A stretch of DNA of 42,841 bases from Microscillaceae bacterium (GTDB lineage: Bacteria > Bacteroidota > Bacteroidia > Cytophagales > Microscillaceae). The translations under genes and the position numbers were made by a program. Position 1 is the stretch's first letter, and every line of letters begins with the position of its first letter. The notes under the pieces were generated by a model that was not told the DNA's origin, did no database searches, and saw nothing but the letters and a program-made list of their open reading frames with translations. The stretch covers positions 1-42,841 of the forward strand of contig JAABSX010000035.1 of assembly GCA_011390205.1 (NCBI GenBank), in the 5' to 3' direction. Below are positions 1 through 42,841 of this stretch, piece after piece.

Positions 1-146
1 AAGACATCAGCGTCTTGTATTTCCACGAAAAAGAAGGGGGCTATTTTACGCAAATTCCTATCAAGTCCAATGGTGATGTAGAGCAATGGCCTGAAGGATT
101 TTTTGACCAAACGAATCAAGATTTAACCAAAATTTATGGAATATAA
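1..146 (+). CDS. C-terminal end of DUF3696-type AAA ATPase (partial)
   Basis: Open reading frame entering from the left edge (codons start at base 3) and ending with TAA at 144-146; 47 residues remain. The motif WPEGFFDQ near the end is the hallmark of the DUF3696 tail found on ABC-like/OLD-like AAA ATPases (family knowledge). No Walker motifs are visible because the N-terminal part lies outside the window. The stop codon is only 3 bases before the ATG of the next gene, so the two are almost certainly co-transcribed and probably translationally coupled. These ATPases are usually found in accessory, defence-like loci; here the partner carries a toxin-like domain. The identification rests on one short motif, so it is probable rather than certain. 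Confidence 0.6.
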   Translation, partial: DISVLYFHEKEGGYFTQIPIKSNGDVEQWPEGFFDQTNQDLTKIYGI

Positions 147-149
147 ACT

Positions 150-1010
150 ATGGAAATATTTATCAATGAGCTTTCCTTAGAGGGGCAATACCATACGGAT
201 GCTGAATTTTCGGAGGCTGTTCAGGTCATCGTAGAATTGCTTAACTTACTGCAAAACAAAATTCCTGAAAAGCTATTTTTTAGAAATGACCTAATTAAGC
301 ATCAAAAAGCCATCAAAGATGAGATTCTTTCGGCAAGTGTCAGTCGCTTGAAAGAGCCTGTAAAAGAGCAATTTAAGAGATTAGTCTTTAACAACTCACA
401 AGATTGGAACTATACCAAAACACAAGATGAAAATGCTGATTATTTTTATTTGCCTAAAATTGATAGAACAAGAAATACTCAAAATTTGTCTATCCAAAAA
501 GTAAATCAAACAAGTTTGGCAGAGATAAGTGAGCGGATTCTACAGAAAAAAGAAGATAAGTTTATAGTGATTAATTTTAGCAGCTCTAAATTCACAAAAT
601 CTGACCTCACGACTATCTTCAAAATTCAAAATGAAGGGCAGAAAGAACTTCTTGAAGTATTGACTTTTGATGACAGAGACAGCCTTGAGACTTGGCTAGA
701 ACTGGAGTATGAGTTTAGTAAAACAGAATATGATCCTAATTCTAATATCCCTCCCACAGATTCACAAACTGTATTGAGAGATACAGATAGATTCAAAGCT
801 ACCAATTATAAAATACAAGGAAGAATAGTCTATGAGCAATTAAAAGACGGAACTTATTGGTATGTAGATAATCTTCACCATGGAATCTCGAGCCACTTAG
901 AAGTCTTTAATCATAATACAGATACTCATTTGGGAGAAGCAAATTTAGAGGGTGCTTTAGATGATTCAAAAGCAGACGAAAAGAAAAAAGTAAAGAGATA
1001 TTTAAGATAG
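150..1010 (+). CDS. ATPase-coupled protein with C-terminal colicin E3-like ribonuclease domain
   Basis: 286 residues, ATG 3 bases after the upstream ATPase stop. Residues 1-200 match nothing I recognise and show no signal peptide or membrane segment. Residues about 222-286 resemble the colicin E3/E4/E6 16S rRNase fold: YWYVDNLHHG (236-245) lines up with the E3 segment around its Asp-x2-His-Gly, SHLEVF (248-253) with the segment holding the catalytic Glu, and THLGEANLEG (259-268) with the E3 'HLGSFDPKTG' stretch; both proteins end in a basic helix followed by Y-L. Candidate catalytic residues are D240, H243 or H244, and E251; the E3 Arg near the C-terminus is replaced by Lys here. The alignment is from memory of colicin E3. 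Inference: an intracellular RNase effector controlled by the ATPase. There is no secretion domain or obvious immunity gene. Confidence 0.6.
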   Translation: MEIFINELSLEGQYHTDAEFSEAVQVIVELLNLLQNKIPEKLFFRNDLIKHQKAIKDEILSASVSRLKEPVKEQFKRLVFNNSQDWNYTKTQDENADYFYLPKIDRTRNTQNLSIQKVNQTSLAEISERILQKKEDKFIVINFSSSKFTKSDLTTIFKIQNEGQKELLEVLTFDDRDSLETWLELEYEFSKTEYDPNSNIPPTDSQTVLRDTDRFKATNYKIQGRIVYEQLKDGTYWYVDNLHHGISSHLEVFNHNTDTHLGEANLEGALDDSKADEKKKVKRYLR

Positions 1011-1118
1011 ACAAGTAGCCCATTATCAATAAATCAACACATATCTTGCCATTTTTAAAACCCGAAGACCATAGCATCAAAGTAAAATAATACAACAAAT
1101 AAAGAAAATATTCAGAAT

Positions 1119-2156
1119 ATGACTGCACAGAATAAAAAAGAAGGAATCGGTTTTTTTGAAAAGTACCTTACCCTTTGGGTAATCATTTGTATTGGAGTGG
1201 GCATCGGTATTGGGGCGCTTTTTGGCGAGCAAATGCAAATTATTTCTTCTTGGGAAATTGCCCATGTAAATATTCCTGTTGCTATCTTGATATGGATGAT
1301 GATTTACCCTATGATGGTACAAGTAGATTTTACTTCACTTAAAGAGGCTGGCAAAAATGTGAAAGGTTTAAGCCTCACCGTAACGGTCAATTGGCTCATC
1401 AAACCCTTTACGATGGCCTTCTTTGCTTGGATATTTTTTGACCATATTTACAGTGCTTGGATTACCCCTGAGCAAGCCAATGAATACATTGCGGGAGCTA
1501 TTCTATTGGGTGCAGCCCCTTGTACGGCGATGGTGTTTGTGTGGTCCTATCTGAGCAATGGAGACCCTAACTTTACCTTGATTCAGGTATCTATCAACGA
1601 TTTGATTTTATTGGTTGCCTTCGTTCCGATTGTTCAGTTTTTATTGGGCATTACCGATTTTCAAGTGCCCTACGATGTATTAATCACTTCGGTAGTCATT
1701 TTTGTGGTAATCCCCCTTGTGGCGGGTTATCTTACCAATCGCATCATTATAAAAAACAAAGGAGAAGCATGGCTTAAGCAAAACTTTTTGCCCAAGTTAA
1801 AACCTCTTTCTATCATCGCATTGCTTAGTACCCTGATATTGTTGTTTGCTTTTCAGGGAAATCAAATCCTCGAGAATCCACAAAATATTGTATTGATTGC
1901 GATTCCACTCACCATTCAGACCTATTTTATTTTCTTTATCAGTTGGTTTGCAGGGAGATTTTTAAAACTTAATTACGCAACTTGTGCACCTGCCGCCATG
2001 ATTGGTGCAAGTAACTTTTTTGAGTTGGCAGTAGCAGTAGCGATTGCCTTGTTTGGTCTAAATTCAGGGGCTGCCCTCACTACCGTAGTGGGTGTGCTGA
2101 TTGAAGTGCCGATTATGCTTTCGCTGGTGCAAATCGCCAAACGGTGGAAATATTAG
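1119..2156 (+). CDS. ACR3-family arsenite efflux permease
   Basis: 345 residues, the usual length for ACR3 (arsenical resistance-3) permeases of the BART superfamily, which export arsenite (sometimes antimonite) across the inner membrane. About ten hydrophobic segments are visible. The family signature around the essential Cys is clear at GAAPCTAMVFVWSYLSNGD (about residues 131-149), and a second conserved block NDLILL follows. It starts at an ATG 108 bases after the preceding stop. No arsR, arsC or arsM is next to it, so regulation cannot be read from context; the convergent neighbour is an outer-membrane porin. The name arsB is often used for this gene but properly belongs to an unrelated family. 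Confidence 0.9.
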   Translation: MTAQNKKEGIGFFEKYLTLWVIICIGVGIGIGALFGEQMQIISSWEIAHVNIPVAILIWMMIYPMMVQVDFTSLKEAGKNVKGLSLTVTVNWLIKPFTMAFFAWIFFDHIYSAWITPEQANEYIAGAILLGAAPCTAMVFVWSYLSNGDPNFTLIQVSINDLILLVAFVPIVQFLLGITDFQVPYDVLITSVVIFVVIPLVAGYLTNRIIIKNKGEAWLKQNFLPKLKPLSIIALLSTLILLFAFQGNQILENPQNIVLIAIPLTIQTYFIFFISWFAGRFLKLNYATCAPAAMIGASNFFELAVAVAIALFGLNSGAALTTVVGVLIEVPIMLSLVQIAKRWKY

Positions 2157-2194
2157 ACTTTTCAAAGTAAAAAACCACTCCCTGTTACGTATTG

Positions 2195-3448
2195 CTAAAG
2201 AATGAAAAACTGCAACTGAAGCCAAAATTCGCCTATGTTCTTAGATTCTGCACCTGTATTGGCAAGGTTTACCCTGCCATACTGCACTGATTCATAAGAG
2301 AATTTTAAGTTGGCATTGTAGCCCTGAAAAAAATAAGCCAGTCCTCCACCTACCCGCTGATTTGTATTTAATGTATTAAAATCAGACACAGACAGTACTG
2401 TGGTGTTTTGGATATTTTCTGCATCTATGTGCTGGCGTTCGTACTTAAAAAAGGGCATCAGCTTGGCAGTTTTAAAATAATAGCCTAGCTCTGCAAAGTA
2501 GATTTGTTGCTTGGGGATTTCCTCAGTAAAAGAATCTGGGCTGGAGTCTGTACCTCCTGTGGTAAAAGTCAAAGCTGCATTCAGGGTCAAAGCTCCTTTT
2601 TCACCCAAAGGCAAATCTAAAAAAGTATCCACACCCACCGAACGGTAAGAACCCTGCAAATCAACTCCTCCACCTATGGCAAAGAGCTTTTTAGCACCTA
2701 GAGAAGTCCCTGTGTAATACAAATCTTTTTCTTGGTCAAAAAAATTATAATTGAACCTGCCCACAAGTCTAAAAGGGTCTTTCCCATCAAAATTTCTTCC
2801 GTTGAAGACTCCTAAACGATACTCTAAGCGGTCATTCGCCAAAAAACCACGGGCATTTACGCCGATGTCTCGCCCGAAATTTCCTTGCAAAGCAGAAGTT
2901 TCAAACAAGCTATACGGGTATTGAAAATAGCCAAAATCCACTGGCAGTAAAGAAGCTGCACCTTGCATTTGATTGCGTGTAATGCCCACCAGCTGCATCC
3001 CTGCAATCAAACTAAAGGCATTGGAAAATCTATGCTCTACTTGAGCATCTAGTAAAATAGGGCTTACCTTGATATTTTTTCCTCCTGTAGTGTCTATTCT
3101 TCCGATAATGCTCGGAATCTCAGTTTCCATAAAAAAACTTGTCTTCTTAGTCAGTTCTACGCCTACTAAAATCCTGGCACGATAGATATTGAATTGATTT
3201 CTCCACTGAGGGCTGTAATCAGGATTGCTTTCTTGTAGGGCAGTAGGTCGGTCTTGCAGACCTACTCCCACAAAATGCAAAAGACAACCCACAGATATTT
3301 TATTGAGCAGTTTATTAAGAGTAGAATCTTTTGGAGGGGGCGTCTCAAAGGAAGATTGCTGAGTATTTGCACTATTTTGTACAGTTTGTCCTTGACTTGG
3401 TGCCACATACAAGCTTACACATAAAACAAGGTAAAAATATTTTCTCAT
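2195..3448 (-). CDS. OprP/OprO-like outer-membrane porin
   Basis: 417 residues beginning with a signal peptide (MRKYFYLVLCVSLYVAPSQG, cleavage probably before QT). The mature part has alternating hydrophobic/polar beta-strand patterns, a repeated 'YRARILVGVELTKKTSFFMETE' kind of hairpin typical of Bacteroidota phosphate-selective-porin-like proteins, and ends in a hydrophobic aromatic strand (QLQFFIL) as expected for BAM-inserted barrels. The substrate cannot be told from sequence; annotation as phosphate porin would be by fold only. It is transcribed towards the ACR3 gene with 38 bases between stops. No partner lipoprotein is next to it. Confidence 0.75.
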   Translation of the reverse strand: MRKYFYLVLCVSLYVAPSQGQTVQNSANTQQSSFETPPPKDSTLNKLLNKISVGCLLHFVGVGLQDRPTALQESNPDYSPQWRNQFNIYRARILVGVELTKKTSFFMETEIPSIIGRIDTTGGKNIKVSPILLDAQVEHRFSNAFSLIAGMQLVGITRNQMQGAASLLPVDFGYFQYPYSLFETSALQGNFGRDIGVNARGFLANDRLEYRLGVFNGRNFDGKDPFRLVGRFNYNFFDQEKDLYYTGTSLGAKKLFAIGGGVDLQGSYRSVGVDTFLDLPLGEKGALTLNAALTFTTGGTDSSPDSFTEEIPKQQIYFAELGYYFKTAKLMPFFKYERQHIDAENIQNTTVLSVSDFNTLNTNQRVGGGLAYFFQGYNANLKFSYESVQYGRVNLANTGAESKNIGEFWLQLQFFIL

Positions 3449-3617
3449 AAAATGCTTTTATTGGGAGATTTTATCAATGATTCTTTGGTCATATCACAAA
3501 GTTCAATCCAAATAAGAGGCTTGGAGGCTGTATCTTGGCATTTCAGAAAGAAAACACAAGCGTCTATACATGTTTTGGGAAAAACAGACAGAGCCATAGA
3601 CTTTGCTTTCATTGGTC

Positions 3618-3648
3618 GTGTCAAGTGTCTCTTCGAAACACTTGACAC
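3618..3648. repeat. Perfect 11-bp inverted repeat (hairpin)
   Basis: GTGTCAAGTGT at 3618-3628 pairs exactly with ACACTTGACAC at 3638-3648 around a 9-base loop. There is no T-run after it on either strand, so it is not a standard terminator. It sits just upstream of the truncated ORF ending at 3899 and may mark an insertion or recombination boundary, or be a dispersed palindromic element. Confidence 0.7.
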
Positions 3649-3654
3649 AGCAGA

Positions 3655-3899
3655 GTCCAACTGTTACTAATTTTGTAGTTTTACAGGTTAAAAATGACAG
3701 TTTATATGTAGTTATAACAGTAGGATGCTCTGGTATTCCATGTCAAAATATTTATATTTTTAAAGATATGGAACAACACTGGCAATTAATCGCAATTTCT
3801 CAGGCAAGGGTAAAAGCACAAATAGAAATAGGAAATAAAGACGATAATGTGTTATTTAAAACTAAATCTGGGCAAATATCTGGAGAATTTAGAAGATAA
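3655..3899 (+). pseudogene. Truncated unknown protein (C-terminal fragment)
   Basis: The open frame runs to a TAA at 3897-3899; about 80 residues have protein-like composition, for example LYVVITVGCSGIPCQ followed by NIYIFKDMEQHW. The only in-frame start is a TTG at 3603, upstream of a perfect hairpin that would then be coding, so a normal N-terminus is absent. I read it as the remnant of a longer gene whose 5' part was lost at the hairpin. No family was recognised. The alternative is a genuine small protein starting at a non-ATG codon. Confidence 0.35.
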
Positions 3900-4264
3900 A
3901 ATATTACTTGTTCTATGGTTGATTTCATCATCTCCCCCTAGAGCTCAAGAATAACAAAGCCTTCTTGTGCTGGGACTTTCCAGAGGTATTAAAAATTTGG
4001 TACTGCAAATATAAGATATGTTAGCTAGCTTTGTGCTATGGACATATTAGATTTTGAAAAATAGGATTTGCACAGATAAAAAAATCTGTACTTATCATTC
4101 GAATCCGTAAAAATCCGTGTGCTATGATACTGAAATACAGATAATGTAATTAGTCTGCTACGATGTTGAGGCATCAGGAGTAAAAATTATTCCTCCCAAA
4201 ATATTTCAATCCATTCAAATTGTTGTATAACTTTACAATCAATTTAAAATAACAGAGATAGGAA

Positions 4265-7039
4265 ATGGCATCAGAAAACTCACTCTTTGAGAAACTTAAA
4301 CGCACAAAAATCACGGGAATCCAAACTCAAAAGATAGAAGAAGTCTTTTTAATGATAGATTTTGATGATTATGGTGCTTTTGTAGAGGTAGTCAATGCGA
4401 GCCTAAAACCCAAAGAAGTAGATTACAGGCAGTACAGTGGTGCTTTGCGTGAAGTACTCCGAAACCTAGAATACATCAAAGACAAAACTGCTTTCTCCAT
4501 TGATTGGGAAAAGGATTCGGAATATATCTACCTTGCTGACCATGATTATCTTTTTTGGCAACTTCGCAACTGTGATAACCTCATCAATGCAAAGGGAGAT
4601 TCACTTAAATTTTCTAGCAGCGAGGGCACTTTATCTCTACTGATTGAAGCCCAAAAAAACCCTGATTTACTTCAAGCAAATATACAACTCAAAGCAGGCG
4701 GCAGCGTCTATAAGACGGGCAGAGCCCTCACAGAAGGTTATTTTCTGAATACTAAAACGATTTATTCCATCAAGCCGATTGGAAATAACTTCAAAGAATT
4801 GTCTTTTTTTGAGACAGAGTTGGGGGCTTTGAGTCTTGAAAAATACCTTACACTCTTTGTTTCATTTTTTCAGAACATTGAAATTATCTATCAAGATTAC
4901 CAGACAATCCTTAGTAAGGAGGTTATCCGCCCTGTACCCTCGCTCTTTTTTGAAAAAGTGGATGAGCAAAGCTCTCTTTACCTTAGGGTTTCTTTGGTAT
5001 TGTCAGGCTTTGAAAATGATTTTTTGGATAACTATGATGTAGATAAAATAGCACAGGTCAATGACTTAGAGCAAAGTATTCATATCAAAGAACTACAACA
5101 CGAGCCGCTACAAAAGCACCTAGACGATATTAGGAAGAAAATAAACAATAAAAAGAAGGGGGATGTTTTTCAAGATGGTAATTTGCTCATTATTCCAGAA
5201 GACCTAGCAGTAAAATTTATCCGTAGTGAGCTGCCTAGCTTGCTGCTTAACTACCAAGTGTTTGGCGCAGAAAAACTAAAATCATACAAAATCACTGCCG
5301 TAACTCCTCGCCTCAATATTAGCCTAGGCTTAGGCATTGATTTCTTAGAGGGTGATGCTACCTTAGATTTGGAGGGGCAGACTTTTTCTATTTTTGATGT
5401 CATTAAGCAATACAACAAGCAAAAATACATTCAGCTTAATAATGGCTCGCAGGCCATTTTAAATGAAAAATACATTCGCCGTCTTGAGCGACTTTTCAAA
5501 AAACAAAAAGATGGAAGCATCAAAGTTTCTTTCTTTGATTTGCCCGAGATAGAGCAACTCATAGAAGACAAAACCAACACACAAGTCTTTGAAAAATCAA
5601 GAGAAATCTTTGAGGGCTTTAACAAAATCAAAAACCGAAAAATCAAAGGACTCAAAAAAGTAAAGGCAGAACTTAGACCTTACCAGCAGCAAGGCGTAAA
5701 GTGGCTTGAATACCTCCACGAAACCAAGTTTGGAGGCTGTTTGGCAGATGATATGGGTCTAGGCAAAACCCTGCAAACCATCACACTGCTTTCTAGCATT
5801 TATCCCCAAGAAAAAAAGCCAACACTCATTGTCATGCCCAAGAGCTTGCTTTTTAACTGGGAAAAAGAGATTCAAAAATTTAATCCTAGCCTTACTTTTT
5901 ATACTTACTATGCCCAAGACCGTGAGATAAAAGAGGCAATTAAAAAGCACCTTATTTTTACGACTTATGCTACACTAAGAAATGACATAGAGAAATTTAG
6001 AGCACAAGACTATCACTATGTCATCTTGGATGAATCTCAAAATATCAAAAACCTGATGTCACAAACCAGCAAGGCAGTGCTTTTGCTAGAAGCCGAGCAT
6101 AAATTGGCTTTGAGTGGCACACCCATAGAGAATAACCTTACAGAATTGTATTCTTTGTTTCGTTTCTTAAACCCTGCTATGTTCGCCTCTATTGATGAGT
6201 TTAATAGAAGTTATACTTATCCTATTCAAAATGAAAATGATAAGGATGTCGCCGCCGAGCTGCGCCGTAAGATTTATCCTTTCATCTTGAGAAGACTCAA
6301 AAAACACGTGCTGACCGAGCTACCCGAAAAGGTAGAACAAATCATGCACATAGAAATGTCGCCAGAGCAAACACAGCTTTACAATGAACGAAGAAAGTTT
6401 TATCAGACCTTTTTGAAAGAGCAAATTGGAGCAGGAGGCATCGAGAAATCTCAGTTTTATATCTTACAAGCCTTGACCGAACTGAGGCAAATCGCCTCCT
6501 CACCTGAGGCTCGAACTGATGGCAAAATTATCTCTGCTAAGCGTGAGGCTTTGGTAGAAAATATCTTAGATGCAGCCGCCAATGGGCATAAATCATTGAT
6601 TTTTGTGAGCTTCCTCAATGCTATCGAAACCATCAGTGAAGACTTAGAAAAAAATGGAATAGACTTCGTAGCCATGACAGGAGCCACCAGAGATAGACAA
6701 GCACTCGTAGAACGCTTTCAGAATGATAAAAGCTGCAAGGTATTCTTGATGACACTTAAGACTGGAGGGGTAGGACTAAACCTCACTGCCGCAGATATGG
6801 TCTATATCTATGACCCTTGGTGGAACTTGGCCGCCGAAAACCAAGCCATTGACCGAACCCACCGAATGGGGCAGCAAAAAACCGTTTTTAGCTACAAACT
6901 CATCACCAAAGGCACTATAGAAGAAAAAATATTAGAACTCCAAGAAAAGAAAAAAGAACTCTTCGAAAATCTTATAGGCAGTGATAGTGCCTCTATCAAA
7001 TCACTCAATCAAGAGGATATTGATTTTATATTGGGTTAA
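4265..7039 (+). CDS. SNF2-family ATPase (DEAD/DEAH-like helicase)
   Basis: 924 residues. The first 430 or so form the divergent N-terminal region found in bacterial SNF2 proteins. The motor begins near residue 465 (LRPYQQQGVKWL, motif Q-like); Walker A is DDMGLGKTLQT (about 494-504); motif II is DESQ (about 589) in place of the usual DEAH/DEGH; motif III-like LSGTPIENNL follows. The C-terminal RecA lobe has VGLNLTAADMVYIYDPWW and motif VI QAIDRTHRMGQ (about 859-869), which is diagnostic of SNF2. These enzymes translocate on double-stranded DNA and remodel bound proteins such as RNA polymerase or chromatin-like complexes. No SWIM zinc finger protein, a frequent companion, is present; instead an unknown 594-residue gene follows after 41 bases. 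Confidence 0.9.
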   Translation: MASENSLFEKLKRTKITGIQTQKIEEVFLMIDFDDYGAFVEVVNASLKPKEVDYRQYSGALREVLRNLEYIKDKTAFSIDWEKDSEYIYLADHDYLFWQLRNCDNLINAKGDSLKFSSSEGTLSLLIEAQKNPDLLQANIQLKAGGSVYKTGRALTEGYFLNTKTIYSIKPIGNNFKELSFFETELGALSLEKYLTLFVSFFQNIEIIYQDYQTILSKEVIRPVPSLFFEKVDEQSSLYLRVSLVLSGFENDFLDNYDVDKIAQVNDLEQSIHIKELQHEPLQKHLDDIRKKINNKKKGDVFQDGNLLIIPEDLAVKFIRSELPSLLLNYQVFGAEKLKSYKITAVTPRLNISLGLGIDFLEGDATLDLEGQTFSIFDVIKQYNKQKYIQLNNGSQAILNEKYIRRLERLFKKQKDGSIKVSFFDLPEIEQLIEDKTNTQVFEKSREIFEGFNKIKNRKIKGLKKVKAELRPYQQQGVKWLEYLHETKFGGCLADDMGLGKTLQTITLLSSIYPQEKKPTLIVMPKSLLFNWEKEIQKFNPSLTFYTYYAQDREIKEAIKKHLIFTTYATLRNDIEKFRAQDYHYVILDESQNIKNLMSQTSKAVLLLEAEHKLALSGTPIENNLTELYSLFRFLNPAMFASIDEFNRSYTYPIQNENDKDVAAELRRKIYPFILRRLKKHVLTELPEKVEQIMHIEMSPEQTQLYNERRKFYQTFLKEQIGAGGIEKSQFYILQALTELRQIASSPEARTDGKIISAKREALVENILDAAANGHKSLIFVSFLNAIETISEDLEKNGIDFVAMTGATRDRQALVERFQNDKSCKVFLMTLKTGGVGLNLTAADMVYIYDPWWNLAAENQAIDRTHRMGQQKTVFSYKLITKGTIEEKILELQEKKKELFENLIGSDSASIKSLNQEDIDFILG

Positions 7040-7080
7040 AAAGAGTTTAAATTCACCCTCATAGATATATAATAAAGAAA

Positions 7081-8865
7081 ATGAACAAGAGTCAATTACG
7101 AAAAACCATCATTGGTATTTACAGCTATACCAAGATGAATCTCATTTTAAAAGAAATTCTTCTTCCTTTTATGGAAACGCATAATGAGTTATGCAAAAAG
7201 CATAAGGTTCCTGCACATGATAGCTTAGAAAAAAGACGCTTTAGCATATCAGATTTTATAGTTCCTTTTTTTGAAAAAAAAGAATTATTCCTAACACTCA
7301 TCGCTACCTTTCCTGATAATGTAAGGGCATTGATAGAAGATCTAATGTGGAATAAATTCTATAATAATAAAGAGATAAAAGATAAATTCAATATTAACAT
7401 AATCCGCTCTGACTACAAACCTCATGAATATTCATATGACTTTCACTCCTTTATCAATCCTTATTTGCTATTATTTCAGATAGAAAAATTGGGCTCTAAT
7501 GGCTTTGTGTTTGGCTTTGATGATGAGCTGCGTGGGCATCTTTCTCTTTTTTTTGAGCAACCCGCCCCCAAAGAGTTGCAAATAGCAGGTAAAAATGAGA
7601 TCGATCCTAGCTATATTCTTTTTGATAAAAGCCAAGCAGCATTTACAGAACTTCCTGTATTGTATTCATTCTTTACTCAAGGACAAATCAATCTCAATGC
7701 AAGCAACAAACCCAGCATTACGTCTCTCAATAAAATGCGCAAAGTTTGTAATATTGAAGAGTTTTATAACATAAAAGAAGTTGATAAAGCATTGTCAAAC
7801 ATCCGTACTAATTTGTTAATTGAGATCCTCTTTGAGGATTCTATCACCAACCAGTATTTTGACTCAATGCCCACCCACGAGTTTATCAAGCATGCGTATC
7901 TGCATTTTGTAGAGGGATATCATGAAGCCGAGCGCCTGCTACCTCATATCAAAGGCTTCAAATATATAGATGAATTTAGTATTAATAATAACGTCAACAA
8001 TAAGCTGCATCAACTGCTTTTAGAAGTCCCTAAAGACAAATGGGTCAGTGTAGAGAGTATTCTTGAGAAGGTTATCTTTGAGGGTCAGAAGTTTGATATT
8101 GTTAAGGTAAAAGAGGCTTACTATCATCTCTATATCAGTGTCAAACAGGCATATGATACTAAAATGTTTGTCAATAAAATGAACTATGATGAAATCATGG
8201 TCAAGCCCCTTATCAAGGCATTTTTTATGTTTTGTGCCAGTATGGGAGTCTTAGATGTTTATTATGAGGTGCCTCAAAGCTATCTGGGTGGATATGGAGA
8301 TGAGAAAAGTATTTTTCCGTATGAAGGAATTAAGTACATTCGGCTGACAGACTTGGGGGCTTATGTTACTGGGCAGAGTACAGATTATAAAGTACCTAAA
8401 ATGGAAGAGGCAAGCGTAACACTAGATGAAGAAAATCTACTGATTCACTATGACAGTGAAAACAAGGCTTTGCTTGGTATGGTAGAAAGTATCTCACGCC
8501 CTGCGGGCAATCACCTTTTCAAGGTAGATTTTGCGACGGTGCTGGGGCGATGCAACAACTATCAAGAGATTAATGCTCAAATACGTACTTTTGAAAAGCT
8601 TTTGAGCAATAACCCTCCACAGATTTGGAAAGATTTTTTTGCTGCCCTCAAAGAGAAATCCTACAAATTTGTCAATCAAAATGACGAATACCTCATTTAC
8701 TCTCTGCCTGACAACAAGGAATTGATGAATCTATTTGCCAAGGATAACTATCTAAAGCAGCACATTATCAGGGCTGAATACTATCACGTCTTGATTCGGG
8801 TGAAGTCATTACCAGCAGTAAAGAAGCATCTTAAAAAATCGGGGTTTTTGATTGAGTTTGAATAA
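7081..8865 (+). CDS. Unknown protein in operon with SNF2 ATPase
   Basis: 594 residues, ATG 41 bases after the SNF2 stop, same strand, with a shared terminator just downstream, so very likely a functional partner. It is soluble-looking: charged and helical, with no signal peptide or membrane span. I do not recognise the family. The last 100 residues (LLSNNPPQIWKDFFAALKEK ... IIRAEYYHVLIRVKSLPAVKKHLKKSGFLIE) have the rhythm of the helicase-associated N-terminal domain of XPB-like proteins ('probed position, beta-strand, then L..L...G'); this is a weak resemblance only. It could be a substrate adaptor or DNA-binding subunit for the SNF2 motor. Confidence 0.7.
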   Translation: MNKSQLRKTIIGIYSYTKMNLILKEILLPFMETHNELCKKHKVPAHDSLEKRRFSISDFIVPFFEKKELFLTLIATFPDNVRALIEDLMWNKFYNNKEIKDKFNINIIRSDYKPHEYSYDFHSFINPYLLLFQIEKLGSNGFVFGFDDELRGHLSLFFEQPAPKELQIAGKNEIDPSYILFDKSQAAFTELPVLYSFFTQGQINLNASNKPSITSLNKMRKVCNIEEFYNIKEVDKALSNIRTNLLIEILFEDSITNQYFDSMPTHEFIKHAYLHFVEGYHEAERLLPHIKGFKYIDEFSINNNVNNKLHQLLLEVPKDKWVSVESILEKVIFEGQKFDIVKVKEAYYHLYISVKQAYDTKMFVNKMNYDEIMVKPLIKAFFMFCASMGVLDVYYEVPQSYLGGYGDEKSIFPYEGIKYIRLTDLGAYVTGQSTDYKVPKMEEASVTLDEENLLIHYDSENKALLGMVESISRPAGNHLFKVDFATVLGRCNNYQEINAQIRTFEKLLSNNPPQIWKDFFAALKEKSYKFVNQNDEYLIYSLPDNKELMNLFAKDNYLKQHIIRAEYYHVLIRVKSLPAVKKHLKKSGFLIEFE

Positions 8866-8872
8866 AAATAAA

Positions 8873-8907
8873 GGAACAGGGCTTTTCTTCCCTGCTCCTA
8901 TTTTATG
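8873..8907 (+). terminator. Terminator of SNF2 operon
   Basis: GGAACAGGG (8873-8881) pairs with CCCTGCTCC (8890-8898) with one mismatch around a T-rich loop, followed by TATTTTAT. It lies 8 bases after the stop of the 594-residue gene and closes the two-gene operon. Confidence 0.75.
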
Positions 8908-9048
8908 TATAATAAGCCCTTAGCTATTCACCGAGAACCACATACATTTTGATGAATAGTGGAGAATGATTGTTGAATGTTTAGTTAAGTAGCAGTTAAG
9001 GATATTGGAATCTGAATTACAAAGAACGCAGAAATAGCACTGCCACAC

Positions 9049-9072
9049 AATACCCACATGTGGGTATTTTTT
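9049..9072 (+). terminator. Palindrome plus T-run (terminator-like)
   Basis: A perfect 20-bp palindrome AATACCCACATGTGGGTATT (9049-9068) runs into a T-run on the plus strand. It lies just beyond the 3' end of the minus-strand AcpH-type gene, so by orientation it would stop read-through from the SNF2 operon; it may act in both directions. Confidence 0.6.
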
Positions 9073-9075
9073 CGT

Positions 9076-9675
9076 TTATTTGGCTGTTAATTGGTGTTTT
9101 TGGATGATTTCTTCGGAAAAATGCTGGATATCTGGAAAAAAGGAAAGAAAATCATCCTGAAAATCTTCAAAGTTATGCTCTAAATTATGGATGGCTTGGT
9201 CTAAGTGGTTTGCAAATTTAGCTCTTTTATTAATTCCTTCTAATGCTTTGAGAATCCCCCCAAGGTCATAGTATCTAAACAACCAATTTTGGGCAATCAT
9301 ATTTGGTAAAAAAGACTGTACAGATACGGGCAAGATGTCGGTATGGTTTTCTAAGATTCGGTAAGTAGCCTCGCTGTGTGTCTGTAATTCTCTGCGTGTC
9401 AGCTCTTTGAAATGAATTGCTAAGAAATGGTCATAGAATATATCTACCAATACGGGGGCATACTTGCCATAGTCAGTTTGTAGCCTTGCGGTGCTTCGGC
9501 GAGTCATGGGGTGTTGGTCTGTGAATTGGTCTATTTTTCGGTGCAGTAAGATTCCCTCTATGATTTCAGGTTCGTAATGTTTATACTGATTTCCTTTGAT
9601 AAAGTCAGCGATGAAATTACCGACTAGGATTTTATCGGAGTTTCCAGAGAGTGCAGTATGTGCTAATAAATTCAT
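9076..9675 (-). CDS. acpH: Acyl carrier protein phosphodiesterase-like (DUF479)
   Basis: 199 residues, close to E. coli AcpH (193). The family pattern is plain: NLLAHTALSG at the start, VGNFIADFIKGN (18-29), then GILLHRKIDQFTDQHP (41-56) and DIFYDHFLAIHF (about 79-90), giving the His/Asp residues of this HD-like metal-dependent family. AcpH removes the 4'-phosphopantetheine arm from acyl carrier protein, producing apo-ACP, in the cytoplasm. Bacteroidota members are annotated by similarity only and the natural substrate is less certain. The gene stands alone, 55 bases from the adenylate cyclase stop; co-transcription with the cyclase is possible. Confidence 0.85.
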   Translation of the reverse strand: MNLLAHTALSGNSDKILVGNFIADFIKGNQYKHYEPEIIEGILLHRKIDQFTDQHPMTRRSTARLQTDYGKYAPVLVDIFYDHFLAIHFKELTRRELQTHSEATYRILENHTDILPVSVQSFLPNMIAQNWLFRYYDLGGILKALEGINKRAKFANHLDQAIHNLEHNFEDFQDDFLSFFPDIQHFSEEIIQKHQLTAK

Positions 9676-9730
9676 ATAAAAGGCTTGTTTTTTATGTCAT
9701 CAAAGATATCTTAACGCTATGTTTTCATAA

Positions 9731-11128
9731 CTAAGCCTTCAATCCTTTTTGTTTCATGAGTTCCGAAAAATCTTCATTGGGGACTCTCCCCTGCCCCTGC
9801 TCTGACAGTTCGGGTTTGATTCTATCTACAAAATACATATCCATTTCACCTTTATTTTTAGCATTTACTCTGCCTCTGTAAGTACACTCAAAAAAATCTT
9901 TGACCAGTTCATAGGTATTGCCTGAGATATTTACTTTAGCTATTTCACCACTGCTTTCCATTCTAGAGGCTGTATTGACGGTATCTCCCCAGACATCATA
10001 AGCGAATTTTGATTTTCCAATGACTCCTGCTATCAGCTCGCCACTGTTGATTCCTAGCCGCAAATCCCAGTAATCCCCTCCTTCGGCTTGGTGTTTGGCT
10101 TTTTTATTTTCCATAAACCGCTGAATATCAAGCCCTGCCAGCACTACATTGATGGGGTTATCTTTGTTTGCCTCTGGCACTCCCCCCACGCCCATGTATG
10201 CATCACCAATGGTTTTTATTTTTTCTAGCCTGTGTCGTGCCATGATTTCATCAAAACCTGTAAAGCATTTTTCTAGCTCTTCTACAAGCTCTACGGGAGT
10301 CATTTTTTCGGCAAAGGTAGTGAAGCCTTTAAAATCTGTGAAAATCACCGAAGCCATTTCATAGTATTTTACAGAGGCTTTTCCTTTGGTTTTTAGTTCA
10401 TCTGCCACAGGCTTGGGCAAGATATTTAGCAACAAACTTTCTGATTTATCCCTTTCTATCTCCGTTCTTTCTTTCTCTTCTGCCAGCAGGTCATTGAGTT
10501 TCTTTTTTCGGTTATTGCCTCTGTAAAGGTTAAATGAAATCAAGGAAAGGAAAAGCAGTATGGCACCACCTCCAAAATAAAGCTGATTCTGACGAAGCTG
10601 GCTGAGTTCTAGTGCTTTTTCTTTCAGGTCTGAGTCTTTTTCTAAAAGTTTTAATGCCCTTTGCAAACTCGCTATTTCTATTTCTTTCTTCTCTTTCTTT
10701 TCTCGAAGAATGGTGAGTTCTGAATCTTCTGATTTTATCTCTATGTCTGTTGATTGATTGTCTTTTGATTCAGAGATACTTGATTTTAAGTTACTTGATT
10801 GATTGTCTAAGCTGCTTCCTAGGTTAGCTCTTAAACTTTTAGACATGACACTGACTTCTAAGAGTTGCTTCTCATTGGTAATAGTTGTAAGTTCTTTCTG
10901 AGCATTTTTTAGTACTTCTTCAATTTGCTCTTGCTTCACACTGCTCCAGTCTATGCTATCGGCTACTATCAAAAGTCTTTTTTTTGCTTCTTTGATGCTT
11001 TCTATTTTCGGTTTTTCTTGTGCGACTGTGAGGCTGCCCATCACCACAAAACACAGGGCTGCTAGTGAGATGAGTATTTTAGTAATAAATTTATGATTGG
11101 TATTGGAGTGAGTTTGTAATGTATTCAT
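9731..11128 (-). CDS. Membrane class III adenylate cyclase
   Basis: 465 residues. A hydrophobic N-terminal segment (about 16-36, probably signal peptide or anchor) is followed by a predicted periplasmic region ending in a charged coiled coil (about 140-182), a membrane span (about 184-203), a short linker helix and the cyclase homology domain (about 255-430). Metal-binding Asp residues are in VIFTDFKGFT and KTIGDAYM; the transition-state Asn/Arg are in WGDTVNTASRMES. The purine-specifying pair is Lys (KIKTIGD) and Asp (YDVWGD), which predicts ATP rather than GTP as substrate. Unlike many Bacteroidota cyclases it lacks TPR or Reg_prop sensor repeats. It would make cAMP in response to an unknown periplasmic or membrane signal. 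Confidence 0.9.
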   Translation of the reverse strand: MNTLQTHSNTNHKFITKILISLAALCFVVMGSLTVAQEKPKIESIKEAKKRLLIVADSIDWSSVKQEQIEEVLKNAQKELTTITNEKQLLEVSVMSKSLRANLGSSLDNQSSNLKSSISESKDNQSTDIEIKSEDSELTILREKKEKKEIEIASLQRALKLLEKDSDLKEKALELSQLRQNQLYFGGGAILLFLSLISFNLYRGNNRKKKLNDLLAEEKERTEIERDKSESLLLNILPKPVADELKTKGKASVKYYEMASVIFTDFKGFTTFAEKMTPVELVEELEKCFTGFDEIMARHRLEKIKTIGDAYMGVGGVPEANKDNPINVVLAGLDIQRFMENKKAKHQAEGGDYWDLRLGINSGELIAGVIGKSKFAYDVWGDTVNTASRMESSGEIAKVNISGNTYELVKDFFECTYRGRVNAKNKGEMDMYFVDRIKPELSEQGQGRVPNEDFSELMKQKGLKA

Positions 11129-11288
11129 TTTCTATTTTTGTTTAGAATCTTCTGCCTGCCCTGCCATTTTTATTTTAGCACTGTCATCTTATTTACGTGA
11201 GTTTTTTAGAAAAGAAAGTAAAAAAAATGATTTTTAAATCCAATAACATCTTATTATAAAGCAAAGCCCTTCTTAAAACCCGAAAGTA

Positions 11289-12059
11289 TTAAAATTTAAG
11301 GATAAAATCTTGCTTGGCTTGCTTTTTCTTAAAAAATAGGATGCCGCACACGAATAAATCAATCGTGATGCTTACCCTTGCATGTTTTTGAATCTCTTGC
11401 CAAGCTTGGTTCATTTCTTCTGACCAGTGTATATCATCCACGACTAGCACGCTGTCTTCGTGCAAATAAGGTAAACACCATTCAAAATACTGCAGAGTAG
11501 GTTCTAGTCTATGATTGGCATCCAAAAACACAAAATCTAATTTATCTATCTGCTTAAGTAATGGAGGCAGTGTGTTTTGTATTTCTCCTTCTATCACCTC
11601 GATATGGGCAGCTTTGAGCTCTTTAAAATGCTCCTTTGCAACTTGGGCGGTCTGTGGACAGCCCTCTAGCGTAATCACCCTTGCCTTGTGATTGGGCAAA
11701 GCCATATAAAGCGTGCTAAGCCCCAGAGATGTACCCGTTTCTAAAATGGTTTTGGGCTGAAAATAATTGACCAATCTAAACAAAAGCTGTGATTGCTTTG
11801 CGCTGCTGAGTGAGTAGGCTGCAATATCTTTGATGGATCGCTCTTTGTGGGATAAATGCTGTGAACCTGCTCCGTAGTCTTGTACTGCTATTTTCTGAGG
11901 ATTCAGCAAAAGCCTCTGACGCAGTGTCTCTAAAGACTCAAATGCATAATACTGCTGTGATGACCTAATGACATTCTGATAAATCTCATACACAAATGGA
12001 GAATGTAATAACTGAGCCCCTTTTGCCTTTCTGAAATACGCCCAATAAGACTTGAGCAT
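11289..12059 (-). CDS. Class I SAM-dependent methyltransferase (O-methyltransferase-like)
   Basis: 256 residues from the ATG at 12059; a longer frame from a TTG at 12095 is open, but MLKSYWAYFRKAKGAQLLHS matches how Bacteroidota homologues begin. The SAM-binding motif I is TILETGTSLGLSTLYMA, motif II is VITLEG with the acidic residue at its end, and LDFVFLDANH is motif post-I/IV, the order seen in catechol O-methyltransferase-type enzymes (Methyltransf_24). The substrate is unknown. It follows apaG by 53 bases on the same strand and is likely in one operon with it. Confidence 0.8.
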   Translation of the reverse strand: MLKSYWAYFRKAKGAQLLHSPFVYEIYQNVIRSSQQYYAFESLETLRQRLLLNPQKIAVQDYGAGSQHLSHKERSIKDIAAYSLSSAKQSQLLFRLVNYFQPKTILETGTSLGLSTLYMALPNHKARVITLEGCPQTAQVAKEHFKELKAAHIEVIEGEIQNTLPPLLKQIDKLDFVFLDANHRLEPTLQYFEWCLPYLHEDSVLVVDDIHWSEEMNQAWQEIQKHARVSITIDLFVCGILFFKKKQAKQDFILKF

Positions 12060-12112
12060 ATGCACCCCATGTTTGTATGCTTTGATTCTTCCCAACTTTT
12101 CTTTGCTTCAAA

Positions 12113-12499
12113 TTAATTACTAAGGTAAGGCACTACGAGCGTAAACTCAGGAATCACGACCTCAAACGTTTTGCCATCATAGATTCGCTCCATTATATAA
12201 TGACCTTTCATCTTGCCGATATTTGTTTTGAGATTGCAGCCTGAGACATACTGGTGTGACTCTCCTGGCTCCAAAATAGGAGTCTTGCCTACTACTCCCT
12301 CGCCTTCTACTTCTCTTATATAGCTGTTAGAGTCATAGATATACCAGTGCCTGCGTAATAATTTGATAGTAGAATTACCCTTGTTTTCTATGGTAATCTT
12401 ATATGTATAAACGAAGTGCGACTGCTGAGGGCTGGAGTATTCCTCTTGGTAGTCAGTCAAGACACTCACTTTCACTCCTTCTGTAATTTGCGTAACCAT
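12113..12499 (-). CDS. apaG: ApaG protein
   Basis: 128 residues, the normal length of stand-alone ApaG (a fibronectin-III-like beta-sandwich domain also found in eukaryotic FBXO3 and PolDIP2). Typical blocks: HFVYTYKITIENKG, LLRRHWYIYDSN, GEGVVGKTPILEPGESHQY (glycine-rich pyrophosphate-loop-like) and MKGHYIMER near the end. ApaG binds nucleotides or metal in structural work; its cellular role is unsettled. The ATG at 12499 is 207 bases from the divergent ung gene; it is followed by a methyltransferase in the same direction. Confidence 0.92.
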   Translation of the reverse strand: MVTQITEGVKVSVLTDYQEEYSSPQQSHFVYTYKITIENKGNSTIKLLRRHWYIYDSNSYIREVEGEGVVGKTPILEPGESHQYVSGCNLKTNIGKMKGHYIMERIYDGKTFEVVIPEFTLVVPYLSN

Positions 12500-12647
12500 A
12501 ATACGGGTGGGTTTTAGATTTATGTACTAACCAAAAAAAGCCAAATATAGTTGAGAACACTTCGATAGATAACAAATTTTTAGCCAAATAATTATGCTCA
12601 AAATCCTTCTCAAAACATAAAAGTAAGTTTTGTTGCTGCTATGATAG

Positions 12648-12693
12648 TTTTTATCTAGTTTTAAATAAATTTTAGTTTACCTCTAGATAAAAA
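12648..12693. promoter_or_regulatory. 11-bp inverted repeat before ung
   Basis: TTTTTATCTAG at 12648-12658 is an exact inverted copy of CTAGATAAAAA at 12683-12693, separated by 24 AT-rich bases. It ends 13 bases before the ung ATG. It could be a two-half-site operator or an RNA hairpin covering the ribosome-binding region. No T-run terminator geometry fits. Confidence 0.5.
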
Positions 12694-12706
12694 CATCACT
12701 GTAGTT

Positions 12707-13369
12707 ATGAATGTAAAAATTGCTCCATCTTGGAAACTCAAATTACAAGATGAATTTGAAAAAGATTATTTCAAAGAAGTTACCGCATTTGTAAAGCAAG
12801 AATACCAAGCACATGCCGTGTATCCTCCTGGCCCACTTATCTTCAATGCTTTTGATAAATGTAGTTTTGAAGACACCAAGGTAGTCATCATCGGGCAAGA
12901 CCCTTACCATGGATCAGGGCAAGCCAATGGTCTTTCATTTTCGGTCAATGATGGTGTAAAAATCCCTCCCTCTCTCAAAAATATTTTCAAAGAAATCCAA
13001 GACAGCCTCGGCAAAGATATTCCTAAAAGTGGCAACTTAGAGCACTGGGCAGAGCAAGGTGTACTGATGCTCAATGCCGTGCTGACGGTGCGTGCCAAAA
13101 CCCCTCGCTCACACAGGGGCAAAGGCTGGGAGAAATTTACACAAGCTGTCATTGAGTTGATTAATCAAGAAAAAGAAAATGTCGTTTTTATACTCTGGGG
13201 CAAAGATGCACAAGAAAGAGGGCAAAATATTGACCAAGACAAGCACTGTATCTTAGCCTCAGCACACCCCTCGCCCTATTCTGCACACAATGGCTTTTTT
13301 GGCAACAATCATTTTGTGCTTGCCAACGAATACCTCCAAAAATACGGGAAAACGATGATTGATTGGTAG
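12707..13369 (+). CDS. ung: Uracil-DNA glycosylase, family 1
   Basis: 220 residues, standard length. The catalytic water-activating motif is GQDPYHG with Asp65; the uracil-binding strand is GLSFSV; the DNA-intercalation/catalytic His motif is HPSPYSAHNGFFG with His187 (Tyr replaces the more usual Leu in HPSPLS). It removes uracil from DNA to start base excision repair. Single gene, followed directly by a terminator; a divergent apaG lies upstream with a strong inverted repeat between them. Confidence 0.97.
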   Translation: MNVKIAPSWKLKLQDEFEKDYFKEVTAFVKQEYQAHAVYPPGPLIFNAFDKCSFEDTKVVIIGQDPYHGSGQANGLSFSVNDGVKIPPSLKNIFKEIQDSLGKDIPKSGNLEHWAEQGVLMLNAVLTVRAKTPRSHRGKGWEKFTQAVIELINQEKENVVFILWGKDAQERGQNIDQDKHCILASAHPSPYSAHNGFFGNNHFVLANEYLQKYGKTMIDW

Positions 13370-13377
13370 CGTAAAAG

Positions 13378-13412
13378 CCCTAGCTCTAGGAGGAGCCTTA
13401 GGGTATTTTATT
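13378..13412 (+). terminator. Terminator after ung
   Basis: CCCTAGCTC (13378-13386) folds back on GAGCCTTAGGG (13393-13403) with a small bulge, followed by TATTTTATTT. It starts 9 bases after the ung stop and separates it from asparagine synthase. Confidence 0.7.
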
Positions 13413-13475
13413 TGATGAGCGGTGAATGCTTGTTTTTCAGTAAATTTTTTAGAACTTTGGCGAAACTTACAAATT

Positions 13476-15404
13476 ATGTGTGGAATTACAGGAATTTATG
13501 CTTACAATGAAGTAGGGCGTTTTCATAGCATCAACCTCAAAAATGCAGTAGATACACTTGGCAGACGTGGCCCTGATGCCAGCAATATGTCATTGCACCA
13601 CATGGTCAATCTAGGGCATGCTCGCCTCTCTATCATAGACCTGAGCCGTGCCGCCAATCAGCCTATGAAAGACGAATCCAAACGCTTTACCATCGTATTT
13701 AATGGAGAAATCTACAATTACCTAAGCATCAAAGCAGAGCTAGAAGAGCAGGGAATCACTTTTCAGACAACTTCGGATACGGAGGTTTTGCTTAAGGGCT
13801 ACATTCATTTCAAAGAAAAAATCTTAGAAAAACTCAATGGTTTTTTTGCTTTTGCCATCTATGATGAGGAAGATAAATCGCTCTTTTTGGCAAGAGACAG
13901 AATGGGCATCAAGCCTTTGCTGATTTATGAAGATGAAAATAAACTCCTTTTTGGCTCTGAAATGAAGGCTTTGCTGGCTTTCGGGATAGACAAAGAGCTC
14001 GATTATGTAAGCCTTAAGCAATACTTACAGCTAAACTACACGCCTGGCACTCGCACTATTTTTAAGAAAGTACGCCGCCTTGCCCCTGGGCATTACCTCA
14101 AAATCAAAGGACGTGAACAAGAGGAAAAGCCCTTTTATCAGATTCCTTTGCCTCAGACAAAGGATAGTGCAGAAAGCCCCAAAAGCTATGAAGCCCAGCA
14201 AAAAAAACTGGTAGAAATCTTAGAAGGTTCTGTGCAGAAGCGGCTCATTGCTGATGTGCCTTTGGGTTCTTTTTTAAGTGGAGGAATTGACTCTTCGGTC
14301 ATCACGGCTTTAGCATCCAGACATACCGAAAAGCTCAATACTTTCTCGATTGGCTACAGAGATGAGCCTTTTTTTGATGAAACCAAGTACGCCAACCTCG
14401 TAGCCAAGAAATTTAACACCAACCATACCGTTTTTTCGCTTTCCAATGCTGATTTGTATGAGCATCTTTTTGAGGTACTAGACTATACCGATGAGCCTTT
14501 TGCAGATTCTTCGGCTTTGGCGGTCTATATCCTCAGCAAACGCACCCGAAAGCAGGTCAAAGTAGCCCTTTCGGGAGATGGAGCCGATGAGCTTTTCTCA
14601 GGCTACAACAAGCACAGTGCAGAATACAGGGCAAGGGAAGGTGGCTGGAAAGCCAATCTCGTAACACAGTTTTTACCACTTTGGCAAAAATTACCCAAGT
14701 CTAGGCAGGGTTTTATTTCTAACAAAGTGCGTCAATTTCAGCGATTTGCCGAAGGGCAGCAACTTACAGAGAAAGAACGCTACTGGAGATGGGCTATTTT
14801 TACGGAAGAACAAAAAGTAAATGATTTGCTACACACCGACATCCGAGCAAAGATTTCTACTGAGGTCTATCAAGAGCGAAAGGAGGGTTTATTGCAATTT
14901 ATTGAAAATATCTCTGACAAATCTCAAGCTTTGAGTCATTTTAATGAGGTGCTTTATACAGATTTGCAGATGGTTTTGGTCAATGATATGCTCACAAAAG
15001 TAGATTTGATGTCTATGGGCAACAGCCTAGAGGTGCGTGTGCCTTTCTTAGACCATGAGCTCGTCAATTATGTCAATGCTTTGCCAGTCTCTAGCAAAAT
15101 CAACGGACAGATGCGTAAGCGAATTTTGCAAGATGCTTTTAGGGAAGTGCTACCTGCCGAGCTTTATCGCCGATCCAAGCATGGTTTTGAAGTGCCTTTG
15201 CTCAAATGGTTTAGGGGAGAATTAAGAAATCTGATAGAAAATGATTTGCTTTCTGATGCATTTATCCAAGAACAGGGAATTTTTGAGGTCAAAGAAATTC
15301 AAAAAATCAAGCAGAAGCTTTTTTCTAACAACCCTGAAGACATCCATGCTCGGGTCTGGGGTTTGATTGTGTTTCAGCACTGGTGGAAGCGGTATTTGGC
15401 TTAA
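13476..15404 (+). CDS. asnB: Glutamine-hydrolysing asparagine synthase
   Basis: 642 residues from the ATG at 13476. This start is chosen because it places the nucleophile Cys at position 2 (MCGITGIYAY), as needed for N-terminal processing of class II amidotransferases; a GTG at 13422 in the same frame would bury it. Glutaminase motifs RRGPDAS, NGEIYNY and SDTEVLLKGY are present. The synthetase half carries the PP-loop SGGIDSS (about 268) and ALSGDGADELFSGY. It converts aspartate, glutamine and ATP to asparagine. At over 600 residues it belongs to the longer AsnB type common in Gram-positives and Bacteroidota, some of which act in surface-sugar or cell-wall amidation; the context gives no hint of that here. 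Confidence 0.93.
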   Translation: MCGITGIYAYNEVGRFHSINLKNAVDTLGRRGPDASNMSLHHMVNLGHARLSIIDLSRAANQPMKDESKRFTIVFNGEIYNYLSIKAELEEQGITFQTTSDTEVLLKGYIHFKEKILEKLNGFFAFAIYDEEDKSLFLARDRMGIKPLLIYEDENKLLFGSEMKALLAFGIDKELDYVSLKQYLQLNYTPGTRTIFKKVRRLAPGHYLKIKGREQEEKPFYQIPLPQTKDSAESPKSYEAQQKKLVEILEGSVQKRLIADVPLGSFLSGGIDSSVITALASRHTEKLNTFSIGYRDEPFFDETKYANLVAKKFNTNHTVFSLSNADLYEHLFEVLDYTDEPFADSSALAVYILSKRTRKQVKVALSGDGADELFSGYNKHSAEYRAREGGWKANLVTQFLPLWQKLPKSRQGFISNKVRQFQRFAEGQQLTEKERYWRWAIFTEEQKVNDLLHTDIRAKISTEVYQERKEGLLQFIENISDKSQALSHFNEVLYTDLQMVLVNDMLTKVDLMSMGNSLEVRVPFLDHELVNYVNALPVSSKINGQMRKRILQDAFREVLPAELYRRSKHGFEVPLLKWFRGELRNLIENDLLSDAFIQEQGIFEVKEIQKIKQKLFSNNPEDIHARVWGLIVFQHWWKRYLA

Positions 15405-15413
15405 ACAAAAAAG

Positions 15414-15461
15414 CCTTGCAGGCCTTTCTTTTTGGAAGAAAACCTGCAAGGTTTTTATTTT
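15414..15461 (+). terminator. Terminator after asnB
   Basis: CCTTGCAGG (15414-15422) and CCTGCAAGG (15443-15451) form a perfect 9-bp stem (extended by flanking AA/TT), followed by TTTTTATTTTA. Ten bases past the asnB stop, facing the convergent DUF4783 gene. Confidence 0.8.
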
Positions 15462-15485
15462 ACTTTTTGCTTCTTATGACTTATT

Positions 15486-15872
15486 TTATTCAGGGCTCAC
15501 ATCTATTTTTTCTATTTTCTGCCCATCCGTTTTGATGATAAAGCGGAAGCTTTTTCCTTCGGCATCTGTGTACTTTCCTACAGCGTAGCCAGATTTCCCT
15601 GAGGCTCCCTGGTGCTTGTATTCAAAGCGACTCATGGGGTGCTTGCTCATAAAACCTTTCAAAATAGACTCAGACTGTGCATTGCTTACAGACTGTCTAT
15701 TGCCATTTATATTTATCTCTACCTGCTCACTGATGCTCTGAAGGAGGACAGCGGCATTTCCTGTTTTCATATTGTCTGCAAATTTTTGCAGTACATCTTC
15801 TTGTGCTTTGAGTGTGTAACTGTTAAGCAAAAGAAAAAGTAGTAGGGTTGTCAGAATTGTATGCTTGTTCAT
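15486..15872 (-). CDS. DUF4783 exported protein
   Basis: 128 residues with a clear signal peptide (residues 1-23, ending LKAQ). The mature part, EDVLQKFADNMKTGNAAVLLQ then ISEQVEININ and KSFRFIIKTDGQKIEKIDV, matches the Bacteroidota-restricted DUF4783 family, which has an NTF2/SnoaL-like alpha+beta character (small cone fold); function unknown, presumably periplasmic. In many genomes it sits near nadE or cell-envelope genes; here it is between asnB (convergent) and dsbD (same strand, well separated by a terminator). Confidence 0.8.
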   Translation of the reverse strand: MNKHTILTTLLLFLLLNSYTLKAQEDVLQKFADNMKTGNAAVLLQSISEQVEININGNRQSVSNAQSESILKGFMSKHPMSRFEYKHQGASGKSGYAVGKYTDAEGKSFRFIIKTDGQKIEKIDVSPE

Positions 15873-15959
15873 GGTTTTAATGATTTTGATGAATGTCTTT
15901 TGAGCACTCTATTGTTCTCTATAATAACGAAAATAGACCTGAATAAGGTTTATTCCAAA

Positions 15960-16014
15960 TAAAAAACCACTCATTGAAGAAGTTATACAGCTATAACAAC
16001 TTGATAATGAGTGG
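15960..16014 (-). terminator. Terminator of dsbD
   Basis: CCACTCATT (15967-15975) and AATGAGTGG (16006-16014) form a perfect outer stem with an inner imperfect AAGTTATA/TATAACaACTT stem. Read on the minus strand it is followed by TTTTTTATTT, so it terminates dsbD, whose stop is about 90 bases upstream. Confidence 0.75.
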
Positions 16015-16104
16015 CTTAATCCCTAAGTTAAGTTTTTGTGAATAGACAATATTTTGTGTCTTCACGCAGATTTTAGAAGCTATTCTGGCAGCTCAAAGCA
16101 GGGT

Positions 16105-18396
16105 TTAGCGTGCTGCCACTGTTTTTCTATCTTGAAAATTTTTAAGCCCCGCATCCAGGAATCTGACAAAATTTTGGGGATCCAGGTTGTAGGCTTCGGG
16201 CTTCACGAGCAGGTTCCCCTCATGGTCTAGCAGGGTATAAAAGGGCTGTGCATTGTTGTTAAATTTTGTGATTTGCAAATCTGCATTTTGCTGCCCAATG
16301 GTTTTTTTGGTTTTTTGGTCATACTCAGATTTGTACCATGCTGATTCGGGAAGGGTTTTTCTGTCATCTACATACAAAGCGATGATGACATACTCTTCTT
16401 GAAGGCGGCTTAAGACAGCTTCATCAGACCAAACTCGAGCCTCCATCTCACGGCAATTTACACAGCCATGCCCCGTAAAATCTATAAAAACAGGTTTATT
16501 GACTTGCTTGGCATAATCCATTCCTTGTTGGTAATCAAAAAAACCATCAAGCCCGTGAGGTAATTTTAAAAAATCGGCATACTTTACTTTTGAAAAATCT
16601 ACTGCCTGCACTAGCTCCCCTGAGCCATTCTGTGAGGCTAGATTGATTCCTGTATTTTTTAATTTTTTGGCTATGATTCTTTCTACTTCCGTATTGGTTA
16701 CCAAATCAAAATCTAGGCTAGACTGTGGCGGCAGATAGCCCGAAAGCTGCTGCAAAGGCGCTCCAAACAAGCCTGGCACCATATACACTACAAAAGAAAA
16801 ACTCACAATGGCAAGTGCTGCACGTGGCACACTTATTTTATCTATGGGTGAATCATGTGGCAAGCGAATGCTCCCCAAAAGATAAAAACCTATCATTGCA
16901 AAGATGACTATCCAGATAGACAAGAAAATATCTCTGTCTAATATTCCCCAGTGATAGACTTGATCTGCTATGCTCAAAAATTTAAATGCCAATGCCAATT
17001 CTAAAAATCCTAAGACTACCTTGACAGAATTGAGCCAGCCACCAGACCTAGGCAGGCTATTGAGCCAAGATGGGAAGGCGGCAAACAATGAAAAAGGCAG
17101 GGCAATCGCCAGTGAAAAAGCAAACATCCCTAAAATAGGCTTCACGATGGCACCTCCAGCAGATTCTACCAAAATCAACCCTACCAAAGGGCCTGTGCAA
17201 GAAAAAGACACCAAGGCAAGCGTAAAAGCCATAAAAAATACGCCATAATACCCGCCTTTGTCGGCTTGCTTGTCAGCACTATTGACCCAAGAGCTAGGCA
17301 AGACAATCTCATACATCCCCAAGAAAGAGAAGGCGAAAAAGACAAGCATTAAAAAGAAAAACACATTTGGAATCCAGTGCGTACTGAGCCAGTTGGCAAA
17401 GCCTGGCCCATTAATCCAAGAAACCGTAGTGCCGAGCAAGGTATAAATAAATATGATAGAAGCCCCATAAAATACAGTCTTTTGGATGGCTTCTCGGCGG
17501 TGCTTGCGCTCTATCGCCCTGATTTCTTCGGGGCTGAGCCCTTCTAGGTCTTCCTTTTTCTTATTTTTAGAAAAGAAAGTAACGGTCATCGGTATCATCG
17601 GAAACACGCAAGGGGTAAGCAAAGCACTCAGACCTGCCAAAAATGCCAAAGACATAAACCAAAGCATAGATTCTTGACTTTTGCTTGAGGAATCTGAGTC
17701 TTCAAAAACAGTTGTATCTTCTTGGTTATCAGCATTTTGAGCTGTATTCTCTTGATTGTCTGAGCCTGATTTATCTGTAGGATTTTCTGTGCTTTCAGAG
17801 GTTGTATTGCTGGTATCTTTTTCTAAATCTACTACACCTTGAGTGATTTTTTCATTTTCTTCTTTCTTCGGCTCATTTTCCTTTGCCCCTGTGGGGGTCT
17901 TTTCTGTTTTCTGAGGAGCAGGTGCTATTTTAAAATTTTTAAATTCAAAGTCCACCATTTCAGGGGGCAAGCATTGCCCTGTAACATTGCTACAGCACTG
18001 AAACTCAAAGCTTCCAGAGATTTTGGCATCTGTTTTCAGGATTTTTACTTTTTGGCGAAATTCAGCCTTATTTTCAAAATAAGTAATATCTGCTTTCCAG
18101 ATTTTATCAAATTTCTTTTTGGCATTGATGGGCTGCACTTTGCCCACTAACTCATAAGCAGCATTGGGTGCAAACTCAAAAGAGGTGGGAATGGGCCCGA
18201 TATCAGGGTCGACATCAGAGGAGTAAATGTACCAATCTTTGTCTATCTTCACCTCAAAAATTAGCTCTATGGTCTCTCCTACTGTAATGTCTGTTTTAGA
18301 AGCACGGTAGCTTTCTGAGGTCTTATCACCTATAATCTGAGCCATGCCCGAATAACTCAGCCCCAAGAGAAGCACCCACAAATATATTTTTTTCAT
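16105..18396 (-). CDS. dsbD: Thiol:disulfide interchange protein DsbD
   Basis: 763 residues. Signal peptide (1-19); N-terminal periplasmic domain related to DsbD-alpha (about 20-150) with a Cys pair in ECQC-like context (FQCCSNVTGQC); an acidic, Ser/Gln/Asn-rich low-complexity linker (about 165-240); then the eight-span membrane domain with its redox Cys residues in TPCVFPMIP (about 261) and SCTGPLVG (about 398); finally a C-terminal thioredoxin-like domain with GHGCVNCREME (about 642), the CxxC active site. It carries electrons from cytoplasmic thioredoxin to periplasmic thiol proteins and cytochrome c maturation. Monocistronic with its own terminator. Confidence 0.93.
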   Translation of the reverse strand: MKKIYLWVLLLGLSYSGMAQIIGDKTSESYRASKTDITVGETIELIFEVKIDKDWYIYSSDVDPDIGPIPTSFEFAPNAAYELVGKVQPINAKKKFDKIWKADITYFENKAEFRQKVKILKTDAKISGSFEFQCCSNVTGQCLPPEMVDFEFKNFKIAPAPQKTEKTPTGAKENEPKKEENEKITQGVVDLEKDTSNTTSESTENPTDKSGSDNQENTAQNADNQEDTTVFEDSDSSSKSQESMLWFMSLAFLAGLSALLTPCVFPMIPMTVTFFSKNKKKEDLEGLSPEEIRAIERKHRREAIQKTVFYGASIIFIYTLLGTTVSWINGPGFANWLSTHWIPNVFFFLMLVFFAFSFLGMYEIVLPSSWVNSADKQADKGGYYGVFFMAFTLALVSFSCTGPLVGLILVESAGGAIVKPILGMFAFSLAIALPFSLFAAFPSWLNSLPRSGGWLNSVKVVLGFLELALAFKFLSIADQVYHWGILDRDIFLSIWIVIFAMIGFYLLGSIRLPHDSPIDKISVPRAALAIVSFSFVVYMVPGLFGAPLQQLSGYLPPQSSLDFDLVTNTEVERIIAKKLKNTGINLASQNGSGELVQAVDFSKVKYADFLKLPHGLDGFFDYQQGMDYAKQVNKPVFIDFTGHGCVNCREMEARVWSDEAVLSRLQEEYVIIALYVDDRKTLPESAWYKSEYDQKTKKTIGQQNADLQITKFNNNAQPFYTLLDHEGNLLVKPEAYNLDPQNFVRFLDAGLKNFQDRKTVAAR

Positions 18397-18744
18397 TATT
18401 TTTAACTTTGATTTTTTGATGTTTTAAAGCTAGTAAATTTCCATGATTTCTTAACTTACTTTTAAAGATAAAAGTGCCGAGTATTCTAAAAAGACACTTT
18501 TTTAAGAGATGTTTAACATTTGGCTGCCTATAATACTAGGTTAATTTTTTGGTTGTTTTTTTATTTTTTAGATTTTTTTGGTTTATTGCATTTGCTAAAA
18601 CGCCTGCACTATGCCTGTGTGCCACATATGTGCCAAGAGTAAATAGACACAAATGATGAAACATGCCTCTGGTTTTGTATTTTAAAAACGCAGTCAAGAT
18701 GGGAGTGTTACTAAGTTTGGTGAGCTTTAGACAGAATTAAAGAA
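18397..18744. other. 348-base divergent intergenic region
   Basis: It holds the upstream regions of dsbD (minus) and the zinc-ribbon membrane gene (plus). It is very T-rich (18540-18600) with a small CACATATGTG palindrome at about 18624. No promoter matched well enough to call, and no ORF or RNA was recognised. The phrase around 18600-18640 recalls the cassette-junction sequences seen further right, but the match is too weak to list. Confidence 0.4.
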
Positions 18745-19386
18745 ATGGAATACGACAAAACAAAATTCAAAATATGGACTTGGAAAAATCCATTTATGTT
18801 ACATTGGATGATTAATCCAGGGATTGTAATCAACGAATTAATTTTAGGGCAAAGAATCCCGAAGACAATATTGGTTGAAAAAAATACTGCAAAAACGCTG
18901 CAAGAAAAAACCAAAATACCTTGCCCACACTGTAAAACGCTTCATTCAGGACTTAAATGGGCAATAAAAAGTAATGCGTTTAGAAATTGGTTTGGGCTTT
19001 ACTGTGATAACTGTGGCAAAACCATTCCTTGCCTAACAAATCTAACAAGCTATGTAATACTTGGCTTGACATTTCCGATTTGGTATTGGTTCAAAAACAG
19101 TTGGAAGAAAAGTTGGCTTGAAAAACAGCCTGCAAGGTATAGAAACTTAGATTTAGACAATGTTCCAAATCCATTTGAGGGGTATGCTTGGATAAAACAA
19201 GGACTTTATTGGGGAATATGGATGTATGTTTTGATGACGTTACTCTTTCCAATCATAAACGGAGAAAAATTGACATTCATAAACGCTCTTATCGGAATCC
19301 CAATCTGGACTATTGGAGGGCTTGGATTTGGATATACAATGAAAATAGTAAATGGAAAAAAGCAGCTAAACCCTAAAACAAAATAA
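18745..19386 (+). CDS. Membrane protein with zinc ribbon, unknown function
   Basis: 213 residues. A four-Cys zinc ribbon is visible: CPHC (about 59-62) and CDNC (about 88-91) separated by 25 residues. A hydrophobic segment follows (ILGLTFPIWYWF, about 108-119), then two further segments near 150-170 and 180-196. The N-terminus (KFKIWTWKNPFMLHWMINPGIVINELILGQRIPK) is hydrophilic and reads like a conserved block; the same kind of protein occurs scattered in Bacteroidota as a hypothetical. Composition is more AT-rich than dsbD. It has the same direction as the next gene, 95 bases downstream, and both sit between two minus-strand core genes, which suggests insertion. Confidence 0.65.
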   Translation: MEYDKTKFKIWTWKNPFMLHWMINPGIVINELILGQRIPKTILVEKNTAKTLQEKTKIPCPHCKTLHSGLKWAIKSNAFRNWFGLYCDNCGKTIPCLTNLTSYVILGLTFPIWYWFKNSWKKSWLEKQPARYRNLDLDNVPNPFEGYAWIKQGLYWGIWMYVLMTLLFPIINGEKLTFINALIGIPIWTIGGLGFGYTMKIVNGKKQLNPKTK

Positions 19387-19481
19387 CCCTCATCATATTA
19401 CTTCTTTCGGTATCCAGCTTTCATAACTTTTGTTCCTTGAAAAACTACACATATTTATTTACCAAAAAACACAAACTAACC

Positions 19482-19985
19482 ATGAAATACCTTCCAATGG
19501 AAAACATCACATACAAGACAAAATTGAAAAAAGAAGAAATCAAAGAGCGACTGTCAGACAACATCGATCCAGAAAAAGGATTTAGTTTTAATATCTTCGG
19601 CAATCAATCCACAAAACCTTATGAAGGGCAGTTTAATGGCAAGGCATTTTATATCAAAAGAATTGTCAGAAACCGAAATTCGTTTTTGCCAAGGATTAGT
19701 GGCACGATTAAGGAAAACACTGATGGAGCAATGATACAAGTAAAAATGCAACTACACTCATTTGTAATCGTTTTTTTGTCTATCTGGTGTGGTGTCGTAG
19801 GGCTTGTATTCATCGTTTTTTTAATGCAAGCTTTTGATGATTCAGGTTTTAATCCTGCAGTATTGATTCCTTTTGCGATGTTGCTTATTGTCTATGGAGC
19901 AGCGATGCTTGGGTTTAAACTTGAAAGCAAGAAATCAAAAAAAGAATTGCAGAGCATATTTGAAGCGGAGATAATCAAAGAATAG
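19482..19985 (+). CDS. Two-span membrane protein, unknown function
   Basis: 167 residues from the ATG at 19482 (another ATG is at 19497; a TTG further up is less likely). The N-terminal 90 residues are a soluble alpha+beta region (ITYKTKLKKEEIKERL ... YEGQFNGKAFYIKRIVRNRNSFLP), followed by two membrane spans (about 89-112 and 121-139) and a short Lys/Glu-rich tail. The layout resembles small Bacteroidota membrane proteins of unknown function with a PH-like N-terminal half; no name can be given. It is probably linked to the zinc-ribbon gene upstream. Confidence 0.6.
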   Translation: MKYLPMENITYKTKLKKEEIKERLSDNIDPEKGFSFNIFGNQSTKPYEGQFNGKAFYIKRIVRNRNSFLPRISGTIKENTDGAMIQVKMQLHSFVIVFLSIWCGVVGLVFIVFLMQAFDDSGFNPAVLIPFAMLLIVYGAAMLGFKLESKKSKKELQSIFEAEIIKE

Positions 19986-20073
19986 AATAAGTAAATGAAC
20001 CACTACTATTCACTAAAAAGGGCGTAAAAAAATGTCCTAGGCTGCAAAATGTGCTGCTTGTGTGAGCAAACTC

Positions 20074-20126
20074 AAAAAAATCACTGACACAAAAGCACCT
20101 TATTTGGATGGCATTTGTGTCAGTGA
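20074..20126 (-). terminator. Terminator of M24 peptidase
   Basis: TCACTGACACAAA (20081-20093) and TTTGTGTCAGTGA (20114-20126) form a perfect 13-bp stem; on the minus strand it runs into seven T residues (20080-20074). It lies about 30 bases beyond the M24 stop. Confidence 0.85.
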
Positions 20127-20155
20127 AGGCTTGTGTCAGCAAGTTTGTTTTTACG

Positions 20156-21520
20156 CTACTCTACCTTGCTCAAAGGGCGAGGGATGAGTAGCAATTCGGT
20201 TTGTCTTCCGCCAATGTATCTAAAATCTGTTCCATCAAAAAAGCCATCTTCTTCGAGCATAATTCTTATTTTTTTCTTGTCCCACTCTTCCATCTGCACG
20301 GCTGCATTAAGCTCAATGGAGTAGGCAGTATTGGGATAAAGCGGGTAATCTCCTGTGCCTGGCACGCCTCCTTGCTGATCCCAAAGCCCTATGGTAGGGC
20401 CTGCGGCATGCCCATGGTAGCCTATGGGGTGAGTATAAATGACTGCCTCGATACCCTCACTTTTGGCTTGCTGGAGTGCCCCTTTTAAGATTTCGTTGCC
20501 TGTTCTCCCAGTCTTGAATTGGCTTGTGAGAATGTCTTGCAAGCGGTTTCCTACTTTAAAAGCTTTTTGCAAGCCTTCGGGCGGGCTGGTTTCTCCTGCT
20601 TTTAATACATAAGCGTGCTGTTGGGTATCTGTATTAAGGCGTAAATACGTAATCCCAAAGTCGACATGAATCAGGTCGCCAGGCTGGATTACCTCTTCGT
20701 CAGGTTTGGAAGAAAAGCTCCTCAGATGGTCAAATCTTTCTACATCATTGCGCTGTAGCGACACTGTGGGGTGAAACCAAGCCTCAAAGCCTAGCTGCGT
20801 GATGCGGTCACGGTACCACCACTGCACGGCCTGTGTGGTAGTAAAGCCTGGCTGAATCACCTTCTCAGAAAAGCCCTCACGGATAATCATGTGTGCGATA
20901 CGCATAATTTGAGCATAGGCAGTCATTTCTTCGGGGATGCGTGTCTCTAGCCATCCAATGGCGAGGTTTTCAGCAGAAACGATTTTTGGGATATATTTTT
21001 TGGGGATTTTTTGTTTGAAGAGTTCAAATTCTGTGTGGCTTATACCATCTGCCAGCCCAAAATTTTCAGAAAAATTCAATGCAATGCGGTTGGGATTGCG
21101 TGCCTCTATGATTTCGGCAAGGCGTGCCCATTGGTCGGGCTGTGTATCAGGATTCCAAGCACTTTTGAACACACGCCCTACATCATAGCGTGCAATGGCA
21201 AGCGTCTCTACGGTGTCAGCTTGTGGGAGGCGGTAGATGAGCAATATAGTGCGGCGGCGTGCCGAAACCCACTCAGCCGGCAGCATCGTTTTTAGTACGG
21301 GGTCTTCATTGTATTCTCTCGAGATGAGCACCCACATATCTATCTCTTCTTTTTTGAGCAATGCAGGCAAGACCGTTTTTGCCCTGAGGTCAAGCCATCG
21401 GTCTATCACTTTGGCTTGCTCTTGTGAAGACAAGATATAAGGCATTTCATCCTGTGCAACGAGGCTTGCAAGTGTGCATACATAGAGCAACCCTGATAGT
21501 AAGTATTTATTGAATTTCAT
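20156..21520 (-). CDS. Exported M24-family metallopeptidase (Xaa-Pro aminopeptidase-like)
   Basis: 454 residues with a signal peptide (1-22, ending SLVAQ). An N-terminal creatinase-like domain (about 25-170) precedes the pita-bread catalytic domain. Metal ligands can be placed: Asp in HVDFGI and Asp in NTDTQQ, His in THPIGYHGHA (conserved HxxxxH-type block), Glu in SIELNAAV and Glu in IMLEEDGFF. Such enzymes remove N-terminal residues before proline, or act on other short peptides; export implies a role in periplasmic peptide use. It is monocistronic with a strong terminator and marks the left core border of the cassette-like region. Confidence 0.85.
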   Translation of the reverse strand: MKFNKYLLSGLLYVCTLASLVAQDEMPYILSSQEQAKVIDRWLDLRAKTVLPALLKKEEIDMWVLISREYNEDPVLKTMLPAEWVSARRRTILLIYRLPQADTVETLAIARYDVGRVFKSAWNPDTQPDQWARLAEIIEARNPNRIALNFSENFGLADGISHTEFELFKQKIPKKYIPKIVSAENLAIGWLETRIPEEMTAYAQIMRIAHMIIREGFSEKVIQPGFTTTQAVQWWYRDRITQLGFEAWFHPTVSLQRNDVERFDHLRSFSSKPDEEVIQPGDLIHVDFGITYLRLNTDTQQHAYVLKAGETSPPEGLQKAFKVGNRLQDILTSQFKTGRTGNEILKGALQQAKSEGIEAVIYTHPIGYHGHAAGPTIGLWDQQGGVPGTGDYPLYPNTAYSIELNAAVQMEEWDKKKIRIMLEEDGFFDGTDFRYIGGRQTELLLIPRPLSKVE

Positions 21521-21669
21521 AAAAAAATGTTTGCATTAAAAAAAAAGCAATTTAGCACAAATAAAGGCTTTTTACAAAAAAACTGTACAAGCTTTATGAG
21601 GCAAAAAAAAAGCCCCTAAACCTACAATTGTAGCAAAATAAAAAGCCACTTAACGTAAGTATTAATTCT

Positions 21670-22008
21670 ATGACAGACCAAGAACTTGAATTTTTATTGA
21701 CAGAAAGATGTAATAGCCTTGACTTAAAAAAAATTGCGTTTAATGCTCTTGAAAAAATATTTAATGAAAATTCAAGCGACAAACACTTTTTCGAAGGTTT
21801 TAAAAAAAATAAAATCAAACCAATATTTGACAGATTTGAATATCAAATTGATAGACAGCAAGGAGTATCAATTATTAGAACAAGAATAGGACTATATATC
21901 GAAGACAAGGAAAAGGTTTGGTCTAACAACCTAGAACCAATTGATTATTATACACTTGATACAGATTTTAATGGAACAGAACTGGATGACTGGTTTGTAA
22001 TTAATTGA
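21670..22008 (+). CDS. Small unknown protein, first gene of the cassette-like region
   Basis: 112 residues, ATG at 21670, acidic and soluble, no signal peptide: MTDQELEFLLTERCNSLDLK, then a helical N-terminal third and a beta-rich C-terminal half (QQGVSIIRTRIGLYIEDKEK). No family recognised. Codon use is very A/T-rich compared with the M24 gene next door. It lies divergently to that gene and is followed by a 235-base spacer containing an attC-like palindrome. Immunity-like or toxin-associated small proteins look similar, but nothing supports a specific call. Confidence 0.55.
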   Translation: MTDQELEFLLTERCNSLDLKKIAFNALEKIFNENSSDKHFFEGFKKNKIKPIFDRFEYQIDRQQGVSIIRTRIGLYIEDKEKVWSNNLEPIDYYTLDTDFNGTELDDWFVIN

Positions 22009-22097
22009 AAAGAAAAGTATTTTAAAGACATTTGATAATAAAGTAAAAAAAAGCATAATATTTGAAACTTAAAAGCTAATAAATTCGAATAAAACTG

Positions 22098-22230
22098 GTG
22101 CTAACAGCCGTTTTACAAAAGCGGGGGTTCAGTGCTTCTATGAAAGTGAAGTCTAAATTCAGGCTTTGTGCATCTAATGAAGTTTAGTGCTGAAAATCCC
22201 CTCCTTCGTGTAGCTGAGAACCGCTCATAC
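22098..22230 (+). repeat. attC-like imperfect palindrome, site 1
   Basis: A 130-base imperfect palindrome. The left arm (22107-22135: AGCCGTT, then TACAAAAGCGGGGGTT, CAGTGC) matches the reverse complement of the right arm (22187-22225: AGCGGTT, TACACGAAGGAGGGGATT, CAGCAC) apart from small bulges. The centre has the block TCTAATGAAGTTTAGTGCTG that recurs in site 2 at 23288. The form is that of a chromosomal-integron recombination site or related folded element: conserved ends, variable centre, located between short ORFs. Confidence 0.6.
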
Positions 22231-22243
22231 AAAATTAGAAAAA

Positions 22244-22780
22244 ATGAAAAATCAATTCGATATAAAAGTTCTTCGGCAACATTGGATAAAAGATGACGGA
22301 CAAGATTATCCAGAAGATTTATGTTCTCACGGAGAAGTGTATTTAAAGATTGGAGATAAAGAAATATTGAATAAAGAAAGTGGTTCATGGACTTTAAGTT
22401 CAACAGTTTTGTACTTGATGAGGACTGTAAATGAGAATTATGAGCCAAATAAATATGCAAGCCAATTAATCCCTTGTTGTGGACATTCTTTTATAGCAGA
22501 TGATGATGACTTTGTAATAATTACGGGTTGCCCAAATGGAATTGATTGGACAATCAAACATATTGAAAACGGACAAATCCAACACATTTCTGAAAGTGGC
22601 GAAGAAGGCATCATTAGTAAAGAGGAATACAGAAAATTAGTAATTGACTTCGCAAATCAAGTTGAAAAATTCTACGAAAATAGTGCACCAAAAGTAATTC
22701 CAGAACATGAATTTGAACAAAAAGGATATGAGGCATTTTGGAAAGAGTGGAAGAAATTGAAAAGAAAAATTGAAAAATAA
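22244..22780 (+). CDS. Unknown protein in cassette-like region
   Basis: 178 residues, ATG 14 bases after attC-like site 1. A soluble alpha/beta protein with a long charged C-terminal helix (EFEQKGYEAFWKEWKKLKRK). The middle part ASQLIPCCGHSFIADDD followed by VIITGCPNGIDWTIKH looks like a compact beta domain with two Cys and a His; such blocks occur in many Bacteroidota hypotheticals, but I cannot name the family. The gene is immediately followed, in the same frame after its TAA, by the tail of a VOC protein, showing that its 3' junction was made by recombination. Confidence 0.6.
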   Translation: MKNQFDIKVLRQHWIKDDGQDYPEDLCSHGEVYLKIGDKEILNKESGSWTLSSTVLYLMRTVNENYEPNKYASQLIPCCGHSFIADDDDFVIITGCPNGIDWTIKHIENGQIQHISESGEEGIISKEEYRKLVIDFANQVEKFYENSAPKVIPEHEFEQKGYEAFWKEWKKLKRKIEK

Positions 22781-22894
22781 AAACTGAGCAAAAATAACGA
22801 CATTGCCTTTTCAGAACCGACATTGACCGACTTTGGTTTCTTAACCATTATTTCAGACCCTGACGGAAGGAAAATTAAACTTTATAAAAAATAG
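22781..22894 (+). pseudogene. C-terminal fragment of a VOC (glyoxalase-like) protein
   Basis: Right after the TAA of the 178-residue gene the same frame stays open for 37 codons to TAG at 22892-22894. The last part, TDFGFLTIISDPDGRKIKLY, is the typical final strand of a glyoxalase/bleomycin-resistance (VOC) domain, where DPDG precedes the last metal-ligand strand. There is no start codon and no room for the N-terminal 90 residues, so it is a stranded gene end. Confidence 0.6.
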
Positions 22895-22895
22895 T

Positions 22896-23216
22896 TTGAA
22901 AGCAATTAGAATAAAAATAACCAGTTTCATTAGTGACGACCAACCAGGCTTTGTTGAGTGTAAATTCAATGACGCTTGGAATAAAGAACATACTGTTCAA
23001 GACAAAGTTCCTATCGTGACAGAAAAGTATTTAGACGCAAATAGCGACTATCCTCAAGACGGTGTAATTGCTTGTGAAATCATTGCTAAATGGAAAGACA
23101 AAGATGAACGAACTATATACTCTGTAACAACTGAGAAACCTTGGGCAGTTGAAACAATTGACGGCTTGAAGGAATTTGACATTTTAGAAGAACAATTAAC
23201 CAAATTCAACCAATGA
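22896..23216 (+). CDS. Conserved hypothetical protein in cassette-like region
   Basis: 106 residues. The only available start is TTG at 22896 (one base after the VOC fragment stop); there is no internal Met, so either TTG is used or the gene has lost its start. The sequence IRIKITSFISDDQPGFVECKF, then KVPIVTEKYLDANSDYPQDG and TEKPWAVETIDGLKEFDILE looks intact and recalls a small family of Bacteroidota hypotheticals of this length. Soluble, acidic; function unknown. An immunity-protein role would fit its size but is not shown. Confidence 0.55.
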   Translation: MKAIRIKITSFISDDQPGFVECKFNDAWNKEHTVQDKVPIVTEKYLDANSDYPQDGVIACEIIAKWKDKDERTIYSVTTEKPWAVETIDGLKEFDILEEQLTKFNQ

Positions 23217-23220
23217 AAAG

Positions 23221-23345
23221 AACGCCGTCAGGTAACATCACCCACCCAAAAGTAGCAGTTCAGTGGCTAAATCAAGCCTTGTGCACCTTAATGAAGTTTA
23301 GTGCTAAAATCCTCTCACCTTCACAAAACCTTAATACAGCTAGGT
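23221..23345 (+). repeat. attC-like element, site 2
   Basis: Contains CAGTTCAGTGGCTAAATC, then GTGCACCTTAATGAAGTTTA and GTGCTAAAATCCTCTC. The stretch 23276-23316 aligns with 22163-22205 of site 1 at roughly 37 of 43 positions. It begins 5 bases after the stop of the 106-residue gene and ends abruptly where the truncated minus-strand gene copy (23340-23375) starts, so it is probably a recombination joint. Confidence 0.55.
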
Positions 23346-23375
23346 AGCTCTATTTTCACTAAGTCTATATTTCAT
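23340..23375 (-). pseudogene. 5' fragment of a duplicated small gene
   Basis: On the minus strand an ATG at 23375 reads MKYRLSENRAT then TAG. The intact-looking copy at 26327 reads MRFILRKNRATYSL; the two share spacing, upstream sequence and residues. The reading frame is cut at the edge of attC-like site 2, so only the promoter and first eleven codons survive. Confidence 0.55.
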
Positions 23376-23406
23376 CTCACAAGTAAGTCATCTTTCTTGG
23401 CTTTGG

Positions 23407-23447
23407 ACTATCTTTACGAAAATTAGTTTTTAGACAGACTGACGTTG
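23407..23447. repeat. 41-bp direct repeat, copy 1
   Basis: Bases 23407-23447 are identical to 26358-26398 except for one base (G/A at the 12th position). On the minus strand the repeat is the upstream (probably promoter) region of the small gene family at 23375 and 26327; on the plus strand its end (GACTGACGTTG) abuts the next cassette gene. Confidence 0.8.
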
Positions 23448-23471
23448 TGTGTCGTATTACAAAAACCCAAA

Positions 23472-24578
23472 ATGAACAGAAAAATAAAATTGATTTACCT
23501 AATACTCATATTGACCTTAAATTTTTCTTGCGTTGAGAAAAACCCAACAGAAAAAGAAACTATTAAGTCTGAATTGGCGGCAACTTCAGAAACCGATACC
23601 TTAAAATTTACCTCAGGAATACGTGCTATCTTTCAAGACAGTAAAGGCAATTATTGGTTTGGAAGTCTCCAAGAAGGAGTTGCGGTTTATAATGGGAAAT
23701 CATTCAAGTATTTCACTAGTAATGAAGGACTTTTTGACAACCAAATCCACTCCATCCAAGAAGACAAAGAAGGTGTTATTTGGTTTGACACACAAACTGG
23801 AGTTAGCAGTTACGATGGCACAAGAATTAATAATCGTACAAAAGCAAACAACGAAAATCCGCAAAATTTTTTTCCAAATCAAAGCAATGACGATAAGACA
23901 AGTAAATGGATGAAATCTGACAATGACTTATGGTTTGAAGCTGGAAATAAAGCTGCAGTTTATAGATACGATGGACAACGATTACATTTTTTAGAGCTGC
24001 CTCCTCAAAAAGTCCTTAACCCCTACGATAATTTATTTGCTGTAACTGATATTTCAAAAGGCAAAAACAATATGATTTGGTTTGCCACGTATGCAGGTGT
24101 TTTCGGGTACAATGGAATTGATTTTACAATCATTAATGATGAAACATTAGGATTTGATAGAAAAATTGAACCTTTGCATATACGAAATATTTACGAAGAT
24201 TCTAAAGGTAGGCTTTGGCTTGGGAATAACGGAATTGGCGTGTTACTTAAAGAAGGTGATTCAATCATAAATTTTTCAAAAAAGCATCGCTTGATTGACC
24301 CCAATAGTAAACGAAATGGAGAAAAATCACCTCAAGGCACTCTGGAACACGTTTTTATAATCGCTGAAGACAACAAAGGCAACATTTGGTTTGGAGACAG
24401 AGATGCTGGAATTTGGAAATTCGATGGTAAACAATTTGAAAATTATACCAAAAAAGATGGTTTGACAAATGATTTCGTTCTTTCAATTTACGAAGACAGA
24501 AATAGTGAATTATGGTTTGGTATGGCAGACGGAAACATATATAAATTTAATGGAAAGACTTTTGAAAAGCAATTTTAA
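23472..24578 (+). CDS. Reg_prop beta-propeller lipoprotein
   Basis: 368 residues from the ATG at 23472 (the GTG-like start further up is unlikely because it would spoil the lipoprotein signal). Signal sequence with lipobox LNFSC (Cys about 19), then about seven two-component-regulator-propeller repeats, each with a 'D.KG.IWFG....G...YDG..F' core: WFGSLQEGVAVYNG, IWFDTQTGVSSYDG, LWFEAGNKAAVYRYDG, IWFATYAGVFGYNG, LWLGNNGIGVLL, IWFGDRDAGIWKFDG, LWFGMADGNIYKFNG. In Bacteroidota such propellers normally precede a histidine kinase or cyclase as the periplasmic sensor; here the propeller stands alone with no transmembrane or kinase part, so it is either a free sensor/binding lipoprotein or a cassette-borne fragment with a complete single domain. 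Confidence 0.85.
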   Translation: MNRKIKLIYLILILTLNFSCVEKNPTEKETIKSELAATSETDTLKFTSGIRAIFQDSKGNYWFGSLQEGVAVYNGKSFKYFTSNEGLFDNQIHSIQEDKEGVIWFDTQTGVSSYDGTRINNRTKANNENPQNFFPNQSNDDKTSKWMKSDNDLWFEAGNKAAVYRYDGQRLHFLELPPQKVLNPYDNLFAVTDISKGKNNMIWFATYAGVFGYNGIDFTIINDETLGFDRKIEPLHIRNIYEDSKGRLWLGNNGIGVLLKEGDSIINFSKKHRLIDPNSKRNGEKSPQGTLEHVFIIAEDNKGNIWFGDRDAGIWKFDGKQFENYTKKDGLTNDFVLSIYEDRNSELWFGMADGNIYKFNGKTFEKQF

Positions 24579-24595
24579 GAAATACGAAACTACAA

Positions 24596-24735
24596 TAACA
24601 TGTATAAGAAATAGCGAGTTCAATGCTGAATCAAAGGTCAGTGCTTTTAACAAAAGTGAGTACTAGACTGAAAGTGAAGTGCTTTTTAATCCAGCTCTTC
24701 GCAAACATTCTTCCCTTACCTGTAATTGTAAAGAA
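24596..24735 (+). repeat. attC-like element, site 3
   Basis: The left edge ACATGTATAAGAAATAGCGAG pairs imperfectly with the right edge CTTCGCAAACATTCTTCCC...TGT. The centre has CAGTGCTTTTAACAAAAGTGAG and AAGTGAAGTGCTTTTTAATCC; the latter aligns with CAGTGAAGTGTCTTAAAATCC of site 4. It sits between the propeller gene and the VOC-ABM gene. Confidence 0.5.
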
Positions 24736-24765
24736 CGACCCATTAAAATTGAATAGTAATAAAAA

Positions 24766-25446
24766 ATGAAACAAAATTTGGCGCATATAGCCATTGTAGT
24801 GGATGACTATGATAAGGCAATAGAGTTTTATACACAAAAATTATATTTTGACTTAATCGAAGACACTACTCTTTCGGAATCAAGACGTTGGGTTTTAGTT
24901 AGACCGAAAGGTGCAAACGAATGTTCTTTATTATTAGCCAAAGGAGTAAATGATAAACAAAAATGTAGAATTGGGAACCAAACAGGTGGACGAGTTTTTC
25001 TTTTTTTAAATACTGATAATTTCAAAAGAGACTATCAAAATCTAATAGACAATAATATAAAGATTGTTAGAGAACCAAGTTTTGAAGACTATGGAACAGT
25101 AGCCGTTTTTGAGGATCTATATGGGAATCTTTGGGACTTAATAGAACCAAAAAAAACAGAACAAATATTTTACTCAACAAGAATTTTAAAAATAAAAGAC
25201 ATAATAAATATTGACTTTGCTATTGCTCAGTTAAAAAAATTGAGAAACCAGACACTTTCGGAAATTGGTAATATTTCATTTGACATTAAACAATTGAAAA
25301 ACGACTCGACAAAAATAATTCTTTGGGAATGTTTTGAAAATGAAAAATCATTCAAAGACCATTTAAACTCAAAACATCTCCAAGAGTTTATTAAACTTGA
25401 CTTGGTAGAAATTGAAAATAGTTACATAACAAATAACATTGAATAA
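24766..25446 (+). CDS. VOC domain fused to an antibiotic-monooxygenase-like (ABM) domain
   Basis: 226 residues. Residues 1-128 form a VOC/glyoxalase-like fold: LAHIAIVVDDYDKAIEFYTQ with His7 as first metal ligand, and TVAVFEDLYGNLWDLIEP with the terminal Glu. Residues about 135-222 form a second alpha+beta domain of the dimeric ferredoxin-like ABM type: RNQTLSEIGNISFDI, then ILWECFENEKSFKDHLNSKH, the 'E.w.n...h..s.H' pattern. VOC proteins bind metal and small electrophiles or antibiotics; ABM proteins handle aromatic or quinone substrates. The pair suggests detoxification of one compound class, an inference. It is AT-rich and bounded by attC-like spacers. Confidence 0.75.
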   Translation: MKQNLAHIAIVVDDYDKAIEFYTQKLYFDLIEDTTLSESRRWVLVRPKGANECSLLLAKGVNDKQKCRIGNQTGGRVFLFLNTDNFKRDYQNLIDNNIKIVREPSFEDYGTVAVFEDLYGNLWDLIEPKKTEQIFYSTRILKIKDIINIDFAIAQLKKLRNQTLSEIGNISFDIKQLKNDSTKIILWECFENEKSFKDHLNSKHLQEFIKLDLVEIENSYITNNIE

Positions 25447-25577
25447 ACAACAAACCGCCAACAGTGCTTCAAACCCACTAAGTTAAGTATTTTATTTAGT
25501 ATAGATTTTGATATTCTGTTTTTTTTGAAATAAAATACTATTTTTAACTAAAATACCTTTCAAAAGAACATAGTTCA

Positions 25578-25736
25578 TTATACCATCTTTTTCATTGGCC
25601 TCAAACTTCCTTTCATTATTTCAATGCTATTTTTTCTTATGAAATCAATAGATTCACTACTGTACTTTTCATAATTCTGAGCAGCTTCTCTGAAAAACTT
25701 TCGTAAATCTTTGAAAATTTTATTCCTTACATTCAT
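25578..25736 (-). CDS. Possible small basic protein
   Basis: 52 residues from the ATG at 25736: very basic and helical (NVRNKIFKDLRKFFREAAQN), ending SLRPMKKMV. No family recognised. It would be the only intact minus-strand gene near this point, and composition alone does not prove it. The alternative is an accidental ORF in a spacer. Confidence 0.25.
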   Translation of the reverse strand: MNVRNKIFKDLRKFFREAAQNYEKYSSESIDFIRKNSIEIMKGSLRPMKKMV

Positions 25737-25811
25737 TTTTTTACTATTTTTAGGCGTGGAAATATAGCGCAAACATAGTGATTTTAATTAACTCAATGGG
25801 TATGAACAAAA

Positions 25812-25917
25812 GCTATACGTAATGAGGGCAAAAGTGCTGATATGAAAGTAATTACATTAAATAAACTTTTTGGTAAACGGACAGTGAAGTGTCTTAAAAT
25901 CCGGCACTACGCATAGC
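25812..25917 (+). repeat. attC-like element, site 4, with matching ends
   Basis: GCTATACGTAATG (25812-25824) and CACTACGCATAGC (25905-25917) are inverted copies at 11 of 13 positions and bracket 80 bases containing AGTGCTGATATGAAAGT (compare AGTGCTTCTATGAAAGT in site 1) and GTGAAGTGTCTTAAAATCC (compare site 3). This is the cleanest simple-site/terminal-box arrangement in the array. Confidence 0.6.
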
Positions 25918-26138
25918 CAAAACATCAATCTGTCTAAAAAAACTATTATGAGCCTTCAAGTGCAGGGTGTGTAAGCCCTTTGAAGTACGCACCTTTAGCT
26001 TGAATTACTTTGAAAAGCACAAAATATCTTTGGGATAGAAGTTTAGAATCTGTCATACAGGCTCAAAAAATAGAAAAAAGTGATTTTAGATACTTTTCCA
26101 GTACTTTTGGTACTAATATATTCAAAATTTGGCATAAA

Positions 26139-26327
26139 TTAAAGGCTATCGCCATGGTAGCTAGGTCTGCCATTTTCGCCAAAGTCCATCTTAAAGCCTA
26201 AAGGAGTTAATTCCAAGTTTTCTACAAAAAGGTCTATCCGCCTCAGCACATTGCCGGATGATATGAGTTCATCGAGTGGGGATGTAAGACTATATGTAGC
26301 CCTGTTTTTTCTTAGAATAAATCTCAT
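26139..26327 (-). CDS. Small unknown protein, complete member of duplicated family
   Basis: 62 residues from the ATG at 26327: MRFILRKNRATYSLTSPLDE, later LELTPLGFKMDFGENGRP and YHGDSL at the C-terminus. The composition is protein-like, and a homologous start (MKYRLSENRAT) with the same upstream 41-bp repeat occurs at 23375, which supports it as a real gene with its own promoter. Its direction is opposite to the other genes in the region. The function is unknown; the size would suit an immunity or antitoxin protein, without further evidence. Confidence 0.5.
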   Translation of the reverse strand: MRFILRKNRATYSLTSPLDELISSGNVLRRIDLFVENLELTPLGFKMDFGENGRPSYHGDSL

Positions 26328-26357
26328 TTCATAAGATAGGTGTTTTTTTGATTTTGT

Positions 26358-26398
26358 ACTATCTTTACAAAAATTAGTTTTTAGACAGACTGACGTTG
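26358..26398. repeat. 41-bp direct repeat, copy 2
   Basis: Matches 23407-23447 at 40 of 41 positions. On the minus strand it lies 31 bases before the ATG at 26327 (32 bases in copy 1) and includes TAATTTTTGTAAAGATAG, which resembles a Bacteroidota -7 region, so it probably carries the promoter of the small gene. Confidence 0.8.
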
Positions 26399-26409
26399 GT
26401 GGCAAGGCT

Positions 26410-26901
26410 ATGACGACACAACAAACAGAAATGACGACTATAAAGTATAAAGACTGGGAGTTCATAGTGGACAAAAAACTCACTAAACAGACTTACGAAA
26501 AAGTTGAAATTGGTGGAGCAGAAAGCTGTACTTGTAACAACTGTAAGAACTTTACTAGCAATAGAGAAAATATATATCCACAAGAAACTAAAGAATTACT
26601 GACAAGCTTAGGAATCGATTACCGCAAAGAATGTGAAGTTTGGCATTATTGTAAAGACGAATTTGGAAGACATTATTATAGTGGTTGGTTTCATTTTAAA
26701 GGGAAATTCAAAGGAAAAAGTCTTTCTGCACCGACACCTGATACGCCTTTTACTTATGACTTGACACCAATTACTGACACATTCAGCCTAGGTTTTCTTT
26801 ATGACAGTTCACTAACATTTTTTGAGGACAAAGAGAATTTGGTTCAAGTTGAGTTTGACACTAAAACAACTTGGACAATTGATGAAGATGAAAGTAAATG
26901 A
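26410..26901 (+). CDS. Cys-containing conserved hypothetical protein
   Basis: 163 residues, ATG at 26410 (a second ATG eight codons later is possible). The N-terminal half has CTCNNCKNF (about 40-48), then YPQETKELLTSLGIDYRKE and VWHYC. The signature 'C-x-C-x2-C-x-N-F ... YP ... LL..LGID' followed by a G-W-F-H-F strand (YYSGWFHFKGKF) recalls a small family of unknown function found across several phyla, often encoded singly. The Cys cluster could bind zinc. It is the last plus-strand gene of the cassette-like region; the 41-bp repeat copy 2 is immediately upstream. Confidence 0.65.
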   Translation: MTTQQTEMTTIKYKDWEFIVDKKLTKQTYEKVEIGGAESCTCNNCKNFTSNRENIYPQETKELLTSLGIDYRKECEVWHYCKDEFGRHYYSGWFHFKGKFKGKSLSAPTPDTPFTYDLTPITDTFSLGFLYDSSLTFFEDKENLVQVEFDTKTTWTIDEDESK

Positions 26902-26957
26902 AAGCCCAGCCACTGGACTGTGGTGCTTTTTATGATTTTTTATTCTAAGACTTTCTA

Positions 26958-29489
26958 TTAATCCTCTTCCTTCTTAGTGCTTACCGTCTTATAAATAGCA
27001 AAACCCAAGCCCAAGAGCAATAAGAGTGAGCAAATTAAGGCAATTGTTTCACCTTGTCGGTATATCTGAGATTGAAATTTGAACTCTATTTTGTGTTTGC
27101 CAGGAGGTATCACCAAGCCTCTCAAGATATAATTTGCTCTGAGATGTGGCACGGGTTTATCATCAAGATATGCTTGCCACTCACTTTTACCTTCGTTGAC
27201 ATAATATATTTCTGAAAAAATAGCCAACTGAGGAGAAGTAGTACTACTCTCATAAAGCAAGTAATTGGGTTCATTTTTGGTTAATTTGATACTTGCCTTA
27301 GCATCAGATTTAATATTTAGACTTTTGACATATACCTCGAAATCTTTGTCTATAAAAGCAGTCTCAGCAGGGTCAAAATCCTTGAGTGCATTGATTTCTT
27401 CATCAGGGCTATTGACCATTTTAAATTCTTTGACAAACCAAGCATTGCCCAGTGCATCAGGGTTTTCTTGGGCAATAGGTTCTCCATTTTGTCCCCCCAA
27501 GATAAAGTATTTGGCATTGAGCATGTTATAAGTCGCACGGTTGTTTTGTCCTAGGTGCTGTTCTATGACATCCTGATAGCGGCGAAGTTTAGCCCCGTGA
27601 TAGCCTCCAATGGATTGATGCCAGTAAGAAGTGGTAGCATCATTAAAAGGGCTGACAGTCGTATTGAATACCCTGAAGCTCAAAGTCTTGTCTGCCAATA
27701 TTTTTTTATCTGCCTCTGTGGGTTCAAATACTGCTTCAAAACGGCTTTTCTTCACAAAATCTTCATCATTCAGGTATCTCCAATCTATGCCCCACATATC
27801 TATCAATGCCAGCAAAGCCAAGGCACTCACGGCATAGATGGGCTGTATCGCTCCTCCAAAGGCAAACCACAAAGCCCCAAAAGCCAGTGCCACAAAGATA
27901 AAAGAACGCCAAGCATCATTTCTTTGCATAGTAGCACGGTCACTTCTGATGCCTTGCATGATTTCTTGAGCCAAGTTTTCATTGTTGCCCAGCTGTTGGC
28001 TGAGGTTTTTGGCAAATAAATCATCTTGATTCATTTCTGTTTTCTTGCCATTGGCATCATAGCTTTCTTGCGTAGCATTGGTTGTATAGCTTTGGAAAGA
28101 ACCCCCTAGCAAGGCAAAAAATAGAATAAGCCCTCCTACGATTCCACCACTCCACTGCAAGGCATAGCGAGCCTTCGCCTTGTCTAGGCCCTCTTCAAAA
28201 AGGGTCTGTAAGCCCAAGATAGCCCCCCAAACCAAAAACAAAGGGATAATGGACAAGACCATCGTTACGGCTCTAAACTTATTGTAAAGAGGAATATAAT
28301 CAAACATAAAATTGTTAAAGCCTGCTAGATTCTTGCCCCAAGCCAGCATTGTAAAGAGAATAACCACACTGAGTAGCCACCATTTGATTGGATTTTTGCT
28401 CAAAAACATTCCCAATACAAAAAGAAAGCATATAATTGCTCCCATGTAGGCTGGACCAGAGGTAAAAGGCTGTGCTCCCCAATAGTAGGGCATATTGGCT
28501 GCAATCTGCGGATTGAGTCCATTTTCTTGAAATACTTTGTATGTCCTAGATTTATCTCCGAGTGAAACCCCTGAGCCACTTCCCCCTCCATAAAAATTAG
28601 GAATCAGGTAAGTAAAAGTTTCCATTTTGCCATAGCTCCACTGAAAAGCATAATCTCTATCCGTGCCACCTGTTGATTCTGTATTGCTTTTTAGCTCAGA
28701 GCCACCTCTATTGCTTTGCTCGGCGTAAGAATAGCTTACCATTAGCCTCGAAGCGTGCGACCCAACGCTTAGCATCCCTGCAATCGCCAAGGCAATAGAC
28801 GCAAAAGCAAACTCTCTTAGATTAAGTGAGCGATTTTCTGTGGTACGCAGACGGATGATTAACTCATAAATGGCATATAAAATCAAAGCCAAAACAGCAT
28901 AATAAGTAATCTGAACATGATTGGCATATAACTCAATGCCTGCAAAAAGACCAGCCAATGCACTTCCTAGAAGTATCTTGCCTCTGTAGGTCATCAGCAC
29001 AGCCCCCACAAAAGGAGGCAGAAAAGCAACTGCGATTACCTTAGAGACATGCCCTGCTTCTATATTAATCACACTGTAAGAGGCAAAGGCAAAGCCAATC
29101 GCTCCTAAAATAGCCAATTCTTTGCGATAACCAAGCATCATTGCCATCAGATAAAAACCCAACATATACAAAAAAAGCAGATTGGCTGGAGAAGGGATGC
29201 TATACGTAATAAAACGACCGATGCGTGTCGTCAGACTCATAGGATAATCCATATAAATCATGAAAGAGGGCATTCCGCTAAACATAGTAGGTGCCCACAG
29301 CGAGATGTCTCCTGTTTCTTTCTGAAACTCTTGCAGCTTCTGTGCAGAGCCTTGTGCCTGAATCATATCGTTTTGTAATAACTTCTTCCCTTCCAAAATG
29401 GGATAGTTGTAAAACAGTGATACCATCAAGAAACCCAAGATGATAAGTAAATGAGGAATAAGGGAAGATAAAATATTTTTGAGCTTCAT
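26958..29489 (-). CDS. YfhO-family membrane protein
   Basis: 843 residues from the ATG at 29489 (the frame extends to a TTG at 29528, but MKLKNILSSLIPHLLIILG gives a normal first membrane span). About a dozen hydrophobic segments in the first two thirds, with an extracytoplasmic loop motif MFSGMPSFMIYMDYP and a QANMPYYWGAQPFTSGPAYMG block; then a large soluble C-terminal domain (about 560-800) with FNDATTSYWHQSIGGYHGAKLRRYQD, and a final span TIALICSLLLLLGLGFAIY. YfhO is a GT-C-like family; the B. subtilis member takes part in teichoic-acid glycosylation. In Bacteroidota it is widespread and probably a polyprenyl-sugar-dependent glycosyltransferase for envelope glycans; the target is unknown. 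Confidence 0.88.
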   Translation of the reverse strand: MKLKNILSSLIPHLLIILGFLMVSLFYNYPILEGKKLLQNDMIQAQGSAQKLQEFQKETGDISLWAPTMFSGMPSFMIYMDYPMSLTTRIGRFITYSIPSPANLLFLYMLGFYLMAMMLGYRKELAILGAIGFAFASYSVINIEAGHVSKVIAVAFLPPFVGAVLMTYRGKILLGSALAGLFAGIELYANHVQITYYAVLALILYAIYELIIRLRTTENRSLNLREFAFASIALAIAGMLSVGSHASRLMVSYSYAEQSNRGGSELKSNTESTGGTDRDYAFQWSYGKMETFTYLIPNFYGGGSGSGVSLGDKSRTYKVFQENGLNPQIAANMPYYWGAQPFTSGPAYMGAIICFLFVLGMFLSKNPIKWWLLSVVILFTMLAWGKNLAGFNNFMFDYIPLYNKFRAVTMVLSIIPLFLVWGAILGLQTLFEEGLDKAKARYALQWSGGIVGGLILFFALLGGSFQSYTTNATQESYDANGKKTEMNQDDLFAKNLSQQLGNNENLAQEIMQGIRSDRATMQRNDAWRSFIFVALAFGALWFAFGGAIQPIYAVSALALLALIDMWGIDWRYLNDEDFVKKSRFEAVFEPTEADKKILADKTLSFRVFNTTVSPFNDATTSYWHQSIGGYHGAKLRRYQDVIEQHLGQNNRATYNMLNAKYFILGGQNGEPIAQENPDALGNAWFVKEFKMVNSPDEEINALKDFDPAETAFIDKDFEVYVKSLNIKSDAKASIKLTKNEPNYLLYESSTTSPQLAIFSEIYYVNEGKSEWQAYLDDKPVPHLRANYILRGLVIPPGKHKIEFKFQSQIYRQGETIALICSLLLLLGLGFAIYKTVSTKKEED

Positions 29490-29636
29490 AAATTTTATTT
29501 TGGCCAAAGCCTTTTTCTGAAGTAGCAAAGAAACTCACTCAAAAGCAGATTTTCAAATCTTTTTGAGCTTTGAGCATAAAAAATCGAATAAAATTAACTT
29601 ATTGCAAACGATAACTATGATTTAATCTAAAAAGAC

Positions 29637-29666
29637 TTGCAGACTTTTATTTTTTTCTTAATTTAG
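29637..29666 (+). promoter_or_regulatory. Promoter candidate for pfkA
   Basis: TTG at 29637-29639, 19 bases, then TAATTTAG at 29659-29666 (one mismatch to TAnnTTTG). The start of transcription would be near 29673, 36 bases before the ATG. It is based on the phylum consensus only. Confidence 0.35.
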
Positions 29667-29708
29667 ATTTCGGAAATTTGCGGTAACTAATCTAAACCCC
29701 TTATAACA

Positions 29709-30680
29709 ATGAACAGAATTGCAGTATTTACTTCGGGTGGAGATGCACCAGGCATGAACGCTTGCATCAGAGCAGTAGTACGCTGTGCCATTTACCATGA
29801 TGTAGAAATCTATGGCATCAAGCGTGGCTTTGATGGCATGATTAAAGGAAATATATATCCTATGAACTCCCATTCGGTAAGTAACATCATCCAAAAAGGA
29901 GGCACTATCCTAAAATCAGCTCGTAGCAAGGAATTTATGACTGAAGAAGGTAGAAAAAAAGCATACCAACAGTTGCGTAACTTTGATATTGATGGCTTGA
30001 TTGCCATTGGCGGCAATGGTACTTTTACAGGTGCAAAAATTTTTCATGAAGAGTTTGGAATCCCAACTGTAGGCTGCCCTGGCACGATTGACAATGATTT
30101 ATTCGGTACGGACAATACCATAGGCTATGATACAGCCGTAAACACTGCCCTAGATGCAATTGATAAAATCAGAGATACAGCTGATTCACATAATCGTATT
30201 TTCTTTATAGAAGTGATGGGGCGAGACTCAGGTTATATTGCTATACAATCTGCCATCGGTGGAGGTGCAGAGCTAGTAATGGTGCCCGAAACACGCACCA
30301 CCATTGAAGATGTCATCGAGACCCTCAAAGAAGGACGCTTGAAGCATAAAACCTCTGCCATTGTGATAGTAGCAGAAGGCGATGAAGAAGGCAATGCTAC
30401 TGAAATAGCTGCTAAAGTCAAAGAGAAAACCCTTGATTTAGACATCAAAGTAACTACCCTTGGGCATATCCAAAGGGGAGGCTCCCCTACGGCTAGAGAT
30501 AGAATCTTAGCCAGCCGAACGGGCTTGGCTGCTGTAGAGGGTTTGCTCAATGGAATGAAAAGTGTCATGGCGGGAATCGTGAATGATGAACTGGTCTATA
30601 CTTCTTTTGCAGATACTATTCAGAAAGGAAAACCTATCCACGAGGATTTGATTCGTATGGTAAGTGTACTCAGCATCTAA
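29709..30680 (+). CDS. pfkA: 6-phosphofructokinase with N103 in the catalytic loop
   Basis: 323 residues, the length of bacterial PfkA. The glycine-rich ATP site TSGGDAPGMN, the substrate block PGTIDND (Asp128 is the catalytic-base equivalent), EVMGRDSG and LGHIQRGGSPTARDR are all present. The loop that reads GGDGS in E. coli reads GGNGT here, so the Mg-ATP-contacting Asp103 is replaced by Asn at exactly position 103 (codon AAT at 30015). Gly104, which distinguishes ATP- from PPi-dependent enzymes, is kept. It phosphorylates fructose 6-phosphate in glycolysis. Monocistronic, ending in a bidirectional hairpin. Whether Asn103 lowers activity or changes phosphate-donor use cannot be told from sequence. 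Confidence 0.92.
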   Translation: MNRIAVFTSGGDAPGMNACIRAVVRCAIYHDVEIYGIKRGFDGMIKGNIYPMNSHSVSNIIQKGGTILKSARSKEFMTEEGRKKAYQQLRNFDIDGLIAIGGNGTFTGAKIFHEEFGIPTVGCPGTIDNDLFGTDNTIGYDTAVNTALDAIDKIRDTADSHNRIFFIEVMGRDSGYIAIQSAIGGGAELVMVPETRTTIEDVIETLKEGRLKHKTSAIVIVAEGDEEGNATEIAAKVKEKTLDLDIKVTTLGHIQRGGSPTARDRILASRTGLAAVEGLLNGMKSVMAGIVNDELVYTSFADTIQKGKPIHEDLIRMVSVLSI

Positions 30681-30710
30681 AAAACAAAATCTATTTATAT
30701 TGGAGATAAA

Positions 30711-30747
30711 AAAAGCCATTCACAGTTCAAAACTATGAATGGCTTTC
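30711..30747. terminator. Bidirectional terminator between pfkA and the GIDE gene
   Basis: AAGCCATTCA (30713-30722) and TGAATGGCTT (30736-30745) form a perfect 10-bp stem with A-rich sequence on the left and T-rich on the right, serving the convergent genes on both sides. Confidence 0.8.
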
Positions 30748-30777
30748 CATATACTGTAAATACAGATAAAAGAATGC

Positions 30778-31551
30778 TTAAAAGAAAGAAGCGATAATAC
30801 AGCCCACACCAGCAACTACCGACACGATTGAAGCTATCTTCTGCCACTTTGCAGCACCTTCAGCCGCACTTATGAGTTCATCTTCTGATTTAGTAGAAAC
30901 CAAAAAAGGTTTATCCTTTTCTTTGGGCTTGCTTACCATAAGCTCTCCACTCCTGTCATTTACCTCCCCTAGTATATATAGTTTTGCATTGTTGGGGATG
31001 ATTTTTTCTTTGTAGCGATACCCAATGGTGCGAGAGCCACTCATATTTCCAAAGGAAATATTCAACCCTCTGGGAGCTTCTGATTCAAAACGATCTACAC
31101 TTTGCATGAAATCTTTCTTTGCACCTTGCATATCTATTTTGATTAGGGAGCCACTGCCATCATTGAGTGTAAAGATTACATATTCAGACTGCTCTGACAC
31201 AGTTTCTGAGCGTCTTTTGACTACAGAGCGGTAGTTTCCTTCGTTGTCACGTTCTTGCTCGGTTACTTCATATTCACGCTCTACGCTTGACTCATACGCC
31301 AGGGCAGGCCGCTGACTATGTGCTGCGGTGAGTGGATGTTCGCTAATGCCCACTCCTACGAGCTCTACGATGTTTCCGCTGTATGACCCTATGCCTACAG
31401 TATCTTTTAGATCATTGTAGAGTTGGGTGACTTCCTGTGTGGAGGAGGTCTCGTAGTACTTAATATCTAGTGCTTTGTTAAGCTGCTGTTGGCGAGCATA
31501 GTAAAATCCTCCACCCGCCAGCAGCAATATTATTCCTATGATTAATAACAT
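30778..31551 (-). CDS. GIDE-domain membrane protein (third gene of pspA operon)
   Basis: 257 residues. One membrane span at the N-terminus (2-19) and one at the C-terminus (about 238-256). The middle is the GIDE fold (also in the human mitochondrial E3 ligase MUL1/GIDE, without the RING finger here): GNIVELVGVGISEHPLTAAHS, RPALAYESSVEREYEV, FTLNDGSGSLIKID and LYILGEVND. The function of bacterial GIDE proteins is unknown, but they cluster with membrane-stress genes. It lies 24 bases after the YbjN-like gene and follows pspA in the same direction, which supports a role in envelope-stress sensing. The stop is within a few bases of the bidirectional terminator. Confidence 0.8.
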   Translation of the reverse strand: MLLIIGIILLLAGGGFYYARQQQLNKALDIKYYETSSTQEVTQLYNDLKDTVGIGSYSGNIVELVGVGISEHPLTAAHSQRPALAYESSVEREYEVTEQERDNEGNYRSVVKRRSETVSEQSEYVIFTLNDGSGSLIKIDMQGAKKDFMQSVDRFESEAPRGLNISFGNMSGSRTIGYRYKEKIIPNNAKLYILGEVNDRSGELMVSKPKEKDKPFLVSTKSEDELISAAEGAAKWQKIASIVSVVAGVGCIIASFF

Positions 31552-31575
31552 ATACTTATTATAACCAATAAAAAT

Positions 31576-32025
31576 TTAAGAAGCTTCTAGTTGTGTACTT
31601 CCCACAGGATCACCATATTCATCAGCAGTCATCGCCACCATTTGTACGGCTGCCTGAAACTCATTCATGTCAAGGTTTTTACCTGCAAGTGAGTAACTAA
31701 AAATGGGCTGCCCTTCAAAAGTAACACCAAAACCACCAAAAGTGATACTTGCGTTGAGGCGCAGTAATTGGTCTTTGGTATCTTGGTTTACCTCTACATC
31801 TTCATCTCCTAGATAAGCATATACTTTTACAAGCACGTCCTCACTGTGCCAAGGCAATACTTGGACAGTTACGGTTACGCTACCGAAGGTAAAGGTATAG
31901 AAGTCATCTATTTTCACGATTTCATAGTCGTGAAATAGCTCTGACATATATTTACTTACTGTTTCTTGAGTGGAGTTGATGAGTGCTTCATTGACTCCGT
32001 CTTTTAAAATATTAAACTTAGGCAT
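31576..32025 (-). CDS. YbjN-like protein (second gene of pspA operon)
   Basis: 149 residues from the ATG at 32025; the longer frame from 32103 overlaps pspA and is unlikely. The blocks KIDDFYTFTFGSVTVTVQVLP, LLRLNASITFGGFGVTFEGQ and FQAAVQMVAMTADEYGD fit the YbjN/T3SS-chaperone-like fold (LLRLN..., GGFG, ...TADEY at the end). YbjN-type proteins bind other proteins and are linked to stress responses and motility in enterobacteria. It lies between pspA (31 bases upstream) and the GIDE gene, so it is probably an adaptor or regulator of the same membrane-stress complex. Confidence 0.7.
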   Translation of the reverse strand: MPKFNILKDGVNEALINSTQETVSKYMSELFHDYEIVKIDDFYTFTFGSVTVTVQVLPWHSEDVLVKVYAYLGDEDVEVNQDTKDQLLRLNASITFGGFGVTFEGQPIFSYSLAGKNLDMNEFQAAVQMVAMTADEYGDPVGSTQLEAS

Positions 32026-32056
32026 TGATTTGTTAGTTTTTGAGTGGATAGATAAA

Positions 32057-32731
32057 TTATTCTCCTTGATTAAGTTTAGCACGTAGGCGAGCCAAATCGT
32101 CATCTACAGCACTGCTTTGAGATAGTTGTTTGAAGTCATCATCAAGAGATGCATTATTTCCTTCGGCTAATTCAGTAAATGCTTCTGCTTCTGACTCTGT
32201 TTTAAGGATTTTTTCTTCCCATTTGTCGAATTTAGCAAAGCTGTTGCCCGTGTCTAGTCCACCTACTTGTTTAGCAATTTGCTTTTGAGCTTTAGCAGCT
32301 TGGCTACGAGCGATGAGGGTGCTTTCTTTCATGCGGGCCTCACTTAATTTTTGTTTAAGCTGCTCTACCTGTCCTTTTAGTTTAGAAGTAGTCTGAGAAG
32401 CTGCCTCATACATTTGCTTGTATTGGTTTGCTTGTGTGTCTGCTTCAGACTTTTTAGCAAGTGCTTTGCGGGCAAGTTCTTCATTGCCTGCATTGAGTGC
32501 TTGCATTGCTTTCTGCTCCCAGTTTTGAGAAGCTTGGTGATGCGTTTTGTAATCACGCTCTAGCTTTTTCTCTTGTGCCATAGCAGTAGCAAGGCCCGAA
32601 GTAGCTTTGGCAATGGCTTCTTGCATCTCAATCACCATTTGCTTAATCATTTTTTCTGGATCTTCCATATTGTCCAGAGCATCGTTTACATTTGCTTTGA
32701 AAATGTCGCTTATTCTTCCAAAGATACCCAT
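32057..32731 (-). CDS. pspA: Phage shock protein A family (PspA/IM30)
   Basis: 224 residues, the standard PspA length. The N-terminal amphipathic helix and first coiled-coil turn read MGIFGRISDIFKANVNDALD and EDPEKMIKQMVIEMQEAI, diagnostic of the family (ESCRT-III-like membrane remodelling proteins). The remainder is an Ala/Gln/Lys/Glu coiled coil to about residue 185, with an acidic tail ending LRAKLNQGE. PspA binds stressed inner membrane and stops proton leakage. No pspF/pspB/pspC genes are nearby; instead a YbjN-like and a GIDE gene follow, an alternative partner set. The ATG is at 32731; no clear promoter box is visible in the AT-rich 279 bases upstream. Confidence 0.95.
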   Translation of the reverse strand: MGIFGRISDIFKANVNDALDNMEDPEKMIKQMVIEMQEAIAKATSGLATAMAQEKKLERDYKTHHQASQNWEQKAMQALNAGNEELARKALAKKSEADTQANQYKQMYEAASQTTSKLKGQVEQLKQKLSEARMKESTLIARSQAAKAQKQIAKQVGGLDTGNSFAKFDKWEEKILKTESEAEAFTELAEGNNASLDDDFKQLSQSSAVDDDLARLRAKLNQGE

Positions 32732-33010
32732 ACTTTTTTTTTATTTAGGTTACGAAATTTGTTTTTAATATCCTGTCGTAATAATACGAAATATTTTTTG
32801 TATTGAAAACTGATTTTAAAAAATATCTGAAATATCTTTTAAATATCTAAAAAAACACGTCTTTATGAAACCAATACTACTTTATCACGTAAAAGGCTAC
32901 TTTTACAAAATGGCTTTGTGTGTAATTCATTTGGCCAGATATTCAAAAAGTACAGTAAAGTACTGTTTTATTCTAAAAAGAGAATTTCATGATTTTTCAC
33001 TGATTTTATA

Positions 33011-33421
33011 CTAGCCAAAGTAAGGCTCTAAAAGGCTTTTAAGCTTCTCAGGGCAGCGTAGTATTTTGTTTCTTTGTTTTTCTATAAATACTAAAGTGGT
33101 TTTCCCTGTATTGACTTTTTCTTGTTTTTGGTTAAATATTTCATATTCGAAGGCAATTCTTACTTCGGGAAACTCACGAATAGAAAGATGTACGGAGAGT
33201 AAATCATCGTAGAGGGCAGGTTTGATGTAGCGGGTTTGCATCTCTAAAACAGGCATCAGGATTCCCTCTCGCTCTTCTAAATCTTTGTAAGGAAACCCTA
33301 AAAATCTAAATGCCTCTACACGCGCTACTTCATAATACATCGCATAATTTCCATAATAAACATATCCCATCTGGTCGGTTTCGGCATAGCGTACTCTGAT
33401 TTGGCTTTTGTGGGTAAACAT
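33011..33421 (-). CDS. Acyl-CoA thioesterase, YbgC/4HBT type
   Basis: 136 residues with a hotdog fold. The catalytic block VRYAETDQMGYVYYGNYAMY (about 9-28) carries the Asp of the 4-hydroxybenzoyl-CoA-thioesterase/YbgC family (usually D.D.MG.V...Y; Glu-Thr-Asp here). It hydrolyses short acyl-CoA thioesters in the cytoplasm; the physiological substrate is unknown. It stands alone with a separate upstream region, without the Tol-Pal genes that accompany ybgC in Proteobacteria. Confidence 0.88.
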   Translation of the reverse strand: MFTHKSQIRVRYAETDQMGYVYYGNYAMYYEVARVEAFRFLGFPYKDLEEREGILMPVLEMQTRYIKPALYDDLLSVHLSIREFPEVRIAFEYEIFNQKQEKVNTGKTTLVFIEKQRNKILRCPEKLKSLLEPYFG

Positions 33422-33541
33422 GTCGTCGTTGGTTTTAAGGTATTGTAAATAAAAGCCAATTTAGTTTTTTTTATTGATTCTGATATATTTCTGTCTTAAT
33501 AAATATTGATGGCTTGCTCAAGTCTGTGATTCATCGGCATA

Positions 33542-34525
33542 CTATCTTTGTGTAAGTACTTTGAAAGTAATGTTTTGGCTCTCCTCTGCACCTGTGATGC
33601 TAAGTATTCTTAAATATCCTTTCTTTCCATTCTGACTTACAAAGCTGTATGTAGCACCTACAGAAAGCGATTGAAATCTCATCTCTGTGTTGTGCACGAT
33701 ATTTAATGAAAGGCTTGTGGCCGTAATGGCATCAAAGCTTGCTTGTGTGGAGATATTTGGCTCATATTTAAAGCTGGTCATAGAGGCATTTGTGCCTAGT
33801 CCTGCATCTTCAAAGCCCCTGTTGGCTCTGTCATTTGGAGAAATTAGTGCAGCTATTGTGGCTTCTGTGCCTGTGGTGGCATTCCCTTCAGCATCTGTGA
33901 TGCCTGCGCTGATATTGATGTTTCTTTGCTGGGAGGTGCTGAGCATAGAGATTTGTGCATCGGTATATATGCCTTGGCTTGAGCCTACACTGCTTGCGAG
34001 GTAGCTCCCGATGTCAGTACCTTGCCCCCCTAGAATTACTTCAAATACGGGATAAAGTAGCGGATAAACCCCTCCACTGCCTCCCTGCCCTTGTGCCACT
34101 ACTTGGTAACTGTAGATGGCCCTTTGATTTTGGCCTAGGCTATTGGCTGTGATTCTGAGTGTTACAATCTGCCCTGCATTTTCATTGATTTTGATGTCAG
34201 CCGTGAAGCTAAAAAGGCTTGTATTGCCATTAGGAATAGGTAAGCTGCCACTGATGAGGGTAATTTCTTCTGTAGGGATGGGGCTGAAGCCTGTGTTTCC
34301 TATGTTTTTTTCAAAAGAAAAGCCTGTAAGCCCTTCTGGGATACTCCCGATGGCATTGATGCGGATGCTTTCTCCTTTTTCAAAATTTTGGCTTGTGTAG
34401 CCAAAGGAGTTATCTTGTGAAAGTACCACCACAAAGGAATCGCTTGGGTCAATATCTTGGTCTGCACAGGCATTCAATAGAAAAAGACAGACAGAGAGAG
34501 AAATATACAAAAATATTCTTGACAT
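33542..34525 (-). CDS. Unknown surface or periplasmic lipoprotein
   Basis: 327 residues with a lipoprotein signal (MSRIFLYISLSVCLFLLNAC; Cys20). The next residues ADQDIDP contain the acidic stretch close to Cys that resembles the Bacteroidota lipoprotein export signal, so a cell-surface position is possible. The body is beta-rich, Ser/Gly/Asn-rich with Ig-like repeats (FSFTADIKINENAGQIVTLR, ITANSLGQNQRAIYSYQ). No family named. It stands between a thioesterase and an M1 peptidase, with long intergenic spaces on both sides. Confidence 0.7.
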   Translation of the reverse strand: MSRIFLYISLSVCLFLLNACADQDIDPSDSFVVVLSQDNSFGYTSQNFEKGESIRINAIGSIPEGLTGFSFEKNIGNTGFSPIPTEEITLISGSLPIPNGNTSLFSFTADIKINENAGQIVTLRITANSLGQNQRAIYSYQVVAQGQGGSGGVYPLLYPVFEVILGGQGTDIGSYLASSVGSSQGIYTDAQISMLSTSQQRNINISAGITDAEGNATTGTEATIAALISPNDRANRGFEDAGLGTNASMTSFKYEPNISTQASFDAITATSLSLNIVHNTEMRFQSLSVGATYSFVSQNGKKGYLRILSITGAEESQNITFKVLTQR

Positions 34526-34885
34526 AATGCTTATAATATAGAGTAATCCGTGTGGGACCTGAAAAAATCATCTGCTCCATGACGTATGTAAACAGACTTG
34601 GGTTGCTTTGAATACATAGTGTCATTGTGCAAAAGCCTCTCGTATGGTACTTTTAGTAATCCGAAACCCTGGCTTCGGATTAAAACTCAGATAACTTCGC
34701 TAGAAAGTGAGGTACTTCCTGACAATTCAAAAAAATATTTATTTCTAAGGTATATGCAGAGGTGCAAGTCAAATTTCCCTTTTTGGCCACCTCACCCCTT
34801 CCCTCTCCTCGAGAGAAGGCATAAGAAAGTCCATTTGACTTGTACTCCGTTGTAGCATCAAGACTTTTTCTGAATCTCTCATATT
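34526..34885. other. 360-base intergenic region with an inverted repeat
   Basis: No gene supported. GTGCAAGTCAAAT (34762-34774) and ATTTGACTTGTAC (34833-34845) are inverted at 12 of 13 positions around a pyrimidine-rich loop (CCTTCCCTCTCCTCGAGAG). This resembles a dispersed palindromic element and lies just downstream of the minus-strand M1 peptidase. An open frame at 34598-34855 is explained by the repeat and has no protein features. Confidence 0.5.
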
Positions 34886-36775
34886 TTACTTCATCATCCC
34901 ATCCAAGGTATTGACAGCCACAAAATGATAGTTGGGGCGTGCCTTTTGGTAAATGGTTTTTGCTTTGGCTTTGCCGTCTTCGGATGCCAAGAGGGCGGTA
35001 TAAATGGGAATCAAAAATTTTCGCCTGCCTACTTTGACCAAAAACTTCTCGATGGCTGCATCGGCAGGGGCGTATCCATTCTCAATGGCAGGAACAAACC
35101 AAGCCGCCAAGACTTCTGAGTTGCCTGAGTCAGTAAATCCAAAGGCTTCGTCCAGTTCTTTTAGTTTTTCTTGTGAAAGCTTTTTAGGAAGTTTTCGGAT
35201 AAAATAAAGCCACTCGTGACTTGACCAGTTTTTGGTATTGAGTGCAGCCGCAGCTTTGCCCTCTGTCCACGTTTTGAGGGTTTTATCTACTTCAGTAAAG
35301 CGTGTGGGTTCTATTTTGGGGCAGTTGGCGGGCAGCCCTGGCTCATAAATCCATTCTTTGAGGTTGAGTTTGTCAGTTTCGGGGAGGGTTTCTTTGAGGT
35401 GGGCCAAGAATCGCTCTGTGTTCATGCTTTTAAAGGCATATTTTTCAAAATAGTTTCTCAGAAAGGTATCCATTTTAGCCCTGCCTATTTCATTTTCAAT
35501 CATTCTGAGGAAGAAATACCCTTTTTCGTAAGCGATGCTCGTTACGCCATCATCAGGGTTACGCCCTTTGAGAGAGATTTTGAGGCGAGTATCTTCATTG
35601 TCTTTACCCATAGATTCGAGTTCACTTTCTAAATCTTGGTAGCCCAAGTAAGCCAACATATCAGCATATTCTTTGCCCTCGATGGCTTCCATGATTCTTC
35701 GCTCAAAATAAACTGTAAAACCTTCATTGAGCCAGAAATCATCCCAAGTGGCATTGGTTACGAGGTTGCCAGACCAAGAGTGTGCCAGCTCATGTGCCAC
35801 GAGTGAGGTAAGCGAGCGGTCTCCTGCGATGATGGTGGGCGTAGCGAAGGTAATGCGTGGGTTTTCCATTCCTCCAAAAGGAAAGCTAGGCGGCAGCACG
35901 ATGAGGTCGTATTGCCCCCAAGCATAGGGGCCATACAGTTCTTCGGCAGCAGTGAGCATTTTGGGCACATCTGCAAATTCTTTTTGGGCGGCTGCCAGTT
36001 CTGAAGGCTCTGCATAGACCCCAACCCTATCCCCCACTTTGGCAAATTCAAAATTTCCTACTGCCAGTGCCAAAAGGTAAGCGGGAATAGGCTGGGGCAT
36101 TTTAAAAGCATAGACCCCTTTTTCATTTTTTTCGGTAGGATTCTCAGCACTCATGACTGCCATGAGTTCTTTGGGGACAGTAACCTTGGCAGTGTAAGTA
36201 AAGCGAATGCCAGGGCTGTCTTGGCAAGGCACCCAGCTACGTGCCAGAATCGCCTGTGATTGTGTGAATAGATAAGGATGCTCTTTGCCTGCTGTTTGCT
36301 GGGGGTTGAGCCACTGCAAGGCTTCGGCTTCAGGGCTGGTTTCGTAATAAATATTGACAAGCTTGCTGTCGGGTTTTATCTGAATGCTGAGCTGCTCACC
36401 CATAGACTCAAAAGAGGGAGCAACTTTAAATTCAGCAGGGCTCTCTTCTTCTCCTAGGGTTACTTTCTCTATTTTGAGGGCTTTGCTATCTAAGAAAAGG
36501 GTTTCTGTGCCTGTTTTATTGTCAATGGTAAGTGTTGCTTTTCCTTTGATTTTTTTTGTTTTAAAATCCACAGCAATGTCAAGGTCTAAGTGCGTCATGG
36601 CTGCCTCTTGTGGTTGGGCAAAAGTATGTACGTCTGTCATTACTTCGGTATTTTGTGTTTTGGTAGTTGTAGAATCTGTGTTGCGCTCATTTTGTGTGCT
36701 GTTTTCTGAGCCACAGCTCCACAAAACCAAGCCAAGAAGCCCCAAGCAAGGGATGGTAAAAGATTTAAGTATCAT
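34886..36775 (-). CDS. M1-family zinc aminopeptidase, lipoprotein
   Basis: 629 residues from the ATG at 36775, which gives a lipoprotein signal (CLGLLGLVLWSCGS); the frame upstream to a TTG at 36823 is not needed. N-terminal beta domain, then exopeptidase motif GGMEN (about 300), zinc motif HELAH with His328, catalytic Glu329, His332, and third ligand Glu351 in NEGF, spaced exactly as in M1. The C-terminal alpha-helical region resembles leukotriene-A4-hydrolase/aminopeptidase B (Leuk-A4-hydro_C). It removes N-terminal residues from peptides in the envelope. Stop at 34886; the TonB receptor gene lies 108 bases upstream, possibly co-transcribed but with separate functions. Confidence 0.92.
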   Translation of the reverse strand: MILKSFTIPCLGLLGLVLWSCGSENSTQNERNTDSTTTKTQNTEVMTDVHTFAQPQEAAMTHLDLDIAVDFKTKKIKGKATLTIDNKTGTETLFLDSKALKIEKVTLGEEESPAEFKVAPSFESMGEQLSIQIKPDSKLVNIYYETSPEAEALQWLNPQQTAGKEHPYLFTQSQAILARSWVPCQDSPGIRFTYTAKVTVPKELMAVMSAENPTEKNEKGVYAFKMPQPIPAYLLALAVGNFEFAKVGDRVGVYAEPSELAAAQKEFADVPKMLTAAEELYGPYAWGQYDLIVLPPSFPFGGMENPRITFATPTIIAGDRSLTSLVAHELAHSWSGNLVTNATWDDFWLNEGFTVYFERRIMEAIEGKEYADMLAYLGYQDLESELESMGKDNEDTRLKISLKGRNPDDGVTSIAYEKGYFFLRMIENEIGRAKMDTFLRNYFEKYAFKSMNTERFLAHLKETLPETDKLNLKEWIYEPGLPANCPKIEPTRFTEVDKTLKTWTEGKAAAALNTKNWSSHEWLYFIRKLPKKLSQEKLKELDEAFGFTDSGNSEVLAAWFVPAIENGYAPADAAIEKFLVKVGRRKFLIPIYTALLASEDGKAKAKTIYQKARPNYHFVAVNTLDGMMK

Positions 36776-36883
36776 ATGTGTATCATCATTAATGTTTTGC
36801 AATGATATTATAAAATTAGACAATTCACATGGATTGTTCCTGCAATTTTGCTAAATATTCTTAAAATCATTAAATAGTGTGTT

Positions 36884-39280
36884 TTATAACTTGTAAGTCA
36901 AGCCAAAAAACAAGGTACGTGGGCGGGCTGGCCCAAAGACATAACCTGCGTCACGCTCTGCCCCTCGGTCAAAATCTGACTGAAAGCTATTCAAAATGTT
37001 GTGCATTCCTAAGAATACCTCTAGTTTGCTTTGTTCTGAGATGGCAAAGTCATAGCAAATCTTTGTGCCAAGCTCCAAAAACTCAGGGCTGCGTTTGATG
37101 ACTGTATATTCGGTAGCGGTATCGATGATGTGAGGCACTTGCATCGCCCCTGTATAAACCCCTGAAAATGAGACGTCTAGGTTCTTAGAAGCTTGCAAAT
37201 TGGCCATAAAAAAGCCATAAAAATTAGGTGTTCGGAGCAGCCTGTTGGTGGCGGTGATGCTGTCTTGGTTGGCTTCATGGAGGGAGGAAGGTGTCCAAAT
37301 GGTTTCTGTTTTTTGGTAGCGAGCCAGTTGCCAAGTCGCACCGATTTGCAAATTAAATTTTGAAGAAAAAAACAGCCTCGCTTCTATATTTGTGCCAGCT
37401 ACATTTGCGCCGCTGCCATTTCTTTTGGTCATTACTGCCACGCCACTGGGGAGTTCTACAGGGTCAGAGGTGATAAAAGGATTTTGAAGTTGGGTATAAA
37501 AACCCTCTGCAGTAAGCTGGATTTGAGCATTCCCGAGGAAGTATTCATAATCTAGAGAGGTGGTGAGGCTATGAGAGCGTTCGGTTTTTAGGTCAGGAGC
37601 AAGGCGAGTAAAGAGAGCCGCCCCCCCTACTACTTCTATGTGCAAATCTTCATTAAAAGCCTGTGGGGTACGGTAGCCTTGGGCATAGCCTGCCCTAAAT
37701 CGGAGATTTTTAAGGGGTGAATACAAAACTGAAAGACGAGGAATAGGCACTGCTAATCTTTTATGCTCTTGCTGACGTTCCGTTTCTATTTCGTAATTTC
37801 CTTTGATGCTGACCCAGTCAAGGCGTGTGCCGAGCAAGAGCGTCCATTGAGCAGAAGGAGACCACTCGAGCTGGGCATAATTTCCAAAAACACCCACTTC
37901 TTGCTTTATAAATCTGCCATAGCCCTTCATTTCATCTGTTACTTGGTTGTATTGATACTCTGTGCCGAGTGTCAAAAAAAGATTTTTTTGAATGTCAAAA
38001 TTATATTGAAGCCCTTGCACGATGGCCAAATCTTGGGTATCTCCGTAGGCATTCTGAGCAAAAATATCTGCTTCTGTGAGCGTATCACCCTGCTCTAAGA
38101 CACGCCCTCCGCCTCCGTAATAGCTCTGCCTTTGGGTCTGCTGTGCAGAAGAGTAGACTGAAAATTTATGCTTTCGGTTAGGAAGAAAAAAAGAATACTC
38201 TACATTTCCGCCCATCACTTGATGCCTGAGCTGCTCGGCAAGGTCGGTCTGATGCGGCTCTAGCTCAAAGCCATTGCCTCCACGTCTAAACTCATCCATA
38301 TAAAAGAGTCCGAGTTTAATTTTGCTCCATTCACCTGTTTTTAAGAAGGCATCCATCCCCAGAGTGGTATTTCGAAGCTGTGTGATTTCTGAAAAAGTAT
38401 CTCCATTGGCATCCCATTGGCTTCTGTTACGCTGGAAACCATACAAAGAAATACCGCTTTTTTGGGCATCATCCACTACAGTAGCATTTAGCGAGATACC
38501 CATGTCTAGCTTGTCAAAATCTATCAAGCCGATATTGCTCGTGATTTCAAATTGATTTTTTTGGGGTTCTTTGGTCAAGATATTCACCGTACCTCCGATG
38601 GCATTGCCTCCATACAATACTGAGCCCGCCCCTCTCACGATTTCTATGCGGTCTATCATATTGCTCGGGATAAAATCTAGCCCATAGACCCCCACCAAGG
38701 CACTAAACACAGGGCGGCTATTGATCAGAATCTGAGAATAAGCCCCCTCAAGTCCGTTCATTCTGATTTGGGTAAAACCACAGTTTTGGCAGTTATTTTC
38801 AAGTCGTAAGCCTGAGGCATAATTCAAACCTTCCGAAAGACTGACTGACTGTGTGGTCTTAAGCATCTGACTATCAATGGTATTGACCTTCACAGAAGCA
38901 TCTTGAGCTGCCATTTCTCTGCGGCTTGCACTCACCACGATTTGCTCAAGCCCTAAAATATCTTCCTTTAATGAGAAATTAAGAATTTTATCTTCGCCTG
39001 CTTTAAGGCTGATATTTTCTGCGTGGCTTTGGTAGCCTAAAGCTTGTATTTTGAGTGTGTAGATTCCTTCGGGAAGAGAGGAAAGGACAAACTGGCCCTG
39101 CACATCACTGAGTGTTCCTTTGTGAGGGATTTCCTTGAGAGAGATTTGAGCAATCAGCCCTTCTCCCTCACGGTCAGTGATGATGCCCCTGATTTGTGCA
39201 GTCTGTGCCTGTATCAGCGAGTTGAAAGAAAGAACCAAGGCAAAACCTAGCAGAGAAACTTTAAACAATATTCGGGTCAT
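36884..39280 (-). CDS. TonB-dependent receptor with carboxypeptidase-regulatory-like domain
   Basis: 798 residues. Signal peptide (1-25, ending IQAQ); CarboxypepD_reg-like beta-sandwich (about 26-112); TonB plug domain (about 120-235), with two Cys in NNCQNCGFTQIRMNGLEG (CxxC, about 162-165) and VRGAGSVLYGGNAIGGTVNI; a 22-strand barrel to the aromatic C-terminus GLTYKL. It is not SusC-like: no TonB-box SusC motif and no SusD gene. The receptor type (heme/siderophore/cobalamin class) imports metal-complex ligands. The palindrome at 39348-39369 beside its promoter suggests metal-dependent control, so iron- or manganese-related import is the best guess. Confidence 0.9.
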   Translation of the reverse strand: MTRILFKVSLLGFALVLSFNSLIQAQTAQIRGIITDREGEGLIAQISLKEIPHKGTLSDVQGQFVLSSLPEGIYTLKIQALGYQSHAENISLKAGEDKILNFSLKEDILGLEQIVVSASRREMAAQDASVKVNTIDSQMLKTTQSVSLSEGLNYASGLRLENNCQNCGFTQIRMNGLEGAYSQILINSRPVFSALVGVYGLDFIPSNMIDRIEIVRGAGSVLYGGNAIGGTVNILTKEPQKNQFEITSNIGLIDFDKLDMGISLNATVVDDAQKSGISLYGFQRNRSQWDANGDTFSEITQLRNTTLGMDAFLKTGEWSKIKLGLFYMDEFRRGGNGFELEPHQTDLAEQLRHQVMGGNVEYSFFLPNRKHKFSVYSSAQQTQRQSYYGGGGRVLEQGDTLTEADIFAQNAYGDTQDLAIVQGLQYNFDIQKNLFLTLGTEYQYNQVTDEMKGYGRFIKQEVGVFGNYAQLEWSPSAQWTLLLGTRLDWVSIKGNYEIETERQQEHKRLAVPIPRLSVLYSPLKNLRFRAGYAQGYRTPQAFNEDLHIEVVGGAALFTRLAPDLKTERSHSLTTSLDYEYFLGNAQIQLTAEGFYTQLQNPFITSDPVELPSGVAVMTKRNGSGANVAGTNIEARLFFSSKFNLQIGATWQLARYQKTETIWTPSSLHEANQDSITATNRLLRTPNFYGFFMANLQASKNLDVSFSGVYTGAMQVPHIIDTATEYTVIKRSPEFLELGTKICYDFAISEQSKLEVFLGMHNILNSFQSDFDRGAERDAGYVFGPARPRTLFFGLTYKL

Positions 39281-39312
39281 TCTTTTTTAGATTTGTATAA
39301 TTAAATATTTAG

Positions 39313-39341
39313 CAAAAATATAAATATTTTTAATAAAACAA
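39313..39341 (-). promoter_or_regulatory. Promoter of the TonB receptor gene
   Basis: On the minus strand: TTG (39341-39339), 18 bases, then TATTTTTG (39320-39313), an exact fit to the Bacteroidota TTG-N17-23-TAnnTTTG pattern. The expected transcription start is near 39305, giving a leader of about 25 bases before the ATG at 39280. Confidence 0.65.
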
Positions 39342-39347
39342 TAAATT

Positions 39348-39369
39348 ATTTTTAGACTAGTCTAAAAAT
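39348..39369. promoter_or_regulatory. 22-bp perfect palindrome, probable operator
   Basis: ATTTTTAGACT followed by its exact reverse complement AGTCTAAAAAT. It sits 7 bases upstream of the TTG box of the receptor promoter. The core TTAGACTAGTCTAA has the half-site layout of DtxR/MntR-type operators (TTAGG-like inverted halves); the regulator is an inference. Confidence 0.6.
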
Positions 39370-39611
39370 TAAGACATAGCTCTTCATTTAGATTGAGGAA
39401 GATTTCTACCTATGACAGAGACTGTTTTGTCATCATTGAGTTATAATTTGACAATTAATGAGGGTTTATTTCAGAATTTTATATTTGAGGTAAGTAATTC
39501 GTGAGGTTTATTTTGGACGAAATGCTCAAAATAGTTTGCTGTGCTGCTTAAATGTAGAGAAGGTTTTTAGGTAGAAGTCCCAGTCCATAAAAAGAGAGTT
39601 TTGAGCTAGTA

Positions 39612-39680
39612 TGTCATTCCGTAGGAATCTGAAGGCGTGGCAAAGAGCTACGCAGTACAGCGGATTCCTACGAAATGACA
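39612..39680. repeat. Dispersed palindromic element
   Basis: TGTCATTCCGTAGGAATC (39612-39629) and GATTCCTACGAAATGACA (39663-39680) are inverted copies at 17 of 18 positions; the central 33 bases include a smaller GCGTgGC/GCtACGC pair. It is not followed by a T-run and not in a gene, which fits a REP-like intergenic repeat. Confidence 0.65.
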
Positions 39681-39703
39681 GCACAAAGGAGTTTTCCCCC
39701 CGC

Positions 39704-39728
39704 TAGTCGGCATTTGCACTCCCGACTA
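39704..39728. repeat. Short palindrome
   Basis: TAGTCGG (39704-39710) and CCGACTA (39722-39728) form a 7-bp hairpin 24 bases after the previous element; probably a second unit of the same kind of dispersed repeat. Confidence 0.5.
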
Positions 39729-40158
39729 CAGAGCCAAATATTTTTAATCTGATAAAGGCAGAGATTGAGTGTAGGAAATTATGAATGTTTAGTACGCTCA
39801 TTATCAATAGTTTAAAAACTAAAAAAAGAGGGCTTTTTTTACATTTTCCTTACATTTATTTTATTCAGTAATTTAGTAGTTCAAAGTCCTTCGCCTACGG
39901 TGGAAAGTAGAGGCTTTCGGAAATAAATGGCATAAGCATCACTTCAATAAAGCTCATATCTTTGTTCCAGAGGGGGAAGTTTGACCTAGTCTTTTTCAAA
40001 ACCGATATTTGAATAGTATAACTTAGATTTTTCACATAAAACTTACATGAGAATTAAGGGTTTTCGAGGGAAAAAAATTGGATTACAACTAAAAGATAAA
40101 AGTGTACGTAAAAAAATCAGTAATATTTATTAATACATTAAAATCAATATTCAAAATT

Positions 40159-40524
40159 ATGAAAGTAAAATTCACAATTTCCCTATTTATGTTCATTTTT
40201 GTGCTGATGGCAAGTACCCAAGTAGAAGCACAACGAGTCACAGTAACTTTCAAAAATGATTCGCCATATACTATTAACAGTATTCAGACACATTTTTGCA
40301 GCAGCAGTACTTGGGGTGGAAACCTTTTGGATCAGTCTACCGACCATCAAGGAGTATTGTATCCTGGCGAAAGTTTCACTATGTGGTTTAGTGGTCCTGG
40401 TTGTTATGATCTTAAAATAGTAGATGAGGACGGTATTGTTTGCGAAGAACTTGGTATTCAAGTCAATAAGTCTGATAATGGAAGGGTTATACCAATACCA
40501 GACCTAACAGAATGTCACGACTAA
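40159..40524 (+). CDS. Small secreted protein, unknown
   Basis: 121 residues from the ATG at 40159 (the frame runs upstream to 40102 without a good start). Signal peptide MKVKFTISLFMFIFVLMAST ending QVEAQ. The mature domain of about 95 residues, VTVTFKNDSPYTINSIQTHF then GVLYPGESFTMWFSGPGC and YDLKIVDEDG, is a compact beta-sandwich-like unit with four Cys that could form disulfides. The family was not recognised. It is isolated, with no operon partner; 418 bases to the next gene. Confidence 0.6.
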   Translation: MKVKFTISLFMFIFVLMASTQVEAQRVTVTFKNDSPYTINSIQTHFCSSSTWGGNLLDQSTDHQGVLYPGESFTMWFSGPGCYDLKIVDEDGIVCEELGIQVNKSDNGRVIPIPDLTECHD

Positions 40525-40597
40525 TGTATCAAAAAAACTATGCGATTTGTTATAGTCGCTTGATATATTTGGTTTAAAGAAAAAGGGAAGCAGCCTT

Positions 40598-40830
40598 TTA
40601 GGCTATTATCTCGTGTAGGGGAAGTTTATCTTCCTCTACTAAAATGTGTTTTTCGTGTTTGTTTTCCTTAAATCCTTCTTCTTTCTTCCAGAGGGTGTAC
40701 ATCATACCAAGTAATTTTCTTTGCACAACTACATATAACCGTTCTGTAAAACTTACACAAATCACTTCCCAAATTACAATCCCTTTACGTTCTTGGTAGT
40801 GGTTATCAATCCCGACCAGTAGAAAGAAAA
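40598..40830 (-). mobile_element. IS110-family transposase C-terminal remnant
   Basis: On the minus strand an open frame ends at TAA 40600-40598. RLYVVVQRKLLGMMYTLWKK and the following EEGFKENKHEKHILVEEDKL are the C-terminal helix and tail typical of IS110 (transposase_20) enzymes, where 'A...RKLL.L.YtLWKk' is conserved. The sequence upstream becomes unlike a transposase (GIVIWEVICVSFTE), there is no start codon and no catalytic DEDD domain, so it is a decayed fragment. No intact IS or terminal repeats are visible. Confidence 0.65.
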
Positions 40831-40870
40831 ACCTTCCCCTAACAGCAACCCTACAATTTATTTTATAAGA

Positions 40871-40906
40871 TTGAATATTTTTTTAAAAAATTATGCTATA
40901 TGTTTG
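40871..40906 (+). promoter_or_regulatory. Promoter candidate for the methyltransferase gene
   Basis: TATGTTTG at 40899-40906 matches TAnnTTTG exactly; the nearest TTG is at 40871-40873, 25 bases before it, which is longer than usual. ATG at 40943 is 36 bases downstream. Confidence 0.4.
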
Positions 40907-40942
40907 TAAATGAAGTAGATAAACTAGCACAATTACACTCTC

Positions 40943-42829
40943 ATGGACAAAAAACAGCTTTTACAAAAAATACAAAATCTTGATAGCCTCTCGCAAGAAG
41001 AAAAAACGCATCTTGCCAACTTGCTCAATACCTCCAAAAAATATGGACTCGTCTGGGAAGATAAACCCGAAGAAGTAGAAGAACTCCTCCGCTCGCAACT
41101 GCCCATACTCCAAGAAGTAAAAGAAAAAAGAATTATAGGCAAGGATATTCCTCCCATAGAAAAACCTATAAAAAAGGAAGAAGGAACACAAATGCCTCTC
41201 CTAGCAGAAGATAAAGCAGCCTATAAAAAAGAAAGCACCAAGCCAAACGAAAAAAAACAAAACCCCAATCACCTACTCATAGAAGGCGATAACCTGCACG
41301 CACTCACCGCCCTCAGCTTTACGCACAAAGAGAAAATTGATGTGATTTATATTGACCCGCCTTACAATACAGGCAACAAAGATTTTAAATACAATGACCG
41401 TTTTGTGGACAAAGAGGACAGCTACAGACACTCAAAATGGCTCTCTTTTATGCAGAAAAGACTCAAAATAGCCTACTCCCTACTCAAAGATACTGGAGTG
41501 ATTTTTATCTCTATTGATGACAACGAACAAGCTCCCCTCAAACTCCTCTGTGATGAAATTTTTGGAGAAGAGAATTTTATCTCAAACATTATTTGGCAAA
41601 GGGCTTTTTCTCCTATTAATTTAAAAAAGACCATTTCTCAAAACCACGATTTTATACTCGCATATTGTAAACAAGATTTTGCAAATTTTGAATTAAATAA
41701 ACTCCCAAGAAGTCTTGAAGCCACAGATAGATACAAAAACCCTGATAATGATGTGAGAGGAGTTTGGACTTCTGGAGATTTATCTGTTGGTCCTGCGATT
41801 GAAAAAAATATTTATCCAATAACCACACCTTCGGGAAAAGTTATCTTGCCACCAAATGGAAGGTCTTGGGTTTTGAATAAAGATAGATTCGAAGAGTTTT
41901 TACAAGACAATAGAGTTTGGTTTGGCTCTAAGGGAGATAATGTGCCACGAATTAAGCGATTTCTATCAGATGTCAGAGATGGTGTTGTGGCACTGTCATT
42001 GTGGACTCACAGTGAAGTAGGACACACGCAAGACGGCAAAAAAGAACTGAAAAATATATTTCCAGAAACACTGAATCCTTTTGAAACAGTAAAGCCTTTA
42101 AAATTAATCAATCGTATTTTAAAACTATCCTCTCAAAAAGATTCTATCATATTAGACTTCTTCGCAGGCAGTGGCACAACGCTGCATGCGGTCATGGAAT
42201 TAAACCAAGAAGACGGAGGCAATCGGCAGTGTATTTTAGTTACCAACAATGAGAACAACATCTGTGAGGAGGTAACCTACGAGCGCAACCGAAAAGTGAT
42301 AGAGGGCTATACCAATGCCAAAGGCGAGGCGGTGCAGGGCTTAGGGGGCAATAATTTGCGGTATTATAGGTGTGGCTATGTGCCACGCAATACGGGGATT
42401 GCTGCCAAAAAAGAACTTACCTACAGGGCTACGGAGCTACTTTGCATCAAAGAAGATTGCTATACCGAGCTTACGGCAGATTATACTGAGCAGGCACCCG
42501 ATGCCGCAACATGGATACGCATTTTTGCCGAAGCCGATAGGCAGTTTATGGTTATCTATGATGATTTGCAGATAGAAGAAAGCCTTGAGATGATTCGGGC
42601 ATTTCAGGCAAACAAGCAGAACGATGCCCTCATCAAAATCTATGTGTTTAGCAATGGTCAGTATCCTTACGAAGATGACTTTGAGGAAGTAACACAATGG
42701 ATAGAACTCTGTGCCTTGCCCGATGCCATCTACAAAGCCTACCAAGAAATACTCCCTAATACAGAAAGCGATGGAGTCGCTTCGAGCGACCCCATCGCTA
42801 GTCCAAATCAACAAAACCTACTATTCTAA
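40943..42829 (+). CDS. mod: Type III-like site-specific DNA methyltransferase (Mod), adenine type
   Basis: 628 residues. Helical N-terminal region (1-110, like Mod subunits), then IEGDNLHALTAL and VIYIDPPYNTG (motif IV DPPY, Asp138), the target-recognition region (about 210-370), and the AdoMet motif I FFAGSGTTLHAVMEL (from Phe407) after it; this order is the beta class typical of type III Mod enzymes. It methylates adenine in a target sequence set by the central domain. The C-terminus SDGVASSDPIAS is encoded by a perfect-like palindrome (42767-42799, listed), unusual for the family. ATG 42836 just after the stop may begin the res gene, cut off by the window edge, so restriction activity cannot be judged. 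Confidence 0.9.
   Translation: MDKKQLLQKIQNLDSLSQEEKTHLANLLNTSKKYGLVWEDKPEEVEELLRSQLPILQEVKEKRIIGKDIPPIEKPIKKEEGTQMPLLAEDKAAYKKESTKPNEKKQNPNHLLIEGDNLHALTALSFTHKEKIDVIYIDPPYNTGNKDFKYNDRFVDKEDSYRHSKWLSFMQKRLKIAYSLLKDTGVIFISIDDNEQAPLKLLCDEIFGEENFISNIIWQRAFSPINLKKTISQNHDFILAYCKQDFANFELNKLPRSLEATDRYKNPDNDVRGVWTSGDLSVGPAIEKNIYPITTPSGKVILPPNGRSWVLNKDRFEEFLQDNRVWFGSKGDNVPRIKRFLSDVRDGVVALSLWTHSEVGHTQDGKKELKNIFPETLNPFETVKPLKLINRILKLSSQKDSIILDFFAGSGTTLHAVMELNQEDGGNRQCILVTNNENNICEEVTYERNRKVIEGYTNAKGEAVQGLGGNNLRYYRCGYVPRNTGIAAKKELTYRATELLCIKEDCYTELTADYTEQAPDAATWIRIFAEADRQFMVIYDDLQIEESLEMIRAFQANKQNDALIKIYVFSNGQYPYEDDFEEVTQWIELCALPDAIYKAYQEILPNTESDGVASSDPIASPNQQNLLF
42767..42799. repeat. In-frame palindromic element inside mod
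   Basis: AGCGATGGAGTCGCT (42767-42781) and AGCGACCCCATCGCT (42785-42799) are inverted copies at 14 of 15 positions with a 3-base loop. It is translated as SDGVASSDPIAS near the end of the methyltransferase, 10 residues before the stop. Confidence 0.75.
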
Positions 42830-42841
42830 ATCCAGATGATA

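Follow-up and report, generated by a model that had tools for sequence, protein, structure and literature searches.

Remnants of an IS1182-family insertion sequence in a Microscillaceae cassette array, probably from a lineage that often docks at attC-like sites

Integron integrases are understood to work on the folded, single-stranded form of attC sites. Non-autonomous mini-elements (MITEs) are short copies, many per genome, that retain both ends of an element without its transposase interior. Insertion sequences of the IS1111-attC group are reportedly treated in Tetu and Holmes (2008) and in Post and Hall (2009). According to the available text of PMC11187229, members of this group such as ISKpn4 and ISPst6 dock at one end of the attC sites of cassettes and combine a DEDD transposase with an RNA guide (seekRNA). 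In the IS1182 family, the staphylococcal elements IS1272 and TnSha1 are described, in the accessible portions of PMC5678879 and PMC4923244, as targeting hairpins, not any one sequence, and as causing no target duplication; the same portions report that IS1272 removes the stem-loop at its target. For the phylum considered here, the available part of PMC9024848 states that IntegronFinder detects very few integrons in Bacteroidota, with only In0 elements earlier and one complete integron (Salinibacter ruber) added.

The window, that is, the whole 42,841-nucleotide stretch analysed, contains two related segments, a long and a short copy (Table 1). Comparison of the window with itself aligned 23393-23447 with 26344-26398 at 91% identity over 55 nt, and within this repeat a 41-bp core (23407-23447 and 26358-26398) with one base different was confirmed by reading the sequence. 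The two homologous starts of the original prediction are also real and lie on the minus strand: MKYRLSENRAT followed by a stop at 23375-23340, and the MRFILRKNRATYSL frame at 26327-26139, which in the ORF list starts further upstream, with the GTG of position 26483. The distances from repeat to start measured 31 and 30 bases, in place of the 32 and 31 given before. A chance repeat was ruled out by the self-comparison and by the E-values of a whole-genome search, in which the short copy matched the long copy over 107 bases (23341-23447; 79%, E 1.5e-17) and a third, longer copy was found on contig C73 (25561-25796; 92% identity, E 3.1e-95). The truncation of one member of the pair was likewise borne out.

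The original prediction had taken the pair for a duplicated small gene and proposed a search for further copies of the repeat and its 62-residue family. By DNA search the genome has three copies, the two in the window and the one on C73, and the sister genome (G001) has 18 DNA matches to the element and 16 two-ended mini-copies. What these copies belong to is a mobile element family, contrary to the small-gene reading and in line with a finding that the original prediction had itself named as refuting it. The 62-residue frame matched NF033551 (NCBIfam, IS1182 transposase) with 22 bits; that this lies below the curated cut-off (270 bits) is normal for a fragment. Another kind of small conserved gene was rejected, since Pfam returned no match to the frame at E 0.1 and NCBIfam gave IS1182. 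In the C73 copy the frame runs on to 286 aa, and the 260-aa part from the corresponding ATG matched NF033551 at E 2.1e-50 (172 bits, also below the cut-off) before being cut off by another element. This match, to positions 8-283 of the 488 of the profile, was the only one in the assembly. No complete transposase gene was found there (124 contigs, which may miss a copy), and the window copies are thus remnants.

Full-length relatives are present in other Bacteroidota. Three of them, L031, L040 and L066, scored 339.5, 324.2 and 339.4 bits against NF033551, all above the cut-off, and both L031 and L040, which comes from Pedobacter puniceum, have DDE domains (Pfam DUF772, DDE_Tnp_1_6 and DDE_Tnp_1). 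Terminal inverted repeats, a CARACTGTCTAAAAAC-like sequence and its inverse, stand at both ends of the relatives; the inverted repeat of the long copy (25921-25940 and 26378-26397) is 90% identical over 20 nt, a length that includes five flanking bases on each side. Weak DNA matches, L004, L005 (E 1.3e-5) and L013 (E 5.5e-4), were excluded from the evidence. The window pair is two remnants of an IS1182-family insertion sequence rather than a cellular gene in two copies: the 62 residues are the N-terminal part of the transposase, and the repeat is the transposase-side end of the element.

Table 1. Features of the element copies, cassette sites and adjoining genes in the window.
Feature	Position	Strand	Evidence
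Long copy, internally deleted (MITE-like) IS1182-family element with both ends, 467 bp	25926..26392	-	Inverted repeat; aligns with 331-bp G001 copies at both ends
Truncated IS1182 transposase N-terminus, 62 codons	26139..26327	-	NF033551 E 6.6e-5; C73 counterpart continues
Short copy, transposase-side end only, right half missing	about 23341..23441	-	79% to long copy, alignment
attC-like site 1, no element attached	22100..22224	+	R1 match 103.7 bits; used in building R1
attC-like site 2, decayed, upstream of short copy	23231..23331	+	R1 29.9 bits, E 7.2e-5; not used in R1
attC-like site 3, no element attached	24594..24708	+	R1 43.1 bits, E 5e-8; not used in R1
attC-like site 4, 3' end abuts right end of long copy	25802..25925	+	R1 81.0 bits; among the 25 sites building R1
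Site-side flanking 4-mer of long copy, ACAT	25922..25925	+	Read from sequence
Gene-side flanking 4-mer of long copy, ACGT, start of next cassette ACGTTGG	26393..26396	+	Read from sequence
Gene-side flanking 4-mer of short copy, ACGT (ACGTTGTG)	23442..23445	+	Read from sequence
Gene adjoining long copy, 163 residues, without a Pfam match at E 0.1	26410..26901	+	ORF list, Pfam
Gene adjoining short copy, two-component-regulator-propeller repeats	23472..24578	+	ORF list; PF07494 E 3.2e-27

The short copy had been thought to end where site 2 begins, with its stop codon marking a cut inside a gene. Its truncation does lie within about 10 bases of site 2, at the end of the site rather than at its beginning: the model match ends at 23331 on the plus strand and element homology begins about 10 bases beyond. 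The stop has another history. Four L058 copies in the sister genome have TTAG in the same alignment columns with homology running past it, and one of them, L058_6229, reads RAT*HLADPLEAL in the transposase frame and also has a one-base deletion upstream. Related copies share this TAG at the same codon and their homology continues, so a cassette junction did not make it; nothing observed gave any sign of integrase-type recombination inside a gene. The order at the short copy is site 2, element interior, transposase-side end and next gene, which fits what would remain of an element docked at site 2 after deletion of its right half; such a deletion would have taken the very end of site 2 as well. 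For the adjoining propeller gene, the ATG at 23472 is a likelier start than the TTG at 23445 of the ORF list. PADLOC gave no match at E 0.001 for eight small genes of the array. For annotation this case is a caution: a small frame conserved at the edge of a cassette may be the stub of a transposase rather than a gene.

Of the 36 elements with both ends, 25 lie with one of them exactly (0 bp) at the 3' end of an attC-like site found with the R1 model (12/16 in the sister genome, 12/19 in other genomes and 1/1 in the window). In this register the element sits at the NCGT that closes the site, and the NCGTTR of the next cassette is usually on the opposite side. Docked mini-elements in the sister genome had the same element end on the site in 12 of 12 cases. 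The R1 model rests on 25 sites, of which 17 are docked. Ten of the 25 docked two-ended cases lie outside its construction (L043, L064, L066, L071, L072, L075, three in L058, and L062:6578), as does one case docked by its only end (L062:13638). Five of these eleven (L058, L062) were in an earlier alignment, A1, and the remaining six were in neither. Elements with an end or flank missing or unrecognised were omitted from the 36 (L010, L035, L037, L042, L044, L065, L067, L069, L070, L073 and L074, with L067 being the same place as L010), together with three one-ended L062 pieces and the short copy of the window; in L035, L037 and L062:13637 the visible end abuts a site.

For the remaining 11 of the 36, R1 found no site next to either end. 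In L031, L032, L034, L045 and L050 one flank is nonetheless of the NCGTTR type, and L041 and L068 lie beside or within other palindromes. The transposase rows of L042 and L043 in the tree are identical, but a site is present only at L043. Strict site specificity was rejected on both grounds, and a strong preference is indicated instead. A further set of matches (L046-L049 and L051-L054; 30-55% identity over the best stretch, all outside the main clade) had no R1 site at E 0.1, and a scan of all but L046 did not reliably locate their element ends. No placement was assigned to the siteless L057, L058_12583, L059_10479 and L061.

On the transposase tree, from which L067, L071 and L075 (repeats of others) and L050 and L053 (fewer than 150 residues) were dropped, the site-docking label needs seven changes, a number reached or undercut by 6 of 500 label shuffles. 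Docking is therefore clustered, and the tree shows no single origin for it. All 12 docked rows fall inside a 25-row part that is not well supported; ten of them fall in a 19-row clade (99/95) that also includes nine rows without a site.

The attC-like sites were compared with one another. Near the break place, between NCGT and TR where elements sit, 33 of 48 empty sites carry NCGTT, with a first base of A in 16, C in 15 and T in 2. A purine follows GTT in 32 of the 33 cores (NCGTTR), and GTTRRRY fits 2. Eight of nine stem pairs are changed on both sides, with a covariation score of 0.464 against 0.161 when shuffled, for a structure derived from the same alignment. Of nine sites folded, three were clearly better than their shuffles (L033, z -2.2; L066, z -4.0; L080, z -3.9); L040, L056 and the four of the window (z -1.13, 0.44, -0.24 and 0.21, with 0.44 for site 2) were not. 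A search of the genome for the integron integrase TIGR02249 gave four rows below the cut-off (best 75.8 bits against 265), which we take to be Xer-like recombinases, and all 14 controls gave the like. In a wider family search at E 1e-40 it was found in 0 of 15, with the controls also silent.

Taken together, the sequence comparisons make it very probable that the pair represents remnants of an IS1182-family lineage whose members often dock at the 3' end of attC-like cassette sites. An intact transposase, supplied by a full-length copy that this genome has since lost or that is now broken, would read the cassette site as a folded hairpin and join the ends of the element to it at NCGT. Copies without their interior, among them the 467-bp one and those of G001, would have moved in trans. 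By analogy with IS1272, hairpin-guided transposition, here aimed at cassette sites, is likely, and we infer the recognition step. The presence of 25 of 36 elements at sites with a covarying stem is an association only, with L041 and L068 at their other palindromes.

Flanking 4-mers are equal in 13 of the 25 docked cases; where unrelated sites are compared at their first base, the expectation is 0.445. At this near-chance rate, plain 4-bp duplication does not account for the flanks. Two accounts of the insertion step bear on this, and neither is an alternative to the element itself. It is possible, if doubtful, that NCGT is duplicated at insertion and that later cassette recombination exchanges one of the flanks, which it could do because a cassette start and the element end (GTCARNC) are still alike. 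Three G357 copies with equal transposase scores all have ACGT/ACGT flanks, as expected of young insertions, and among the 12 docked cases whose flanks are unequal, 8 differ at the first base only, where empty sites have A or C about equally. However, no cassette recombinase was identified, the TIGR02249 matches of the genome all being sub-cut-off; the empty sites counted are mostly of the window's family and not of the relatives of G357, where equal flanks are weak evidence if only A occurs; and a donor flank carried over in a circular intermediate would give the same picture.

Replacement of the hairpin as in IS1272, with the stem-loop removed and no target duplication, would leave two flanks of different origin, and the chance-level flank agreement suits it as the IS1272 precedent does. 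In L050, by eye, the left flank is the start of the 5' arm of a site (GCTAACAGCCGT), the right flank is a cassette start and the hairpin between them is absent. Such replacement is nevertheless rather unlikely here, since the attC-like site remains beside the element in all 25 docked cases and that hairpin was thus not replaced. More speculatively, and we consider it unlikely, a lineage of DDE insertion sequences may have specialised on the recombination sites of an integron-like cassette system that is widespread in Bacteroidota. It would recognise the site by its hairpin and dock in a way that leaves both the hairpin and a core-like end (GTCARNC) intact. The site would then still be usable and the element a passenger rather than a breaker. 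If so, continued cassette turnover beside the element would account for flanking 4-mers that agree no more often than chance roughly predicts.

Gene packing in the window's array is tight, and docking could in principle be a by-product of elements being tolerated only between genes, where spacers are mostly cassette sites. If tolerance were all, elements should be scattered over the spacers in either orientation; the base-exact register at the 3' end of the site and the single orientation in the sister genome make this very improbable. Very improbable too, and refuted as to the gene, is the original model of a small cassette gene duplicated, with one copy cut by cassette recombination at site 2, where the nearby end of the short copy and a decayed core-like CCTTA fit, but the transposase frame continuing in the C73 copy, the inverted ends of the long copy and the TAG common to sister copies with homology beyond it do not.

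In the literature covered, which lies outside most subscription journals, no report was found joining IS1182 elements with attC sites. In the available text of papers naming both, the two are unrelated, and in some 'attc' is not the integron site; the accessible part of PMC3733652 is about other palindromic repeats. The combination of the IS1182 family, hairpin targeting and cassette-site docking appears, within this coverage, to be new in this form. If the reading is right, a second, unrelated enzyme family chooses such hairpins in natural genomes, and this would argue independently for folding of the sites in cells. IS1182 insertions would also mark cassette arrays in a phylum where, by the available part of PMC9024848, IntegronFinder finds few integrons.

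The sites resemble integron attC sites and arrays without an integrase (CALIN) in having a covarying hairpin of about 127 nt by small genes and GTT in the 3' core. They differ in the core, NCGTTR, with GTTRRRY in only 2/33, and in that no integron integrase over the cut-off was found (in the wider search the controls were silent). Like MITEs, the mini-copies keep both ends, have lost the interior and are many in one genome; unlike them, they dock at cassette sites in one orientation (12/12 docked in the sister genome). With IS1272 and TnSha1, so far as the available text describes these, the lineage shares its transposase family and hairpins at its targets. It differs from IS1272 as described there in that the 25 docked cases retain the cassette site, the break falls at NCGT and the target hairpins are cassette-type; L050 is one replacement-like case. 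With the IS1111-attC group, as the accessible text presents it, the likeness is that of an insertion sequence lineage docking at one end of cassette sites. The lineage of the window has a DDE IS1182 transposase, not DEDD, and ordinary inverted ends, and is thus similar in its working rather than a member of that group.

The 41-bp repeat in the window and the two homologous starts behind it are present in the sequence as originally noted, at spacings of 31 and 30 bases where 32 and 31 had been given, and the homology of the two copies is beyond chance (E 1.5e-17 across 107 bases). The copies had been described as a duplicated small gene. However, the 62-residue frame corresponds to the N-terminal part of an IS1182 transposase (NF033551, profile positions 3-54, E 6.6e-5), and the 41-bp repeat forms the element's end on the transposase side. 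Further copies were sought and found: a third on another contig of the same genome (C73) and 18 DNA matches in G001, a sister genome of the same family (Microscillaceae). In the C73 copy, the same start runs on inside a 286-aa frame, 260 aa of which match NF033551 at E 2.1e-50, before the frame is broken off by another element. Full-length relatives in public genomes score above the IS1182 family cut-off and contain DDE domains.

The stop that ends MKYRLSENRAT had been read as a cut made at attC-like site 2. TTAG occupies the same alignment columns in four G001 copies (L058_6229, 8525, 12583 and 13857), and because homology continues beyond it there, the stop of the short copy is attributed to mini-element decay and not to a junction. 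In the transposase frame, L058_6229 reads RAT*HLADPLEAL; this copy also lacks one base further upstream. The short copy remains homologous as far as about 23341, and the match of R1, our covariance model of the cassette site, stops at 23331 in site 2. The finding as first worded is mostly explained away as remnants of a mobile element, one of them truncated. In its place stands a modest new variant, in which an IS1182 lineage in Bacteroidota strongly prefers the 3' foot of attC-like cassette sites.

Positions of the window copies and of elements and genes at related loci
Position	Feature	Remarks
Window 25926-26392	Long window copy	467 bp; both ends present
Window, about 23341-23441	Short window copy	Transposase-side end only, about 100 bases
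Window 40943-42829	Type III DNA methyltransferase	At the window's end; PADLOC MTase_III, E 2.8e-119
L010:6410-6694 (C73)	Second, different element ending this genome's longest transposase copy	90-aa minus-strand frame, open at contig end
L050:3892-4437	546-bp element between the start of the site's 5' arm and the cassette start	Hairpin absent
L062:13637 (G001)	Single end of a different IS1182-like element	Among cassette sites
L039:2190-3656	Additional, highly diverged IS1182-type transposase frame	24% identical to L031; immediately upstream of the docked frame
G357:C1:1366909-1370808	Pair of full-length IS1182 copies separated by about 0.7 kb	Both docked, at separate cassette sites
G357, 5206860	Third docked IS1182 copy	

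Twenty element flanks (13 from G001, one from the window and six from other genomes) were aligned, and the resulting profile was used to search for more sites. R1 was built from 25 sites, and because 17 of them adjoin an element end while 8 do not, it leans towards docked sites. Among the loci searched, the last base of an R1 site directly adjoins the element in 25 of 36 two-ended elements. Ten of these docked sites were absent from the R1 building set (L043, L064, L066, L071, L072, L075, three in L058, and L062:6578); the first alignment had included four of them (L058, L062), and six were in neither set. In stretches fetched around the G001 matches, 16 two-ended elements were delimited. Fourteen of them measure 322-339 bp and retain both ends plus roughly 45 codons of the transposase; the other two, at 199 bp, have lost the coding start entirely. 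Exact register was observed in 12 of the 16, far beyond chance since the 4.0 Mb of G001 hold 29 R1 matches at E 0.01 or lower; by our own estimate, the chance expectation is well under 0.01. One 19-kb G001 contig (C13, L062) carries two two-ended mini-elements and two pieces consisting of the transposase-side end only, among cassette sites.

In all 12 docked G001 mini-elements, it is the end distal to the transposase start that lies on the site (two-sided p 0.0005, provided that insertions are independent), and the window copy is oriented likewise. In other genomes, the transposase-start end lies on the site in seven cases and the opposite end in five (L040, L066, L071, L075 and L072).

The site stem covaries, with changes on both sides in 8 of 9 pairs of a structure derived from the same alignment; 88% of stem cells are paired, compared to 71% after shuffling and no more than 48% after sliding. 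Single-strand folding was clearly better than shuffles for L033, L066 and L080, but not for L040, L056 or the four window sites. R1 sites occur in 11 of 15 genomes of the family (E 0.001) and, at E 1e-8, in 71 of 148 Bacteroidota genomes (the window's own included) from 46 of 83 genera, frequently with more than one on a contig. The element is less widespread than the cassette sites: at E 1e-40, the L031 transposase has matches in 8 of 395 Bacteroidota genomes, again counting our own. Element and cassette sites were also seen together in a bin labelled Cloacimonadota, not Bacteroidota (L036, Candidatus Tenebribacter mawsonii MAG), reflecting either transfer or an error in binning. In the window's genome, no integron integrase scored above cut-off; the search over family genomes was uninformative, its controls being silent.

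Empty sites were surveyed in a sample of 48, comprising 8 from loci already collected and 40 from 107 tallied R1 matches, chiefly the top-listed ones, with G001's docked sites excluded. None had a recognisable element end beside it. NCGTT lies within a few bases of the predicted site end in 33 (N being A in 16, C in 15 and T in 2), followed by a purine in 32, and GTTRRRY fits two of the 33. Occupied loci therefore read mostly site-NCGT, element, NCGTTR-gene, and empty ones site-NCGTTR-gene. The flanking 4-mers on the two sides match in 13 of the 25 docked elements and in 18 of the full set of 36; of the 12 unequal docked flanks, eight differ at the first base only, the others being L055_9909, L058_8525, L060 and the window copy. 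Later cassette exchange, replacement between two cores or carry-over of donor flanks would each explain this pattern. A plain 4-bp duplication does not account for the 13 of 25, set against the 0.445 first-base agreement expected of unrelated empty sites, a rough yardstick pooled across genomes.

Within the IS1182 family, IS1272 and TnSha1 are reported to target hairpins and to delete the stem-loop without target duplication (PMC5678879, PMC4923244). The simplest account is that the window element's lineage would likewise read folded DNA, attC-like sites being targeted as common strong hairpins in these genomes and NCGT adding a sequence preference on top of the hairpin. The arrangement at L050 is as hairpin replacement would leave it. 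Two non-attC targets fit hairpin reading: L068, where the element lies inside an inverted repeat (judged by eye), and L041, where it lies beside a strong hairpin (z -6.35). A literature search joining IS1182 with attC, including a check of papers naming both terms, found no paper describing such a connection. The IS1111-attC group (ISKpn4, ISPst6; PMC11187229) works alike, but its transposase differs from that of our element, which is not a member.
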